From positions 2,790,001-2,854,000 of the forward strand of contig NZ_JACHMY010000001.1 in the NCBI RefSeq assembly GCF_014205135.1: a DNA stretch of 64,000 bases, read 5' to 3'. The DNA is from Kribbella italica. GTDB lineage: Bacteria > Actinomycetota > Actinomycetes > Propionibacteriales > Kribbellaceae. A program made the translations under genes and the position numbers. Position 1 is the stretch's first letter, and the number at the start of each line of letters is the position of its first letter. Positions 1 through 64,000 of the stretch are shown here, piece by piece. The notes beneath the pieces were generated by a model. The model was not told the DNA's origin, made no database searches, and was given only the letters and a program-made list of their open reading frames with translations.

Positions 1-1757
1 AGCCGCTGGTAAGTTGCGTAGCTGAGATGCGGCTGGACGACGACAACCCGATGGTCATCGGTCGCGTTGCGCAGCTCCAGCGCCTCCAGGAAGTCGGATC
101 GGTCGGGCGTCCGGGTGCTGTCGGTCCAGCAGGCGGGCCGCCCGACCGGCGCCCGATGGAGTCTGCTCCGGAGCCGCTCGACGTCGTTGAAGCTCAGGTT
201 CTTCACCGCCTGGCCCACCACGACCTCGTACGCCGAAGCTGCGACGCGCCGTCGGGGAGAGGCGCTGTGGGCGCCTTTGACGTGGATCGCACTCAACGTG
301 CCGCCGGGACTGATGTGGAAGAAGTCCGCGGCCTCGCCGGAGCCGTCGTCACAGGTCAGCCATCCCGCGCCGAAATGCCGCACGACCCAGCCGAACAGGG
401 ACTGGTCCTCAGGCCGGCCGATCAGGTCGTGGATCTCCTGCGGCGTTGCGGATCTCCGGCCGTCCTGGGGACGGATCGGCTTCTCACGGTCGAGGGCGAA
501 CGTCGTGAAGTCCTCGAAGGCCCAGTTGCCGAACGGAGCCACCGGAACCTGGTCGCGCCAGATCCTGCCGTCGGTGAAGGTATGACCCGAGCGGTAGTAG
601 ATCGTCAGCAGCTCGGTGTGCTCGAGCGCGTCCATGATCTGGCAAGCGACCTGCGGGTCGCTGGGATTGTTCGGCCGGTCGGCGTACCCGACGCTGAGTT
701 GGAACCCGTCGTCAGCGGGCTTGGGGACGATCGCGAAGGCGCCGCTGATCGAGCCGCCGAATCCGACGTCCACGACGAGATCGGCCGAGTTGTCCTTGCC
801 GTGTACGCCGATCACCGAGTCCTCGAGGATCTCAGCAGCCGCGATCAGCTCCTCACCGATCCCCGGCAGATCTGGTAGGTCTTCCGGCGGCGGGGTGCGG
901 ACTTCGTAGGCCCCGAACACACCGGTCAGGTCGTCAACCGCACGGGCCAGGTGGGGAAGCCCGTGGCCGAAGCTCACGCCGGCGGCCAACTCCTGCTCCA
1001 GCAAGCTCAGCAACTCGCCGACTGCGGCAGCGAAACTGACGAAGTCCGTCGACGCCTTCAACCACACCGACGACTTGCGGGGCGTCGTACCGACGGTCCC
1101 CTGCAACGCGGTCCGATCCGGATCGTCGTCGAGCAGCGCCCGAGCGGACCCCATCGCGTAGCCCGCGTCCTCGAACGGACTCAACGCGTCCCGCAAGCTC
1201 AAGCCGCTGATGGTTTTGGTGTCCGGTTTCGTCGCCCGGCGCCGATGGGTGTTGCGCAACCACAACCCCTTCGACGCCCCTTGCAGCAGGGCCGTCTCAA
1301 GTACCTCGGGCGGGACTCGCCGAGCAGCCGGCCGGGGCGCCTTGTCGAGCCATCGCTGCAGACGGTCGACTACGAGCGGATCCGCATGCACCGCGATCAG
1401 CCGGCCGATCCGCAGCAGGACCGTGAGGTAGTTCGACGTGTCCGCGAAGCCCGCGTCCGGATACGACCAGCCCGGCGGCCCGTGTACCTCACGAACAAAC
1501 GCGGCCAGTTGCTCGATCCCGGAGTCCGCCAGCCCCCGAAGCTCCCCGTCGAAGGTCGGATCCACCGCTGTCTCGCGCGCGATCCGCTCGACCCGCCCAG
1601 GGCTCGAGCGACCGGGACTCCGCATCCTGGCATAAGCGGTGGAGAAGGTCGCGCCGGGATCGTCACCCGTGCACTCGATCACCACCACGGAAATGTACGG
1701 ACGCAGCCCACCCCATCGCAACGGCTGCGGTCCCGGATCAGGTTCTCCCACAATCAC
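1..1757 (-). CDS. Large protein with a C-terminal nuclease-like defence domain (3' end beyond window)
   Basis: An uninterrupted reading frame of 585 codons runs off the left edge, so the C-terminus is missing. The GTG start at 1757 follows a GGGGGGAG ribosome site by 4 nt. The N-terminal 150 residues are not recognised. The second half (KGLWLRNTH, ISGLSL, SGHTFTDG, LFGWVVRHFGAGWL, then CDDGSGEAADFFHI followed by AIHVKGAHS and a YEVVVGQAVKNL segment) resembles, from memory, the C-terminal region of actinobacterial DEAD-helicase-like defence proteins. The D..E..D...HVK spacing would fit a PD-(D/E)XK-type nuclease core. No helicase or Walker motifs are visible here. The gene is divergent from the Wadjet operon with 168 bp between starts. 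Function is inferred; the domain assignment is moderate. Confidence 0.75.
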   Translation of the reverse strand, partial: MIVGEPDPGPQPLRWGGLRPYISVVVIECTGDDPGATFSTAYARMRSPGRSSPGRVERIARETAVDPTFDGELRGLADSGIEQLAAFVREVHGPPGWSYPDAGFADTSNYLTVLLRIGRLIAVHADPLVVDRLQRWLDKAPRPAARRVPPEVLETALLQGASKGLWLRNTHRRRATKPDTKTISGLSLRDALSPFEDAGYAMGSARALLDDDPDRTALQGTVGTTPRKSSVWLKASTDFVSFAAAVGELLSLLEQELAAGVSFGHGLPHLARAVDDLTGVFGAYEVRTPPPEDLPDLPGIGEELIAAAEILEDSVIGVHGKDNSADLVVDVGFGGSISGAFAIVPKPADDGFQLSVGYADRPNNPSDPQVACQIMDALEHTELLTIYYRSGHTFTDGRIWRDQVPVAPFGNWAFEDFTTFALDREKPIRPQDGRRSATPQEIHDLIGRPEDQSLFGWVVRHFGAGWLTCDDGSGEAADFFHISPGGTLSAIHVKGAHSASPRRRVAASAYEVVVGQAVKNLSFNDVERLRSRLHRAPVGRPACWTDSTRTPDRSDFLEALELRNATDDHRVVVVQPHLSYATYQR

Positions 1758-1925
1758 TGTTCTCCCCCCGGAGCACTCGTGACACCGGCCGCCCGGTGCT
1801 GACTCGACGCTACTCCGAGTGACGGCCGACCCGACGAGTTTGTCGGCGCGTCCCTCACCGGCTCCGACGGATCGACGGCGGACCAGACACGGACGAACCG
1901 CGCGTTCGCTATCGTCCTGGACACT

Positions 1926-3155
1926 GTGGACCCCTCTCGCTTCTTCTCCTCGGCGCTGGCGCCGGTGTGGCGAGCTGTACACGAGCGGTTGTCCAGCGGT
2001 CACCCGGTCCGCCGGATCAGTCTCGGGCCGCTGGCCGAACCAGAACGTGAGGCCCTGGCTGATCTGCTCGGGCTCGATCGGCTTCCTGCGGCCCGGACCA
2101 CGGTGAAGCTGGCCGATCTGGAGCAGGCGGTCGGCGGGGACCTACGTCGGGTGGTCACCGCCGCGGTTGGTCCAATCGGCAATCTGTCGGAGGCCCGGCG
2201 GACGGCGGACGAGCGAAGAGCACGACTGTGGGACTGGTTCACCACCCACCCGGTGATCGTTGCTCAGCCCGCGCTCCTGCCCTGGGCCCAGTCGGTACGA
2301 CGGTCCGGTCTGATCGGTGGAACGGTCGAGACAACCCGGTCCCAGCTGGAGAAGAGACTCCTCGTCCTGGGGGCCCTGCCCGCCGCCGGATCTCCGCTGC
2401 CGGTGTTCGCGGAAAGCGTCCTCGGCGATCCGCATGCGCTGGACGACGGGACCGCACACTCGACCTCGGTCCTGAAGGCGCTGGCGTCGATGTTCGACCG
2501 GCCGGTCCCCGGCGACGCGGCGGCGCGCAGAGAGCTGTGGAGGCTGGCCGGCGTCTCCGACGACGAACTCTCATCAACGGTTCTGATCGCCGGTTTTCAC
2601 CCAACCGGCGCTGCACCATCGGACGTCGTACTGCGCATCTGCGCCGAGGCGGGTGAGGCGACCGTGCTGACCTTGCGGCAACTGCGGCGAAGCCCGCTCC
2701 GTTCCGGATCGCCGCCTGCGGTCTGGGTGTTCGAGAATCCGAGTATCGCCGCCCTCGCACTGCGCCGCTTCGGTCCTTCGTGTCCTCCGCTGGTTTGTCT
2801 CTCGGGGTGGCCGAGCGGCGCGGGAATCCTGCTGCTTCAGCAGCTTCGTGAGGCCCGGACCAAGATCTACTACCACGGCGACTTCGACGGTGAGGGCCTT
2901 CGGATCACCGCCTCGATGATCGCTCGCGTCGGAGCAGTTCCGTGGCACCTGCGAAGTGTCGACTACCTGGCCGCTGTCGGCCCGCAAGGTCCGCCCGTCG
3001 GTCGAGTCTCGCCCGCTCCCTGGGACGAGTCCCTCGCCGGGAGCCTGCTCCGGCACGGGATAGCCGTACCAGAGGAACGAGTTGCCACCGCGCTCCTCGA
3101 CGCGATGGCAGCGGAGTACGCCGGGCCGTCATCTTCACCGACGGGTCTGGCCTGA
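1926..3155 (+). CDS. jetD: Wadjet JetD, TIGR02679 family (DUF3323 + DUF2399), Toprim-like nuclease subunit
   Basis: A 409-residue protein with a GTG start at 1926 and a TATCGT -10-like hexamer 11 nt upstream, so the mRNA may be nearly leaderless. The N-terminal half fits DUF3323. The C-terminal half carries the DUF2399 signature YHGDFDGEG at residues 316-324, whose acidic residues belong to a Toprim/topoisomerase-VI-A-like fold. In Wadjet (JetABCD) systems JetD is the nuclease that cuts small circular DNA once the SMC complex has extruded it. Here it is the first gene of the operon, 49 bp ahead of jetA. In the type III loci I recall, this gene comes last, so the order is worth noting. Family assignment is strong; activity is inferred from the family. 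Confidence 0.9.
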   Translation: MDPSRFFSSALAPVWRAVHERLSSGHPVRRISLGPLAEPEREALADLLGLDRLPAARTTVKLADLEQAVGGDLRRVVTAAVGPIGNLSEARRTADERRARLWDWFTTHPVIVAQPALLPWAQSVRRSGLIGGTVETTRSQLEKRLLVLGALPAAGSPLPVFAESVLGDPHALDDGTAHSTSVLKALASMFDRPVPGDAAARRELWRLAGVSDDELSSTVLIAGFHPTGAAPSDVVLRICAEAGEATVLTLRQLRRSPLRSGSPPAVWVFENPSIAALALRRFGPSCPPLVCLSGWPSGAGILLLQQLREARTKIYYHGDFDGEGLRITASMIARVGAVPWHLRSVDYLAAVGPQGPPVGRVSPAPWDESLAGSLLRHGIAVPEERVATALLDAMAAEYAGPSSSPTGLA

Positions 3156-3204
3156 CATCGTGCGTCTCCTTTAGCGTGTTCGGACTCGCGAGAACGGAGG
3201 CCCG

Positions 3205-4740
3205 GTGGCACCGCTCCGGATTCCTGCAGACCTGTTCCAGTTCAGCACCGTCGATCGGTCCGAGCTGTACGTCGCGATCCTGCACGCCTTCGCCGAGGCC
3301 AACGATCGGCTCGACACCGCCCTCGGCCTCGACGACCTGACCGCTTGGCTGCGTTCGATCGGCTGGGGGCAGCCGTTGTCCGACGAGTTGCTGGTCGCCG
3401 CGCTGAAGCAGTTGGGCGACTGGAAACTCGTCGACCCGATCCAGGATCACACGGAGAACTACCGGACCGCTGCGGACTACGAGCGCAACAACGTGCGGTA
3501 CTCCTTGAGCCGGCGCGGTGAGGCGGCCTTCGCCGGCGTGACCCATGCGATGAGCGTCCTGGCGTCCACCGGGGCCCTGCAGACGGCGGTGCTGGACGCG
3601 ATCGGAGATCGGCTGCGCGACCTGGTGGCCGAACTGGACGGCGGAACCGACCGACGGATCTTCACCACGCTGATGGAGCTCGAAGGGCACCTGGAGGCGC
3701 TCCGGACCAACACCAAGCAGTTCAACGGCGAGCTCCAGCGCCTCCTGCGGGTGGAAGGCGTCGACTTGGCCACTTTCCACGACGTCAAGCTCGCGACGGT
3801 GGCGTACCTGGAGGAGTTTCTCACCAACCTCGAGCAGCGCGTCCACGTGATCCGCCAACGGATCGAAGACGTCCTCGACCGCGGTGTCGCGCGCCTGCAG
3901 CGCCGAGCGCTGACCGGTGCCGAACTCCCGTCACTGTCCGGAACCGATCCCGGGCCGGCCTGGCTCGATCGCCGGCAAGCGCGCTGGGAGGGATTGCTGG
4001 CCTGGTTCGTCGGCTCCGAACTGGCGCCGCCCCGCGTGGAGCAGCTGCACACCGTCGGCCGCAAGGCGATCGTCACCTTGCTGCAGGTGCTGGACAGGAT
4101 CACCGAGACGAGACGTCGCGCCAGCAGCGCCGTGGCCGACTTCCGTGAACTGGCCCGCTGGTTCAGCGTCGTACCGGCTCAGGACGACCTGCACCGCCTC
4201 TGGGCCACGGCCTTCGGCCTGACTTCCGCGCGGCACGCCCATCTGGCGGCGGCCGACCCGGAGCTGATTCCGGCGTCGGCCTCCTGGCACGAGGCCGCGC
4301 CGGTTGAGGTGTCACCACTACTGCGCTCCAGCGGAAGGGTCGAACGATTCAGCCGAACCGCCCGTGTCCGGGACGTGGCGCAGGTCAGGGCTGCCCGGGC
4401 CGAGCGAATCGCCGCCGAGCGGGCCGAGCTGGACGCGGCCCTGGCCCTTCTCGACACCGGCGGCCCGATCCGTTTGTCGCACTTCGACCGGCTCGACTAC
4501 TTCCTCTTCAATCATCTCCGCGACCTGTTGGGAGCGGCCCTCGCCACTACCCCGAATCGTTCCGGCCACCGCGCGGCGACCACGTCCGACGGCCGGATCG
4601 AGATCCTGCTGTGGGAACCGGCAGACCGGACCATCACCACCTTGCGGACACCACGCGGCGACTTCCGTGGCCTGGACTACATCGTGAACATCCGGCCGGT
4701 CGAGTCTGCCCCCGGCCGGAGGACAGGAGACTCAGGATGA
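3205..4740 (+). CDS. jetA: Wadjet JetA, TIGR02677 family (DUF2397)
   Basis: A 511-residue protein with a GTG start at 3205 and a GGAGG about 5 nt upstream. It matches the DUF2397/TIGR02677 family in length and layout: an N-terminal winged-helix-like region (about 1-110) that includes the FQFSTVDRSELY opening, followed by long helical segments. By analogy with MukF/ScpA-type kleisins, JetA is thought to bridge the SMC heads in the condensin-like JetABC complex that recognises plasmids. Its stop overlaps the start of jetB as ATGA, which indicates translational coupling. No catalytic motif is expected or seen. Confidence 0.92.
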   Translation: MAPLRIPADLFQFSTVDRSELYVAILHAFAEANDRLDTALGLDDLTAWLRSIGWGQPLSDELLVAALKQLGDWKLVDPIQDHTENYRTAADYERNNVRYSLSRRGEAAFAGVTHAMSVLASTGALQTAVLDAIGDRLRDLVAELDGGTDRRIFTTLMELEGHLEALRTNTKQFNGELQRLLRVEGVDLATFHDVKLATVAYLEEFLTNLEQRVHVIRQRIEDVLDRGVARLQRRALTGAELPSLSGTDPGPAWLDRRQARWEGLLAWFVGSELAPPRVEQLHTVGRKAIVTLLQVLDRITETRRRASSAVADFRELARWFSVVPAQDDLHRLWATAFGLTSARHAHLAAADPELIPASASWHEAAPVEVSPLLRSSGRVERFSRTARVRDVAQVRAARAERIAAERAELDAALALLDTGGPIRLSHFDRLDYFLFNHLRDLLGAALATTPNRSGHRAATTSDGRIEILLWEPADRTITTLRTPRGDFRGLDYIVNIRPVESAPGRRTGDSG

Positions 4741-5975
4741 GTCAGTTGGCCAACCAGCTCGCGATCGCCGAGCGGGAAGAAGTCTCCCGCGGCATCCGAG
4801 GGCTGCTCGGTGCCCCACTGGTCACGCAGCGCGGTGTTCCCGAGATCTTCGACCTGGTCCGCCGCCGGCAGGAACCGATCCGCCGCTGGTTCGACTACTA
4901 CTGTGGGTGGGCCGTCCGGGTCGAGCCGCGTCTGGGGTATGCCCGGTTGGTGAAGGTCCGGCCTTCGACCGACGCCAGTCGGCCGGCTCGACGCCTGCGG
5001 ACCGGCCGGGCGCCGTTCGACCGCCGCCGCTACGTCCTGCTGTGCGTGGTCAGCGCCGAACTGCTCACCGTCCCCGTCATCACCATCGGTCAGGTCGCCG
5101 AGCGGACCCGCCAGGCCACGGCCACGGATGACGTCATACCCACTCTGGACACGGCGAGCCGGAGCGAACGACGGGCGCTGGTCGACGCCCTGCGTTTGCT
5201 GGAGAACCTCGGCGGTCTGGAGATCGTCGACGGTTCCACCGAGAACTACGTCGAAACAGAGGACGCCAAGGTGCTCTACCGGGTCAACACCACGTTGCTC
5301 ATCCGCCTGCTCGCCCTACCCATCGGTCCCTCGACTCTCGCGCTACCGATCGGAGAGGTCGCCGAGCGCTTCGAAGAACTTCTGGTCCTGATCACCCGTG
5401 AGCACCGCTACGGGCCGGCCAACGCTCCGGACACCGACGAGGTGGAGATCTCTCCGACCCAGCACAATCTGTGGCTGCGGCACAGCGTCTTCCGGCGGCT
5501 GATCGACGATCCGGTCCTCTACTTCTCGGACCTGTCGCCGGACGAACTGGCCTACCTCACGTCACCGACCGGTCGCCAGTTGCTGCGCCGGGCGGCCGAA
5601 CAAGGAGGGTTCGTCCTGGAGGAACGCGCCGAAGGTGTCCTGCTCGTCGATCCGGACAGCCTGTCCACGGACGTCCGGTTCCCTGACGACGCCAGAACGG
5701 CCAACGTCGCCGCGCTGCTTCTGCTCGACCGGTTGACGGAGCCGATGACCATCGAGCAAGTGCGCCTGGCCACTGGCCGGTTGCTGTCCCGGGAACCGAA
5801 CTGGGCCAAGGCATTCCAGGACGACGGATCAGCACGACTAGCCGGCGAAGCTGTCGCGGTACTGCGTGACTTCGGTCTGGTCCGCGAGGCCGGCGGCGTC
5901 ATCACGCCGCTCCCCGCAAGCAGCCGGTACGGCGTACAGCCGCCCGAGGTAACCCGGCAGGAGGATGCCCCATGA
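4737..5975 (+). CDS. jetB: Wadjet JetB, TIGR02678 family (DUF2398)
   Basis: A 412-residue protein starting at the ATG at 4737, which overlaps the jetA stop (ATGA) and has an AGGA a few bases upstream. An in-frame ATG further upstream would only extend it into jetA out of frame, so 4737 is preferred. The sequence fits DUF2398, with winged-helix-like stretches such as LRLLENLGGLEIVDG and a terminal regulatory-like domain. JetB plays the MukE/KITE-like role in the JetABC condensin and binds kleisin and DNA. It overlaps jetC by another ATGA, so A, B and C are a tightly coupled set. Confidence 0.92.
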   Translation: MSQLANQLAIAEREEVSRGIRGLLGAPLVTQRGVPEIFDLVRRRQEPIRRWFDYYCGWAVRVEPRLGYARLVKVRPSTDASRPARRLRTGRAPFDRRRYVLLCVVSAELLTVPVITIGQVAERTRQATATDDVIPTLDTASRSERRALVDALRLLENLGGLEIVDGSTENYVETEDAKVLYRVNTTLLIRLLALPIGPSTLALPIGEVAERFEELLVLITREHRYGPANAPDTDEVEISPTQHNLWLRHSVFRRLIDDPVLYFSDLSPDELAYLTSPTGRQLLRRAAEQGGFVLEERAEGVLLVDPDSLSTDVRFPDDARTANVAALLLLDRLTEPMTIEQVRLATGRLLSREPNWAKAFQDDGSARLAGEAVAVLRDFGLVREAGGVITPLPASSRYGVQPPEVTRQEDAP

Positions 5976-8900
5976 CGATCGCGACCTTGCAGCCCGGTCT
6001 CCCGGCGCCGGTACGGCGGCCGGATCGCTGGGTGCCGAGCCGGGCGGGGATCCTCAACGTCTGGCGCTACTACGACGAGGTCTTCACCTTCCACGACGGC
6101 CGCCTGCTGCTCCGCGGCCCGAACGGAAGCGGCAAGTCCAAGGCCCTCGAGTTGCTGCTTCCGTACCTGTTCGACGCGAACCTTCGGGCCGGCCGGTTGT
6201 CGACCTTCGGCACCGGCGAGCGCACCATGCACTGGAACCTGATGGGTGAAGGCGCCTCAGGCACCACCCGGGTGGGCTATGTCTGGTTGGAGTTCACCAA
6301 GCAAGGCGAGACAACGACCCGGTTCACCTGCGGCGCCAGGCTACAGGCGAGCACACACACGACCACCGTCAGCGCCGACTACTTCACCACCGATCTCAGC
6401 ATCGAGCCCGGCGAAATGACGCTGCTCAACGACTCGGGCGCACCATTGACCCGCGCCGCCCTGGACGAACGACTCGGCGAGCGAGGCACCGTCCATCCCA
6501 ACGCCACGGCGTATCGGACAGCCCTTCGCTCGGTGCTGTTCCCGGGCCTCAACGAGCAACGGTACGACGCGCTGATCACCGCACTGCTTCAGCTCCGGAC
6601 ACCGAAACTCTCCCAGCGCCTCGACCCGGCGCTGCTGTCCACGCTGCTCTCGCGCGCCCTGCCACCGCTCGATCCGCAGGAGATCACCGACCTGGCCGAA
6701 GGATTCGAGCGCCTCGACGCCCAGCGAGAGCGTCTCCGGACGCTCGAGGCCGAGGTCGACGCGACCCGCGGCCTGGCCAGACGGCAGCGGACTTATGCCC
6801 AGCGCGTACTCCGCGCGGGCGCGGGCCAACTCACCACTGCCGCTTCAGAGCTGGACACCTTGAGTCGCCGCGCCCGCGACTCCGAGCAGGAGTACCAGTT
6901 GGCGCTCACCCGGGACGAAGAGCTGAATCATCAGATCGACCGGCTGACCGGGGAGGTCCGGCGCGCCGAAGCCGCACGCGAAGCTCTGACCGAAAAGGAC
7001 GCCTACAAGAGCGGTCTCGAACTGGATCGGCTGCGCAGAAGAACCGAGTCCGCGCTGTACGACGCCCGACGCCTGGAGGGCGTGGCCGCCAGGGACGAGG
7101 AGCGGGCGCAGGGTGATGCGCAGGCACTCGAGGAAGCGCAGGAGGACGAGCAGCGAGCAGCCGCCGCGACGGGCCGGGCTGTGGACGAACTACGGCAGTC
7201 CGCCGTGAGGGTCGGATTGGTCGCGGTCACCGACGACGCCTTGTCCAGGCCGGCGGCGGAGCGCCGGGAGGCGAGGGCCCTGCTCAGGGCATCCGGTCGC
7301 AGCCGTGAGGAGCAGATCGAGCAGATCGTCGCCTGCCTGCAGGTCCACGAACGCGCGATCGAACGTCGCGAAGACGCCGAAGGCGAACTGGACGTGGCGC
7401 GTGCCGCCCTTGAGGAGACCCAGCGGGCTTCGGCCGCGGCCTCGGCCCAGTACGAGTTGGTGTTCGCCGACCTGTCGTCGGAGTTGCTCGACTGGGCCGG
7501 CAGCTGCCGCGAGCTGATCTTTCCCGACCTCACCGCGCTGCCGGAGTACGCCGATTCGGAGACAGAACTGCTCGCTCTCCTGACCGAGCTGGCGACAGCG
7601 GTGACCTCGGAACTGGCCGCGCAGAGGACGACGGCACAAGCTGGGCTCGACGAACTGACGGCGACGCAGTCCGAGCTGGAATCGGAACTGCGCCACGTCA
7701 TCGACCACCGCGACCTTCCACCGGTCGCTTCTCCGTACCGGACCACGGATCGTGGATCACTCGCCGGAGCACCGCTGTGGCAGCTGATCGACTTCGCCGA
7801 CTCCGTACCGCCGGACGTTCGTGCTCCGCTCGAGGCCGCACTCGAGGCGTCCGGCCTGCTGGACGCCTGGGTGACGCCGGCCGGCGAGGCTTGGATTCAC
7901 AACGGCGACCACGGTCGTTGGATCGGACCGGACCGGCACGATACCTTCGCGAGCGCCGACGGTCTGCCACCGGTCCGCCATCGGTCACTCGCGGACCTGC
8001 TGATCCCCGAGCCGGGGTCCGTGGTCAGCGCCGACGTCGTACGGCGTCTGCTCGCCGTGGTCGCCGTCGACTCGTACGGAGCGGCGATCGAGGACGGTCG
8101 CCGGGACCCGATCCTCGTCGGGCTGGACGGCTCATGGCGGATGGGTGTCCTGAGCGGAAGCTGGGCCAAGGATGAGGCCGCGCACATCGGTACCGCCGCG
8201 CGGCAACGCGCCAGGGATCGCCACGCGGCCGAACTCCGCGCGCGGCTCACCGCTGTTGCCACAGGCATCGAGACTCGGCGAGCCACAGTGGAAGCACTCG
8301 CCCGGCGTCGGGAGGTGCTCGACGCGGACCTGGCGGCAAGGCCGTCGTACGAGACAGTCGGTGAAGCCGGCGACACGTTGAGGAGACGGCAGGCCGACGT
8401 CGCTGCGGCTGAGAGCGTCGTACGGGATCGGCTGTCAGCGGTCACACTGTCCGAGAGCCGGGTGTCCACGGCGCTGCGTGATCTGTCCCTCCAAGCCGCC
8501 GAAGCGGGACTGCCGACCGAACGATCAGCCCTGACCGGATTGACCAGCGGGCTCCGCTCGTTCGCCGAACTCACCGAAGCGTGGATGGACGAGCAGCGCC
8601 ACCTGGAGGCGGCCAGAAGCTCGGCCGGCGAGGGGCGCCGGCGAGCCGATCGCTCCGCGCAGGACGCGCGGGAACGCGTCGAGGAGGCAACCGAGGCAGC
8701 GGCGGCCCACGAGAGTCTCCAGACCCAGCTGACCACGATCGAGGAAACGGTCGGGCTGGACTATCGCGCCGTCCTCGACGAGATCAAACAGCTCCGCGGA
8801 CGACTCGAACAGCTCGCGGCGGACCAGGCCTCCGCCCGTGAGGAGAAGACGGCGCTCGCCCGTCGGATCGGTGAACTGAGCAGTCGCCACGCGGCGGAGG

Positions 8901-10081
8901 CCGCCGCACGGGACAAGGCATCGACCAGCCGGGACCTGATCGCGCACCGCTTCCGATGGCTGTCCTCCGGGACGTTCCCGCTGGACAGCGAACTGCCCGA
9001 CCTGGCCGGTTTTCATGGACTCGTGGCCGGTTCCGAGGGGGTCCGGGCGACGCTGGACGCGGCTCGGCTGGTGACCGGCGTATGGCCCGATCTCCCGCAC
9101 GCTCCCAACCACCTGGCCGACGCCGTGCGACGACTGTCGGAGAGCGTGCACGAGTGCCGCGAGACCTTAAGGACGCGCGCTGATCTGGACCTCGAGGCCG
9201 ATCAGGACGTCCAGGTCTTCACCGCGGTGATCGACGGGCTCAGGGTCGGCGCGGCCGAACTCCTGCGCCGCCTGAAATCCGACGCCGACACCAGCCGGGC
9301 CGAGATCACCGACCGCGAACGCGAACTCTTCGACCGGACGCTCACCGGCGCCACCCGGCGCCATCTCGCGGCCCGGATCCGGCAGGCCAACCAACTCGTG
9401 GACCAGATGAACTTGCGGCTCGACCAGGTCCGGACCGCTTCGAAAGTGGCCGTCCAACTGGCCTGGCAACCGATCCCCGACCTCAACGCCGGAACGAGGA
9501 CAGCCCGCGACCTCCTCCTGAAGGATCCGGTCACGCTGTCCGGCGAAGACCGGGACTCGCTGCACCGGTTCCTGCGGGATCGGGTCGAGCAGGCCAGAGC
9601 CGATGACACCGCGGCCACGTGGGCCGAACAACTCGCGCACGTCTTCGACTACACCGCCTGGCACCACTTCGTGGTGAAGGTCGACCGTGGCAAGGGAGAC
9701 GGCTATCAGACGCTCACCAGGAAGCTGCACGGCGCGCTCTCCGGGGGCGAGAAGGCCATCGCTCTTCATCTGCCGCTGTTCGCGGTCGTCGCCGCCCACT
9801 ACCAGACCGTCCCCGACGCTCCCCGGGTCATCCTCCTCGACGAGGTCTTCGTCGGTGTCGACAGCACGAACCGTGGCCAGGTCTTCGCACTGCTGACCGC
9901 GCTCGACCTCGACCTTGTCCTCACCTCCGACCACGAGTGGTGCACGTACGCCGAACTTCCCGGGATCGGCATCCATCAACTCGTCACCGCCACCGACGGC
10001 TACGGCGACGGCGACGATGCCGTCACAACCGCCCGCTTCACCTGGAACGGCCACGAACTCACCGGCGACATTCCCCGCTGA
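5972..10081 (+). CDS. jetC: Wadjet JetC, SMC-like ATPase (TIGR02680 family)
   Basis: A 1369-residue SMC/MukB-like ATPase and the motor of the anti-plasmid complex. Walker A GPNGSGKS is at residues 49-56. The ABC signature LSGGEK lies near residue 1255 and Walker B ILLDEVFVGVD near 1286-1297, with a terminal SDHEWC switch region. Between the heads are two long Arg/Glu/Ala-rich coiled-coil stretches (about 230-540 and 730-980) around a hinge-like segment. In the family ATP-driven loop extrusion measures circle size and presents small circles to JetD. The gene is full length for the family, with no frameshift. It closes the operon; 147 bp separate it from the convergent neighbour, and I see no clear terminator there. 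Confidence 0.93.
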   Translation: MTIATLQPGLPAPVRRPDRWVPSRAGILNVWRYYDEVFTFHDGRLLLRGPNGSGKSKALELLLPYLFDANLRAGRLSTFGTGERTMHWNLMGEGASGTTRVGYVWLEFTKQGETTTRFTCGARLQASTHTTTVSADYFTTDLSIEPGEMTLLNDSGAPLTRAALDERLGERGTVHPNATAYRTALRSVLFPGLNEQRYDALITALLQLRTPKLSQRLDPALLSTLLSRALPPLDPQEITDLAEGFERLDAQRERLRTLEAEVDATRGLARRQRTYAQRVLRAGAGQLTTAASELDTLSRRARDSEQEYQLALTRDEELNHQIDRLTGEVRRAEAAREALTEKDAYKSGLELDRLRRRTESALYDARRLEGVAARDEERAQGDAQALEEAQEDEQRAAAATGRAVDELRQSAVRVGLVAVTDDALSRPAAERREARALLRASGRSREEQIEQIVACLQVHERAIERREDAEGELDVARAALEETQRASAAASAQYELVFADLSSELLDWAGSCRELIFPDLTALPEYADSETELLALLTELATAVTSELAAQRTTAQAGLDELTATQSELESELRHVIDHRDLPPVASPYRTTDRGSLAGAPLWQLIDFADSVPPDVRAPLEAALEASGLLDAWVTPAGEAWIHNGDHGRWIGPDRHDTFASADGLPPVRHRSLADLLIPEPGSVVSADVVRRLLAVVAVDSYGAAIEDGRRDPILVGLDGSWRMGVLSGSWAKDEAAHIGTAARQRARDRHAAELRARLTAVATGIETRRATVEALARRREVLDADLAARPSYETVGEAGDTLRRRQADVAAAESVVRDRLSAVTLSESRVSTALRDLSLQAAEAGLPTERSALTGLTSGLRSFAELTEAWMDEQRHLEAARSSAGEGRRRADRSAQDARERVEEATEAAAAHESLQTQLTTIEETVGLDYRAVLDEIKQLRGRLEQLAADQASAREEKTALARRIGELSSRHAAEAAARDKASTSRDLIAHRFRWLSSGTFPLDSELPDLAGFHGLVAGSEGVRATLDAARLVTGVWPDLPHAPNHLADAVRRLSESVHECRETLRTRADLDLEADQDVQVFTAVIDGLRVGAAELLRRLKSDADTSRAEITDRERELFDRTLTGATRRHLAARIRQANQLVDQMNLRLDQVRTASKVAVQLAWQPIPDLNAGTRTARDLLLKDPVTLSGEDRDSLHRFLRDRVEQARADDTAATWAEQLAHVFDYTAWHHFVVKVDRGKGDGYQTLTRKLHGALSGGEKAIALHLPLFAVVAAHYQTVPDAPRVILLDEVFVGVDSTNRGQVFALLTALDLDLVLTSDHEWCTYAELPGIGIHQLVTATDGYGDGDDAVTTARFTWNGHELTGDIPR

Positions 10082-10228
10082 CAGACCCAGGCCAACGGTG
10101 CCGGTGAATCGACGACGGTCCGGGTCCTGATCGGGTCGAACTGCTGATCCTGGTGCGCGAGAGGTAGCCATGCGTCGGATCTCGTCCTGGGCAGTGATCA
10201 CCTCCACATGATGGAACCAACCTAGGGT

Positions 10229-10927
10229 TCACGGACCGAGCAGGCCGATGGCGAAGGAGACGACCAGCACCGACAGCATCAAGGCCGAGACCGATTCGAC
10301 GGCCATCAACAGCTTGGCGCGGACGGACAGTGGCATGGTGTCGGTCGGGCTGAACGCCGACGAGTTGGTCACCGAGACGTACAGATAGTCGATGAAACCC
10401 GGCGCCCACCCGGACTTGGCCGACGACCTCTTCGCCACCTCGCTGATCGCGTCGTGGTCCTCGTCCTGCGGGAACCGGAAGTCGGCATCGGGCAGACCAG
10501 GTCGAGCCACCCGAAACCGCGTGACCGGTCCACCCCGGTCAAGCTCCCAGTACGCCAGCGCGAAAACCAGGACGTTGGTGAGCCAGACCTGTGCGGCCGC
10601 CGCCAGCAACTGGCCGCCCGCTGTCGCCTCTCCCGTGACCAACGAACGGATGAGCAGCACGAGCGCGGTCGTGTTCGACAACGCGATCAACAGCACCAAA
10701 CCGATCGAGAGCCGCCGCAACAACCGGTTCTCCCGCGTCATCCGGCGCGGATTGGCCAGCACGAGTGGGACGAACAGCAATGACTCCAGCGCTGGAATCA
10801 CGAAGCGAGGCCCGATCTGCAAATGGCTGGGCAGTACGGCGTACAGCGCGATCGCCGCCACGACCCCCACCGCCGCCGGCAGCCGCGGCTCGCCCGGATG
10901 CGCCTGCCCCGCCCGTTCTTCCTGCAT
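10229..10927 (-). CDS. Small multipass membrane protein with channel-like C-terminus (DUF1345-like)
   Basis: Predicted membrane protein of about 232 residues. At least five hydrophobic segments are visible: two near the N-terminus (VGVVAAIALYAVL, LESLLFVPLVL), two in the middle (LSIGLVLLIALSNTTALVLLI, LLAAAAQVWLTNVLVFALAYW) and one at the end (LMLSVLVVSFAIGLL). The motif YVSVTNSSAFSPTDTMPLS ahead of the last helix resembles DUF1345 and ion-channel-like pore loops. I chose the ATG at 10927 because GAGG lies 8 nt upstream; TTG at 10960 and ATG at 10945 are alternatives with poorer sites. It converges on jetC. No substrate can be named. Confidence 0.75.
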   Translation of the reverse strand: MQEERAGQAHPGEPRLPAAVGVVAAIALYAVLPSHLQIGPRFVIPALESLLFVPLVLANPRRMTRENRLLRRLSIGLVLLIALSNTTALVLLIRSLVTGEATAGGQLLAAAAQVWLTNVLVFALAYWELDRGGPVTRFRVARPGLPDADFRFPQDEDHDAISEVAKRSSAKSGWAPGFIDYLYVSVTNSSAFSPTDTMPLSVRAKLLMAVESVSALMLSVLVVSFAIGLLGP

Positions 10928-11012
10928 GAAGGCACCCTCGCACATTCCCAGTTTCGCCAACGTTCCTAGGCGACAACCGTGATCGAGTCATTCTCACCGC
11001 CGATCGGGCGAG

Positions 11013-11888
11013 TCAGGTCGCGGCGCGGACGGCGTCGACGAAGGTGGTGCGCGCCAGTGGGACAAGATCGGTGATCGCCTCGTCGTGGGCCACCGTTTCG
11101 TTGACCATCGAGTCGAGCAGATGCTGGACGACCAGGCGATCGACACCACACATCAGCGAGATCCCGGCAGCCGACAACTCGTTCGGAACCAGCGGCACGG
11201 CGACGATGGCAAGAAACCGATCGTGCACAAGCCGTGCGGTCCGCCGCAGCATCTCCGCGTAGGTCAACACATCGGGGCCGCCGATGTCGAAGGTCCGGCC
11301 GAACGTTTCCTCCCGGCCGAGAACGCCGGCCAGATAGGCGAGCGTGTCCTTCAGTGCGATCGGCTGTGCCCTGGTCTCGATCCACGCCGGGGCTCCCAGG
11401 ACCGGCAGTGCGGCGAAGGTGTTGATCAATTCCCACGACAGGCCGCCGCGGCCGATGATCACCGACGCCCGCAGTACGGTCACCGGTACGCCGGCCGCAC
11501 CCAGCAGTCCCTCGACCTGGCGCCGCGACGCCAGGTGCCGCGACAACTCGTCGTCGTCGCGCCCCAAGCCCCCGAGGTACACGATCTGCCGGACGCCGGC
11601 CTGCCGAGCCGCCGCACCGAGATTCCTCGCAGCTGTCGCATCGACGGCGGCGAAATCATCGACGGCCAGAGAGTGCACCAGGTAGTAGACGACCGACACT
11701 CCGCGCAGCGCCTTGGCCAGCGTCTCAGGGTCCAGCATGTCGGCATACACCGGACGCCCGGCGCCCCCGTACCGGTCCGGACGCCTGGTCAGCGCCACGA
11801 CGTCGTACCCGCTGCTCAGCACCTCGCACAACTTCTCACCGACGAACCCGGAAGCCCCGGCGACCGCGACCTGCTCGATGTCTCGCAC
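11013..11888 (-). CDS. NAD(P)-binding atypical SDR / NmrA-like protein
   Basis: A 291-residue Rossmann-fold protein. The N-terminal GASGFVG glycine motif (residues 11-17) binds the dinucleotide, and ALTRRP after the second strand suggests NADP. YYLVHS and YLGGLG replace the catalytic Tyr-x-x-x-Lys of classical SDRs, as is usual in the atypical SDR5/NmrA group, which act as reductases or redox sensors. ASVIIGRGGLSWELI and FDIGGPDVLTYAEML are typical later motifs of the group. It stands alone between divergent or spaced neighbours, so its substrate is unknown. Confidence 0.85.
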   Translation of the reverse strand: MRDIEQVAVAGASGFVGEKLCEVLSSGYDVVALTRRPDRYGGAGRPVYADMLDPETLAKALRGVSVVYYLVHSLAVDDFAAVDATAARNLGAAARQAGVRQIVYLGGLGRDDDELSRHLASRRQVEGLLGAAGVPVTVLRASVIIGRGGLSWELINTFAALPVLGAPAWIETRAQPIALKDTLAYLAGVLGREETFGRTFDIGGPDVLTYAEMLRRTARLVHDRFLAIVAVPLVPNELSAAGISLMCGVDRLVVQHLLDSMVNETVAHDEAITDLVPLARTTFVDAVRAAT

Positions 11889-11965
11889 CCACCCCCGGTG
11901 CCCACCGTTGAATCAGGCAACGGATGGGAAGGATCAGTAGTTGACGACGGCAGCAGCCAGCTCGC

Positions 11966-12733
11966 TCAGGAATCCTCACGTCGGTCTCGCTCGACCAACA
12001 GGATCTGAGAGCTGAGCTGACCAGTGGACAAGAGGTGATCGAGGCGTTCCTGCTGTTCTGCTTCCTGCCGGAACGCCTTCTCGTGCTGGTGCTGCTGCCG
12101 GATGAGCGCATCGACACGATCGGACAGTCGCGTCCAGGAGACCGGGGCGTTGCCGGGGTCGTCGATCTGGTCCTCGATGACGAAACCGGTCTCCTTCAGT
12201 ACGGCGACCAGTTCAGCCTGCGTCGGAAACGAGTTGCCTTCCGGAACGTCGTCGAGATCGTCGGTCTGCGCGACGAGGACGAGAAGGCCGAGTCGCCCGG
12301 ACGGCACCAGCACGCGGTGCAGCTCACCGAGCAGCGCGGACTTGCTCGCGGCGGCGCACAGAACACCGAGGCACCATGCGGTATCGACGGAGGCCGCGCG
12401 CATCGGAATCGCCTGACCGTTCGCACGGATCGCCGGCAGCCCGAACAGCCGGGCCGCCGACCGGCAAGCACCTTCCATCGGATCGACGAGAATCGGGCGA
12501 ACGCCGTACCGTCTGGCCGCCCAGATCGCAGGCCCACCGATACCGCCTCCGAGGTCGAGCAGTGTCTCGCCATCGGTGAGTTCCATGGCTTCGGCCAGCC
12601 AAGCGAGCGCGGACGGACTCGCGCTGCCGCGACAAGCAGCCGGCACGGCATGGTCGCGGCCGAGTTGCTCGACCGCCACCCGCGTCCAATCTGCGGCCAC
12701 GTCGAACTCGGCGTCCATCTTCTCGCTGCTCAT
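11966..12733 (-). CDS. Class I SAM-dependent methyltransferase
   Basis: Rossmann methyltransferase of about 255 residues. Motif I LLDLGGGIGGPA binds S-adenosylmethionine, followed by an acidic ILVDPMEG loop and the later LHRVLVPSGRLGLLVLV strand. The C-terminal third is Gln/Glu-rich and helical. I prefer the ATG at 12733, before SSEKMDAEFDVA, with a GGAG 10 nt upstream, because family relatives begin at about this point. A GTG at 12871 would add 46 residues of plausible codon use but has no ribosome site. The methyl acceptor is unknown. Confidence 0.82.
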   Translation of the reverse strand: MSSEKMDAEFDVAADWTRVAVEQLGRDHAVPAACRGSASPSALAWLAEAMELTDGETLLDLGGGIGGPAIWAARRYGVRPILVDPMEGACRSAARLFGLPAIRANGQAIPMRAASVDTAWCLGVLCAAASKSALLGELHRVLVPSGRLGLLVLVAQTDDLDDVPEGNSFPTQAELVAVLKETGFVIEDQIDDPGNAPVSWTRLSDRVDALIRQQHQHEKAFRQEAEQQERLDHLLSTGQLSSQILLVERDRREDS

Positions 12734-12893
12734 CTCAGCGTGGCTCCAGCTCTGACAGTTGGGGGCGGTCCCGGAGCTACTGGGCCGAACATCCGGGACC
12801 TCGAATTCCTTCACCGCGTACGCAGTCAGGTACTCGTGCAACTCCTGTGCCCACACCGAATCGTCCAGCACGCAAATTCAGCACCCAACGGGG

Positions 12894-13565
12894 TCAGTCG
12901 GGAAGATTCCCGGTAGCGATGACATGCTGCGCGACCCCCTGAAGGCGCTGGTTGCGATCTTGGGAGTAACGCTGCAGCACCGTGAAGGCCTGAATCGGAT
13001 CCATCGTGTACCGCTCCATCAAGCGCCCTACCGCCTGGCCGACGTCTTTGCGGGCATCGATGGCATGGGTCAGGGATGCCTCGAGCCGGGCTGACGCGAC
13101 CGCGATCGAGGCGTGCAGGGCGAGCAACGCGGCGGCATCCCGATCGGCTTCGCCGCTGCTGTGGGGCCGCGTCGAGACCAGGTTCAGCACTCCACTGACC
13201 GAGTGTGTGGTGGACAACCGGATGGCGAGAGCGCTACGGATCCCGTTCGCGGCCGCGGTGGGTGCCCATTTCGGCCACCGATCGTCGGTCACGGTGTCCT
13301 CGACCAGGACGTCGTCGACCTCTGTGATGGCCAGCAGGCTCGGGCCTTCACCGAGATCGATCTGCAGTTGATCGGCGATGGTGACCAGCGGATCGGTGGC
13401 GGCGATCGTCTCAGGGCGCCGTCGATGCATCAGCATGACTGAAGCGGAATCGTAATGGAGCGCTTCGACAGCAAATTCCAGCACTGCCTCGACCGTCGCC
13501 AGTACGCCGACCTGTTCATGCAGCTTCATCGCCATCTCACCGAAGCTGCCGGCTCGATCCGTCAC
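12894..13565 (-). CDS. GAF and ANTAR domain signalling protein
   Basis: A 223-residue protein. An N-terminal GAF sensor domain (about 1-150, including LGEGPSLLAI and the conserved RSALAIRL strand) is followed by a C-terminal ANTAR RNA-binding domain (AVGRLMERYTMDPIQAFTVLQRYSQDRN). ANTAR proteins bind hairpins in nascent transcripts and prevent termination; the GAF ligand here is unknown. I chose the GTG at 13565 because GGAGAGGA lies just upstream, and longer in-frame starts have none. It is the first of three GAF-ANTAR loci in this window. Confidence 0.88.
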   Translation of the reverse strand: MTDRAGSFGEMAMKLHEQVGVLATVEAVLEFAVEALHYDSASVMLMHRRRPETIAATDPLVTIADQLQIDLGEGPSLLAITEVDDVLVEDTVTDDRWPKWAPTAAANGIRSALAIRLSTTHSVSGVLNLVSTRPHSSGEADRDAAALLALHASIAVASARLEASLTHAIDARKDVGQAVGRLMERYTMDPIQAFTVLQRYSQDRNQRLQGVAQHVIATGNLPD

Positions 13566-13895
13566 TTGTCCTCTCCCGCCCGGGCATGCCTGTAGAGACC
13601 TCGGCGCGGGGGCTGGGCGCTCACCTACAACCGAGCGTAGATCAGACGGCTCGAGATCGCACAAGACCGGCCTCAAGGTTTCGGACTACACGGCTGTGGG
13701 CACCGCCCGAGCAAGGTTCCGGTGTTCATCACCGGCCCCAGAGGGGTGCGGCGTACGTGCTCAACGAACCCGCGCCCCTCGGCCCCCACCCCGCGGGGCG
13801 AGATGTCGGCGCGGACTCGCTGGCAGCCAGTAAGGACCGGGCCCTGACGGCCCGGTCCTTCGCGCGCCGAGCATCCACTGCGCGGCCGATAGTGA
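13566..13895. other. 330-bp intergenic region between two GAF-ANTAR genes
   Basis: No supported coding sequence. It holds one strong hairpin (see 13832-13860) and upstream sequence for the gene at 13565. A stretch near 13596 shares AGACCTCGGCG with the leader element described elsewhere, but it lies in the opposite orientation to the gene and I did not count it as a copy. Confidence 0.6.
13832..13860. terminator. Strong palindromic hairpin, probable terminator
   Basis: AAGGACCGGGCC and GGCCCGGTCCTT form a perfect 12-bp stem around a 5-nt loop. There is no long T tract, as is common for actinobacterial terminators. It lies just downstream of the broken GAF-ANTAR gene (minus strand) and upstream of the intact one. 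Confidence 0.6.
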
Positions 13896-14872
13896 TCAGG
13901 CGCCGCTGGAGGTGAGTTCCGAAGCGGCGATGGTGCCGTCGATGACGCTGCTCGCGACGGCGCTGAGCTGTTCATGGTTGCGTCGAGCATAGGCCCGCAT
14001 CAGCGCGAACGCGTCGTCGACGCCAACCCCGGCCCGCTCGGACAACACGCCTTTCGCCTGCTCGAGCAGGATGCGGCTGTTGAGCGCGGACTGGAGCTGT
14101 TCGGCCAGCACTTCGCCTCGGCGCACGGTGCGTTCCTGAAGCATGCCGACGGTCGCGATATCGCAGAGCGCCTGCGCCAACGAGATGTCGGCGTCGCTGA
14201 GGGTGACGCGGTCGACGCAGAACAGGTTGAGCGCCCCGATCACCCGACCGCGCAGGCGCAGCGGTATGGCGTGGGTGGACCGGTACCCCGCGGCTGCCGT
14301 CGCGGCGCGGAATCAGGGCTGTCGGCGGCTTCGGCGAGCTGCGGATGCAGCCCGTCCGGCGACGCGTCGTACTGCAGGTCCAGCAGTATGGTCGTCGCAG
14401 CGGCCGCGTAGTCGAGTGCTTCGCCCAGCTGCAGGCTGTCCAGCGGACCTGGAACGTCGCGATAGAGGTCGAGTACGCCGAGCCGGATGGCGCCGACCTG
14501 AAGCGGGAACGCGAAGACTGCTGCGATCCCCGATTCGGAGGCAGCGGGAGCGAAGGCCGGCCAGCGCGCTGCGGCCCGGGCCAGGTCGTGCTCGAGGACT
14601 GGGCGCCGGTCACGAGAGGCGTTCAGGCACGGGCCTTCGCCAAGGGTCTGCTGCAGGTTCTCCATCACTTCGGCCGGCCCTGCGGTGGCGGCGAGGGTGC
14701 CACCGTGGCCTGTCGGTGTCATCAGCGCAACGCCTGCTCCGCTGACCGGTACCGACTTTGTTGCCGAAGCACACAATCTCGTCCAGGCCGTAGAGCCGTT
14801 GAGGCCAGGCGGGTCGGGCTGGGCGACGGAGAGCACCTCGAGCAGGATCTGCCGCACGCGCAGTGATGCCAT
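13896..14872 (-). pseudogene. Frameshifted chimera of two GAF-ANTAR genes
   Basis: Two frames make up this locus. The upstream frame (ATG 14872, stop 14240) encodes a complete GAF domain but, where an ANTAR helix should follow LDLQYDASPDGLHPQLAEAADS, it changes abruptly. The downstream frame continues from about 14307 with FRAATAAAGYRSTHAIPLRLRGRVIGALNLF, the second half of another GAF domain, then a complete ANTAR domain (LEQAKGVLSERAGVGVDDAFALMRAYARR). One base is missing between the frames. Even with it restored the product would be GAF plus half-GAF plus ANTAR. I read this as an internal deletion joining two tandem genes. Alternatively the downstream part is translated from the GTG at 14243, which overlaps the TGA stop (GTGA). 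Confidence 0.75.
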
Positions 14873-14927
14873 TGCCTCACATCCCCAGACGGGCACTCGA
14901 TGGAGCGCCGCCGGGGGCTCGGGCAGC
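14873..14927 (-). promoter_or_regulatory. Conserved leader element, copy 4
   Basis: Reads GCTGCCCGAGCCCCCGGCGG, then GCTCC, upstream of the ATG at 14872; distance from the first base to the start codon is 55 nt. A 7-bp hairpin (GGCGCTC with GAGTGCC) follows the core. It is the most diverged of four copies and lies downstream of a SigB/SigF-type promoter, so it should be transcribed as the 5' leader of the GAF-ANTAR locus. Confidence 0.5.
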
Positions 14928-14946
14928 GACAGTGATGATGACGTAG

Positions 14947-14970
14947 TACCCCTCGGGGTCGTCGCAAAAC
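14947..14970 (-). promoter_or_regulatory. SigB/SigF-type promoter for the GAF-ANTAR locus
   Basis: On the minus strand, GTTT (14970-14967), a 15-bp spacer and GGGTA (14951-14947) match the GTTT-N15-GGGTA consensus of SigB/SigF-family holoenzymes in actinobacteria. A fitting sigma gene lies at 20593-21426. Transcription should start near 14940, just before the leader element. Confidence 0.6.
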
Positions 14971-15057
14971 TGCGCCGAAACTTGTGCGGGCCGCGAGATC
15001 TTCCGAGGGAACGCTTGTATTGTCGTTGGCGGGTTCGCCGGTCCGATGGCCGGCGAC

Positions 15058-15114
15058 GCTGCCCCAGACCTAGGCGGCACACCTCCGTGTGTTGTCGAAG
15101 GACCTGGGGTGCAG
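15058..15114 (+). promoter_or_regulatory. Conserved leader element, copy 1, with fold over the ribosome site
   Basis: Begins GCTGCCCCAGACCTAGGCGG and ends at the base before the ATG at 15115 (57 nt). The transcript can fold: CTGC and CCCCAG pair with CTGGGG and GCAG next to the start codon (one bulged T), and inside that GGCGGCACAC pairs with GTGTGTTGTC around a CTCC loop. The outer stem covers the GGGG that would act as ribosome site, so a translational switch is possible. Confidence 0.5.
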
Positions 15115-15561
15115 ATGTCCACGAGACCGATTTCGATTCAGGGTGCGGCTGCGGCTTCCCCCATGGCCGTGCAGAAGCAGGTCACGGGCGACACTCGGCA
15201 GCAGACGCCTCAGATCACCGTCCAGGTCGCCGACGGCATGATCGTCGTCGCCGCGACCGGCCGGATCGGCCGGTTCGTCGCCGCGGAGCTGCGCGACGAC
15301 CTGCTCCAGATCTGGCCGGCCTGCGCAGGAATCCTGGCCGTGGACCTTTCGGCCTGCACCTACCTCAGCGTCGATGCCGTGCGCACCTTGCAGGAGATCT
15401 GGCGCCGCCCCACCCGCGCGGGCGGCGAACTCCGCGTCCTGGCCAACCATCCCGACGTCGTCACAGCTCTCGACGACGCCAACATTCCTCGGATCCGCGC
15501 CAGCGGCAGTTCTGCTCGCCGCGGCTCGCCGTTCGCCACCAGCACCGCTGCGCCGAGCTGA
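15115..15561 (+). CDS. STAS-domain protein (anti-sigma-factor-antagonist-like)
   Basis: A 148-residue protein. A flexible N-terminal 40 residues precede a STAS domain (about 40-130) with ITVQVADGMIVVAATGRIG, the central strand ILAVDLSACTYLSVDAVRTL, whose Ser after YL occupies the usual phosphorylation site region, and GGELRVLANHPDVVTALDDANI. STAS proteins of this kind bind anti-sigma kinases and free SigB/SigF-type sigma factors; such a sigma factor lies 5 kb away. An in-frame ATG at 15046 would translate the leader element, but the start at 15115 fits the domain better. Confidence 0.8.
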   Translation: MSTRPISIQGAAAASPMAVQKQVTGDTRQQTPQITVQVADGMIVVAATGRIGRFVAAELRDDLLQIWPACAGILAVDLSACTYLSVDAVRTLQEIWRRPTRAGGELRVLANHPDVVTALDDANIPRIRASGSSARRGSPFATSTAAPS

Positions 15562-15665
15562 GCTCGTTGGATGCTCTTCGCTCAGCATCACGTGCACCTG
15601 CGTACTGCGATCGATCGGGACGTCTGCGGTCCGGTCGGCTCATGCGCGGTGGGTACTGGTCAGGG

Positions 15666-16103
15666 ATGAGTGAGAACGAGTGCATGATCGAGGCGTCCCT
15701 CGACGACGTGTTCGCCGTCCTGACCGATGGCTGGTCGTACGCCGGATGGGTGGTCGGGGCGTCCCGGGTGCGGGACGTCGATGCCGAGTGGCCGCAGCCC
15801 GGTTTCAGCATTCATCACTCGGTCGGCACCTGGCCGCTGCTCCTCGACGACACCACGACGGTCGAGGAGTACGTCCCGCTGATGTTCCTCCGCCTGCGCG
15901 TCCGCGCCTGGCCGACCGGCGAGGGCCGGGTCGAGTTCGAGGCGACCGAGAAGGACGGCGGCTGCCACCTGGTGATGCGCGAACGCGCCGTGAAGGGACC
16001 GGCCGCCCTGGTTCCTCAGGTGGTGATCGATCCGGCGCTGAGCCTGCGAAACACCGAGACGCTCCGTCGGTTGCGGCTCATGGTCGAAGGGCGCCGGACA
16101 TGA
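15666..16103 (+). CDS. SRPBCC-fold small-molecule-binding protein
   Basis: A 145-residue START/Bet-v-1-like protein with IEASLDDVFAVLTDGWSYAGWVVGASRVRDVD at the N-terminus and a typical beta-rich core. It starts at the ATG at 15666 with AGGG directly before it; an ATG at 15642 is possible. Its stop overlaps the start of the next gene (ATGA), so it is the first gene of a four-gene operon of lipid or hydrophobic-ligand flavour. Confidence 0.8.
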   Translation: MSENECMIEASLDDVFAVLTDGWSYAGWVVGASRVRDVDAEWPQPGFSIHHSVGTWPLLLDDTTTVEEYVPLMFLRLRVRAWPTGEGRVEFEATEKDGGCHLVMRERAVKGPAALVPQVVIDPALSLRNTETLRRLRLMVEGRRT

Positions 16104-16927
16104 TCGTCGCGATCACCGGTGCATCGAGCGGTATCGGCCGAGCCGCAGCCCTCGCGCTCGCCGAGCGCGGCGATACCGTCGTACTGGCAGGGCGTTCCCG
16201 CACCAGCCTCGACCGGGTCGCCGCCGAGTGCCGCGAACTCGGCGGCGATGCCGTCGTCGCGCCGACCGACGTGTCGGACAGCAAGCAGGTCGAGGTACTC
16301 GTCGACCTCACCGTCGCGCGCTGCGGTCACATCGACGTACTACTGCACTGCGCGGCCGTGATGGCGTACGGCGAATTCACGCAGGTCCCACCCGAGGTCT
16401 TCGAACGCGTCCTGCGCGTCGACATCGACGGCACCGTCAACGTCGCCCGTACGGCGCTCCAGCGCTTCACCGAGCAAGGCGCGGGACACCTGATCCTGGT
16501 CGGGTCGGTCATCGGCAAGATGGCGCCGCCGTTCATGAGTTCGTACGTGATGAGCAAGTGGGCGGTCCACGGCCTGGCCCGCGCTCTGCAGGCCGAGGTT
16601 CGGTCAATCCCTGGCGTCGACGTCAGCCTGGTGTCCCCCGGCAGCATCGACACCCCCGTCTACCAACGCGCCGGCAACTACATCGGCCGGGTCGGCCAAC
16701 CACCGCCGCCGGTCAGCGACGTCGACAAGGTCACCAAGGCGATCCTCTCGCTGACCACGCGCCCCCGCCGAGACCTCTCGGTCGGACCGGCCAACCCCCT
16801 GATGGTCTTCGGCTTCCGCTACGTGCCCGCCGTGTACGACGTCCTCGTCGTACCGCTCATGAGACGCCTCGGCCTGTCCCGTACTCCCACCGGACCAACC
16901 CCAGGCAACATCTTCGAGCCGAGCTGA
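16100..16927 (+). CDS. Short-chain dehydrogenase/reductase
   Basis: A 275-residue classical SDR with the cofactor motif TGASSGIG at residues 6-13, an NAD(P)-binding AGRSRTS segment, the catalytic Ser in LVGSVIGK and Tyr/Lys in SYVMSKWA. It starts at the ATG at 16100, which overlaps the upstream stop. The C-terminal 40 residues (LMVFGFRYVPAVYDVLVVPLM) are hydrophobic and may hold it to the membrane. Substrate unknown; the neighbours suggest a hydrophobic alcohol or ketone. Confidence 0.9.
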   Translation: MIVAITGASSGIGRAAALALAERGDTVVLAGRSRTSLDRVAAECRELGGDAVVAPTDVSDSKQVEVLVDLTVARCGHIDVLLHCAAVMAYGEFTQVPPEVFERVLRVDIDGTVNVARTALQRFTEQGAGHLILVGSVIGKMAPPFMSSYVMSKWAVHGLARALQAEVRSIPGVDVSLVSPGSIDTPVYQRAGNYIGRVGQPPPPVSDVDKVTKAILSLTTRPRRDLSVGPANPLMVFGFRYVPAVYDVLVVPLMRRLGLSRTPTGPTPGNIFEPS

Positions 16928-16964
16928 CGTTCCCGCCGATTGTCTACGAAAGAGGTCGATTCTC

Positions 16965-17408
16965 GTGCCCACCGTTTCACGAACCTTCACCGTCGACGCC
17001 TCCCCTGAGGTGGTCGTCCCGTACCTGGCGGACTTCAGCAACGCCGAGCAGTGGGATCCCGGGACCGAGCGCTGCACGCGCAGTGACGCCGGACCGGTCA
17101 AGGTCGGCTCCTCGTGGCACAACACCTCGAAGATCGCCGGCGTCAGCACGGAACTGACCTACACCCTGGAAGAGATGTCCGGCACACGCGTCGTCCTGGT
17201 GGGCCGCAACGACACCGCCACCTCCACGGAGACCATCGAAATCACCCCCAGCGGCGCCGGATCGAGCATCACCTACACCAACGAGATCGACTTCCAGGGC
17301 ATCGCCAAGGTCGCGAACCCGCTGGCCAAGGTCGTCTTCGAGAAGGTCGGCAACGACGTCGAGAAGCAACTGACCGACGTACTCAACGGACTGGCCCGAG
17401 AGGCCTGA
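16965..17408 (+). CDS. SRPBCC-family protein (polyketide cyclase-like)
   Basis: A 147-residue SRPBCC protein: PTVSRTFTVDASPEVVVPYLADFSNAEQWDPGTE at the N-terminus, then alternating strands ending in a long C-terminal helix (VVFEKVGNDVEKQLTDVLNGL). GTG start at 16965, 9 nt after AGAGG. It lies between the SDR and the FAD-dependent oxidoreductase in one orientation, so it probably binds the same class of hydrophobic ligand. The assignment gives fold, not reaction. Confidence 0.83.
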   Translation: MPTVSRTFTVDASPEVVVPYLADFSNAEQWDPGTERCTRSDAGPVKVGSSWHNTSKIAGVSTELTYTLEEMSGTRVVLVGRNDTATSTETIEITPSGAGSSITYTNEIDFQGIAKVANPLAKVVFEKVGNDVEKQLTDVLNGLAREA

Positions 17409-17445
17409 TCGGGTTGCGCCCTCCTTCTGCAGGTGAGTTGGCGAC

Positions 17446-19005
17446 GTGAGCGGGACGGATGCAATCGTCATCGGGGCCGGACCCAACGGACTGGTGGCGG
17501 CCAACCTGCTGGTCGACGCCGGCTGGGACGTCACTGTCCTGGAGGCGAACGATGCGATCGGCGGCGCTGTCCGCAGCTCGAACGACCTCGACAGTGCCTT
17601 CGTCCACGACACCTTCAGTTCCTTCTATCCACTCGCCACCGTGTCGCCGACGATCAAGGACCTGAATCTCGATGACTACGGCCTCGAGTGGTCCAATCCA
17701 CCGTCACCGGTCGGCAACCCGTTGCGCAGGGGTGGTTGGTCGCTCGTCCATCCCGATCCAGCCGACACTGCCGCCGCCCTCGACCGGCAAACACCGGGCG
17801 ACGGACAAGCCTGGCTCGATCTGTACGCCGACTGGCAGCGCATCGGTCCCGCCATCACCGACGCGCTGTTCAGCCCGTTCCCGCCGGTCCGAGCAGGTGC
17901 AGGCCTGCTCCGGCACCTCCTGGGACAGCGAGGTCTGAAACGCCTGCAACTCCTGGTCGGACCAGTGCGATCGCTCGGCGACACCAGGTTCACCGGCGAG
18001 GCCGCAAAGTTGCTTCTGGCCACCAACTCCCAGCACGCGGACATCGCACCGACCGCGCCGGGTTCGGGACTGATGGGCTGGCTGCTGGTGATGATCGCCC
18101 AGCAGTACGGCTATCCCGTACCGCGTGGCGGTGCCGGTCGCCTCTCCCAGGCACTGGCCGACCGCTTCACCTCCCGCGGCGGCACGATCATCTGCCAGGC
18201 CCGGGTCGACCGGATCGTCATCCGTGACGGGCGAGCGGCCGGCGTCCGGATCGACGACGGCACGGAGTACTCCGCCAACCGCGCCATCCTTGCCGACGTC
18301 TCGGCTCCGGCCCTGTACACCCACCTGATTCCTCGCGAGGATCTCCCCGCCCGAGTACGTCAACGCCTGCGCTTCTTCAGGTGGGATCCGGGCACGATCA
18401 AGGTCGATTGGGCGCTCAGCTCGCCGATCCCCTGGCAAGACGCACCCGACCTGGCCCCAGGCACCGTCCACATCGCCGACTCGGTCGACGACCTGCGTCG
18501 GTGGTCACGGCAGCTGGCCTCCCACTGGATTCCCGACCGGCCGTTCCTGCTGATGGGGCAGATGTCCACCGCCGATCCGACCCGCTCCCCCGCCGGTACA
18601 GAGTCGGCCTGGGCCTATACCCACGTGCCGCACCACACGCTCGGCGACGCCGCCGGCCAACTCACCGGTGCCTGGAACGGGCCTGAGTCAGAACTGATGG
18701 CCGAGCGGATCGAAGCACGGATCGAGGAGTACGCCCCAGGATTCGCTCAGCGAGTCACCGCCCGCCGAATCCTCGGCCCGCTCGAGCTCGAGCGCCGCAA
18801 CGCCAATCTCGTCGGCGGCGCAGTCAACGGGGGCACTTCAGGCCTGCGACAGCAACTTGTCCTACGCCCGATGCCCGGCCTCGGCCGCGCCGAGACAGCG
18901 ATCAACTCGCTCTACCTCGCCTCGGCGTCAGCGCACCCGGGCGGCGGCGTACACGGTGTCTGCGGTTCCAACGCAGCCCGCGCCGCCCTCCTCCACGCCC
19001 GCTAG
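17446..19005 (+). CDS. Phytoene desaturase-like FAD-dependent oxidoreductase
   Basis: A 519-residue flavoprotein of the CrtI-like family. The dinucleotide-binding motif VIGAGPNGLVAANLL is at residues 6-20, followed by VLEANDAIGGAVRS. The C-terminus has the ASASAHPGGGVHGVCGSNAARAAL motif, typical of phytoene-dehydrogenase-like oxidoreductases. GTG start at 17446. There are no carotenoid synthase genes nearby, so carotenoid desaturation is not supported by context; another long-chain or polycyclic lipid is equally likely. Last gene of the operon, converging on an alcohol dehydrogenase. Confidence 0.88.
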   Translation: MSGTDAIVIGAGPNGLVAANLLVDAGWDVTVLEANDAIGGAVRSSNDLDSAFVHDTFSSFYPLATVSPTIKDLNLDDYGLEWSNPPSPVGNPLRRGGWSLVHPDPADTAAALDRQTPGDGQAWLDLYADWQRIGPAITDALFSPFPPVRAGAGLLRHLLGQRGLKRLQLLVGPVRSLGDTRFTGEAAKLLLATNSQHADIAPTAPGSGLMGWLLVMIAQQYGYPVPRGGAGRLSQALADRFTSRGGTIICQARVDRIVIRDGRAAGVRIDDGTEYSANRAILADVSAPALYTHLIPREDLPARVRQRLRFFRWDPGTIKVDWALSSPIPWQDAPDLAPGTVHIADSVDDLRRWSRQLASHWIPDRPFLLMGQMSTADPTRSPAGTESAWAYTHVPHHTLGDAAGQLTGAWNGPESELMAERIEARIEEYAPGFAQRVTARRILGPLELERRNANLVGGAVNGGTSGLRQQLVLRPMPGLGRAETAINSLYLASASAHPGGGVHGVCGSNAARAALLHAR

Positions 19006-19018
19006 CGACGACGACTCG

Positions 19019-20191
19019 TCACGGCGTCAGCAGCACCTTCACGGCACCGTCCTGCTTCTTCTGGAACATCTCGTACGCCGCAGGCCCCTCGGACAGCGGC
19101 ACCCGGTGAGTCGCGAACCCGTCGACACCCAGCGGATCGTCGTCGGTCAGCAACGGCAGGATGTCGTCGACCCAACGGCGGACGTTGCCCTGCCCCATCC
19201 GCAACGCGATCTGCTTGTCGAACATGGTCAGCATCGGCAACGGATCGGCCGCGCCGCCGTACACACCACTCAGCGAGATCGTGCCGCCACGACGTACCAG
19301 CTCGATCGCCAGGTAGAAGGCGGCCAGCCGATCGACGCCGATGGTCTCCATCATCTTCTCGGCCACCCCGCCCGGCATCAGCCCGACCAGCTTGTGAGCA
19401 GCCTGCGCCTTGGGCGAACCGTGCGCCTCCATCCCTACGGCGTCGATCACCGAGTCCGGACCGCGGCCGGCCGTGAGCTCGCGCACCTGATCGGCCACCT
19501 GGTCGGAGTACTCCAAGGCCTCCACTCCGCGCACCCGCGAGCGGCTGAGGCGCTCAGGCACCAGGTCGATCCCGATCACCCGGTAGCCACGATGGAGGCC
19601 GATCCGCGCGGCCATGTCACCGATCGGGCCGAGACCGATCACGGCCAACGTGCCGCCGTCGGGAACTGCGGCGTACTCAACGGCTTGCCAGGCCGTGGGC
19701 AGGACATCCGACAAGAACACGAACCGATCATCGGCCGGCCCGGCGGGCACGACGATCGGCCCGTACTGCGCCTGCGGCACCCGCAGGTACTCCGCCTGCC
19801 CGCCTGGCACCTGTCCGTAGAGACGCGTATAACCGAACAACGCCGCGCCCATGCCCTCGTCGCGGACCTGCGTCGTCTCGCACTGCGACTGCAGGCCGCG
19901 ATCGCACATGAAGCAACTCCCGCAGGCGATCCCGAACGGGATCACCACCCGATCCCCGGCCTTCAGGTTCGGCACCGCGCTGCCCGTCTCGACCACAACG
20001 CCCATCGGCTCGTGGCCCAGCACGTCACCAGGCTCCAGATACGGCCCCATCACCTCGTACAGGTGCAGGTCCGATCCACAGATGCCGGTCGACGTGACCT
20101 CGATGATCGCATCGGTCGGCTCCTTGATCACCGGATCCGGAACCTCGGAGTACTCGATCTTCCGCTTGCCCTGCCAAGTCAGTGCTCTCAT
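19019..20191 (-). CDS. Zinc-dependent alcohol dehydrogenase (MDR superfamily)
   Basis: A 390-residue medium-chain dehydrogenase. Catalytic-zinc ligands lie in GICGSDLH and GHEPMGVV. Structural-zinc cysteines cluster in the CGSCFMCDRGLQSQC segment (residues about 90-104); the spacing is slightly altered from C-x2-C-x2-C-x7-C, but at least four cysteines are present. The NAD-binding IGLGPIGDMAARIG follows in the middle. The sequence resembles glutathione-independent formaldehyde-dehydrogenase-like enzymes. ATG start at 20191; convergent with the operon to its left. Confidence 0.9.
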   Translation of the reverse strand: MRALTWQGKRKIEYSEVPDPVIKEPTDAIIEVTSTGICGSDLHLYEVMGPYLEPGDVLGHEPMGVVVETGSAVPNLKAGDRVVIPFGIACGSCFMCDRGLQSQCETTQVRDEGMGAALFGYTRLYGQVPGGQAEYLRVPQAQYGPIVVPAGPADDRFVFLSDVLPTAWQAVEYAAVPDGGTLAVIGLGPIGDMAARIGLHRGYRVIGIDLVPERLSRSRVRGVEALEYSDQVADQVRELTAGRGPDSVIDAVGMEAHGSPKAQAAHKLVGLMPGGVAEKMMETIGVDRLAAFYLAIELVRRGGTISLSGVYGGAADPLPMLTMFDKQIALRMGQGNVRRWVDDILPLLTDDDPLGVDGFATHRVPLSEGPAAYEMFQKKQDGAVKVLLTP

Positions 20192-20231
20192 ACCTACCGA
20201 TACCCGCGGACCATCGAATCAACCCGACCTG

Positions 20232-20255
20232 GTTTCGACCTGCACCTCCAGGGCA
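20232..20255 (+). promoter_or_regulatory. SigB/SigF-type promoter before a small stress-like gene
   Basis: GTTT (20232-20235), 15 bp, GGGCA (20251-20255): one mismatch from the GTTT-N15-GGGTA consensus. It lies 44 bp before the ATG at 20299, with a G before GTTT as in the extended consensus. Confidence 0.5.
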
Positions 20256-20298
20256 CCGGAAGCAGTCAGATCGTTGCCGGCTGGTTGGAGTTGTGAAC

Positions 20299-20553
20299 AT
20301 GTCGATCCTGGATCGCTTCAAGCGCTGGCGTCTGTCGCACTCTCTCAACGAGGCAGACGCTCCCGCGGACACCAGCACGGCGATGACGCGTACTGAAGGC
20401 GGCGATCCCGAAGGGACGACACCAGCAACCACCGGTACCGGCGCAAGCGAAGAGTTCGTCGGCCGGGTCGCAGGCGACGAACCGGACGTCGGCATCAGCG
20501 GCGCCGAAGCACGAGCCGGCATCAAGAACGACGCAGACGGCAAATCACGTTGA
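20299..20553 (+). CDS. Small acidic hydrophilic protein of unknown function
   Basis: An 84-residue protein. A basic N-terminus (MSILDRFKRWRLSHSL) is followed by a low-complexity Gly/Thr/Asp/Glu-rich tail with no hydrophobic core, probably disordered. The ATG at 20299 has GGAG 8 nt upstream. A SigB/SigF-like promoter precedes it, which fits a stress-induced hydrophilic protein. No family recognised. It converges on the sigma factor gene. Confidence 0.7.
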   Translation: MSILDRFKRWRLSHSLNEADAPADTSTAMTRTEGGDPEGTTPATTGTGASEEFVGRVAGDEPDVGISGAEARAGIKNDADGKSR

Positions 20554-20592
20554 GCGGAAGACGTGAGCACAGTGCCGCCGCCGGTACCCAGC

Positions 20593-21426
20593 TCAGGCCA
20601 CGGCTCCGGTTGGCTGCAGTCGTTCTCGGAGCCCGGTGAGGATCTTGGACAGCAGCCGCGAGACCTGCATCTGGCTGATCCCCAGATCACGCCCGATGTC
20701 GACCTGACGCCAGTTCTCGATGAAGGCGAGCTCGAGAATCCGCCGATCCCGCGCACTGAGGTCATCGATCAACGGGCCCAGCTGGTCGATCGCTTCGAAC
20801 CGGCGCAGGTGAGGATCCTCCTCGTCTGCGACCATGTCGAGCAGTGACAGGTCACCGTCCCCCGAGCCGCCTGGCCGGTCCAGCGACAGCACGTTGAAGC
20901 AGCCTCTGGCGGCATCGGCCTCGCGCACCTCCTTGCTGTCCACGCCGAGGCGTCCGGCGACTTCTTCCGGCGTGGGCTCACGACCCAGCTCCTGCGCCAG
21001 CAACGGCAATGTGCGCGCGATCTTGCCTTGCAAGTCCTGCAGCCGGCGGGGAATGCGAACCGTCCAGCTGCAGTCACGGAAGAACCGCTTCACCTCGCCG
21101 CGGATCGTCGGTACGGCGTACCCGATGAACGGCACGCCGTCACCGATCCGGTAGCCGCGGACCGCCTTAATCAGACCGAGACATGCGACCTGCTCGAGGT
21201 CGTCGTCCTCGGCGCCACGCCCCCGGAAGCGACGCGCGATCGCGCGCGCGACTTCCAGATTGAGTTCGACGGCCTGCTCCAGCAGCTGCTGCCGCTCGAG
21301 CTCATCGGCAGCTGCAGCTCGAGCCCGCAGCAATTCCTGCGTCGCCGCTTCTCGCAGCGCGCGCTGCCGAGGCGTCGAACAGTTGACCGGAACAACAGAT
21401 TGATCGAGTTCTTGAACGGTAAACAC
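20593..21426 (-). CDS. RNA polymerase sigma factor, SigB/SigF/SigG family
   Basis: A 277-residue group 3 sigma-70 factor. Region 2 is visible as NLEVARAIARRFRGRGAEDDDLEQVACLGLIKAVRGYR, then FIGYAVPTIRGEVKRFFRD and the region 3 helix (WTVRIPRRLQDLQGKI). The region 4 helix-turn-helix is RRILELAFIENWRQVDIGRDLGISQMQVSRLL. Such factors drive general-stress or developmental genes and are held by anti-sigma kinases that are freed by STAS proteins; one STAS gene is at 15115. The start is the GTG at 21426 behind GAGAGG. No anti-sigma gene is adjacent, which is unusual for this family. Confidence 0.9.
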   Translation of the reverse strand: MFTVQELDQSVVPVNCSTPRQRALREAATQELLRARAAAADELERQQLLEQAVELNLEVARAIARRFRGRGAEDDDLEQVACLGLIKAVRGYRIGDGVPFIGYAVPTIRGEVKRFFRDCSWTVRIPRRLQDLQGKIARTLPLLAQELGREPTPEEVAGRLGVDSKEVREADAARGCFNVLSLDRPGGSGDGDLSLLDMVADEEDPHLRRFEAIDQLGPLIDDLSARDRRILELAFIENWRQVDIGRDLGISQMQVSRLLSKILTGLRERLQPTGAVA

Positions 21427-21430
21427 AAGC

Positions 21431-21454
21431 GTGACCTCTCACGAAGTAAGTCAC
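21431..21454 (-). promoter_or_regulatory. Hairpin over the ribosome site of the sigma factor gene
   Basis: In the mRNA, GUGACUU can pair with AGGUCAC (7 bp, two of them ordinary A-U and one G-U) around a 10-nt loop that holds the rest of GAGAGG. The ribosome site of the sigma gene (GTG at 21426) is therefore partly buried. Confidence 0.35.
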
Positions 21455-21501
21455 GGCGTGGCCTCTTTTCTGGACCACTGTCAGGTTCGTCGAGCTTGCT
21501 T

Positions 21502-21888
21502 TCAGTCGGTGTCCTGTGAAGTCGGCATGGTGAAGGCGGCGGTGTCGAAGTAGGTAGCGAAGCGGACGATCCGGTCGGTGTCGTCGAAGTTCAGCACCGA
21601 CACCCCGGCGTACTGGATCGGTCGGCCCGTGGCCAGCCGGCCCTGGGAGGACCACTCCAGTACGGCGAGATCACCGACCTCCTCGATCCGGGTGAAGCTG
21701 GTCGCGAGGTCGTGGAACTGCTGCTGGTAGGCGGTCCAGAACGGTTCCGGTCCCCCGGCCGGATCGTCGCGGAGTTGGGGCCTGGTCAGTTCGGCGTCGT
21801 CGGCGAACAGTTGCGCGATCGGTCGCGCGTCACCGGTCTCGTCGAGCTTGTTCAGCGCGACGGCGAACTGGTCTGCGCGGGCCGTCAT
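21502..21888 (-). CDS. NTF2-like / SnoaL-like protein
   Basis: A 128-residue protein with the cone-shaped NTF2 fold pattern: N-terminal helices (ADQFAVALNKLDETGDARPIAQLFADDAELTRP), then strands ending in VSVLNFDDTDRIVRFATYFDTAAF. The ATG at 21888 overlaps the upstream stop (ATGA). Last gene of the mmpL-qcrB-PPOX-NTF2 set. In this family function ranges from isomerase to binding protein, so none is assigned. Confidence 0.85.
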   Translation of the reverse strand: MTARADQFAVALNKLDETGDARPIAQLFADDAELTRPQLRDDPAGGPEPFWTAYQQQFHDLATSFTRIEEVGDLAVLEWSSQGRLATGRPIQYAGVSVLNFDDTDRIVRFATYFDTAAFTMPTSQDTD

Positions 21889-22394
21889 GAGGGGTCGCCC
21901 TTCAGTGAGACTTCCTCGTTGGTGCCGGGGAACTTGTCCGGATCTCCGGTGACCGCTGCGCGTGCGGCGCCGATCAGCTGAACGACCTTGCTCTTGGGGC
22001 TGTCCCAGTACTCGGCGCTCTCGGCGTGGATCTTGATCAACGTCAGCCCAGGGGTGTCGAGGCCGTCCGGAAACCAGACCTTGAGCGGCGCGGACCACAG
22101 CTCTTCGGCCTTGTCCCGGTCGTGGACGATCTCGGCGCTGCCCGAGATCGACGTCCATTCGCTGGCCTTGTCGTTGGAGAAGCTCACGTTGACCTGCGGA
22201 TTCGCCTGAAGCTGGGTCACCTTGTCGGACCGGTCGTAGGCGAAGAACCACAGGTCACCGTCGAACTCGACCTCCTGCACAGCCATCGGCCGGCTGACGT
22301 GCTTCCCCGTACCGGTCATGGTGGTCAGCATGCTGATCTTCGCGCGATCGACGAGCTCAGCGACATGCTGTACGGCGTCACGGTTCTCGGTCAT
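21885..22394 (-). CDS. Pyridoxamine 5'-phosphate oxidase-family (general stress FMN-binding split barrel) protein
   Basis: A 169-residue protein resembling the general-stress PPOX group: VAELVDRAKISMLTTMTGTGKHVSRPMAVQEVEFDGDLWFFAYDRSDK, followed by PQVNVSFSNDKASEWTSISGSAEIV. Members bind FMN or F420 and act as small redox or sequestering proteins. ATG at 22394 with GGAGG 9 nt upstream, placed inside the end of the qcrB gene (17-nt overlap). Confidence 0.88.
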   Translation of the reverse strand: MTENRDAVQHVAELVDRAKISMLTTMTGTGKHVSRPMAVQEVEFDGDLWFFAYDRSDKVTQLQANPQVNVSFSNDKASEWTSISGSAEIVHDRDKAEELWSAPLKVWFPDGLDTPGLTLIKIHAESAEYWDSPKSKVVQLIGAARAAVTGDPDKFPGTNEEVSLKGDPS

Positions 22395-24045
22395 CGGTCG
22401 TTCCCTCCGGTTTGGTGGTGCTGGTGAGTGAGAGGGTGCTGTCTTGATCCGCGTCGGCACTGTCGACCTGTGCCTGGTCGAGCTCGGCACGGGTGGGTTT
22501 GTTGACCGGGTCGGCGAAGTAGAACGCCGACAGCCGCGCCCGCAGTCGGTCGCGACGGCGCACAGTGGTCTCTACGCCGTTGTCGTCGGTGGCCGGCCCT
22601 ACCTGGTACGGCGTGGGTTGTTCGTGGGTGGTGAGGGTGTAGGCCTCGGCGGTGGAGATCGCGGCGTGCTTTTCGCTGTACTGGCCATCGGGATCTCGTT
22701 GGATGGTCCCGGTCTCGCGTCCGTGCAGCAGCCTGTCGCGGTCGGCGCGTTGCAGCGACATGGCGATGCGGCGAGTGATCCAGAAGGCGACGACCGGGCC
22801 GACGAAGACCGCGATGCGGCAGAACCAGGTGATCGTGTTGATCGAGCTGCTGAACCGGGTGGCCAGGATGTCGTTGCCGCTGTTGAGCCAGAGTACGGCG
22901 TAGAAGGTGACCATGGCGGCGCCGAGTCCGGTGCGGACCGGCTGGTTGCGGGGCCGGTCGAGCAGATGGTGGTCACGTTTGTCGCCGGTGACCCATTGCT
23001 CGATGAACGGATACAGCGCCACCAGCGTCACGAAGACTCCCGGGACGACCAGGGCAGGGATCACCACGTTCCAGCTGATCGTGACGCCCCACACCGTCGA
23101 CTCGAGGCCGGGCATCAGCCGCACCGAGCCGTCGAGCCAGCCCATGTACCAGTCGGGTTGGGAGCCGGCGGTGACCTCGGCTGGGTTGTACGGCCCGTAC
23201 AACCACACCGGGTTGATCTGCAGCAACGCGCCCATCAACGCAAGGACGCCGAACACGACGAAGAAGAACCCGCCGGCCTTGGCGACGTACACGGGCAGCA
23301 GCGGATAGCCGACGACGTTCTTCTCCGTCCGGCCGGGCCCGGGGAACTGCGTGTGCTTGTGGTAGACGACCAGCATCAGGTGGGCAGTGACCAAGGCCAG
23401 GATCAGCCCGGGGATCAGCAGGACGTGCACGGTGTAGAAGCGGGACACGAAGTCGTCGCCCGGGAACTCGCCGCCGAAGATGAAGAACGACAGCCAGGTT
23501 CCGACGACCGGCGTGGACAGGATCAGTCCCTCGGTGATGCGCAGGCCGGTTCCCGACAGCAGGTCGTCGGGCAGCCCGTAGCCGATGAACCCCTCCACGA
23601 TGCCCAGGAACAACATCCCGATCCCGAGGAGCCAGTTCAGCTCGCGGGGTTTGCGGAAGGCGCCGGTGAAGAAGGTCCGCAGCAGGTGCACCATCATCGC
23701 GGCGATGAACAAGATCGCCGCCCAGTGGTGGATCTGGCGCATCAGCAGCCCACCGCGGACGTCGAACGAGATGTCCAGGCTGGAGGCGTAGGCCTCCGAC
23801 ATGGGCAGGCCCTTGAGAAGGCTGTAGGTGCCCTGGTACTCGACCTCGGCCATCGAAGGCCGGAACCAGAACGTCAGGAAGACCCCGGTGAGGATCAAGA
23901 TGATGAAGCTGTACAGGGCGATCTCGCCGAGCATGAACGACCAGTGGTCGGGAAACACCTTGCGCAGGTTCTTCTTGCCGAGCTTGGCCAGGCCGACGCG
24001 ATCATCGAGCCAGCTCAGGCTGGGCGGCAGTTCCTTGGTACCCAC
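22378..24045 (-). CDS. qcrB: QcrB-type cytochrome b subunit, orphan copy
   Basis: A 555-residue cytochrome b of the actinobacterial bc1-aa3 type. Motifs FPDHWSFMLGEIALYSF, FDVRGGLLMRQIHHWAA, HLLRTFFTGAFRKPREL, LSGTGLRI, the HVLLIPGLILALVTAHL haem-ligand helix and PDWY (the quinol-site form normal in this phylum) are intact, plus a long hydrophilic C-terminal tail. The start is the GTG at 24045, which shares a base with the stop of the mmpL gene (TAGTG), with GGAG upstream. No qcrA, qcrC or oxidase genes are adjacent, so this is a paralogue outside the respiratory cluster, in an operon with a transporter and stress proteins. Confidence 0.93.
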   Translation of the reverse strand: MGTKELPPSLSWLDDRVGLAKLGKKNLRKVFPDHWSFMLGEIALYSFIILILTGVFLTFWFRPSMAEVEYQGTYSLLKGLPMSEAYASSLDISFDVRGGLLMRQIHHWAAILFIAAMMVHLLRTFFTGAFRKPRELNWLLGIGMLFLGIVEGFIGYGLPDDLLSGTGLRITEGLILSTPVVGTWLSFFIFGGEFPGDDFVSRFYTVHVLLIPGLILALVTAHLMLVVYHKHTQFPGPGRTEKNVVGYPLLPVYVAKAGGFFFVVFGVLALMGALLQINPVWLYGPYNPAEVTAGSQPDWYMGWLDGSVRLMPGLESTVWGVTISWNVVIPALVVPGVFVTLVALYPFIEQWVTGDKRDHHLLDRPRNQPVRTGLGAAMVTFYAVLWLNSGNDILATRFSSSINTITWFCRIAVFVGPVVAFWITRRIAMSLQRADRDRLLHGRETGTIQRDPDGQYSEKHAAISTAEAYTLTTHEQPTPYQVGPATDDNGVETTVRRRDRLRARLSAFYFADPVNKPTRAELDQAQVDSADADQDSTLSLTSTTKPEGTTDDREP

Positions 24046-26177
24046 TACTTGACGCTCCCTTCCAGCTCGGGCCGACTCGCGGTCGAGTGCCTCGCCTTGC
24101 GGCTGCGGTGCGGCCACCACCAGTTCAGGTCTCCGAACAGCGCGACCAGGGCAGGTGTGAGTACGCCGCGGACGACGGTGGCGTCCAACGCGATACCGAG
24201 CGCGAGCGTGGTGGCGAAGATCTTCACGTCGACCACCGGCACCGTCGACAGCGCGATGAACGCAAGGAACAGGATCAGCGCGGCGGAAGTGACGAGTCGC
24301 CCGGTGAAGGTGATGCCCCGCACGGTGGCATCAGGCGTGGCCAGTCCGGCGTCGTGCCCTTCCCGGATCCGGGACAGGATGAACAGTTCGTAATCCATTG
24401 ACAGCCCGAACAGGAACGAGAACGCCGCCAGCGGCACCCACACGGTGATCGTGCCGCTGGCCTGCGCCCCGAACAGCGCGTCGGCGCCGTAGCCCTCCTG
24501 CCACACCAGCACAGTCAGCCCGTACGCCGCCCCGATGGACACCACGTTGAGCAGCAGTGCTTTGACGGGAAGCCAGATCGATCGCAGCGCCGCGGCAAGC
24601 AGGGCGAAGGTGACGGCCACGACCAGCAGCAGGACCCAGCCGATGTTGCCGTAGATCGCGGTCACCGAGTCGGCGTCCTCGACTGCGCTCCCTCCGGCCG
24701 ACGTGCCTGGCTGGGCGACGGCCAGCGCTCTGACCTGTTCCACGGTCGCCCGTCCTTCGGCGGTGGACGGGTCGGTACGGAGGACCACCTCGGCGATCCG
24801 CTGGCCGCCGCTTCGCCAGGGGTCGCCGGCTGGTTCGAGAACCGCCGCAACCCTGTCATCGGCGGCAATCGTGATGGGCAGCTGGCCCGACGCTGTAGCG
24901 CTGAGCACCTCGACCGGCCGCAACAGGCCGGGACTGAGCCCGGCGTCGGTGATCGTCCGATAGCCCTCGGCGGCTGGTCCCGACCCCGTCGCGATCGCCG
25001 ACAGCTGAGGCGAACCGAGGCGCAAACCCAACACAGGCAAGAAACACACCACCAGAACCCCGACGGCCAGCACTGCCGCGACGACGCGATGCCGGACGAC
25101 GGTGCTGCCGATCCAGTGCCACAACCGGCTCTCGCCGCTCTTCGCCGTACGGCGCCGCGGCCACTCCAGTCGCGGCCCAATGGTCGCAAGGATCACCGGT
25201 AGCAGAGTGAGCGCGATCGCGACGCTCACCAGCGGGATCAGCAGGCCGCCGAAGCCGACGCTGCGCAGGAACGGCACCGGCAGAACCACCAGCGCGAGCA
25301 GGGAGATCGCGACCGTGACGCCACTGAAAAGCACCGCACGCCCGGCGGTGGCCATGGCGGTCGTGATCGCGGTGGTGTTGCCGGCGCCGGCCGCGCGTTC
25401 CTCGCGCCACCGCATCACCACCAGCAGCGCGTAGTCGATCGAGACACCCAGGCCGATGAGCCCGACGAGATACTGGACGATGAAGGACATCTCGGTGAAG
25501 GTCGTCAGGCCCAGGACCAGCAAGAAAGTCGTGGTGATGGCGATGCCTGCCATCAGCAGCGGAACGAGGGCGAGCGCGGAGCCGAACACCAGCAACAACA
25601 CGATCATCGCGCCACCGGCACCGAAGGCGATCTCGACGATGATCGGCCGATCCGACCCACCGCCGGCCTCGACCAGCGCCTCGACACCGGTCACCTGAAC
25701 CGGTGCACCTGCGACCTTCGCGTCAGCGACGGTCTGGGTCAGTTGTGGCAGCGCGGCCGCGTAGGCCGCCGGGCCCTCGACGACCGGCGGATAGACCAAC
25801 GCGACCGTCGTACGACGATCGGAACTCACCAGAGCCGCGGCCTCGCCGGCTGTATTGAGAACGGATACGGTCCGCCAGCCGGGCTGCTGCACGCGCTGCA
25901 GTACCGCGGCGAACTGGTCGCGAACGGCCGGCTGATCGACCGTCGAGCCCGGCGGCAGCGACACCACCAGCACCAACGGGTCGGTCGCGCCACCGTTTCC
26001 GAAGGTTTGCTGGATCTGTTGGTTCGTTTCGTAACCGGGCTGTCCGGGCAGACCGAAGTCATAGGACAGCGCGTCGATCGTCTTCGGCGCCAGCACTCCC
26101 CCGGCGACCGCGACCGCGATCCAGACAGCGACAATCAGCCACCGCAACCGCAGTACAGCTGCCGTCCACCGAGCCAT
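24045..26177 (-). CDS. MmpL/RND-family membrane transporter
   Basis: A 710-residue MMPL-domain protein with about 11-12 membrane helices in two halves. The first helix is LRWLIVAVWIAVAVAGGVLA, there is a large extracytoplasmic loop (about 40-180), a helix bundle at 190-340, a second loop at 385-510 and a final bundle with FLFGLSMDYELFILSRIREGHD. The first half has the matching LGVSIDYALLVVMRWREE. MmpL proteins export lipids, pigments or drugs using the proton gradient. First gene of the operon; its stop is coupled to qcrB. Confidence 0.92.
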   Translation of the reverse strand: MARWTAAVLRLRWLIVAVWIAVAVAGGVLAPKTIDALSYDFGLPGQPGYETNQQIQQTFGNGGATDPLVLVVSLPPGSTVDQPAVRDQFAAVLQRVQQPGWRTVSVLNTAGEAAALVSSDRRTTVALVYPPVVEGPAAYAAALPQLTQTVADAKVAGAPVQVTGVEALVEAGGGSDRPIIVEIAFGAGGAMIVLLLVFGSALALVPLLMAGIAITTTFLLVLGLTTFTEMSFIVQYLVGLIGLGVSIDYALLVVMRWREERAAGAGNTTAITTAMATAGRAVLFSGVTVAISLLALVVLPVPFLRSVGFGGLLIPLVSVAIALTLLPVILATIGPRLEWPRRRTAKSGESRLWHWIGSTVVRHRVVAAVLAVGVLVVCFLPVLGLRLGSPQLSAIATGSGPAAEGYRTITDAGLSPGLLRPVEVLSATASGQLPITIAADDRVAAVLEPAGDPWRSGGQRIAEVVLRTDPSTAEGRATVEQVRALAVAQPGTSAGGSAVEDADSVTAIYGNIGWVLLLVVAVTFALLAAALRSIWLPVKALLLNVVSIGAAYGLTVLVWQEGYGADALFGAQASGTITVWVPLAAFSFLFGLSMDYELFILSRIREGHDAGLATPDATVRGITFTGRLVTSAALILFLAFIALSTVPVVDVKIFATTLALGIALDATVVRGVLTPALVALFGDLNWWWPHRSRKARHSTASRPELEGSVK

Positions 26178-26224
26178 CGGTCACGCCCGCCCGGACGATG
26201 ACTTGGCCTCGCAAGCGGCATCCA

Positions 26225-26860
26225 CTAGTGGTACTCCGACTGAGCCCAGCTGCTGTGACGGCGTTTGATCAGTGGTCGCTGGTCGCAGCCGGTCTTCTCG
26301 GTCGTCGCGAGTTCGCGCAGGCATGAACACAGCAGCGCCAGTACCCGAGCCGGCGACAGCCTCAGGAGCTGCGCGACGTCGACGTAGCTGTGATCGCCGG
26401 CCATCACCAACGCGATCGTGGCGCGTTGCTGCCGGGACAGCTCCTTCAGTTTGGTCATCGCAACGACAGCCCCGGCCGGGCCCGCGGGCATCCCCGAGAT
26501 GTCGGCTACCGCGGGCAGGCGCTGAACACAGTGCAGGTAAGTACGCCGGGCCAACTCGAGCCGCAGGCTCTTGTCCCCAAGGAGGTCGACGGACTCCGTG
26601 CACACCTGAACGATGACGTCGGCAACTACTGCCTCCGCCTGGTCACCGTCGCGCAGGATCGCCAACGCCAACTGCAGCAATGCAGTGCCGTGGCGATCGA
26701 AAATCTCCCCGGCCGCCTCGTCCTGACCGCTTTGTGCCGCCGCTACCAGTGTCACTTCCTGCGATCGCGAGAGCACCGCCGCAGAGGGCTCGGGATGCGA
26801 TGCGCGGCCGTGCATGCGCCGACTCAAAACCTGGGTGTTGCCTTGCAGGGCGAGATGCAT
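26225..26860 (-). CDS. ECF-like sigma factor, atypical
   Basis: A 211-residue protein. The middle carries a region-2-like stretch (AGEIFDRHGTALLQLALAILRDGDQAEAVVADVIVQVC). The C-terminal half has a region-4-like helix-turn-helix (LKELSRQQRATIALVMAGDHSYVDVAQLLRLSPARVLALLCSCLREL). The match to ECF sigma factors is clear in pattern but degenerate in the promoter-binding residues. The ATG at 26860 has AGG 7 nt upstream; an in-frame GTG at 26941 would translate the leader element. Confidence 0.75.
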   Translation of the reverse strand: MHLALQGNTQVLSRRMHGRASHPEPSAAVLSRSQEVTLVAAAQSGQDEAAGEIFDRHGTALLQLALAILRDGDQAEAVVADVIVQVCTESVDLLGDKSLRLELARRTYLHCVQRLPAVADISGMPAGPAGAVVAMTKLKELSRQQRATIALVMAGDHSYVDVAQLLRLSPARVLALLCSCLRELATTEKTGCDQRPLIKRRHSSWAQSEYH

Positions 26861-26929
26861 GAGGCACCTGACTCTCGGTGGGCTGTCGCTCCGGGTCCTG
26901 CCTGGAGTACCGCCGAGGTCTGGGGCAGC
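26861..26929 (-). promoter_or_regulatory. Conserved leader element, copy 2
   Basis: Begins GCTGCCCCAGACCTCGGCGG with TACTCC following, and ends with GAGAGTCAGG before the ATG at 26860 (69 nt). The GAGAGTCAGG end is shared exactly with copy 3. It lies about 40 nt downstream of the predicted transcription start, so it would be RNA. Confidence 0.5.
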
Positions 26930-26977
26930 AGTGATTGACACGCGATCCGGACGAACTTATGCATCCGGTGAGCCGAA

Positions 26978-27005
26978 TCTATACCTGCATCGCCTACGAA
27001 TCCAA
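26978..27005 (-). promoter_or_regulatory. Housekeeping-type promoter for the ECF-like sigma gene
   Basis: On the minus strand TTGGAT (27005-27000), a 16-bp spacer and TATAGA (26983-26978). The expected start near 26971 leaves a leader of about 110 nt that contains the conserved element. Confidence 0.55.
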
Positions 27006-27161
27006 CAGCTGCACAAGATCTCTTGGCAGCAAGCACAGACGGCGAGACCTGCTCGCGGGTCCTGGCAGGTGCCGGGTTGGGTCGCATCGCGCCGGGTACA
27101 GGGGCGCAAGTGATCTCAGGCAAACAGGCCGGCCAAGCTCGACACTTTGGAGCGTGACGCC

Positions 27162-27623
27162 ATGGGCAACATCACCGAATCGGTCGACGTCGAAGTCCCC
27201 ATCAACGTCGTCTACAACCAATGGACCCAGTTCGAGTCGTTCCCCCAGTTCATGGACGGTGTCGACGAGATCAAGCAGCTCGACGACACCCACACCCACT
27301 GGATCACCAGCATCGGCGGCATCACCCGCGAGTTCGATGCCACGATCACCGAACAGCACCCCGAGGAGCGCGTCGCCTGGACCACCGAAGCCGGTACGAC
27401 CCACGCCGGCGTCATCACCTTCCACCGCCTCGGCGCCACCCAGACCCGAGTCACCGCGCAGATGGACATCGAGGCCGAAGGAATCGCCGAGAAGGTCGCG
27501 GACGCCGCCGGCATCATCGACCGTAAGGTGAAGGGCGACATGCAACGCTTCAAGAAGTTCATCGAAGCGCGCAACGACGAGACGGGAGCCTGGCGCGGCG
27601 ACGTCGACCGTCCCGGCGCCTAG
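27162..27623 (+). CDS. SRPBCC-family protein (polyketide cyclase/dehydrase-like)
   Basis: A 153-residue protein with MGNITESVDVEVPINVVYNQWTQFESFPQFMDGVDEIKQLDDTHTHW and a final amphipathic helix with KGDMQRFKKFIEARNDETGAWRG, a form often annotated as cyclase/dehydrase. ATG at 27162 with GGAG 9 nt upstream. A weak GGTT-N15-GGGTA stretch at 27075-27098 could be a SigB/SigF-type promoter. Confidence 0.88.
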   Translation: MGNITESVDVEVPINVVYNQWTQFESFPQFMDGVDEIKQLDDTHTHWITSIGGITREFDATITEQHPEERVAWTTEAGTTHAGVITFHRLGATQTRVTAQMDIEAEGIAEKVADAAGIIDRKVKGDMQRFKKFIEARNDETGAWRGDVDRPGA

Positions 27624-27673
27624 GATTCCCTGACAGGTCGGCATTTCACGCACCAACCACACTTCACCTGGAT

Positions 27674-27696
27674 CGTCGCCCCAGCCCCCGGCGACG
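27674..27696 (+). terminator. Hairpin after the SRPBCC gene
   Basis: CGTCGCC and GGCGACG form a 7-bp stem around a C-rich loop, 50 bp past the stop at 27623. No T run follows. The rest of the 260-bp gap to 27885 shows no coding sequence I can support. Confidence 0.35.
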
Positions 27697-27884
27697 CTTC
27701 GTGTCACACGTTGAATCGGCGCAGAGGTACCACGCAGCCGAATCGGGGCTCGACTGTCGCCGCGATCTGGCCGCCTCGAGCCGCGCTGCCGCGGCCACCG
27801 TCTCCCAGGCGCTTCGAGCACAGCCCGTCACAGTCGGCAGTGCAAGGGCCGGGAACCGCAATCGGCCCGCGAGGGTGACTATCG

Positions 27885-28598
27885 ATGTATCGAATGACAT
27901 GGACCGGCGTGGCGATCGCGTTCGGTGTGATTGGTTGGGCTGCTGCACTACTGGCCTTACCGGCCGGCTCTGTGGTGGCGTTGGCTGTGATGGCGGGAGT
28001 AGTCGGTCTCGCGGCGGCCGGCACCGTCCCGGATCCCCAAAACCGTAGCGGACGAGCCGAGGCCGCCCGATACATGACATGGGCCTTGCGAGCCGCTGGA
28101 GGCCTGGTGGCCGTTGTGGGCATGCTCGTCGTCGGCGGAACCGGAGGGCTCGCACTGACCGCCCTCCTCGTGGTGTCCTCGCCGGCTGTGGTGGATCGGT
28201 ACCGCCGCCGGCAACAGCCTCGGCACCCTGAGAACCTTGCGGCCTCGCCGTCAGTGCGTCCGGAACGAGTCCATTCGGCAACTGTTCCGGGGCCGATCGT
28301 TTGGCCTGCTCCGGACACCCTGACCGTCCAGCAACTCTGCCTGGCCTGGCGCGCCAGCTATACCGCGTTGCAGCGTGCTCAGACAGCCACCGATCGAGCC
28401 CTTCTCGTCCAAGTCCGCGCCGGCTATCTCGACGCTCTCGAGCACCACGACTCCGCCAACTTCGACCGTTGGCTCACCAGCGGCGCGCGTGCAGCCGGCG
28501 ACCCCGCCCGCTATCTGCTGCGGCCGCCGGCACCACCGCAAAGATCCGTGGCGGATTGCACCGAGGCCGATCAACAACGCCACGACGAAAGCACGTGA
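27885..28598 (+). CDS. Membrane protein with cytosolic helical tail, unknown
   Basis: A 237-residue protein. Hydrophobic segments at about 5-28 (WTGVAIAFGVIGWAAALLAL), 30-46 and 70-105 (two helices) anchor it. The C-terminal 110 residues are soluble and include a conserved-looking helical stretch, DTLTVQQLCLAWRASYTALQ, then LLVQVRAGYLDALEHHDSANFDRWL. I recall this pattern from actinobacterial proteins of unknown function. No promoter or partner can be named. Convergent with the MerR-type gene. Confidence 0.75.
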   Translation: MYRMTWTGVAIAFGVIGWAAALLALPAGSVVALAVMAGVVGLAAAGTVPDPQNRSGRAEAARYMTWALRAAGGLVAVVGMLVVGGTGGLALTALLVVSSPAVVDRYRRRQQPRHPENLAASPSVRPERVHSATVPGPIVWPAPDTLTVQQLCLAWRASYTALQRAQTATDRALLVQVRAGYLDALEHHDSANFDRWLTSGARAAGDPARYLLRPPAPPQRSVADCTEADQQRHDEST

Positions 28599-28621
28599 GG
28601 GGTAGTTCACAAGCTGACTGC

Positions 28622-29539
28622 TCAGGGCCGGAAACTGCTGCTCTTGGAGGTCGCGCTCAGCCACAGTCCGCTGATCTCAGCAGCGGCGCCTTCCAAACTG
28701 GTCACTGGACGAGTGGTCCGTGGCCAGCCGGGACCAGCCGCGCAGCAGACGAACTCGCTCGCAACGACCGTGCGATGGAACCCCATGAGCTCTCGGCGGC
28801 GGACCACAGCCCACAACACGACCACCGACGGCGCGATGCGAGAGATCGCCGCAGCGGCCGCATCAGCTGCCAGGCCTGGGCCGAGAACGATTGTTGGGAT
28901 GGCCTGGTCCAGCAACACTCCCTGCAGAACCTTCAACGGCAGATGGTGTCGTTCGCCCGGGCAGCAGACCAAGAGCACAGGGTTGGCCGCATCTCCGGCC
29001 CGTGGCCGGACCGAATCGACATGGCGGTCGACGGACTCGGACACCGCCTGGGTCAGCACCAGTTCGATGTCAGAACAGTCGGCGGCCGCGAGGTACTGGT
29101 CCTCCAGCAGCCGTAGCGCCGGGCGGACTACCTGATCCCACACTGAGGACAGACCCCGCTGTGCCAAACAAACGTGGAGTTCGTCGGCCAGAGACTGCGT
29201 CCGCGACGCCGAGGCGAGATCGACCAGATACCGCGCCTCGAGCTCAGTCCACAGCTCAGGACCGTCGTGCTCGGTACTGCTGGTGGCGGACACCGACCGT
29301 CCGGCGGCTTCACGAGCCGGTGTCCCCGCTGCGATCAGGTTTCGCATCCGCTGCAAACGTTCCACATCGAGGCGGTTGTAGCGGCGATGCCCGCCGACCG
29401 AGCGCCCGCTAGGACCAACCCCGTAACGACGCTCCCAGCTCCGCAAGGTCACCGCCGGTACGCCGAGCAGCGCTGCGACCTGCCCGACCTGCCACCGGGA
29501 CTCGGTCAGTTGGGAATCTCTACTCGGTGAGCCAGTCAT
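28622..29539 (-). CDS. MerR-type regulator with B12-binding-like domain
   Basis: A 305-residue protein. The N-terminal MerR helix-turn-helix is RWQVGQVAALLGVPAVTLRSWERRYGVGPSGRSVGGHRRY. A helical middle (ALRLLEDQYLAAADCSDIELVLTQAVS) and a C-terminal Rossmann-like part (VLLVCCPGERHHLPLKVLQGVLL) follow. The layout is that of CarH/LitR-like light or cobalamin sensors. The usual E-x-H-x2-G is changed to GERHHLPL, so B12 binding is plausible but not certain. ATG at 29539. The carotenoid-like oxidoreductase 10 kb away could be a target, but this is speculation. Confidence 0.8.
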   Translation of the reverse strand: MTGSPSRDSQLTESRWQVGQVAALLGVPAVTLRSWERRYGVGPSGRSVGGHRRYNRLDVERLQRMRNLIAAGTPAREAAGRSVSATSSTEHDGPELWTELEARYLVDLASASRTQSLADELHVCLAQRGLSSVWDQVVRPALRLLEDQYLAAADCSDIELVLTQAVSESVDRHVDSVRPRAGDAANPVLLVCCPGERHHLPLKVLQGVLLDQAIPTIVLGPGLAADAAAAAISRIAPSVVVLWAVVRRRELMGFHRTVVASEFVCCAAGPGWPRTTRPVTSLEGAAAEISGLWLSATSKSSSFRP

Positions 29540-29804
29540 CAGGTTCCACAGTGCAACAAGTCAGTTGGAAATCGTCCCCAGGCCGATCCGGTCTCTTCTG
29601 GCGGCAGCCTGTGGTCCATCCTGTCGATCACAACTCCCGCCATCACCCGCCGGTACCCGTCTCGGCGCAGCGACAAGCCGACTCGCACGGACGACTGATG
29701 CGTAGCTGCTGCGTACCAACGGGCCAGACTACCCCTCCCCATCGTGGACGATCGAGAAAGCAGCGCCGGCCGCCCGTACCCACGACAGGCCACCGGTGGT
29801 GTGG

Positions 29805-30173
29805 TTACCGGCGCAACCGCCACCGAAGCGCGCGTACTGGGTTGGAACTCACGACCAGCCAGACCGCAGCACGCCGAGCCGGCTCCACCCGCGCGCTGCC
29901 CGTCACCAGGCGCCCGAGCCTGCTGCGGATCCCGGCCCCGAGCCGGGCCAACTGCCCGTCGGGGCCGACAACCGCCGCCGAAACACCTTGCGCTGCGAGG
30001 AAATCGGCGACTGTGGCAAGCTCGGCACGCTCGACAGCGTCAAGCAGCACTTGCGGCCGGTCGACCTCGACCGTCAGACACAATCCGGTGCCACGGACCT
30101 GGGCGATGGCCGCCTCACCGGTGGCTGTGGTCAGTTCCAGTCGCAGGTCCGCGTCCAGACTGAACTCAGGCAC
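29805..30173 (-). CDS. Unknown protein coupled to the upstream small gene
   Basis: A 122-residue protein with a start GTG at 30173, overlapping the upstream stop by 8 nt (GTGCCTGA). The sequence (VEVDRPQVLLDAVERAELATVADFLAAQGVSAAVVGPDGQLARLGAG) suggests an alpha/beta domain, and the end is Arg-rich and hydrophobic (AAVWLVVSSNPVRALRWRLRR). I do not recognise a family. The gap at 29540-29804 after it has no convincing gene. Confidence 0.6.
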   Translation of the reverse strand: MPEFSLDADLRLELTTATGEAAIAQVRGTGLCLTVEVDRPQVLLDAVERAELATVADFLAAQGVSAAVVGPDGQLARLGAGIRSRLGRLVTGSARVEPARRAAVWLVVSSNPVRALRWRLRR

Positions 30174-30396
30174 CGCCTGCCGAGCCAGTGTCGTCGTTGT
30201 CGCTGGTCTTGATGCGCAGCGTTCCGTTCAACCGCCAGACGGCACTCGGCGATTCCGGCCCCGTCGTCTTCGGGACCTCGATCTGCAGGTTCTCGAACGT
30301 GTACTCGACGCTGGCGCCCTTACCAGTCAGATAGGACCACATCTCTTGACCGATCTCGGTGATGTCGGTCGTGCCGTTCGTGGCTGTCGTCGTCAT
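30166..30396 (-). CDS. Small conserved-looking protein, unknown
   Basis: A 76-residue protein (TDITEIGQEMWSYLTGKGASVEYTFENLQIEVPKTTGPESPSAVWRLNGTLRIKT) with a predicted helix and then beta strands. ATG at 30396 with GAGGAA upstream. It is translationally coupled to the 122-residue gene, so the two products probably work together. No family recognised. Confidence 0.65.
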   Translation of the reverse strand: MTTTATNGTTDITEIGQEMWSYLTGKGASVEYTFENLQIEVPKTTGPESPSAVWRLNGTLRIKTSDNDDTGSAGGA

Positions 30397-30712
30397 GGAG
30401 TTCCTCTTCCGTGTCGTAGCGACCTTCGCCCTCGTCGAGAGCGAAGACAAACGTCACCGGAGCTTCCGTCCGAGACCACCCTGACCGTTGGGCCAGTCGG
30501 GTTGTGCCAGTCAGCGGCCGACCGCTGAACGACGATGAAGCCTCCGGAGGGAACCATCCAGCCGATACGCCAGGGTCCGGGGCATAAGGCCGAGCCAGCC
30601 TGCGGCCCGGACCTCGACTATAGGACGGTCCAGCGGTCCCGGTACAGCCCGGTGCACAAGATCGCGGGTCGATCTGCCGAAGTTCCGCCGGCCCCTGTGA
30701 GCGGTACAGGGA
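30397..30712. other. 316-bp intergenic region
   Basis: No supported gene. At the right distance from the gene at 30396 (minus strand) a GTTT-N17-GGGCGA stretch could be a weak SigB/SigF-like promoter. Nothing else recognisable. Confidence 0.4.
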
Positions 30713-30919
30713 TCATTTTGCGGCCTTCGCCTGGGCTGCGATGGCGTGCGTGCCGTCGCAGAAGGGTTTGATGGTCGACTTTCCGCAGCGGCACAGAGCG
30801 ACGGTCGAACGATGGGCGTCGATCGGGTTGCCGTCCTCGTCCTCCAGCTGGAAGTCGCCGCGAACCAGGATCGGACCGTCGGGGTAGGTCCGGATCACGG
30901 TCTTCGAAGATTCGCTCAT
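30713..30919 (-). CDS. CDGSH iron-sulfur protein
   Basis: A 68-residue protein with a single CDGSH zinc-finger-like cluster site: ALCRCGKSTIKPFCDGTHA supplies three Cys and one His for a 2Fe-2S cluster. ATG at 30919; GTG at 30925 is the other choice. CDGSH proteins are redox-active small carriers. In other actinobacteria such genes, as I recall, sit beside an iron-containing redox enzyme gene; here only a fragment of that enzyme remains, at 31100-31498. Confidence 0.9.
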   Translation of the reverse strand: MSESSKTVIRTYPDGPILVRGDFQLEDEDGNPIDAHRSTVALCRCGKSTIKPFCDGTHAIAAQAKAAK

Positions 30920-31099
30920 GACCACCCGGTACCCAGGCCAACGCCGGTTGAGTTCGGGTACCGGTGCGCCTGGACGGCAAGGAGTGAGTTGACGATGCGA
31001 GTACCACCTGGGGGCCGTTGACCGGTTGGCTGATCAGTCGGCTCGACGGCGGGACCGATCCGTCACCATCGATCGATCGCAACGAACCATGGGTGGACG

Positions 31100-31498
31100 A
31101 TGGTGTCGGCCCAGTTGCGCGAGATGGTCAACAACGACGACGGCCCACCACTGGCGGCGTACCGTCAGCGCCACGCGGATCGCGAGCAGTTCGCCGAGTT
31201 CGTGACGCACCGGTCCGTCCATCAGCTGAAGGAGGCCGATCCGCACAGCTTCGGCATTCCGCGACTGGATGGCGCCGCGAAGGCCGTAGCTTGCGAAGCG
31301 CTTCCGATTCCGCGCCCTGGTCGGCGTACGGCGCATGGGCCCGGGTACCGAAGGATCGTCCCCGGTCGTCGCTCGCACAGCATGGCCGGGGGCACCACAG
31401 GTCCCGCAGATCAGCGTGGTTCGGGCGGCATGCCCGGCGACACCGGGCAATGCATCCGGGATGCCGAGGGCAACGAGTTCTGCGTCGTCGATGTCTGA
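31100..31498 (+). pseudogene. Decayed fusion of iron-redox enzyme and VOC fragments
   Basis: The frame (GTG at 31106 or ATG at 31100 as formal starts) shows two unrelated remnants. The first 60 residues (FAEFVTHRSVHQLKEADPHSFGIPRLDGAAKA) fit the middle of the iron-containing redox enzyme (haem-oxygenase-like) family, but its start and its metal-binding C-terminal half are missing. The last 15 residues (IRDAEGNEFCVVDV) fit the end of a VOC/glyoxalase protein. Arg/Gly-rich nonsense lies between. I read it as a decayed locus beside the CDGSH gene. Confidence 0.65.
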
Positions 31499-31522
31499 CA
31501 CACCAAGAGAAAGGCACTGCCG

Positions 31523-31687
31523 ATGAGCACCACACCGATCCCACCCGTGCCGCCGTTGCCGGATCCGGTCGACCCCGACCGTCCCTTCCCGGGCCAGAAC
31601 GACCCTGACGACCCCGACACCACGCCGTACCCGGAGCCTGAACCCGAGCCCGACGCCGACCCGAACGAACAGCTTCCGCGCGACTGA
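31523..31687 (+). CDS. 54-residue Pro/Asp-rich small protein
   Basis: ATG at 31523 with AAAGG 8 nt upstream. The product is a low-complexity chain rich in Pro, Asp and Glu (PPVPPLPDPVDPDRPFPG, PEPEPEPDADPNEQ), very acidic and without hydrophobic segments. No signal peptide. No family recognised. It follows the VOC remnant and may be its former neighbour. Confidence 0.5.
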   Translation: MSTTPIPPVPPLPDPVDPDRPFPGQNDPDDPDTTPYPEPEPEPDADPNEQLPRD

Positions 31688-31737
31688 GCGATCTCCACGT
31701 GCTGGTGCTGTCGGGTGGTCGGGCTGGGATTCGCTGG

Positions 31738-32498
31738 TCAGCTGATCTTGCGGCGGTAGGTAGCGATGGCGACGGCGTAGGCGACGACGAGAATTCCGGC
31801 GAGCCAGCCGAGGGCGGTCCAGATCTCGCTACCGACGGGCTGTTGGGCGAAGAGCGCCCGGATCGTGTTCACGATGGAGGTCACGGGCTGGTGTTCGGCG
31901 AACCAGGCGACCGGGCCGGGCATCGAGTCGGTCGGAGCGAACGCGGAGCTGATGAACGGCAGGAAGATCAACGGATAGCTGAACGCGCTGGCTCCGTCGA
32001 CTGTCGTTGCCGAGAGGCCGGCGATCACGGCGAGCCAGGTCAGGGCGAGGGTGAACAGGATCAGGATGCCCACGACCGCCAGCCACGCGCCGACGGAGGC
32101 GCTGGTCCGGAACCCGATCAATAGGGCGACGCCGACCACGGCCGCGATGGAGGCGAGGTTCGCGGCCAGGGAGGTGAGGACGTGGGCCCACAAGACACTC
32201 GACCGTGCGATCGGCATCGATTGGAACCGCTCGAAGATCCCGCCCTGCAGGTCGAGGAACAACCGGTACGCGGTGTAGGCGATGCCTGATGCGATGGTGA
32301 TCAGCAAGATCCCGGGCAGCAGGTAGTTGACGTAGGACTCGTCGGTCCCGCTGTCGATGGCGCCGCCGAGGACGTACACGAACAGCAGCATCAGTGCGAT
32401 CGGCGTGATCGCGGTGGTGATGATCGTGTCCGGGCTGCGCAGGATGTGCCGCAATGACCGGCCGGTGAGAGCGCCGGTGTCGGAGAGAGCGTGCATGG

Positions 32499-32502
<4 letters not shown>
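31738..32502 (-). CDS. ABC-2 type transporter permease (drug-efflux type)
   Basis: A 254-residue membrane protein with six hydrophobic segments in the ABC-2 pattern: IITTAITPIALMLLFVYVLGG, LLPGILLITIASGIAYTAY, ASIAAVVGVALLIGF, ILILFTLALTWLAVIAGLS, LIFLPFISSAFAPT and a last helix. The conserved FERFQSMPIARSSVLWAH loop is present. ATG at 32502 overlaps the ATPase stop (ATGA). Last gene of the PadR-DUF1048-ATPase-permease operon. Confidence 0.92.
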
Positions 32503-33295
<793 letters not shown>

Positions 33296-33299
<4 letters not shown>

Positions 33300-33664
33300 T
33301 TCCCCTCCTCCCGTTCTGCGCGGTCGATCGCCTCGGTCAGCCGGGCACGCTCCTTGTCGATCCAGTGCTGTCCCTCATAGGCCTGCGCGAACGCCTCGGC
33401 GAACTCCACCGGGTCGGCACCGACGATCTCGCGCAGTGGTGTGCCGTCAGCGGCGGCGCGTTCCCACAGATCGGCCAGATCGCCGATCATCGCGATGAGG
33501 GTCTCACCGTCGACGATCCCGCCGCAGTAGTTGAGGTATCGGTGCATCGCGGCCGCCGCGCTTCGGTACGGCTCGGGGAGCGCGTCGAGCCGGGCCTTGT
33601 CGCGCCGGTACTCCTTCTTCTGTTCCAGCGCCCCGGTCAGGGACTCGATCCATCGGGCGACCAT
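33296..33664 (-). CDS. DUF1048-family protein
   Basis: A 122-residue helical protein (WIESLTGALEQKKEYRRDKARLDALPEPYRSAAAAMHRYLNYCGGI) of the DUF1048 family, which regularly sits between PadR regulators and ABC exporters. The ATG at 33664 shares one base with the PadR stop (TGATG) and has AAGGAG 7 nt upstream. Biochemical role unknown. Confidence 0.88.
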
Positions 33665-34005
33665 CACTTGTCTCCTTCAGTCTGTGTGAGGCGGAGCTGT
33701 TCGATTCGTTCCGCGAGGAAGGTCCAGCTGTGCCAGAACTCGTCGAGCTGCTCGCGGCCCTGCGCGTTGAGCGAGTACACCTTGCGCGGCGGCCCCTTCT
33801 CCGACGGGATCTTCTCCACGTCCACGAATCCCCGCTGCTCGACCCGGACCAGGAGGGCATAGACAGTCCCCTCGACCAGGTCGGAGAAGCCCTGCTCCCG
33901 CAACCGCGCGGTGATCTCGTAGCCATAGGCGGAACGCCCGGACAGCACCGCCAGCACGATGCCCTCGAGAGTCCCCTTCAGCATCTCCGTCATCTGTTTT
34001 CTCAT
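33664..34005 (-). CDS. PadR-family transcriptional regulator
   Basis: A 113-residue winged-helix repressor: TEMLKGTLEGIVLAVLSGRSAYGYEITARL, then GFSDLVEGTVYALLVRVEQRGFVDVEK with the PPRKVYSLNAQG wing. ATG at 34005 behind GGGG; an ATG at 34032 would add nine residues. It probably represses its own operon in the absence of a toxic ligand. An imperfect inverted repeat lies just upstream. Confidence 0.92.
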   Translation of the reverse strand: MRKQMTEMLKGTLEGIVLAVLSGRSAYGYEITARLREQGFSDLVEGTVYALLVRVEQRGFVDVEKIPSEKGPPRKVYSLNAQGREQLDEFWHSWTFLAERIEQLRLTQTEGDK

Positions 34006-34024
34006 CGGCCCCGCCGATCTATTC

Positions 34025-34056
34025 AGCGACACTAGGTACTACTAGACTGTATCGCT
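34025..34056 (-). promoter_or_regulatory. Candidate PadR operator
   Basis: AGCGA and TCGCT arms enclose 22 bp with an inner CTAG-N6-CTAG repeat, 20 bp upstream of the PadR start. AT content is well above its surroundings. The match is imperfect. Confidence 0.4.
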
Positions 34057-34126
34057 AGCTACCGGTACTTGGCAACACTGACTACCGGTGGAACCAAGCC
34101 CGGTGCGACGATGACCGGCGCTGGTT

Positions 34127-34912
34127 CTACGGCGCCAGGTTCAGCAGGAGCGCCAGTGTGCCGAGGGTCTGCAGGATGAACGCCGAACCCGCGTGCATCC
34201 CGATCGACAGCCGCAGGTCTTTCTTCTTCCACACCAGCCAGGCACCGGGCAGCATGAAGATCACCCGCGAGATGATCGGCCAGGGCGCCCAGAGGTGGTA
34301 GAGCGAAAACAGCGCGCTGCTCAGCAGCGGGGTAAGGCGCCCTTGATGCGGGAGCCGCGGCATCAAGAACCCACGAAAGTACAGTTCCTCGATGAGCGGA
34401 AGCGACAGACCGGTCAGCGGGATGCCTGACGCCAGCGCAATCACCATCACCGAGTGCGGATAGCCGTCCAGGTACGTCGTGACGCTTCCGCCGGCACCCT
34501 CGAAGGGCAGCCAAGTGAAGAAGGTGTCGTAGACGAGATTGTCGAACGGGACCAGCGCCAGACTGATCACCAGGAACTGCACGATCAGCAGAACGACAAC
34601 CGGCACCAGGCGCCGCCGCGGCACCGGCCTGTCCAGATAGTGCACCACTCCACGCAACGACCACCGCCCGTTGCGGCAACGGCCCAACCACAGCAGCAGT
34701 CCCAGCTCCGCCGGTACGAGAACCACGAACAGCGCAATCGCCCACGCAAGGAACGCCGGATAGTTGATCGCCTGCACCAACGGGTGCGCGATCAGGAAGT
34801 ACGCCGCAACAACCAGCGCCCCGGGCGCCAGATGCAAGGCAATCGTCAACGGCCACGAGTGCCGTTCGGCCAGCAACCGATCAGCGATCGGGGTCTTCGT
34901 CAAGATCTCCAT
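34127..34912 (-). CDS. CPBP-family intramembrane metalloprotease (CAAX-like)
   Basis: A 261-residue membrane protein with eight hydrophobic segments. The conserved EELYFRGF (Glu-Glu-x3-Arg) and later FSLYHLW and IGMHAGSAF motifs carry the catalytic Glu and His residues of the ABI/CPBP family. I prefer the ATG at 34912; GTG at 34942 would add ten residues. Members cleave prenylated or other membrane peptides and are often linked to bacteriocin immunity, but there is no bacteriocin gene here. Confidence 0.88.
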   Translation of the reverse strand: MEILTKTPIADRLLAERHSWPLTIALHLAPGALVVAAYFLIAHPLVQAINYPAFLAWAIALFVVLVPAELGLLLWLGRCRNGRWSLRGVVHYLDRPVPRRRLVPVVVLLIVQFLVISLALVPFDNLVYDTFFTWLPFEGAGGSVTTYLDGYPHSVMVIALASGIPLTGLSLPLIEELYFRGFLMPRLPHQGRLTPLLSSALFSLYHLWAPWPIISRVIFMLPGAWLVWKKKDLRLSIGMHAGSAFILQTLGTLALLLNLAP

Positions 34913-35057
34913 GCCACTGACGATCTCCGGTCTCGCAGACACGCCGCTGACATCCCGCTGACACCGTCAGAGCTTCACACCGCCCCAGACGTCGTAACGG
35001 GCAGGCGGTCGGCCTGCGCACAACGCCTGCGGGCCCTGGCTCCGGCGTCGACACAGA

Positions 35058-35324
35058 TCAGCCGGCATCGTCGAGCGACAGCGCCTTGACGCGCCGACGC
35101 AGAAGGCGAGGCTGCAGCGCCAAGAAACCGAACACCACCAGCGTGCCGACGCGCGGAAGCAAGCGCCACCCGCGGTCGTCATCGAGAACCTCCAGCACCA
35201 AGCTCAGCACGGCGGATCCCGTCATGAAGCCCAGCACCACGCGAACCCACCGAGCGCTCATCCACTGCAACTGGCGCTGCGCGGATGCCAACGCAGCCGC
35301 ACGAACCTCCGGATCGGCCGGCAC
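35058..35324 (-). CDS. Small two-helix membrane protein
   Basis: An 88-residue protein. An N-terminal amphipathic helix (VRAAALASAQRQLQWMSARW) is followed by two hydrophobic stretches (VVLGFMTGSAVLSLVLEVL and GTLVVFGFLALQPRLL). GTG at 35324 behind GGGGG. Unknown function. Confidence 0.6.
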   Translation of the reverse strand: MPADPEVRAAALASAQRQLQWMSARWVRVVLGFMTGSAVLSLVLEVLDDDRGWRLLPRVGTLVVFGFLALQPRLLRRRVKALSLDDAG

Positions 35325-35564
35325 CGGCCCCCAATTGAGCAGCGCGAAACGCAGCAGCGTTCTGCTCCCGGGTCAGCCCGGCCGCGGGAGCGAAGCAAGT
35401 GGCATCGCAGGCTCGACCGTTTGGGCCCTCGGTTGTCCGCCGCCACCGGCAAGCTACTGCGGGTTCGATCCACCTCGACTTCAGGCACGTGAGTCCGACG
35501 CGGGACCGGTACTGCCGGATATCGGGAGCCGGGAGTTGCCCTCTGCTCCAGCTATAACTCTGGC
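35325..35564. other. Intergenic region with a leaderless-type promoter at its end
   Basis: No supported gene. TATAAC lies 6 nt before the ATG at 35565, the spacing expected for a leaderless transcript. No -35 is clear. Confidence 0.4.
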
Positions 35565-35711
35565 ATGCGCACCTACCTGTCAGAGAAGGCCCCCTGGTGG
35601 CTTCTCGTGCTGATCAATGGCGCTCCTGTCTGGATCGTCACCCTGCTCGGCCAAGCGCTCGCACCGTCGTGGTCCGCGCCCGAGAGATCTCGGGAGCAAG
35701 CGCAGACTTGA
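35565..35711 (+). CDS. 48-residue membrane peptide, possibly leaderless
   Basis: ATG at 35565 with no ribosome site but a TATAAC 6 nt upstream. The product has one hydrophobic helix (WWLLVLINGAPVWIVTLLG) with a charged C-terminus. Could be a small membrane protein or a fragment; no family recognised. Confidence 0.35.
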   Translation: MRTYLSEKAPWWLLVLINGAPVWIVTLLGQALAPSWSAPERSREQAQT

Positions 35712-35789
35712 CGAGTTCGGTGAAGGAAGCCGCCCCACTTCAGTTCGAACCTGGACCCGCCCGGCCTGCCATTCGGCCCCGGGGGCTCG

Positions 35790-37157
35790 TCAGTCGGCCA
35801 AGTCCAGCAGGGCGTTCTCGACGACCTCCGTCAGCGCCGGATGGGGCCAGTACGGCGTGTTCGCGACCGCCGTGGCGTCGAGGCCGAGCGTCATGGCCAG
35901 CACCAGCGGTTGGATCAACGTGGCCGCCTGCGGCCCGACGATGTGGGCCCCGAGCAACTTCCCGGTGTCCGGCTCGGCGATCACCTTGCAGAACCCGGTC
36001 TCGTCCTCGAGCGCCCAGCCGTAGGCGACATCGGCGTACGCCGTCTTCCCGATGCGGTGGGCAAGCTTCCGATCGCGACACTCCTGCTCGGTCAAGCCCA
36101 CCGCAGCAATCTGCGGCCGTGTGAAGATCGCGGACGGTACGACGTCGTGGGCAGCCCGGATCAGATCGTCGGGATGCTTCAGGTTGTGCGAGACGACCTC
36201 GGCCTCCCGGTTCGCGACGTGCTTGAGCGGTACCGGCGTACAGATGTCGCCCAAGGCGAAGATCCCGTCGGCCGCCGTCCGTTGGTACTCGTCGACCACC
36301 ACGCGGCCGTCCTCGGTCGTCTCGACCCCGGTCTTGTCCACAGCGAGACGATCGCTGTTCGGCTGCCGCCCGACCGCCACGAGCAGCAACTCCGCGGCCA
36401 GCATCGAGCCGTCGTCGAGCTTCACCTGCAAAGCTCCTGGCTGACCCTCGACACCGACCACCTCCCGACCGAGGTGGAGATCGAACCGCTTGCGCGCCTC
36501 GGAGGTGAACGTCTCAACGACGTCCTCGTCCTGCCCGGCGAGCAGCGCCGAAGTCTGCTCGACGATGGACACGTCGACGCCGAAGGCGGAGAACGCCGTG
36601 GCCAGTTCGGCCGCGATGTAGCCGCCACCGACGACCACCATCGTCCGCGGCAGCTCGTCGAGACGCATGACGGTGTCCGACGTTTCGTACGGGAGTCCGG
36701 ACTCGGCGACCGGCGGCGGTACGACGGGACGACCGCCGGCCGCGATCACGAACCTCTCGGCGGTGACATCGACGGGACCGTCCGCGGTCTCGATCCTCAA
36801 CCGATGCGATCCGACGAAACGCGCTGTCCCGTCGTACACCGTGATGTTCTGCTCGTCCTCCCTGCCCTGACGCCCCTGCGCGGACTGCTCGTCGAGACGG
36901 CCGAAGATCCGATCCCGCACGTCGCGCCAGCGAACTCCCGAGAGGCGCGCATCGACGCCGTACCGTCCCGCATCGCGCACGGTGTCGGCGACCTCGGCGG
37001 CCCGGATCAGCATCTTGCTCGGGATGCACCCTCTGTTCAGGCACGTCCCGCCGAACGGGCCGTCGGCAACGATCGCCACGTCGAGGCTCGAGAAGCCCTC
37101 GTCGATCACCGCGTTGCCGGAGCCGGCACCGATGACGACCACATCGTGGGTCCTCAC
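35790..37157 (-). CDS. mtr: Mycothione reductase
   Basis: A 455-residue flavoprotein disulfide reductase. The FAD-binding VIGAGSGNAV is at the N-terminus, redox disulfide GGTCLNRGCIPSK near 40-52, NADPH-binding VVVGGGYIAAELA in the middle, second FAD motif GIFALGDIC, and C-terminal HPALTEVVENALL with the catalytic His-Glu pair. This combination is that of mycothione reductase, which keeps mycothiol (the actinobacterial glutathione counterpart) reduced. GTG start at 37157. Stands alone. Confidence 0.92.
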   Translation of the reverse strand: MRTHDVVVIGAGSGNAVIDEGFSSLDVAIVADGPFGGTCLNRGCIPSKMLIRAAEVADTVRDAGRYGVDARLSGVRWRDVRDRIFGRLDEQSAQGRQGREDEQNITVYDGTARFVGSHRLRIETADGPVDVTAERFVIAAGGRPVVPPPVAESGLPYETSDTVMRLDELPRTMVVVGGGYIAAELATAFSAFGVDVSIVEQTSALLAGQDEDVVETFTSEARKRFDLHLGREVVGVEGQPGALQVKLDDGSMLAAELLLVAVGRQPNSDRLAVDKTGVETTEDGRVVVDEYQRTAADGIFALGDICTPVPLKHVANREAEVVSHNLKHPDDLIRAAHDVVPSAIFTRPQIAAVGLTEQECRDRKLAHRIGKTAYADVAYGWALEDETGFCKVIAEPDTGKLLGAHIVGPQAATLIQPLVLAMTLGLDATAVANTPYWPHPALTEVVENALLDLAD

Positions 37158-37474
37158 CGTCGTCCGACCCGTCCGACGAAGAGGGCGCTGAGACCGGCTG
37201 CGAGACGAGGCATGATGCACCAGTACCCACCTTCGTCGAGCCATGCATCGGCCAGATCCTCAGGTCGCCCGCAACTCCGGTGATCGACGTCCGTGCGGCG
37301 TCCTTGTCGTTGGCCAGTACGTCGGCCACTTTGCCGGAAATCCCCAGTGAAGCCTGAGCCGAACGTCGGACAAGCTTCGCGACGCTTGCCAGTCGTCGAG
37401 GGTAATGGCAGTACCTGACTCGTCACGAACGAATTTGGCAGACTCGGCGATCAGAAGCACAGGGACCGAACACT
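37158..37474. other. 317-bp region between divergent mtr and MFS genes
   Basis: Short frames on the minus strand here have protein-like composition (for example one containing ITLDDWQASRSL), but none has a start, ribosome site and recognisable family together. I see no gene I can support. Confidence 0.4.
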
Positions 37475-38875
37475 GTGCCGCCAGAGTGGAGTGCCTTGCC
37501 CCAGACCGACGCCGTGCCGGCGGCTGCATCAACCATTCCTGATGCGCCCCACGCCAGGATCGTCATCACCACCGCGTCGCTGGGCTTCTTCCTGATCACC
37601 CTGGACATCTCGATCGTCAACGTCGCCCGGTCCCGGATCAGGAGCGGGCTCGGTGGCGGAACAACCGGTCAGCAGTGGACGATCGACGGCTACACGCTGC
37701 TGTTCGCCGCGCTCCTGCTGTTCGCGGGCACCCTGTCCGACCGGATCGGCGCGAAGAAGGCCCTCGGTGCAGGCATCGTCGGCTTCGGACTGACCTCGGC
37801 CGCCTGCGCGGCCGCGCCCACCATCGAAGTGCTCGTCGCTGCCCGCTGCGCACAGGGCGCCGCCGCGGCGATCATGCTGCCGGCATCAATGGCCCTGGTC
37901 CGCGAGGCATTCCCCGACCCGCGCCGACGAGCCGGCGCGCTCGGCGTGTGGGCGGTCGGCGGTGCCGTCGCCGGACTGGTCGGACAACCACTCGGCGGCC
38001 TGCTCACGACCCTCGACTGGCGCTGGGTCTTCACCATCAACCTGCCCGTCTGCGCCGCCATGGTCGCCTTCCTCGCCGCGGTCGCACCTTCACCCACCCG
38101 GCCCTCCCGATTCGACTGGGCCGGTCAGATCCTTGCCGTCGTCGCGTTGTCCACCCTGGTCTACGGACTCATCGAAGGCGGCCACCGCGGCTTCACCCAC
38201 CCCACCGTCGTCGTCGCACTCGCGGCCGCCGTGATCACCCTCGCCGCCTTCCTGGCCGTCCAGGCCCGCGGCCGGCACCCGATGATGCCGCTGGAACTGT
38301 TCCAGGCGTACGGCTTCCGGCTGGCCCTCCCCGTCGGGTTCGCCTTCATGGTCGGCAACTACGGCAACGTGTTCGTCGTCAGCCTCTTCCTCCAGCAGCA
38401 CCTCGAACTGTCCCCACTCCACGCCGGGCTCGCGTTCCTGCCGTCCGCCTTCTTCGCGATCGCCGGAAACCTCGCCAGCGGACCGGTCACCAACCGATTC
38501 GGCGCCCGCGTCCCGGTCGTGACCGGCCTGTTGTCGATGACCGCCGGCCTCCTGGCCCTGCTCCTCACAGCACCACTGGAGTCACCGGTCATCACCGCGC
38601 TCTGCGTCATCCCGATCGGAGCCGGCGGTTCACTGGCCATGCCCTCGATCACCAGCGTCGTCCTCGAAGGTGTCCCCGCCGAACGTGCCGGAACCGCCAG
38701 CGCCGTGTTCAACACCTTCCGGCAAATCGGCGGCGCGGTCGCCATCGCCGTCTTCGGCGCCCTCATCGCCAACCCCGACACCTTCCTCACCGGCCTGCGC
38801 ATCAGCCTCGCCTCAGCCGCCGCCCTCCTTCTCCTCGCGGCCCTCAACAGCACCCGCATCCAGCCACGAGACTGA
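37475..38875 (+). CDS. MFS multidrug exporter, DHA2 (14-helix) type
   Basis: A 466-residue transporter. The first helix motif is IVITTASLGFFLITLDISIVNVA; conserved loop signatures are LFAGTLSDRIGAKKAL, the motif C stretch GGAVAGLVGQPLGGLL and WRWVFTINLPV. About 14 hydrophobic segments. GTG start at 37475 with AGGGA 9 nt upstream; a TTG slightly downstream is possible. No local regulator. Substrate unknown. Confidence 0.9.
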   Translation: MPPEWSALPQTDAVPAAASTIPDAPHARIVITTASLGFFLITLDISIVNVARSRIRSGLGGGTTGQQWTIDGYTLLFAALLLFAGTLSDRIGAKKALGAGIVGFGLTSAACAAAPTIEVLVAARCAQGAAAAIMLPASMALVREAFPDPRRRAGALGVWAVGGAVAGLVGQPLGGLLTTLDWRWVFTINLPVCAAMVAFLAAVAPSPTRPSRFDWAGQILAVVALSTLVYGLIEGGHRGFTHPTVVVALAAAVITLAAFLAVQARGRHPMMPLELFQAYGFRLALPVGFAFMVGNYGNVFVVSLFLQQHLELSPLHAGLAFLPSAFFAIAGNLASGPVTNRFGARVPVVTGLLSMTAGLLALLLTAPLESPVITALCVIPIGAGGSLAMPSITSVVLEGVPAERAGTASAVFNTFRQIGGAVAIAVFGALIANPDTFLTGLRISLASAAALLLLAALNSTRIQPRD

Positions 38876-39029
38876 CGACCGCAGCAGATCGCTGGACTAC
38901 ACCTGGGATCCGGCGGGGCTACAGATGTCCGACCTCAAACCGCCCAGCATCGGAGCGGGCCTGGGCAGTTGCTCGTCGACCGAAGGCTCTCCTCACCTGC
39001 CCTTGATTCCCCGGACCATCAAGCCGCTC

Positions 39030-39272
39030 CTAGACCACGTCGTCGTCCGGCGTGAGCAGCTTGACGCGTCGCTTCAGGTGTCGCCACTGGTAGCCCTGGT
39101 AGGTGATGAGGCCGACAAGCAGCACCGCCAAGGTTGAAGAGTGGTCGCGCTGAGTCGTACCTGTGGGTCGCACGTTGACGTACGCGTAGAGCCACCGTCC
39201 GATGGGGTCGCTGATGGTCGCGATCCCGTTCCACGGCAAGCGAGCCCGGAGCCCCTGCCAGCCGCTCGTCAT
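39030..39272 (-). CDS. Small single-helix membrane protein
   Basis: An 80-residue protein with one hydrophobic segment (SSTLAVLLVGLITYQGYQW) followed by a basic stretch (HLKRRVKLL) and an acidic end. ATG at 39272 with GGGAG upstream. Directly downstream of the MFS gene 39306-40649 in the same orientation (33-bp gap). Unknown function. Confidence 0.5.
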   Translation of the reverse strand: MTSGWQGLRARLPWNGIATISDPIGRWLYAYVNVRPTGTTQRDHSSTLAVLLVGLITYQGYQWRHLKRRVKLLTPDDDVV

Positions 39273-39305
39273 GTTGCCCGGTTGCTCCCATACGGCTCTG
39301 TGCCG

Positions 39306-40649
39306 CTACTCCCAGGACCAGAGCCGTGTGCAAACGACGATTCCCGCGGCCGCGATCAGGGCGGCCGTCAGGTAGCCGAGTCGATAGCCGGTCATCGGAG
39401 CGTTGGAGGCGACGAGCGGACCGGCGATGGCGAGGCCGACGGCTGTGCCGAGCTGGGCGGTCGAGTTGAGCAGGCCGGCGGCCACCCCGCGGTCGCCGGG
39501 ACTGACGTCCGCCGTACCGGACGTTGTCGAGCACACCGAAGCGACACCGAGTCCGAAGCCCATCATGGCGAAGGCCGACAGCAGCGCGAGCGCTCGGAGA
39601 CCGTCCTGCGGTAGGACCGCCAGCACCGCCGTTCCGAAGAGGACCCCGGCGAAACCTCCGGCCATGGCCGGTCTGATGCCGGTTCGCCGCAGGATGCCGG
39701 GAGCAAGCAGAGATCCGGCGATCACAGCAAGGTTGAAGATCGGGAAGAGTGCCGCGCCACGGCTGGGCGAAAGGTGCAGCGTGGTCTGCACGTAGAGAAC
39801 GACGGTCAGCATGGCCGGTGTGGTCGAGCCCGTGAGCGCCGCCGCGGCGAGATTGCCGGTGGCAACGCCCGGCGTACGCAGCAGCTGACCCGGAATCAGT
39901 GGGTCGTCGGCGCGGCGCTCGATGCGAACGAACCAGCCGACGACGCCGCTGGTGAGGGCCAGCAGGACCCAGCCGGTCCACTGGCCGGCGTCACTCGCGA
40001 TCAGACTCGTCGCGAGGACGAAGAGACCGATCCCGAGCGTGATCGAGGCGGCCCCGGCGAGATCAAGGGACCTGCGCCGTTCGGACCAGCGCGCCGGAGA
40101 GCGCCGGAGCACTTGGCTCAGGACGAGCGCCGCCACCGCGATCGGAAGGTTGACGGCGAACACCCACCGCCAACCGGCCAGCTCGGTGATCAGACCCCCG
40201 AGCACCCAGCCGCTGGCACCTCCTCCCGCCGCGGCGGCGGTCCACCAGCCGATCGCTCGATCGCCCGCGTCCAATTCGCCGAGCGCAGCCAGCGCCGCCG
40301 GCGAGAGCAAGGCCGCCCCGACCCCTTGGAGAGCACGGGCAACAATCAGTACGACGGGATCCCAGGCCACAGCACAGACCAGCGACGCCCCGGCGAAAAT
40401 CACCAGGCCGACGACGAACATCCGTCGTGCTCCGGCCAGATCCGCCAGCCTTCCGCCCAGCACCAGCAGGCCGACCAGCATCACCGTGTAGGCAGTCAGT
40501 ACCGCCGGCAACTGGACGGGTGAGAACCCCAGTTCGGCCCCGATCACCGGCAACGCGGTCACAACGATCGTCGCATCCAGGACGACGACGAACTGGGCGA
40601 CGCACACCACGGCCTGGCCGATCACCTTGTTTCCACTCAACGCCCTCAT
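39306..40649 (-). CDS. MFS transporter, DHA2-like drug exporter
   Basis: A 447-residue transporter with VVCVAQFVVVLDATIVVTALPVIGAELGF at the N-terminus (the DHA2 motif D1), then LGGRLADLAGARRMF and a motif-C-like GWVLGGLITELAGWRWVFAVNLP. About 14 helices. The ATG at 40649 has no ribosome site and may be leaderless. It is divergent from a CGNR regulator 55 bp away, which probably controls it. Confidence 0.9.
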   Translation of the reverse strand: MRALSGNKVIGQAVVCVAQFVVVLDATIVVTALPVIGAELGFSPVQLPAVLTAYTVMLVGLLVLGGRLADLAGARRMFVVGLVIFAGASLVCAVAWDPVVLIVARALQGVGAALLSPAALAALGELDAGDRAIGWWTAAAAGGGASGWVLGGLITELAGWRWVFAVNLPIAVAALVLSQVLRRSPARWSERRRSLDLAGAASITLGIGLFVLATSLIASDAGQWTGWVLLALTSGVVGWFVRIERRADDPLIPGQLLRTPGVATGNLAAAALTGSTTPAMLTVVLYVQTTLHLSPSRGAALFPIFNLAVIAGSLLAPGILRRTGIRPAMAGGFAGVLFGTAVLAVLPQDGLRALALLSAFAMMGFGLGVASVCSTTSGTADVSPGDRGVAAGLLNSTAQLGTAVGLAIAGPLVASNAPMTGYRLGYLTAALIAAAGIVVCTRLWSWE

Positions 40650-40690
40650 GGGGGAAACAAGTGCCCGATGGAGCCGGTGAGCAAACCTGG

Positions 40691-40696
40691 TAAAGT
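40691..40696 (+). promoter_or_regulatory. -10 element of a leaderless CGNR gene promoter
   Basis: TAAAGT lies 8 nt before the ATG at 40705, and no ribosome site is present, so the transcript should start at or next to the start codon. The 55-bp divergent region to 40649 must hold both promoters and any operator. Confidence 0.45.
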
Positions 40697-40704
40697 CCGT
40701 TTTG

Positions 40705-41322
40705 ATGGAAACAGCGCAGAGTACGAGCCGTCGCCCGGCCGGTGTCCGTGAGTTGCCGATCGTGGCCGGGCACCTCGCGCTCGATTTCGCGAACACCGTG
40801 GACAACCCGGACGGCCCGCAGCGCTTCGATCACGTCATCGACTATCCGGGCCTCCTGGACTGGGCGGCGCGACGCGGCGTCCTGTCCGACGTCGACACAC
40901 TGCGATCGACAGCCTCCCGGCATCCGAGGCGCGCGATCGCCACGGCTCGCCGAGCCGCAGTACTGCGCGACGCTCTCAACGCTGTCTTCGGCGCGGTCGT
41001 CGATGGCACGGGTACCGCCGAGAGCTGGCCTCGGCTCCGGCCGTTCGTCTCGGCGGCGATCGAGCACGCGACCGACTCGAGTCCGGAGCCGACCTGGGAT
41101 TTCACCGACCTGGAATCGCCGCTGTGGCCGATCGCCGACAGCGCCTACTCCTTGCTCACCGGACCGGCGGCCCTTCGCAGACTCAAACGCTGCGCCGGCT
41201 GCCCCTGGCTCTTCCTCGATCAGTCCCGCAACGGCAGCCGCCGCTGGTGCTCGATGGAACTGTGCGGCACCGACCACAAGATCAACCTGTACGTCGCCAA
41301 GCGCGCCGGCAGCCGCCGGTAG
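40705..41322 (+). CDS. CGNR zinc-finger transcriptional regulator
   Basis: A 205-residue protein. The N-terminal ABATE-like domain has LPIVAGHLALDFANTVDNPDGPQRFD. The C-terminal zinc finger CAGCPWLFLDQSRNGSRRWC followed by CGTDHKINLYVAKR gives the two cysteine pairs; the family name motif CGNR is CGTD here. Such proteins are probable stress-type repressors. Divergent from an MFS exporter. Confidence 0.9.
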   Translation: METAQSTSRRPAGVRELPIVAGHLALDFANTVDNPDGPQRFDHVIDYPGLLDWAARRGVLSDVDTLRSTASRHPRRAIATARRAAVLRDALNAVFGAVVDGTGTAESWPRLRPFVSAAIEHATDSSPEPTWDFTDLESPLWPIADSAYSLLTGPAALRRLKRCAGCPWLFLDQSRNGSRRWCSMELCGTDHKINLYVAKRAGSRR

Positions 41323-41378
41323 GCGTCCGCGATCATCTCGGCCCGCCGGTGACGCCGATCCGTTCGCCGGTGTGCTGG

Positions 41379-42224
41379 TCATTCCGGCTCGTACTGCTGC
41401 CGTCCATAGCGCCGCCGGCCCTGTCCTCTGCTTCGGAGTTGGGCGGCGTCGTACGCGGGAAGCCGGCGGGTCTCCACGACGCGGCGGGCGACGTCGCGCA
41501 GCTTGACGTTGGCATCCTGGGAGTAGCGCCGGAGGACCGCGAACGCCTGGGCCGCGTCCATCCCGAACTGGGACATCAAGATCCCCTGCGCCTGACCGAC
41601 CACAGTGCGTGCCTCCATCCCTCGGGTCAGGGTCGCCGCCTGCTGGGCCGAATCGATCGCGATGGCCGTGTGGCAGGCGAGCAAGTAAGCGACCGCGTTG
41701 TCCGCAACGGCCAGCCGGCCGGGGCTGGTCGAGCAGAAGTTCAGGAAACCCAGTTCCGATCGAGCGGTCGACAGGCGGATGCTCAGCAGGCTTCTCAGCC
41801 CGATCCGGGCGACCCGCGGCCCCCACCGCGGCCAGTGGGGATCGTCGACGGCGTCCTGGATCAGAATGCTGCGCGGTGCCGAGCCGTCCGGCTGCCACGG
41901 GCCCTCGCCGGTAATGACCTGCAGTTCGACGGCTGCTGCGAAGCGCGGATCGCAGATCCCGACCGGGTGACACCGGCTCCTGTCATCGCGAAGCATGACG
42001 CCGGTGAAGTCACAGGGAACGATTTCGTGGGCGAACCGCAGAACCCGGGAGACGGTCTCGTCGAAACCGGGCGCGTTGTGGAGATCCATCGCCAGCAGAC
42101 CGAACCCTGCTGCGTGGGCACGTTCGGAGTCCACAACTGGTTGATCAGGTGTCTCGGTACGGCGCGGGGGCCGCGTGCTGCTGGTCGGGGCTGAAAGCTC
42201 CGCGCGGTCGCGGGTGATCTGCAT
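41379..42224 (-). CDS. GAF and ANTAR domain signalling protein
   Basis: A 281-residue protein. An N-terminal extension of about 50 residues (rich in Ser, Thr, Arg) precedes a GAF domain (GFLNFCSTSP near its end, IRLSTARSELGFLNF) and a C-terminal ANTAR domain (VVGQAQGILMSQFGMDAAQAFAVLRRYSQDANVKLRDVARRVV). ATG at 42224. It carries copy 3 of the leader element, so its own leader may be a target of ANTAR-type control. Convergent with the CGNR gene. Confidence 0.88.
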   Translation of the reverse strand: MQITRDRAELSAPTSSTRPPRRTETPDQPVVDSERAHAAGFGLLAMDLHNAPGFDETVSRVLRFAHEIVPCDFTGVMLRDDRSRCHPVGICDPRFAAAVELQVITGEGPWQPDGSAPRSILIQDAVDDPHWPRWGPRVARIGLRSLLSIRLSTARSELGFLNFCSTSPGRLAVADNAVAYLLACHTAIAIDSAQQAATLTRGMEARTVVGQAQGILMSQFGMDAAQAFAVLRRYSQDANVKLRDVARRVVETRRLPAYDAAQLRSRGQGRRRYGRQQYEPE

Positions 42225-42287
42225 CGGCCTGACTCTCTGGGGAACACTCCCTGTAGTGCGTGGAGTGCCGCCGGGGTCTGGGGCAGC
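42225..42287 (-). promoter_or_regulatory. Conserved leader element, copy 3
   Basis: Begins GCTGCCCCAGACCCCGGCGG with CACTCC following; CACTCC can pair with GGAGTG (6 bp) and the end is GAGAGTCAGG as in copy 2. Distance to the ATG at 42224 is 63 nt. Confidence 0.5.
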
Positions 42288-42296
42288 ATCACAACG

Positions 42297-42310
42297 GTCC
42301 TCGAGAGGAC
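42297..42310. promoter_or_regulatory. Inverted repeat upstream of leader element
   Basis: GTCCTC-N2-GAGGAC, 10 bp before copy 3 of the leader element. A possible operator; no promoter boxes are clear here. Confidence 0.3.
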
Positions 42311-42343
42311 TTGCGCGTGCGGTGGCGAGATCGAGCGGTGGGA

Positions 42344-43171
42344 CTACTGCGGTTTGGTCGACAGCAGCGGGAGGCCGGTGCCGTTCTCCAGCGGGTTGCC
42401 CGGGTAGTTGTAGAACTTGCCGGGCTTGCTGCCCTTCTTGCCGAAGCCGACCCCGACCTCCTCCAAGGCGCGCAGCGCGTCGCCGCCCGTCTTCTGGAGG
42501 AAGGACTCGAAGCCTCTGTCGTTCGGGGCGTTGACGACGGGCGCGCCGAGCTTGCCCTGCGCGTCGCGGGCCAGGGCCCGGTGCACGGCTTCGGTTCCCA
42601 GCGCCTCCGCGCACAGCCGGGCACCGAAGGCGTCACCGTGACGGGCAGCCGAGGTCACGCCGACGAGATAGGCGCTGATCTCGATGTCCTCGTCCTTCTC
42701 GATCGACTGGAACAGGCCGGCGCCGCCCTTGCCGAACAACTCCTCCGGGATCCAGATGCGGGTGGCGATCGGCTCGCCGCCGACCCGCTGCAACCCTCGG
42801 AGGTGGTAGTACTCCGAGGTGTTGGCCGACTTCAGCACCGGCAGGAACTTCGCCGACGGCGTGCCGGGAGCGCGGCGTACGGCTTCGCTCACGAAGGTCA
42901 CGCCGAAGACCTCGAAGGTCGCCAGCACCGACTTGATCCGGTGCATGGAGTCGGCACGGCTGGACTTGCTGTCCGAGACGTTCGTCGCCGCGAGTGCAGG
43001 AGTCGCGGCGGAGGCGAGCAGCGCCCCACCACCAACCGCTGCCAGGGCCTTGCCGGCCCGGTCCAGCAGAGCTCGCCGCGTTCGGGTATGCGGGACGGCA
43101 GCGTCGAAGGCCTCCTCCACGGCGGCGTAGTCCCGCGCCGTGACCGGTCTGACTTCGTTGGTATCGGACAT
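42344..43171 (-). CDS. Secreted ferritin-like domain protein
   Basis: A 275-residue protein. An N-terminal RTRRALLDRAGKALAAVG twin-arginine-like signal is followed by ALLASAATPALA, so Tat export is likely. The mature part resembles ferritin-like (DUF4439-type) proteins, with long helices and Glu/His residues (NTSEYYHLRGLQRVGG, FQSIEKDEDIEISAY). Iron or oxygen chemistry is inferred from the fold only. First of a same-strand group with the hemerythrin-hydrolase and the cupin. Confidence 0.82.
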   Translation of the reverse strand: MSDTNEVRPVTARDYAAVEEAFDAAVPHTRTRRALLDRAGKALAAVGGGALLASAATPALAATNVSDSKSSRADSMHRIKSVLATFEVFGVTFVSEAVRRAPGTPSAKFLPVLKSANTSEYYHLRGLQRVGGEPIATRIWIPEELFGKGGAGLFQSIEKDEDIEISAYLVGVTSAARHGDAFGARLCAEALGTEAVHRALARDAQGKLGAPVVNAPNDRGFESFLQKTGGDALRALEEVGVGFGKKGSKPGKFYNYPGNPLENGTGLPLLSTKPQ

Positions 43172-43194
43172 TTCGATCTCCCTCGTTCGTCGAC

Positions 43195-44748
43195 TCAGTG
43201 GGTGCGGAAAGCAGCCGTGAAGTGATCGGCAGCTTCCTGCTGGGCCTGACCGGCCTTGTCGAGTACCGCGGCGGCGCCGAAGAACTCGTGCATCATGCCG
43301 TCGTAGCGGCTGTGGACGACCGGGACACCGGCCGTCTCGAGGTTCGTGGCGAACTGCTCACCCTGGCTGCGCAGTACGTCGCGCTCGTCGGTGATCACCA
43401 GCGTCGGCGGTAGTCCCGCCAACTCCTCCTTACCCACGTCCAGCAAGGCGATCCGGGGATCGGTGGCCGCTTCGGGAACTCCCTCGAAGGCGTGCATCGC
43501 CATCCAGGACAGCAGCGGCCTGCTCAGCGGGCGGGAGTCCGCCGCGTCCGCGAACGAGTCACCCCACTGCTCGGCCGTCGTCAGCGGGTAGACGAGCACC
43601 TGGGCGACCGGCAACGGCGCACCGGACTCCTTCAGCTGCAAGGAGGTGGCTGCCGCCATGGTTCCGCCGACCGACTCGCCACCGATGGCGATGCGGGCCG
43701 GGTCGCCACCGAGCTGAGCGGCGTTGGCCTGGAGCCAGTGGTAAGTGGCCAGTACGTCGTCGTGCGCGGCCGGGAACACGTGCTCGGGTGCCCGGCGGTA
43801 CTCGGGCGAAACGACGATCGCGCCGGACTTGTTGACCAGCCCGCGGCAGGAGGCGTCGTACGTATCCACGTCGTACAGCACGAAGCCGCCGCCGTGGACC
43901 CAGAGGATGACCGGCAACGGTGCCGTTCCCGCGTCCTGCGGCTTGTAGATCCGTACCGGAAGCTCGCCGTCGTCACCGAGCAGGTTGACGTCCTCGACCG
44001 AGCCCACCGGTTCGGGATCGGTCGGCTTGCCGTCGGCCTGGAGGACTGCGTGGACCGCATCCACCAACGTCGGCTGGCGACGCGCTTGGTCGGGCTTCAG
44101 GATCTCGAGCGGCTTGGGATCCAGACCCGCGAACGTGTCGATGAGTCGCTGCGCCTGAGGATCGAGCAGACCGGATGCATCCGTCCCGAGCACGTGGACA
44201 CGTCCGCTGGCCTTGTCGCGCAACTTGTCGATCACCGCGGCGCCCGCGTCGGCCAGTTTGTGGCCGAGACCGCTGGAGGGCGCGGCCGGGTGCGAGTACG
44301 TCGGCGCGGTGCGCTTCGCCGCCAGGAACTCGCCGCCCAGTTCGGCCATTCGCTCCGGGCCCGCTCCCTCGCGGATCTTCGGCAGGAAGATGGTCTCCTC
44401 CTCGTTGGCGTGCTCGCGGATGTCCTTGATGATTGCGGCGAGGGCGTCTTCGAACTCGGGCTCACCGGGTGCGGACTGTTCGACGGTCTTGACCAGCTTC
44501 TTGACCTCCGCGTGCTCGGCGATCAGTTCTTCGGCGTCGTCGTTGCGGCCGAGTCGTTTGAGCTCGGGGTAGAAGGTGCGTTCCTCGGCGTCGGCGTGCA
44601 GAGCGACCTGGAAACAGATCTGGTCGGCGAGAATCTGCCGGTCTCCGCGACCGGCCTCGACGTGCTCGAACAGCCGGTTCACCGCGGCGTGGTCGTTGGC
44701 GATCATGTGGTCGACGTCGCCGGGTTGTGTCGGGTACGGAAGTGCCAT
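43195..44748 (-). CDS. Hemerythrin HHE domain fused to HSL-type alpha/beta hydrolase
   Basis: A 517-residue two-domain protein. Residues 1-150 are a hemerythrin HHE domain with His20, His51, His79 and His113 plus HADAEERTF and HANEEETIF, enough for a di-iron site. Residues about 230-517 are an alpha/beta hydrolase of the hormone-sensitive-lipase family: HGGGF oxyanion hole at 285-289, GESVG nucleophile elbow with Ser359, later VITDERD and a C-terminal YDGMMHEF histidine. A linker of about 70 residues joins them. The fusion suggests hydrolysis switched by oxygen or redox state. It is preceded by a cupin gene in the same orientation. Confidence 0.9.
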   Translation of the reverse strand: MALPYPTQPGDVDHMIANDHAAVNRLFEHVEAGRGDRQILADQICFQVALHADAEERTFYPELKRLGRNDDAEELIAEHAEVKKLVKTVEQSAPGEPEFEDALAAIIKDIREHANEEETIFLPKIREGAGPERMAELGGEFLAAKRTAPTYSHPAAPSSGLGHKLADAGAAVIDKLRDKASGRVHVLGTDASGLLDPQAQRLIDTFAGLDPKPLEILKPDQARRQPTLVDAVHAVLQADGKPTDPEPVGSVEDVNLLGDDGELPVRIYKPQDAGTAPLPVILWVHGGGFVLYDVDTYDASCRGLVNKSGAIVVSPEYRRAPEHVFPAAHDDVLATYHWLQANAAQLGGDPARIAIGGESVGGTMAAATSLQLKESGAPLPVAQVLVYPLTTAEQWGDSFADAADSRPLSRPLLSWMAMHAFEGVPEAATDPRIALLDVGKEELAGLPPTLVITDERDVLRSQGEQFATNLETAGVPVVHSRYDGMMHEFFGAAAVLDKAGQAQQEAADHFTAAFRTH

Positions 44749-44785
44749 GGGTTCGATCTCCTGAAGGTCGTTGATCGCGGCTCGA

Positions 44786-45202
44786 TCAGGCGCCGAGGTC
44801 AGAGGAGTAGGACGACTCCCAGTCGCGTTGCTCCACGTCGAGGTCCAGTCCGGCGTCCTCGCCCTCCACGGTCACGTGCGACATCGCCGTGGTGGGCGTG
44901 GCGCCGTGCCAGTGCCAGCCGCCCGGTGGGTTGGTGACGACGTCGCCCGCCCGGACGATGTGGACGGCGTTCTCGTCGGCGACGATGCCGATTCCGTCGG
45001 TGATGACGAGGTGCTGACCGTTCTCGTGGCGGTGCGGCACCGTTCGGGCTCCTGCGGTGAAGTGCACGCCCATCGACTTCTCGTCCGGCAGCGCGCAGGG
45101 CAGCGGCTGCACCTTCACGCCGTCGGCGTCGTTGAACAAGGCCTTCAGTGCGTCGGGCACCGGGCCGCCTTCGGCAGCGTCAGCGGTGGCGAACTCGTCC
45201 AT
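44786..45202 (-). CDS. Cupin-domain protein
   Basis: A 138-residue single-domain cupin: MGVHFTAGARTVPHRHENGQHLVITDGIGIV (motif 1, His-x-His) and VRAGDVVTNPPGGWHWHGATP (motif 2), giving three metal-binding His. ATG at 45202 with GAGAGGAG upstream. A sigma-70-like promoter and a 9-bp inverted repeat lie upstream. The protein heads the cupin - HHE hydrolase - ferritin-like group. Confidence 0.9.
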   Translation of the reverse strand: MDEFATADAAEGGPVPDALKALFNDADGVKVQPLPCALPDEKSMGVHFTAGARTVPHRHENGQHLVITDGIGIVADENAVHIVRAGDVVTNPPGGWHWHGATPTTAMSHVTVEGEDAGLDLDVEQRDWESSYSSDLGA

Positions 45203-45224
45203 TGGTGACTCCTCTCATAGTTGC

Positions 45225-45265
45225 GGGTACCGGACTCACAGTAGGAATCCGGTACCCCCGTCCAA
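45225..45265 (-). promoter_or_regulatory. Promoter with inverted-repeat operator for the cupin operon
   Basis: On the minus strand TTGGAC (45265-45260), 16 bp, TACTGT (45243-45238). Overlapping it, two 9-bp arms GGGTACCGG and CCGGTACCC (45225-45233 and 45249-45257) form a perfect inverted repeat with a 15-bp gap. A repressor or MerR-type site is the simplest reading. Confidence 0.5.
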
Positions 45266-45362
45266 CAGTGGCGGATACGACGTGTTCAACAGCGTTTCCG
45301 ACAGCGCCCCACGGGGCTCGACGCTGGCCGCGTCGCGCCCCGCGGGCAGCGTGCCGTGGTGC

Positions 45363-46841
45363 TTAGTTGAAGAGGGACAGGTCGATCGAGTCGGCGAGCA
45401 GCTTGTAGCCGGCGTCGTTGGGGTGCAGGTTGTCGACGCTCGCGAAGGGGATCCTCAGCGAGTTGGTGTTGAGCGGGTCGCGGATCGTCGCGTCGAAGTC
45501 GATGACGGCGTCCGCCGCACCGCTGGTGCGGATCCAGTTGTTCACCGCGAGCCGCTTGGCGACGACGTCAGGCAGCGAGTAGGTGGTGAACAGGCCGCGA
45601 GCCGGGCGGGTCAGGTCCCCGGCCGGGGTGATCGTGGTGGCGTAGACCTTGATGCCCCGGGCGTGCGCGGCCGTGATGACCTGTTGCATGCCGTTGATGA
45701 CCTGCTGGGCGGTGATCGGTTCCGGGTGCCGGCCCGGGATTCCGATGAACGGCGGATTGGCCAGGTCGTTGATCCCGGTCTCCAGCACGATGTATTTCAC
45801 GTCGGGCCGGGAGAGCACATTGAGGTCGAGTGAATTCAGGGTACTCGGGCCGATGTTGCTGAACAGCAGCCGCTGACCGGCAACTCCTTCATTCAGAACC
45901 GACACGTCCTTGTACGCCGCGGAATTCTGGAGCCGTTCGGTCAGGAAATCCGGATAGCGGTTGTTGGCATTGATGGTGGACATCAGTCCGTCGGTGAGCG
46001 AGTTGCCGAGCGTGACGACGCTGCGGGCCGTCGGAGCACCGACCACGTCGACACCGCTGAGGAAGTAGTACGAGATTCCGCTCGGTAAGAACGGAACGGA
46101 CGTCAACGGCAGGACCGGGTTCACCCCGCTGACATTTCCCAGCGCGAGGTAATTGATCTGGTTCCCGATGGTGTGCTGCGTCGACGCCCCGGTCAGGTTC
46201 GGGACGTAGAAGTCGATGACGAGGTTCTCCAGCGCGCGGACCGCGAAAGGAACCGGGTCCGAGTAACGGTCCTGGCCGGCCGGAATGGTGACCGAGGTGG
46301 CGCCGCCGAACGTCAGCGGCTTGCTGGAACCGGGCACGAAGGCCGCTCCCTGCACAGCTCCGGCCAGCGTCGCGGCGCTCACCAGCTGACCGGGGAAGTC
46401 GGTGATGCTGGTCGGCAGCGGCGGGAGGCCGAGACCGGCCGGCAGGTTGTCCGTTCCGGGCACCTGCTTGGCGATCTTCGCGTCCTGGAAGGTGATCGGC
46501 TGGGTGCCGTACCGGTTGGTGAGTCGCACGCGGGCCACCTCACCGCTGAGGTGCGGGCGCACGATCTGCCGGAGGGTCTGGTTGACGAAGGTGAGGGGCA
46601 TGCCGAGCGTGTTGTCCGGGCCGAGCGGTGTCATCGGGGTGGCCGACCAGCTGCCGACCCAGTTGTCGGCGGTCGTCTGCGTCGCTTCGAGCGGAGCCGC
46701 GGTCGCGGTGGACTCCGCCGCGGTCAGGCCGAGGGCGGTCAGCGACAAGGTGAGGACAAGTACTCCCCACCTGCGCCGGATTGCCGAGAGGGATGGCGGT
46801 GCCGTTCCGTGTCGGAACACAGGGGACTCCTTCGTTGCCAC
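45363..46841 (-). CDS. Secreted SGNH/GDSL hydrolase
   Basis: A 492-residue exported esterase-fold protein. Signal peptide: RRRWGVLVLTLSLTALGLTAAESTATA. Block I is TLGNSLTDG, with Asn in place of the usual Asp in GDS; the catalytic Ser remains. Block III is GINDLA and block V DNLHPNDAGY with the catalytic Asp and His. An N-terminal beta-rich domain precedes the hydrolase. GDSL enzymes of this kind act on lipids or carbohydrates outside the cell. Confidence 0.9.
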   Translation of the reverse strand: MATKESPVFRHGTAPPSLSAIRRRWGVLVLTLSLTALGLTAAESTATAAPLEATQTTADNWVGSWSATPMTPLGPDNTLGMPLTFVNQTLRQIVRPHLSGEVARVRLTNRYGTQPITFQDAKIAKQVPGTDNLPAGLGLPPLPTSITDFPGQLVSAATLAGAVQGAAFVPGSSKPLTFGGATSVTIPAGQDRYSDPVPFAVRALENLVIDFYVPNLTGASTQHTIGNQINYLALGNVSGVNPVLPLTSVPFLPSGISYYFLSGVDVVGAPTARSVVTLGNSLTDGLMSTINANNRYPDFLTERLQNSAAYKDVSVLNEGVAGQRLLFSNIGPSTLNSLDLNVLSRPDVKYIVLETGINDLANPPFIGIPGRHPEPITAQQVINGMQQVITAAHARGIKVYATTITPAGDLTRPARGLFTTYSLPDVVAKRLAVNNWIRTSGAADAVIDFDATIRDPLNTNSLRIPFASVDNLHPNDAGYKLLADSIDLSLFN

Positions 46842-47230
46842 GTGGTGGCGTTGTGAACTGATGCCGCCGTGAATTCGGGTGAATTAAACGGCTGATTTCC
46901 GGTGGGAAAGACCGGAACGGAACCGCCGGTAAGCAGGCGGAAGAAGACGCGGAGAGGCCTCCTGCCAGAGGGCACAGAGATGCCACGAACAGGCTGGGCA
47001 ACCGGTGGGCTGCAAGAGAGGAGTTCCTCGCGACATTGGGGCGGTGCTCGACGCGCCGGCGTGAGAGATGTCGCAACGAGATGGGGAGCGGTTTGCTGTA
47101 CTCCGAGACAAACGATAGGAGCCGTCCGGCGAAATCGGCAGCAGTGAATGCGACGCTTTTGACACCATTCGCGTCCGATCCGGGCTACGGTCACTTCATC
47201 GCAGGTTGCCGGTCACGGGGAGGAACGGTT
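46842..47230. other. 389-bp divergent region between SGNH hydrolase and GlxA-like regulator
   Basis: No supported gene. A TTGACA at 47159-47164 is a possible -35, but the nearest TACGGT is 21 bp away, too far for a normal promoter. The ribosome site GGGGAGG for the gene at 47231 is near its end. Confidence 0.4.
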
Positions 47231-48208
47231 GTGGAGGTCGGGCTGATCGCAGTCGACGACGTGGCCGACTTCGGTCTGACCGCGCTCCTGGAGGTCCTGG
47301 GCACGGCCGCGTCGCTGCGGCTGGAGACCGACGCCGGCTCCGAGCCGTGGACGGTGACGCCGATCGGCCTCGGCGCCGAGGTGCGGACCGGGTTCGGGCA
47401 CCGCGCTCCGACGACGCCGATCCCAAGCCTCACGCGGCTGCCGGACGTCCTGGTGATGCCGGCGGTGAACACCAAAGAGGCCACCGGGCTGCTCGAACGG
47501 GTCACCAGTGCGCGGAACCGGCCGATCCTGGAGCTGCTCTGCGAGGCCCGCGCGGAGCACGTCGAGATCGCCGCGGCGTGCACGGGGACCTTCTTCCTCG
47601 CGGAGTCCGGTGTTCTCGACGGCGAAACGGCCACCACGAGCTGGTGGCTGGCGCCGGTGTTCAGACGCCGCTACCCGAAAGTCGACCTGCAGGAGGGCCT
47701 GGTCATCAGCCAGAGTGAAGGGGTCACGACAGCAGGGGCGGCCTTCTCCCACATCGATCTGGGCCTCGCGATCATCAGGTCGCATAACCCCGCCCTGGCC
47801 GACCTGGTGGATCGCTACCTGTTGATCGGATCGAAGGCCAGTCAGGCCGCGTTCGCGATCCCCGCGGTCATGGCCGGCTACGACCCGATCACCAGCGCCT
47901 TCGAACGCTGGGTCCGCGATCACCTCGCTCAGCCGATCCAGATCGCCAGCGCGGCCCACCACCTCGGCGTCTCCGAGCGCACCCTGCAACGGACGACCGC
48001 CGACGTCCTGGGCATGAGCCCGGTGGACTTCATCAACGAGATCCGTCTCGACAAGGCCACCCAGCTGGTGCGAACCACCAACCTGACGGCAGCCGAGATC
48101 GCCACCCGAGTCGGCTATCTCAACGTCAGCACTCTCCGGGACCTGTTCCACCGGCGCCGCGGCACCACGATCAGCGCCCTACGCCGAGCCGCACCCAAAC
48201 ACGTCTGA
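47231..48208 (+). CDS. GlxA-type AraC regulator with DJ-1-like domain
   Basis: A 325-residue regulator. The N-terminal DJ-1/PfpI-like domain (about 1-185) contains EIAAACTGTFFLAESGVLDGETATTSWW, with the Cys of the GATase1-like nucleophile elbow. The C-terminal AraC-type helix-turn-helix pair is WVRDHLAQPIQIASAAHHLGVSERTLQR and IATRVGYLNVSTLRDLFHRRRG. GTG at 47231 with GGAGG about 8 nt upstream. Probable target: the divergent SGNH hydrolase gene, by position only. Confidence 0.9.
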   Translation: MEVGLIAVDDVADFGLTALLEVLGTAASLRLETDAGSEPWTVTPIGLGAEVRTGFGHRAPTTPIPSLTRLPDVLVMPAVNTKEATGLLERVTSARNRPILELLCEARAEHVEIAAACTGTFFLAESGVLDGETATTSWWLAPVFRRRYPKVDLQEGLVISQSEGVTTAGAAFSHIDLGLAIIRSHNPALADLVDRYLLIGSKASQAAFAIPAVMAGYDPITSAFERWVRDHLAQPIQIASAAHHLGVSERTLQRTTADVLGMSPVDFINEIRLDKATQLVRTTNLTAAEIATRVGYLNVSTLRDLFHRRRGTTISALRRAAPKHV

Positions 48209-48215
48209 CGAACCG

Positions 48216-48860
48216 TCAGTCCTCTCCTTCCCTGACTGCACGGGTGTTCTCGAGACCACCGGCGGCGTACGCGGCTGCGATGACGATGAGTGTCACGGGC
48301 AGACCCAGGGCGATCCTGACGATCAGCAGCCAAGCAACAGGTTCCTCGTTGAGGTAGACGACGCCCAGCGCGACCGCACGCACCACTAGGGCGGCCCCGG
48401 CTGTCATGGTCGTGAGGTTGAAAACGGCCCGGGCCCGGCGATCGACCTGACGCAGCAGCGATCGACGGCGTACGAGGCCCCACAGCACTGCGAACAGAGG
48501 ACGTCGTACGGCGACAGATCCGACGAGGACGCTCCCCAGCGCCAGGTCGATGCAGATGTCGGCGACGAGACCGCCCGCGGCCACTCCGGTGACATGGGCG
48601 ATGGTCGCCGCGATGCTGAGCCCGACGGCGCCGCTGACGACTGTTGCCTTCGGCCAGCGCCGGCGGTGCGCCACGACCACGATGCAGCCGAGCACCACGA
48701 CTCCGGCGCCCATCCCCCACCAGAAGCCCGTGCTGCTGGCGACCGCGATGAACAAGATCGGTGGCAACTCCGGCGCGAGAAGGCCCGAGCGGCGCAGAGA
48801 CTGCCCTGCGGTCCGCACCGCGTCGGACAGGCGCGCATCGTTCTGTGTCCGAGCGGGCAC
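48216..48860 (-). CDS. DUF3159-type integral membrane protein
   Basis: A 214-residue protein with five to six hydrophobic segments (LPPILFIAVASSTGFWWGMGAGVVVLG, AVGLSIAATIAHVTGVAAG, DICIDLALGSVLVGSVAV, and two near the end). Layout and the RRPLFAVLWGLVR motif fit DUF3159. GTG at 48860 behind GGGGGA. Two copies of the TetR operator described below lie immediately upstream, so it is probably controlled by the TetR gene at 49005. Confidence 0.8.
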   Translation of the reverse strand: MPARTQNDARLSDAVRTAGQSLRRSGLLAPELPPILFIAVASSTGFWWGMGAGVVVLGCIVVVAHRRRWPKATVVSGAVGLSIAATIAHVTGVAAGGLVADICIDLALGSVLVGSVAVRRPLFAVLWGLVRRRSLLRQVDRRARAVFNLTTMTAGAALVVRAVALGVVYLNEEPVAWLLIVRIALGLPVTLIVIAAAYAAGGLENTRAVREGED

Positions 48861-48879
48861 GGCATCCCCCAGATAGTCA

Positions 48880-48919
48880 TTTACGGCGTAAAGCTACTAC
48901 AACACCGTACGCCGTAAAG
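48880..48919. promoter_or_regulatory. Two TetR-type operators upstream of the DUF3159 gene
   Basis: TTTACGGCGTAAA (48880-48892) is a perfect palindrome around a central G; TACGCCGTAAA (ending 48918) is an 11-of-13 match to the same box in reverse. The same box recurs at 49719-49733 between the TetR gene and its divergent LLM oxidoreductase. Confidence 0.65.
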
Positions 48920-49004
48920 TTCAAGCCGTCGTCAAACACGGACCCGGACGTGGCGCCGGCCGTCCCCGGGGCGGGACGGCTTGTTCGTCCCGGCGGGCGA
49001 TGGA

Positions 49005-49703
49005 CTACGAGGCGCGGTTCGACTGGCGCGCGACCGCGCCGATGCCGAGGACGATCATGTCGATGCCCAGCCGGTAGTAGTCCTCGACGTTCTGCCGGCC
49101 GGTCAACGGTCCTGCCGCGGCCCGGATGTTCGGGTACTGCTCGGAGGCCGGCCCGGCGAGTTCGTCGCGTTCCGCGGCGTACTGGCTCGACTGTTTCGGC
49201 GGCTTCGTCTTGAGATCCGGCGCGTGCTCGACGAGCGCCACGGCAGACTGCGTCGCGAGCTGGATCAGCGTCGCGCCGTCCTGCGGGCTGAGACCTGCCT
49301 GCCGGGCGCTGTCGAGCATGATCTCCAGTGCGGCCAGGAACCTGGGCAACGGAACGAGTCGCTCGATCACCAGCCGGCCCACCCAGGGGTGGTCGCGCAG
49401 CTGGGTCACCAGCGCGAGCAGGACCCGGCGCAACCTCTCGTCCCAGGCCGCTCCCGGCAGGTCGTCGAACCGACCCATCGCGATCACCGATTCGGTCATC
49501 GCGTCGAGCAGACTGTCCTTGTCCTTGAAGTGCCAGTAGAACCCCATCGGGCTCACCGACAGTTCGCGCCCCAGCCGGCGCATCGACACCGACTCCAGGC
49601 CTTCGCGATCGGCGAGCGACACCGCTACTTTCAGGATCTGCGCCGCCGACAGCGTGGGCTTCGACGCATCCGGAGAATTCCTGCTCACCGGATCACCGTA
49701 CAC
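49005..49703 (-). CDS. TetR-family regulator
   Basis: A 232-residue repressor. The N-terminal helix-turn-helix reads ADREGLESVSMRRLGRELSVSPMGFYWHFKDKDSLLDAM; the C-terminal ligand domain resembles the TetR_C group (LRRVLLALVTQLRDHPWVGRLV). GTG start at 49703 (49688 also possible). A matching palindrome lies at 49719-49733 in front of it and two more upstream of the DUF3159 gene it points toward, so it probably represses itself, the LLM oxidoreductase and the membrane protein. Confidence 0.92.
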   Translation of the reverse strand: MYGDPVSRNSPDASKPTLSAAQILKVAVSLADREGLESVSMRRLGRELSVSPMGFYWHFKDKDSLLDAMTESVIAMGRFDDLPGAAWDERLRRVLLALVTQLRDHPWVGRLVIERLVPLPRFLAALEIMLDSARQAGLSPQDGATLIQLATQSAVALVEHAPDLKTKPPKQSSQYAAERDELAGPASEQYPNIRAAAGPLTGRQNVEDYYRLGIDMIVLGIGAVARQSNRAS

Positions 49704-49718
49704 CCCGACGCATCCTAG

Positions 49719-49733
49719 CTTTACGGCATAAAG
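49719..49733. promoter_or_regulatory. TetR-type operator between divergent TetR and LLM genes
   Basis: CTTTACGGCATAAAG: same box as 48880-48892 with one changed base in the right arm. It lies 16 bp from the TetR start and 32 bp from the LLM start, in position to control both. Confidence 0.65.
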
Positions 49734-49764
49734 CGTCTGCGACCCGAGAGTGGTGGAGCCCTCC

Positions 49765-50538
49765 GTGAAACCTGTCCGTATCGGTGCTCAGGTCGCGCCA
49801 CAGCGAGCGGCGTACGCCGACATCCGGAGCGCCGCAGCCGCGGTCGAGGACGTGGGCGCGGACATCCTCTTCACCTGGGACCACTTCTTCCCCCTGGGCA
49901 AGGAAGCCGACGCCCCGCACTTCGAAGGCTGGACCGTCCTCGGCGCCTGGGCCGAGCAGACCACCCGGATCGGTCTCGGGGTGCTTGTCAGCTGCAACAG
50001 CTACCGCAACCCCGACCTCCTGGCCGACATGGCCAGAACCGTCGACCACATCAGCGGTGGTCGCGTCGTCCTGGGGATCGGCGCCGGTTTCAAGGAGCGT
50101 GAATTCCTCGAGTACGGCTACGACTTCCCGTCGCCCGGTCGACGGATCGCCGACCTCGCCGCCGCTCTACCGCGGATCGAGAAGCGCCTCACCGCGCTGA
50201 ACCCGCCGCCGACGGGCCCGATGCCGATCCTCGTCGCCGGAGGCGGTGAGCAGAAGATGCTCCGCATCGTCGCCCGGCACGCGAACATCTGGAACACCTT
50301 CGCCGAGGGCGAGGACCTCGTGCGCAAGCTCGGCCTGCTCGAACGCTACTGCGCCGAGATCGACCGTGACTTCTCGACGATCGAAATCTCCGTCCACACC
50401 GGAGGCGATCCCTGGGAAGCCGGCCCGCGCCTGCGTGAGCTCGGCGCCAGTCTCTTCACCATCACCACCAGCGGCCCCGACTACGACCTCGGCACCATCC
50501 GCCGCTGGATCTCCTGGCGCGACGAGCAGAACAACTGA
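49765..50538 (+). CDS. LLM-class (F420-dependent-type) oxidoreductase
   Basis: A 257-residue luciferase-like monooxygenase-fold enzyme: RIGAQVAPQRAAYADIRSAAAAVEDVGADILFTWDHFF, TRIGLGVLVSCNSYRNPDLLADMARTVDHISGGRVVLGIGAG and PIPILVAGGGEQKMLRI-type motifs (here MPILVAGGGEQKML). Actinobacterial members often use coenzyme F420. GTG at 49765, 6 nt after GGAG; earlier GTGs have no site. Divergent from the TetR gene with the shared operator. Confidence 0.9.
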   Translation: MKPVRIGAQVAPQRAAYADIRSAAAAVEDVGADILFTWDHFFPLGKEADAPHFEGWTVLGAWAEQTTRIGLGVLVSCNSYRNPDLLADMARTVDHISGGRVVLGIGAGFKEREFLEYGYDFPSPGRRIADLAAALPRIEKRLTALNPPPTGPMPILVAGGGEQKMLRIVARHANIWNTFAEGEDLVRKLGLLERYCAEIDRDFSTIEISVHTGGDPWEAGPRLRELGASLFTITTSGPDYDLGTIRRWISWRDEQNN

Positions 50539-50693
50539 CAAGACGGCCCGCCGTACTTACGCCCAGGACCAGAACCGGTCCCGCGGCAACACGCAAGGCC
50601 CGGCCATTATGATCGCCGAACACGCCGTCAGACGGATCGCCGCCAACTGGACCAACAAGACGTCGTCACGACGCCCGGAGAGGATTCCGTACT

Positions 50694-51233
50694 ATGGCTG
50701 AACAGGTACAGCTGTATCCGGTCACAGAGGCTGACCTGTCCCTCCTTGCACGGCTGCACAACACCTGGCCGGCGGCCGGCTCAGCCTTCGAGTGGTTCGG
50801 GTACGCCGATCCCGCCCGGGCACAGCGCCGGTGGTCACAGGACGGGCTGCTCGGCGCGGACTCGGGAACACTGATGGTCCGGCGCGGCGAAGAGGCGGTG
50901 GGTTCGGTCACCTGGCGGTCGACGCCCTTCGGTCCACTCAACCGCGGCTGGAACATCGGCATCGGCCTGGTCCCCGAAGCGCAGGGCGCGGGCATCGGTA
51001 CCCGCGCCCAGGAACTTCTGGTCGAGTACCTCTTCGACCACACCGAGGTGCACCGGATCGATGCTCAGACCAACATCCTGAACCTCGCCGAGCAACGCGC
51101 TCTGGAGAAGGCCGGGTTCGTTCGTGAAGGCATCCTCAGAGGCGCCCAGTTCCGCAGCGGCGAGTACCACGACATGGTCTCGTACAGCATTCTCCGAAGC
51201 GACAGGTCAGCCGCACGCACCGGCTCCGCCTGA
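50694..51233 (+). CDS. GNAT N-acetyltransferase (RimJ/RimL-like)
   Basis: A 179-residue GNAT enzyme. The acetyl-CoA loop is VPEAQGAGIGTRAQELLVEYLF (Q-x-x-G-x-G/A form), followed by HRIDAQTNILNLAEQRALEKAGFVREGILRG, which is characteristic of the RimJ/RimL subgroup. Acceptor unknown. Convergent with a TetR gene with no gap. Confidence 0.9.
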   Translation: MAEQVQLYPVTEADLSLLARLHNTWPAAGSAFEWFGYADPARAQRRWSQDGLLGADSGTLMVRRGEEAVGSVTWRSTPFGPLNRGWNIGIGLVPEAQGAGIGTRAQELLVEYLFDHTEVHRIDAQTNILNLAEQRALEKAGFVREGILRGAQFRSGEYHDMVSYSILRSDRSAARTGSA

Positions 51234-51896
51234 TCAGGCTTCTGTCAGGCGCGCGATCCGGGTCACCATCGCGTCAGCGATGCTGTGCTCGGGCCAGGGG
51301 AAGCCGCGACTGACGGCCCGCTGGTGCGCGAGACCATGCAGGCTCATCCACAACACCACGGCATCCAGAGGCGGGTCCGTGATCTCGGACTGCCCGGCAG
51401 CGACACACTCGGCCAAGGCGTCGACGAGGAGCTGGATAGCGCCTTGGCCAAGGGTCAACGTGTCCTCTTCGGACAACGAGTGGCCCTCACCCAGAGGCGG
51501 CATCCACAGACCGCCGAACATGGTGCGATACCGCTGAGGATACTTTCGCGCGAACTCGAGATAGCCCCGGCAGATGGCGAGCAAGCGATCCCGTGGCTCG
51601 TCACCGGCTTCTTCGACAGCCTTCCGCAGATAGGCCTCCAAGCCGGCGAACTCCCGCTGCACCACCGCGAGCATGATCCTCGGCTGGTCGGAGAAGTGCG
51701 GATAGATCGACGGAGCGGCGATGCCCACCTTGCGAGCGACCGACCGCAAGGTGATCGACCGCTCGTCTCCGGTCTCGTCGAGAAGCGCCACGGCCGCGTC
51801 GATGATGTCCTCCCGCAGGCGGCCGCCCTGGCCTCGACGATTGCGAACGTGCGCTCGCTCGACCGCAGTGGGCTCGGTCGCGCCGGTTGGGTTCAT
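51234..51896 (-). CDS. TetR-family regulator
   Basis: A 220-residue repressor. A basic N-terminal extension (ERAHVRNRRGQGGRLRE) precedes the helix-turn-helix ERSITLRSVARKVGIAAPSIYPHFSDQPRIMLAV. The C-terminal ligand domain resembles the TetR_C WHG group (YLEFARKYPQRYRTMFGG). ATG at 51896; a perfect GTAAATTTAC palindrome is 4 bp upstream. The secreted SRPBCC gene behind it is in the same orientation. Confidence 0.92.
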   Translation of the reverse strand: MNPTGATEPTAVERAHVRNRRGQGGRLREDIIDAAVALLDETGDERSITLRSVARKVGIAAPSIYPHFSDQPRIMLAVVQREFAGLEAYLRKAVEEAGDEPRDRLLAICRGYLEFARKYPQRYRTMFGGLWMPPLGEGHSLSEEDTLTLGQGAIQLLVDALAECVAAGQSEITDPPLDAVVLWMSLHGLAHQRAVSRGFPWPEHSIADAMVTRIARLTEA

Positions 51897-51900
51897 CTGC

Positions 51901-51910
51901 GTAAATTTAC
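51901..51910. promoter_or_regulatory. Palindrome next to TetR start, candidate autoregulatory operator
   Basis: GTAAATTTAC, perfect 10-bp palindrome, 4 bp before the TetR start codon and very AT-rich for this genome. Confidence 0.45.
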
Positions 51911-51946
51911 ACCGCGAAGGCGAGGTTGCGTCTTCTCCTGTCGTGA

Positions 51947-52534
51947 TCAGGAGCAGACGGATCCCTTCTCGGCAGTGGTCTTCAGGCGAAGCACCCAGTC
52001 CTTCAGACCGGCGTCGAGACTGGCCTGGGCACCGGCCACGTCAGCGTCGACCGGAGGGCCGGCCCAGGACTCCTCAGTAGTGACGAGTACACCGCCGCGC
52101 ACCGGCTTGAAGGTGAACAGGTGAACGCCGGTGATGCCGTTCACCGGAGCGCCCCACGCGGTACACCGCAGGGTCTTCACCTTCACGACCTTCGACTCGA
52201 CCTTCATGTTCTGCGGCGACCACTCGAACACCGATCCCGCCCGCAGCGGACCCGGCGTCTTCTTCTTGGCCGGAGTGATCTCGGGAATCCACTGCGACCA
52301 CTGGTCGACGTCGGTGTGCAGCCTCCAGATCTTCGTCAGCGGCGCCTTGACCACAACGCTCGCCGTACTGATCACCGGGGCTTTCCTGTCGACCGTCACC
52401 CCACCGCAGGCCTGCAGGTTCCGGGGAGCCGGACGACTCCCACCAGCCATCGCCGCCGGCTGGACAGCCACCGACACCACCGCACCGAGTGCGGCAACCC
52501 CAACACACTTCAACAGCTTGCCTCGTGCGCTCAT
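51947..52534 (-). CDS. Secreted SRPBCC-family protein
   Basis: A 195-residue protein. The signal peptide is KLLKCVGVAALGAVVSVAVQPAAMA; the mature part is a Bet-v-1-like SRPBCC domain (ISTASVVVKAPLTKIWRLHTDVDQWSQWIPEI, later TWAGPP-like strands). Export is unusual for this fold, which mostly occurs in the cytoplasm. Likely regulated by the TetR gene next to it. Confidence 0.85.
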   Translation of the reverse strand: MSARGKLLKCVGVAALGAVVSVAVQPAAMAGGSRPAPRNLQACGGVTVDRKAPVISTASVVVKAPLTKIWRLHTDVDQWSQWIPEITPAKKKTPGPLRAGSVFEWSPQNMKVESKVVKVKTLRCTAWGAPVNGITGVHLFTFKPVRGGVLVTTEESWAGPPVDADVAGAQASLDAGLKDWVLRLKTTAEKGSVCS

Positions 52535-52591
52535 CAGGATCTTCCTTCCTCACGGGACTCGCGATCTGACCGATCGGTGATACACCCGTAA

Positions 52592-52607
52592 ACTAACGTA
52601 TGTAAGT
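52592..52607. promoter_or_regulatory. Imperfect palindrome upstream of secreted SRPBCC gene
   Basis: ACTAACGTATGTAAGT matches its own reverse complement at 12 of 16 positions. It is AT-rich and lies 58 bp upstream of the gene. It shares GTAA half-sites with the palindrome at 51901, so both may be bound by the adjacent TetR protein. Confidence 0.35.
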
Positions 52608-52764
52608 CTAGTCGCGCAAGCTGAGGCGGCCGAGGCGACCAGAGTGCGGCTGCAGCGGGCGCTCGAAGCCGGCTGGGACCCCGAGGGGCCGGCGAGTCAG
52701 CACAACGGCCACGGCCGCCGAGAAGAGGGCCGTTGAAGCGCGATGACGTACGACAACGCAAAAA

Positions 52765-52792
52765 CGCGGGCTGATGTCTCCATCAACCCGCG
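52765..52792 (-). terminator. Rho-independent terminator of tRNA-Leu
   Basis: A 12-bp stem (CGCGGGTTGATG with CATCAGCCCGCG, one mismatch) and a 4-nt loop, followed on the minus strand by TTTTTG. Located 18 bp past the tRNA 3' end. Confidence 0.8.
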
Positions 52793-52810
52793 TGTGAACA
52801 AAGTTGCGTG

Positions 52811-52894
52811 TCCGAGGGGGGACTTGAACCCCCACGCCCCGTAAAGGGCACTAGCACCTCAAGCTAGCGCGTCTGCCTATTCCGCCACCCGGAC
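52811..52894 (-). tRNA. tRNA-Leu (anticodon GAG)
   Basis: The 84-nt minus-strand sequence folds as a class II tRNA: GTCCGGG/CTCGGAC acceptor stem, D-arm, CTAGC/GCTAG anticodon stem with TTGAGGT loop (anticodon GAG), a long variable arm (TGCCC..GGGGC) and GGGGGTTCAAGTCCCCC T-arm. No CCA is encoded. Decodes CUC and CUU. Confidence 0.95.
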
Positions 52895-53025
52895 GGGTGG
52901 TCCGCGCACTAGTTAGTGGCGCCGACCGGAGAACAGTAGCAAAGGTTCTGGGGGAAATTCACATCGGGGGGCTGGGGGTGTCGTGGGGAGGAGGGTGGGG
53001 CTGGTGGGGCGGGTGTGGTGGTGGG

Positions 53026-53904
53026 TCAGAGTTGGCGGAGGTGGTCGTGGAGGGTGCGGGCGGCGGTGGACATCAGGGACTCGGCGGCGGGTTGGGTGGC
53101 GGCGGGGACGGTGGAGCGGGTGAGGACGGTGACGGCGTACGACGTGCCGTCGGCGTGTTCGGCGACGCCGATCTCGTGGCGGAGGTTGAGGAGGGTGCCG
53201 GTCTTGGAGGACCAGGTGGTGGCGTCGGAGGAGAAGTCGGGGGTCAGGCGCTGGCGGTGGAGGTTGTGGGCCATCAGACTCCTGACAGACGCTGCGATCG
53301 GGGCCGGGATGGCGGACGGGGTCCAGAGGGCTTGCAGCAGGTCGGTGTACGCGCGGGCGCTGCCGGAGCTGGCGCGGGTGGGGTCGAGCTGTGGAATGTT
53401 GCTGGCGGCATCTATTGCGAGGGTGTGGGCGAGGTGGGTCTCGTCGAGGCGGTCGGCGGGGGTGTCGGTGAGGTCGCTCATCGGGTGGCGGACCGAGATG
53501 CCGTCGAGGCCCCAGCTGCGGAGGAGATCGGTGACGTACGACGGTGGCGTGAGGTCGAAGAGCGCGTCGGCCGCCGTACCGTCGCTGAGGCAGGTGCTGA
53601 GGTAGATCAGGTCGTCGATCGCGATCCAGGACGGGTGGCGGAACCGGCTCAGCCCGGTCGGGCCGGGGACGGCGATCTGGCCGGGTGGGACTTCGATCGT
53701 CCGGGCGCCGTCGAGGTCGCCGCGGTGGATGCGTTCGAGGGTGGCCAGCGCCAGCGGGACCTTGACGAGGGAGGCCGACGGGAGTGGTACGTCGGGGTCG
53801 AGGCCGAGCTCGTCGCCGGTCTGCAGATCGCGGACGAGGAGGCCGGCCTCGAGACCACCGTCGGTGAGTTCTTGGCGTACGGCGCGAAGCAGGCTTTCGG
53901 TCAT
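53026..53904 (-). CDS. Serine hydrolase with class A beta-lactamase fold
   Basis: A 292-residue protein with the serine beta-lactamase motif set: SASLVK (Ser-x-x-Lys), LSDGTAAD in the SDN position (Gly for Asn) and SKTGT (KTG). Short, with no signal peptide, so cytoplasmic or a DD-peptidase-like relative. ATG at 53904 with GGAG 7 nt upstream; it overlaps the LysR stop (ATGA), so LysR and hydrolase are co-translated. The change at the SDN Asn and missing export argue against a resistance role. Confidence 0.85.
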   Translation of the reverse strand: MTESLLRAVRQELTDGGLEAGLLVRDLQTGDELGLDPDVPLPSASLVKVPLALATLERIHRGDLDGARTIEVPPGQIAVPGPTGLSRFRHPSWIAIDDLIYLSTCLSDGTAADALFDLTPPSYVTDLLRSWGLDGISVRHPMSDLTDTPADRLDETHLAHTLAIDAASNIPQLDPTRASSGSARAYTDLLQALWTPSAIPAPIAASVRSLMAHNLHRQRLTPDFSSDATTWSSKTGTLLNLRHEIGVAEHADGTSYAVTVLTRSTVPAATQPAAESLMSTAARTLHDHLRQL

Positions 53905-54797
53905 GGTTGTACTCCGAGGCATCGGGCGACGGCGTCGGACAGCTGCGTGTGGAAGAAGTCGACGTCGACCGCGGGGGCTGCGGTGAGGGCGAATCCGCGG
54001 GTCAGGGTGAGGTCGCCGATCGGGCGCCAGGTCAGGCCGAGGCCTGCGGCCTGGTCGGGTGAGCAGAGCAGGAGGTCGCGGGAGCAGAGGGTCTCGGCGA
54101 CGGCGGTGGTCAGGTCGGGGGCGATCGCGACCTGCGTGGGGCGCAGGCCGGCGGCGTCGCGGAGCCGCGTGAGCGGGTCACGGATGTGCGGTACGTCGTC
54201 CTCGGGCTGGATCCAGATCCGCCGCGCGGGCGGGGAGGACGTCCGCGACCGGGCGGTCGTCGTACGGGGTGGGCGCAGGGTGGCAATAAAGACGCGGGTG
54301 ACCTCGAGGTCGCCGGCCAGACCCAAGGGAACCGACCACTGGGACTCGTCGGGCGGGGTGGCCAGCAGGGCGGCTCGGACCTGTTGCGAGTGCAGGAGGT
54401 CGGTTCGTTCGGAGGCGGACGCGACCTGGACTTCCAGTACGACGTCGTGAAGCCGCGCCTCGGCGATCAGCTGGGCCAGCGAGGCGGTGGAGCAGACACC
54501 CGGTACGGCGAGGCGCCACGGGCGCCGCTTGGCGACCTCGGCTTCATGGTCGAGTACGTCGGCGGTGCGGACGAGCTGGCGGGCCGCGGGCAGCAGCTCG
54601 CGACCGAACGGGGTGAGGACGGCTCGGCGGGCCGTGCGTTCGAAGAGGCGTTCGCCGTACCGCTCCTCGAGGGCGGCGACGCGGCGGGACGCGACCGACT
54701 GGGACATCCGCAGCGCGGCGGCGCCCACGGTGAAGCTCCCCCGTTCGCTCACGCTGACGAAGGCGCGACATGCTCCGACCAGATCCACCTGCATCAT
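53901..54797 (-). CDS. LysR-family transcriptional regulator
   Basis: A 298-residue regulator: the N-terminal helix-turn-helix ACRAFVSVSERGSFTVGAAALRMSQSVASRRVAALEERYGERLFERT and a C-terminal effector domain. ATG at 54797 (or 54794). It is divergent from the beta-lactamase gene and coupled to the second serine hydrolase, recalling ampR-ampC layout. The T-N11-A box at 54801-54815 is next to its start. Confidence 0.9.
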   Translation of the reverse strand: MMQVDLVGACRAFVSVSERGSFTVGAAALRMSQSVASRRVAALEERYGERLFERTARRAVLTPFGRELLPAARQLVRTADVLDHEAEVAKRRPWRLAVPGVCSTASLAQLIAEARLHDVVLEVQVASASERTDLLHSQQVRAALLATPPDESQWSVPLGLAGDLEVTRVFIATLRPPRTTTARSRTSSPPARRIWIQPEDDVPHIRDPLTRLRDAAGLRPTQVAIAPDLTTAVAETLCSRDLLLCSPDQAAGLGLTWRPIGDLTLTRGFALTAAPAVDVDFFHTQLSDAVARCLGVQP

Positions 54798-54800
54798 GGT

Positions 54801-54815
54801 ATGCCGAACCAGCAT
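54801..54815. promoter_or_regulatory. LysR-type T-N11-A operator
   Basis: ATGCCGAACCAGCAT has ATGC/GCAT arms around 7 bp and fits T-N11-A. It lies 3 bp upstream of the LysR start, in the divergent region with the beta-lactamase gene. Confidence 0.55.
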
Positions 54816-54912
54816 CAGAACAAGCGTTTGCGCATTGGACCTGCATGGGTCCGGGCGGGTGGAGTAGCGGGGAAGCTCGTCGCGGTGGACGAGCCAGAAC
54901 GGGAGGTCGACC

Positions 54913-55839
54913 ATTCAGCAGAGGACTCGCAGGATCGTCACGACGGTGATCGCGTTGACGGTGGCGCCTGTCGCAGGGTGTGGCGCCGACACCTCGGACA
55001 GCTCCTCCCCCGCAGCACCTGTCAGCAGTACTACTAGTACGGCGACAGCAGCGGCCACGCCGTACACAAGTCAGTTCAAGCAGCTGGAGAAGCAGTTCGA
55101 CGCGCGCCTGGGCGTGTACGCCGTTGATACCGGCAACGGTCAGGAGATCGCCTACAACGCCGACGCCCGCTTCGCCTACGCCTCGACCTTCAAGGCCCTT
55201 GCCTGCGGCGCCGTTCTCCGGCAGAAGAAGCTCCCCGGCATGACCAAGCTGATCAAGTACTCCACAGCGGATCTGGTCCCCAACTCCCCCGTCACCGAGA
55301 AGCACGTCGCGACCGGCATGACGCTGTCGGCGCTCTGCGACGCGACCGTCCGCTACAGCGACAACGCCGCCGCCAATCTCCTCTTCACCGAGCTCGGCGG
55401 CCCCAAGGCACTCGACGCCATCCTGCAGGGCCTCGGCGACACCGTGACCCAGATGGAGAACATCGAACCGACGCTGAGCAACTGGGACCCGAAGAGCACC
55501 AGCGACACCAGTACGCCGCGCGCCTTCGCCAAGAATCTGCGCGCGTACGTGCTCGGCAACGTGCTGGACGCACCGGAGCGCACCCAGCTGACCACCTGGC
55601 TGAAGACGAACACCACCGGCGACACGATGATCCGGGCCGGCTTCCCGAAGGGGTGGGTGATCGGCGACAAGACCGGCTCGGCCTCGACGTACGGCGGCCG
55701 CAACGACATCGCCGTCGTCTGGCCGCCGGGACGGGCGCCGATCGTGGTCGCGGTGTTCTCCAACCGGCGCACGGCCGAGGCGGAGAAGGACGACCGGCTG
55801 GTGGCCGGCGCCGCGAAGGTTGTCGCGTCCACCTTTTAG
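54913..55839 (+). CDS. Lipoprotein class A beta-lactamase, probable ATT start
   Basis: About 308 residues if translation starts at the ATT at 54913, which follows GGGAGG by 6 nt. The ordinary candidate, a GTG at 54946, has no ribosome site and would remove the basic RTRR of the signal peptide. Between the upstream stop (TAG at 54865) and the GTG there is no other start codon in frame. A VAGC lipobox follows. Class A motifs: STFK (Ser-x-x-Lys), YSDNAAAN (SDN), EPTLS for the omega-loop E166 region (Ser where Asn170 is usual), and DKTGS (KTG). Exported and lipid-anchored, it hydrolyses beta-lactams outside the cell. Divergent from LysR. Confidence 0.87.
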   Translation: MQQRTRRIVTTVIALTVAPVAGCGADTSDSSSPAAPVSSTTSTATAAATPYTSQFKQLEKQFDARLGVYAVDTGNGQEIAYNADARFAYASTFKALACGAVLRQKKLPGMTKLIKYSTADLVPNSPVTEKHVATGMTLSALCDATVRYSDNAAANLLFTELGGPKALDAILQGLGDTVTQMENIEPTLSNWDPKSTSDTSTPRAFAKNLRAYVLGNVLDAPERTQLTTWLKTNTTGDTMIRAGFPKGWVIGDKTGSASTYGGRNDIAVVWPPGRAPIVVAVFSNRRTAEAEKDDRLVAGAAKVVASTF

Positions 55840-55931
55840 CGCGGAAACCTGATGAAACAGGCAACAATCTGCCCACGGAAACCCTTCGGACAGGAGGCGT
55901 TCCGCTCTGACCAGCGGGTTCATCCGCTTGC

Positions 55932-55955
55932 GTTTGGCAACGGGTCGGATGGGCA
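55932..55955 (+). promoter_or_regulatory. SigB/SigF-type promoter before the MT0933-like gene
   Basis: GTTT (55932-55935), 15 bp, GGGCA (55951-55955): the same form as the one at 20232. It lies 101 bp before the ATG at 56057. Confidence 0.5.
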
Positions 55956-56056
55956 CCAGACCGTCGTACGACCTGTCAGCAGCGTCCGGTCTCGCTGCCC
56001 TGCGGAGGGGGCGATGAACCGGCCGGGCGCGACAACCAGGAAGGAAGTCCGGCGAC

Positions 56057-56260
56057 ATGGGCGTTTTCGACAACCTCAAGGACAAGGCCACCGGCGCGGT
56101 CGACGACCACGGCGACAAGGTCAGCGACGGGCTCGACAAGGCCGGTGACTTCGCCGACGAGAAGACCGGCGGCGAGCACGGCGACAAGATCGACAAGGGC
56201 ACGGACTTCGCCAAGGACAAGCTCGACGGGCTGGACGGTCAGGACGACGACATCCAGTAG
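56057..56260 (+). CDS. MT0933-like antitoxin / CsbD-like small protein
   Basis: A 67-residue hydrophilic, strongly charged helical protein (MGVFDNLKDKATGAVDDHGDKVSDGLDKAGDFADEKTGGEHGDKI) that fits the MT0933-type antitoxin family of mycobacteria (Rv0909-like). The usual partner is an SRPBCC toxin (Rv0910-like) next to it; there is none adjacent here. It may be a stress protein rather than an antitoxin. AAGGA upstream of the ATG at 56057. Confidence 0.8.
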   Translation: MGVFDNLKDKATGAVDDHGDKVSDGLDKAGDFADEKTGGEHGDKIDKGTDFAKDKLDGLDGQDDDIQ

Positions 56261-56274
56261 CAGCGCCACCTCTC

Positions 56275-56309
56275 GGACGGGCCGCAGGCACCACGCCTGC
56301 GGCCCGTCC
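56275..56309. terminator. Bidirectional terminator hairpin
   Basis: A perfect 15-bp stem (GGACGGGCCGCAGGC with its complement) and a 5-nt loop between two convergent genes. Confidence 0.7.
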
Positions 56310-56315
56310 GCTCGT

Positions 56316-56621
56316 CTACGGCAGCAACGGCCGCATGAACGACCGGTCGTAGCGCAGGACGCAGCCCGACTCGTCGCGGATCCGGTCGGCGGCGACGAAG
56401 TCGGGGTCGACGCCGAAGAGCTGCCGGTACTCCTCGTACGCCGCCAGGCTCGGGAAGCTGAACAGCGCCAGGGCCTTGTCCGACGAACCCTCCGAGGGCA
56501 GGAAGTAGCCGTGGTGGGTCCCGCCGTGCCGGTTGACCAGCTCGATCCAGCGCTGCGCGAACTCCTCGAACTGTGCGATCTTCGCCGGGTCGATGACGTA
56601 CTCGACAACACAGGTGATCAT
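56316..56621 (-). CDS. NIPSNAP-family protein
   Basis: A 101-residue ferredoxin-like barrel protein: ITCVVEYVIDPAKIAQFEEFAQRWIELVNRHGGTHHGYFLPSEG with the family's HHGYF element. ATG at 56621 has no ribosome site; TACTCT 6 nt upstream suggests a leaderless mRNA. Function unknown; divergent from the DksA-like gene. Confidence 0.88.
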   Translation of the reverse strand: MITCVVEYVIDPAKIAQFEEFAQRWIELVNRHGGTHHGYFLPSEGSSDKALALFSFPSLAAYEEYRQLFGVDPDFVAADRIRDESGCVLRYDRSFMRPLLP

Positions 56622-56648
56622 GGGCGCAGAGTACTGAAGGAGATCCGA

Positions 56649-56996
56649 ATGCCACCGGCCGACGACGAGTTGCGCGCGCTGCTCACCGCGGAGCGTGCCC
56701 GGACGGCGGATCGGGTGAGCGCGCTCTCCGGTGATCTCGAGGCGATCGTCGAGGCGTCGCGGCTGGTGTCGACCGACGACGAGCACGATCCGGAGGGGTC
56801 GACGATCGCGTTCGAGCGGTCGCAGACGGGGACGTTCCTGAAGGACGCGCGTCAGCGGTTGGAGGAGTTGGACGGTGCGTTGGGGCGGTTGGAGAGGGGT
56901 GGGTACGGCGTGTGCTCGGACTGCGGACGGCCGATCGCCGTCGAGCGGCTGTTGGCCCGGCCGACGGCGACTGCTTGTATCGAGTGCGCGATCTGA
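56649..56996 (+). CDS. TraR/DksA C4-type zinc-finger protein
   Basis: A 115-residue protein: N-terminal coiled-coil helices and a C-terminal C4 zinc finger, YGVCSDCGRPIAVERLLARPTATACIEC. ATG at 56649, AAGGAG 6 nt upstream. DksA-type proteins bind RNA polymerase at the secondary channel; those lacking the acidic tip residues may not regulate as DksA does. The DQ-type acidic tip is not obvious here. Confidence 0.9.
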   Translation: MPPADDELRALLTAERARTADRVSALSGDLEAIVEASRLVSTDDEHDPEGSTIAFERSQTGTFLKDARQRLEELDGALGRLERGGYGVCSDCGRPIAVERLLARPTATACIECAI

Positions 56997-57064
56997 CCGC
57001 GACTCACCGGGAACCCGACAGAACTGAGTCGGTGGCCGGTACTTGAAGGACGGGTGCTGGTGCA

Positions 57065-57088
57065 CCGGCCTCCCGAGCGGGAGGCCGG
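57065..57088. terminator. Bidirectional terminator hairpin
   Basis: CCGGCCTCCC-GAGC-GGGAGGCCGG, a 10-bp perfect stem between the convergent DksA-like and dioxygenase genes. Confidence 0.65.
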
Positions 57089-57102
57089 CTGATCGGGGTC
57101 GG

Positions 57103-57879
57103 TCAGATCGGGAGTGGCTCGTAGTTGGCGCCGAACGGTGCGTCCGGGCGGGCGAACTCTCCCATCAGGGCGCGGCGCAGGGGTGTCGTGCGCTCGAGGA
57201 ACTCGGGGTCGTTGCCGAAGCGGTCCGCCGCGCGGACCCACGGCGGGCTGTAGACGTAATGAGTGGTGAAGCGGTCGTAATCGCCGTCGTGGCGGAAGGT
57301 CCGGTGCCAGACGCCGTTGTGGAACACCAGCGCGGACCCGGCCTCGGCACAGATGACATGACCGATCCCGATGTCGCCCTTGCTCTGACGGATCGAGTCG
57401 GGCAGCGGGACCCGTGAACGGTGGCTGCCGGGGATCAGTTCCATGTTGCCCATACCGGGCACGGTCTGGTCGGTGAGCAGGTACGACACCCGGAGCTGGA
57501 TCAGCGGCACCGGGTAGCCCAGGTCCTTGAAGTCGAAGGCGGACGATCCGTCCTGGTGCCAGCCGCCGTTGCCCGCGTGCGCGGGTTGCATGGTGTTCCA
57601 GCCGGCCTGCAGCACGAATCGATCGCCGAGCAGTCCCTGCACCTTCGGAAGCACGTCAGGATGGTCGATCAGCCGCTCGAGCGCCGGCTCGCTCTCGTAG
57701 GTCCGCCCGATCTGGCCGAACTCGCGGTCGCGGCTCTCGTGCAGCCGTTGCGAAACGTCGTAGGCCTCGGCCGCCTCCTCCTTGCTCAGGACGTTCGGAA
57801 TGACGAAGTAGCCCCACGACTCGAAGATGAAGCGGTCGGTCTCGGTCAGCTGACCCTTGGCGACGACGGGCTCGAGCAT
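57103..57879 (-). CDS. Phytanoyl-CoA dioxygenase-family protein
   Basis: A 258-residue Fe(II)/2-oxoglutarate-dependent oxygenase of the PhyH family. The iron facial triad is GGWHQDGSS (His-x-Asp) and a distal His in FHNGVWHRTFRH; a PGSHRSRVPL segment lies between. ATG at 57879; ATG 57900 would add seven residues. Typical actinobacterial members hydroxylate natural-product or lipid acyl groups. No biosynthetic cluster is adjacent. Confidence 0.9.
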   Translation of the reverse strand: MLEPVVAKGQLTETDRFIFESWGYFVIPNVLSKEEAAEAYDVSQRLHESRDREFGQIGRTYESEPALERLIDHPDVLPKVQGLLGDRFVLQAGWNTMQPAHAGNGGWHQDGSSAFDFKDLGYPVPLIQLRVSYLLTDQTVPGMGNMELIPGSHRSRVPLPDSIRQSKGDIGIGHVICAEAGSALVFHNGVWHRTFRHDGDYDRFTTHYVYSPPWVRAADRFGNDPEFLERTTPLRRALMGEFARPDAPFGANYEPLPI

Positions 57880-58016
57880 CGGTCGGTCCTCTCTGCGCAC
57901 GGTCGGAAAGGGATTTCCGGATCGTGTCCAAGCTTGCCCGTACGACGCCCGCGGCGCGACCCGAACGCCGGGCCGTCCCGAAGGGTGACCCGGCGTTCAC
58001 ACAGCAACCCGAACCG

Positions 58017-60959
<2,943 letters not shown>

Positions 60960-61177
60960 GTCATCTCCGTTCGTTCCACCCGGCGGCGGGCGGCCGCCGG
61001 AGCGCGGCCGCCGGGGACGGGAGGGCGGGCGACCGGTCCGGACACTGTTGCCCGGGGCCCGGAGCCGAACAATCCGGGCGGCAGTAGGTAGGGGTACGCG
61101 ACTTTTGGACACGCGTGATCGGTTTCCCCTGCCGCCGCCGCGGTCTAGGCTCACTCCACCTGGACCGGGAGCTGCCC

Positions 61178-64000
61178 ATGGCCCGCGCGATCGATCGGTT
61201 GGTCCGAACGAGTTCACCGGTGCTGGTCGGCCGGGAGGCCGAGTTGCGCCTGCTCACCGGCACGGTCGGCCGTGGCGCGTCGGTCGCGCTGATCGAGGGT
61301 GAGGCCGGCATCGGCAAGAGCCGCCTGGTCCGGGAGCTGCTGCAGCAGCCGGAGACCACCGGACTCCACCGGCTGATCGGCTACTGCCAGCCCCTGCGCG
61401 AACCGTTCCCGTACGGCGCAGTGATCGAGGCGCTGAGAGACTTCCCGGAGCGTACAGAGAGCGCTTTCTCGCCGCTCACCGCCGTGCTCCGGCCGCTGCT
61501 GCCGGAGCTGGCCGACCGGTTCCCCGAGGCTCGTCGGCCCGCCGGCGATCCCGCGACCGAGCGGCATCAGGTGTTCCGGGCGGTCCGGGAACTGCTGACG
61601 GCGGCCGGCCCCGCGTTGCTGGTGATCGAGGATCTGCACTGGGCCGACGACGGGTCGCGCCAGCTGCTGCGCTTCCTGATGACCGATCCGCCGGACAACC
61701 TGTCCGTCGTGGTCACCTACCGCCGCGAGGATCTGACCACCGGACCACCACTCGGTACGGCGTACCGGCCGCCCATCGGCCTGCCCAGCGCGATCGTCGC
61801 CCTGGAGCCCCTCGACGTCGCGGGCGTCCGCGCGCTGACCGCCGCGATCCTCGGTGCGGAGACGATCGGCACGGACCTGGCCACGCTGCTCTACCAGCGG
61901 ACCGCGGGCATCCCGTTCGTCGTGGAGGAGGCCGTTCGGACGTTGCCGCAACCGATCGACGGCCGGACGACCCAGCGGTTGCTCGACCACGTCGAGGTGC
62001 CGGCGCTGCTGCGGGACGCGATGAACGAGCGGTTGTCGAGCCTCGCCCCGGAGGCCCGCGCGGTCAGCTGCGCGACCGCGGTGCTCGGCGTACCGGTCAC
62101 GATCGAGCTGCTGGGTGGGATCACCGAGCTGCCGCCGGAGCTCGTCGAGAGAGCGCTCACCGAAGCGCTCTCGGCCGGCGTACTGCGGGAGGCGGGCGAT
62201 GGGCGGTACGCGTACCGGAACGCCCTGGGCCGGCAGGCCGTGTACGACAGCCTGCCAGGTCCGCGTCGCCAGGGACTGCACCGGCGGATCGCGGATCTGC
62301 TCGCCACCGCCGATCCCCAACCGCAGTTGCAGCTGGCCGAGCACAGCCGGCACGCCGGCCGGACCGAGGACTGGCGCCGGTACGCCGAGTCAGCCGCCGA
62401 CCGCGGCACCGAGATCGGCGACACCTCGACCGCGACCCGGCTGCTCCAGCGCCTGCTCGCCGAGCCGGATCTGCCGAGCGCCGCCGTCGACCGGCTCGCC
62501 GCCAAGCTCGGTCTGGCGGCGTACACCGGACTCGACCAGACCGATCCGATGGACACGCTCCGCCGGCTGCTCATCGATCACCGCCTCTCCCCCGCCGTAC
62601 GCGGTGAGGTACGCCTCTACGCCGGTCTGCTGCTGATCCGCGCCGACGGCGGAGTCGCGGCCGGCCGCGCCGAGATCGAACGCGCGATCCCCGATCTCGG
62701 CGCGCGTCCCGACCTGGTGGCCAAGGGCGTCGCGGTGCTGGCGCAGCCCTGGCTCGGTACGGCGTCTCTCGAGCAGACCCGCCGCTGGTCGGTCCGCGCT
62801 GAAGAGGGCCTGCGGACGACGACCGATCCCGTGCTCACCACGTCGCTGCAGGCCAACCTGCTGGCGTCGCGATTGCACGCCGGCGACGGGCGGGTCTGGG
62901 AGGCGTTCGCCGTACTGAACCGGCCGACCGAGGAACCGGCCGAGCAGCGGCAGCTGGCCCGGCTGCACTGCAACCTGGCCGATGCCTGTGCCGCGATCGG
63001 CGATCTGGCGACGGCCGGTGAGCTGCTGCGGAGCGGAATGCAGTTCGCGACGGACTCCGGTGCGCCGTTCGTCGTCAGTACGGCGCGGTCGACGCAGGCC
63101 CGGGTCGATTGGATCACCGGGCAGTGGGCCGGGCTGGACGAGCGGGCCGGGCAGTTGCTCGACGAGTACCGGGATCTGTTCCCGGTGACCAGCGAGGTGT
63201 CGCTCGCCCTGGCCGGGTTGGCGGTCGCACGCGGCGAGTGGGGTGAGGCGGAGGAGCACCTGGCCGCGACTGGTGTGCCTAATCCGGCCGACGCGATTGC
63301 GCCGGTGGCGCTGGGTGGGTTCGCGTTGCAGGCGTGGATGGAGTTGACGCGCGGTCGGCTTCCCGCTGCGGTGGACTCGGCCGAGCGTGGGCTGGGGCTG
63401 CTTCGGCGCAAGCAGGTCTGGGCCTGGGCGGGCGAGATCGTGCCGGCGGCGATGGGCGCGTTGCTTGCCGTCGGACGGCGGGATGACGCGCAGCGGGTGC
63501 TGGATGAGTTGGATCTCGAGGTCGATGGGCTGGATGCGCCGCTGAGCCGGATCGCTGTGGGGTGCGGGCGGGCGCAGGTGGCCGAGGCCGACGGCGATCT
63601 GACGGCAGCGATCGCGCTCTATCGGGCGACTCAGCGGGAGTACGACGAGGTGTTGGCGCCGTACTTCGCTGCCCTGGTCGCCGAGCGGGCGGCGGGCTGT
63701 CAGCTTGTAGTTGAGGAGTCGGTGGGGCTGAGGGAGCTTGCGGTGGTGGCGGATTCGTTCGATCACCTGGGCGCGACGTACGACGCTGCTCGGTGCCGGC
63801 ACGAACTGCGCAGCCGCGGTGCGACGGCGCCGTCGCGGCGAGGGCGCAAGGGGTACGGGACCGAGTTGTCGCCGCGGGAGCAGGAGGTCGCCCGGCTGCT
63901 CGGGAGCGGGCACACGAATCGGGAGATCGCCGAGGTGCTGTTCCTGTCGCCGCGGACGGTGGAGCAGCATGTGGCGAAGGTGTTGCGGAAGCTTGGGGTG
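61178..64000 (+). CDS. LuxR-family LAL regulator (3' end beyond window)
   Basis: 941 codons are present, with the C-terminus cut by the edge. An N-terminal AAA-type ATPase has Walker A GEAGIGKS (residues 41-48) and Walker B LLVIEDLHWAD (about 147-157). A long TPR-like helical middle follows, and the LuxR helix-turn-helix begins at the end (LSPREQEVARLLGSGHTNREIAEVLFLSPRTVEQHV). ATG at 61178. Large ATP-binding LuxR regulators sense maltodextrin-like or other ligands and commonly activate neighbouring genes. Its nearest target is the divergent protease gene. Confidence 0.92.
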   Translation, partial: MARAIDRLVRTSSPVLVGREAELRLLTGTVGRGASVALIEGEAGIGKSRLVRELLQQPETTGLHRLIGYCQPLREPFPYGAVIEALRDFPERTESAFSPLTAVLRPLLPELADRFPEARRPAGDPATERHQVFRAVRELLTAAGPALLVIEDLHWADDGSRQLLRFLMTDPPDNLSVVVTYRREDLTTGPPLGTAYRPPIGLPSAIVALEPLDVAGVRALTAAILGAETIGTDLATLLYQRTAGIPFVVEEAVRTLPQPIDGRTTQRLLDHVEVPALLRDAMNERLSSLAPEARAVSCATAVLGVPVTIELLGGITELPPELVERALTEALSAGVLREAGDGRYAYRNALGRQAVYDSLPGPRRQGLHRRIADLLATADPQPQLQLAEHSRHAGRTEDWRRYAESAADRGTEIGDTSTATRLLQRLLAEPDLPSAAVDRLAAKLGLAAYTGLDQTDPMDTLRRLLIDHRLSPAVRGEVRLYAGLLLIRADGGVAAGRAEIERAIPDLGARPDLVAKGVAVLAQPWLGTASLEQTRRWSVRAEEGLRTTTDPVLTTSLQANLLASRLHAGDGRVWEAFAVLNRPTEEPAEQRQLARLHCNLADACAAIGDLATAGELLRSGMQFATDSGAPFVVSTARSTQARVDWITGQWAGLDERAGQLLDEYRDLFPVTSEVSLALAGLAVARGEWGEAEEHLAATGVPNPADAIAPVALGGFALQAWMELTRGRLPAAVDSAERGLGLLRRKQVWAWAGEIVPAAMGALLAVGRRDDAQRVLDELDLEVDGLDAPLSRIAVGCGRAQVAEADGDLTAAIALYRATQREYDEVLAPYFAALVAERAAGCQLVVEESVGLRELAVVADSFDHLGATYDAARCRHELRSRGATAPSRRGRKGYGTELSPREQEVARLLGSGHTNREIAEVLFLSPRTVEQHVAKVLRKLGV

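Follow-up and report, generated by a model that had tools for sequence, protein, structure and literature searches.

Positions 14873-15114 of the window (the whole 64-kb stretch of Kribbella italica DNA that was analyzed) lie between the start codons of two divergently oriented genes, an intergenic region with one copy of a conserved element for each. A pattern scan of the window with the core GCTGCCCCAGACCYMGGCGGYAC returned three copies without mismatches and one with three mismatches, but no match in 100 shuffles, bearing out the four copies claimed in a previous sequence-only reading. Counting from the first base of the core, the start codon is 57, 69, 63, and 55 nt away in copies 1 to 4, respectively, in agreement with the range of 55 to 69 nt given there. 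That reading was also right that GAGAGTCAGG is common to copies 2 and 3, and that copies 1 to 3 are in frame with their own genes while copy 4 is out of frame. The features of the window are listed below. Bit scores are those of the covariance model R2, of which all four copies are seeds.

13941-14102, minus strand: ANTAR part of the broken GAF-ANTAR gene, in another frame than the GAF part (ANTAR match)
14240..14872, minus strand: GAF part of the same frame-broken gene (GAF_2, E 7.8e-7)
14873..14927, minus strand: copy 4 leader RNA, to the start codon (fold)
14905..14927, minus strand: copy 4 core, leader of the broken GAF-ANTAR gene (3 mismatches; 45.2 bits)
14946..14970, minus strand: SigB/F-type promoter-like site GTTT-N15-GGGTAC, upstream of copy 4 (sequence)
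15058..15080, plus strand: copy 1 core, leader of the STAS gene (0 mismatches; 47.1 bits)
within 15058..15080, plus strand: copy 1 P1 hairpin, GCUGCC-loop-GGCGGC
15058..15114, plus strand: copy 1 leader RNA, to the start codon (predicted to fold, with P2 CACAC/GUGUG and the core pairing with the SD region)
15115..15561, plus strand: STAS-domain gene, carrier 1 (PF01740, E 3e-7 on the longer ORF 15046-15561)
26225..26860, minus strand: ECF-like (degenerate sigma) gene, carrier 2 (Sigma70_r4_2, E 0.0014, weak and under the cut-off; family alignment)
26861..26929, minus strand: copy 2 leader RNA, to the start codon (fold)
26907..26929, minus strand: copy 2 core, leader of the ECF-like gene (0 mismatches; 34.9 bits)
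41379..42224, minus strand: GAF-ANTAR gene, carrier 3 (ANTAR, E 6e-20, and GAF_2, E 6e-7, on the longer ORF 41379-42614)
42225..42287, minus strand: copy 3 leader RNA, to the start codon (fold)
42265..42287, minus strand: copy 3 core, leader of the GAF-ANTAR gene (0 mismatches; 44.1 bits)

Over positions 13941-14872 (minus strand), the GAF-ANTAR gene is split by a frame change that places its GAF and ANTAR parts in different frames. Its homologues in other Kribbella genomes (L013, L024, and L152) look intact, and two of them lie behind a short ORF. Positions 27675-27700 (plus strand) were considered as a further copy and rejected, with an E-value of 0.015 for model R1 but 0.5 for model R2 and no good ORF.

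Two covariance models were run on 38 Kribbella genomes: R1, made from 12 seeds with hairpin P1 only, and R2, made from 17 seeds with hairpins P1 and P2, the P2 loops being shortened for modelling. In the genome of K. italica (8.89 Mb, one contig), seven sites lie within three mismatches of the core pattern, and the covariance models bring the count to at least eight members. Besides the four in the window, at least four occur elsewhere, at the following genome positions.

7803581 and 7808213: members before SigB/F-type sigma genes
2489906: member before a second ECF-like gene
1220286: member before a fatty-acid desaturase gene

Seven weaker matches in this genome (L169, L172, L182-L184, L186, and L187; 14.6 to 22 bits) were discarded by eye as chance-like or as lying within or opposite coding sequence. 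An ECF-like gene of the same genome (L050, G000:C1:2489957) seems to start with ATT, aligned with the ATG of its homologue in G017.

R2 yielded 49 matches at E ≤ 0.02, spread over 31 of the 38 Kribbella genomes; the other seven had no R2 match at E ≤ 0.1. Seventeen matches are the seeds themselves, and the other 32 come from outside the model, some having already been seen with R1. The context of every match was inspected, and each of the 49 is the leader of a gene from one of a few classes, assigned by eye from homology and in agreement with Pfam on example carriers (PF00487, PF03861 with GAF, PF01740, and sigma regions, with weak matches for the ECF-like genes). The larger classes are desaturases (30), GAF or GAF-ANTAR genes (8), ECF-like genes (5), and STAS genes (2). 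Single matches precede an ECF sigma gene, a SigB-type sigma gene with a short ORF in between, a delta9-type desaturase gene, and a 46-aa ORF heading an operon with two GAF-ANTAR genes. Enrichment of the element in relatives ahead of GAF-ANTAR, STAS, and ECF genes had been named beforehand as a check, and the 49 matches answer it positively. A conserved leader element common to signalling genes is supported, with a wider carrier set than was first thought, as it extends to desaturases and SigB-type sigma genes.

With R1, we inspected 76 among the matches listed for Kribbella, down to an E-value of 0.846; 35 stand before a plausible start codon and were kept, and 41 were dropped as chance or as lying inside coding sequence. 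The collected set of 61 members consists of these 35, of 25 from R2 in Kribbella, and of one in G050, a genome of another family of the order. Most of the Kribbella rows that R2 gave between E 0.02 and 2 are outside the set. Start codons were picked by eye for L013, L020, L152 (short ORF first), and L050 (ATT), and, as TTG, for the ECF gene of G017 and for some desaturases. One collected member (L029, in G014) precedes a gene without a Pfam match. In G008:C5 and G035:C9 (L031, L141, L127, and L149), desaturase genes stand in tandem at a spacing of about 2 kb, and each has an element of its own. A record named Streptomyces sp. SID13031 (L106/G027) falls among the Kribbella genomes of the collection.

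A search that started from the protein turned up 14 ECF-like genes in 11 of the 38 Kribbella genomes. Eight have a clear element, one has a degenerate one, and five have no recognizable element, so that the link between element and gene is strong but not absolute. By eye, the ECF-like genes of L262 and L263, which lack the core, keep a C-rich/G-rich complementary stretch that reaches the SD. A degenerate sigma-like family (ICDRHGAALFSLA...) with weak sigma region-4 matches comprises the gene at 26225-26860 (minus strand) of the window and those of L050, L063, L199, L201, and L253. Its proteins may mimic sigma factors in partner switching, like PhyR. In L201 (G272) and L012 (G017), the ECF-like gene and a SigK-like ECF sigma gene are divergently oriented, and in G272 the SigK-like gene is followed, by eye, by an anti-sigma-like gene. 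From position 2353493 onward in G017 (L191/L012), an ECF-like sequence and a GAF-ANTAR domain share one long frame, either as a fusion or through a frameshift.

Outside Kribbella, the element was sought by matching the exact core pattern against the genome collection (84,980 species); 23 stretches were returned, two of them in Kribbella. Eleven of the 21 non-Kribbella stretches were inspected: three are Streptacidiphilus leaders, seven lie in or opposite coding sequence, and one (L091) was left unjudged. In the three Streptacidiphilus species, the element is found exactly 51 nt before a STAS gene (Pfam STAS, E 2.3e-13 in one of the three). Their loci (L087, L103, and L105) hold three, three, and two copies, respectively, 49 to 51 nt before the ORF start. 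The genes of the array are an intact STAS gene, a degenerate STAS-like ORF without a Pfam match, and a further ORF, which codes for a DUF3040 protein in L103, and each has its own copy. A gene with a sub-threshold ANTAR match is located nearby in L105.

A scan of the order gave 24 rows at E ≤ 0.1, from 21 of 109 genomes (nine rows inspected), and a scan of the class gave 18 rows at E ≤ 0.02, from 17 of 393 genomes, own excluded (all rows inspected). Both are about twice the nominal chance number, the E-values being rough. Leaders of the expected genes were found in G050, where the element precedes a STAS gene and an ECF-like gene (L155/L197 and L199), and in G272, from another family of the class, where it precedes both of two close ECF-like genes, 49 nt from the start (L201). 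L214 is doubtful, and the remaining inspected matches outside Kribbella look like chance. The core is conserved in at least three actinobacterial families.

The conserved core is 21 nt long and can fold as hairpin P1 (GCUGCC-[CCRGACCYN]-GGYRGC), whose loop of 8 to 9 nt is mostly CCRGACCYN. In the best register, P1 is formable with six pairs in 65 of 70 unique members. Its covariation is slight (27/2000); P1 of L024 has one G-C to A-U change, and in the Streptacidiphilus copies the change of A11 to C goes with U to C opposite, i.e., it is not compensatory. Hairpin P2 lies directly 3' of the core, with no linker between P1 and P2, in 66 of the 70 unique members. Its loop is variable and its stem occurs in 30 distinct forms, such as CACAC/GUGUG, GCAUC/GAUGC, and CACUCC/GGAGUG, or CGUC/GACG versus UGUC/GACA among the Streptacidiphilus copies. 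In 100 shuffles, P2 was found in 47.2 of 70 members on average and in 55 at most, and its mean score was 4.11 in the members versus 1.90 in the shuffles (maximum, 2.45). A hairpin just 5' of the core, P0, is present in several classes (e.g., GCCAC..GUGGC before desaturases), but once the main desaturase class is left out, its mean z-score over the other 30 members was just -0.95, and for that reason we do not claim it as conserved.

At equilibrium, P1 is predicted to be close to zero; the predicted ground state is instead a longer hairpin that joins the core, across P2, to the SD region (e.g., GCCCCA/UGGGGC). The mean pairing probability of this SD-sequestering fold exceeds 0.5 in 55 of 61 members (24 of 30 outside the main desaturase class). 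The fold was obtained in 26% of cases after shuffling of the 3' part and in 63% with 3' parts from other classes, the latter because core/SD complementarity is largely a matter of shared sequence, with a C-rich core and a G-rich SD. The predicted duplex between the core and the SD region was more stable for native than for swapped partners (-17.5 versus -15.2 kcal/mol; 0/2000 permutations, n = 59), and a coding control gave -10.1 kcal/mol (n = 30). The same swap test gave no signal within the desaturases (776/2000, n = 29), a modest one within the other 30 members (23/2000), and insignificant values with narrower windows (226 and 504 of 2000). Whole-hairpin chimeras were less stable than the native hairpins (0/5000 permutations, n = 30 and n = 59); of the 30 members from outside the main desaturase class, only 17 have a native hairpin below their own chimera mean. 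The folding energy of the leaders is only mildly unusual, with a mean z of -1.87 for the 61 members and -0.91 for those 30, and z is below -2 in 31 of 61. Most desaturase leaders have very stable stems, of about -23 to -36 kcal/mol. As P1 and P2 can form and the predicted ground state is the core/SD hairpin, we propose two mutually exclusive folds, which may interconvert.

We also considered at which level the element might act. The core is located 50 to 69 nt from the chosen start codon in 60 of the 61 members, 59 of them at 50 to 63 nt, and at 90 nt in one. Among the 30 members that do not belong to the main desaturase class, 15 have a GGTAY promoter-like motif upstream, versus 4.7 in shuffles, at a variable distance of 14 to 61 nt from the core. 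The top enriched upstream 6-mer is GGGTAC, which we take to be the -10 of SigB/F-type promoters (10 of the same 30 members versus 0.8 expected). With these motifs upstream, the core should sit within the transcript and be tied to the start codon, and the narrow distance to the start codon combined with a variable distance to the promoter motif fits an mRNA-level element. We consider it probable that the element is a cis-acting mRNA leader controlling the translation of coordinated stress-signalling and membrane-lipid genes in soil actinobacteria.

A site acting in DNA, either the operator of a common regulator or its downstream promoter element, with incidental RNA structure, would account for the GGGTAC motif of those 10 members, some of which are probably co-regulated at the transcriptional level as well. 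It is nevertheless quite improbable, given the two distances, a P2 that stays paired through its 30 stem sequences, and the pairing of the core with the SD region. An upstream peptide or N-terminal extension (AAPDLGGTP) had been put forward as a rival in the sequence-only reading, and copies 1 to 3 are indeed in frame with their genes without a stop; none of the 31 desaturase leaders has an in-frame stop. Over the 61 members, however, the core falls 21, 23, and 17 times in the three frames relative to the gene, and such randomness implies that the element is not a peptide. Outside the main desaturase class, the frame of the core runs into a stop ahead of the gene in 9 of 30 members, and in 15 it shows no upstream start codon before a stop; a start is also missing in 7 of the 31 desaturase members. 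The peptide was rejected on these counts and is extremely improbable. The random frame, the stops, and the missing starts also differ from the conserved open frame with a start codon of a leader-peptide attenuator, which was discarded.

Two other explanations place the control in the RNA itself. In a riboswitch, like the dauA candidate, the RNA would bind a small molecule or ion stabilizing one fold; a highly conserved core beside a P2 helix of varying sequence and an SD within the predicted fold speak for it, and a Streptomyces STAS-leader RNA with a three-stem junction including the SD is described in PMC11109978. The element is small (about 50 nt), however, and no obvious metabolite pathway is common to the sigma-like, STAS, GAF-ANTAR, and desaturase carriers, which makes a riboswitch unlikely. 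An RNA thermometer, whose SD hairpin would melt or refold with temperature, agrees with the predicted SD-sequestering hairpin and with desaturases as targets (31 of 61 leaders). It appears improbable, since the core is kept over at least three actinobacterial families, presumably beyond the need of a melting hairpin, and since the stems of most desaturase leaders are so stable.

Comparative analysis documents the conservation of the element, its position, its association with genes, the persistence of P2 through many sequences, and a predicted native core/SD pairing that overall exceeds that of chimeras; the interconversion of the two folds, the direction of the switch, and its effector are what we infer. 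In the translational leader that we favor, the core would be followed by P2 and then by the SD region, with the start codon about 50 to 63 nt from the core. In the OFF state, the core would pair across P2 with the SD region, hiding the ribosome-binding site and leaving P1 unformed. In the ON state, P1 and P2 would be formed or captured and the SD released. As the ribosome-binding site is predicted to be hidden, the folded leader probably switches the translation of its carrier genes on and off together.

Thirteen of the 31 desaturase leaders, including that of our own genome, begin 58 to 94 nt after the stop of a gene with an ANTAR signature, these genes being recognized by signature and one of them by Pfam. 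GAF-ANTAR genes are themselves carriers, two of them follow in line after the 46-aa ORF, and 13 ANTAR matches over the cut-off were found in the K. italica genome. On gene linkage only, a GAF-ANTAR RNA-binding protein is the leading candidate for the effector. The ANTAR link suggested earlier thus holds for gene neighborhood but not for a canonical double-hexaloop target: none of 59 unique leaders has two A1/G4 hexaloops, as the earlier reading had noted of the classic pair, and 9 of 59 have at least one versus 7.9 in shuffles. We therefore rejected a canonical ANTAR-target RNA; as such hexaloops are not enriched, the element may act in the manner of an ANTAR target, though we do not class it among them. 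A tentative and rather doubtful extension is that GAF-ANTAR proteins capture P1/P2, freeing the SD of their own genes and of the sigma, sigma-mimic, STAS, and desaturase genes. This would define a hexaloop-less ANTAR RNA class and a translational stress regulon across several actinobacterial families.

Actinobacteria are rich in GAF-ANTAR and STAS/sigma regulators, and little is known of what these regulators target and how they are wired. A shared, recognizable RNA switch before exactly these genes, if real, would show which genes are controlled together, link membrane desaturation with the sigma network, and offer a concrete RNA substrate for orphan GAF-ANTAR proteins.

Regarding known systems, Rfam 15 matched one tRNA elsewhere in the window and left the element unmatched, and over 13 member loci its matches were unrelated and far below gathering scores. 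In RNA thermometers of the ROSE/fourU type, a leader hairpin hides the SD, as is predicted here, but the element has in addition a conserved core and a second hairpin over families and gene classes. The SigB/F-type partner-switching regulons resemble the carrier set in their STAS, sigma, and GAF-domain genes and in the GGGTAC-type upstream motif; their known regulation, unlike that proposed for the element, is protein-protein and transcriptional. A leader RNA common to SigB/F-type regulators was not found in the literature searched, with the dauA motif as one close conceptual relative.

As in ANTAR-target RNAs of the EutV/NasR/AmiR type, two stem-loops can form in the leader, but P1 is near zero in the predicted ground state; ANTAR genes are carriers of the element or the carriers' direct neighbors. 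ANTAR targets are defined by two hexanucleotide loops with A at position 1 and G at position 4 (PMC8164766, PMC3369931, PMC8934654). The actinobacterial ones are described as two stem-loops in the leader, about 37% of them overlapping the RBS or AUG (Mehta and Ramesh 2021, PMC8164766), and as needing a linker of 2 to 25 nt (PMC8164766). In contrast, the element has no A1/G4 hexaloop enrichment and no linker, and it has a strong primary-sequence core. 'Kribbella' and 'desaturase' are absent from the main text of PMC8164766.

The dauA motif (SRC-36-1) is described as a riboswitch candidate with 57 representatives in Streptomyces, upstream of STAS genes, with the SD inside a three-stem junction (PMC11109978, 2024). 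STAS leaders with the SD in the structure are found in Streptacidiphilus, Kribbella, and G050 and are a minority of the carriers. Alifold of eight Streptacidiphilus copies gave upstream hairpins and an SD hairpin without a clear junction, and three Streptomycetaceae plasmid STAS genes (one in Streptantibioticus and two in Embleya) had no recognizable element. Unlike the Streptomyces STAS leaders of that description, the carriers of the element are mostly not STAS genes and its genomes are mostly Kribbella. Both are SD-containing structured RNAs directly upstream of STAS genes, and the element, compared by description only, may be an extension of the published dauA motif.
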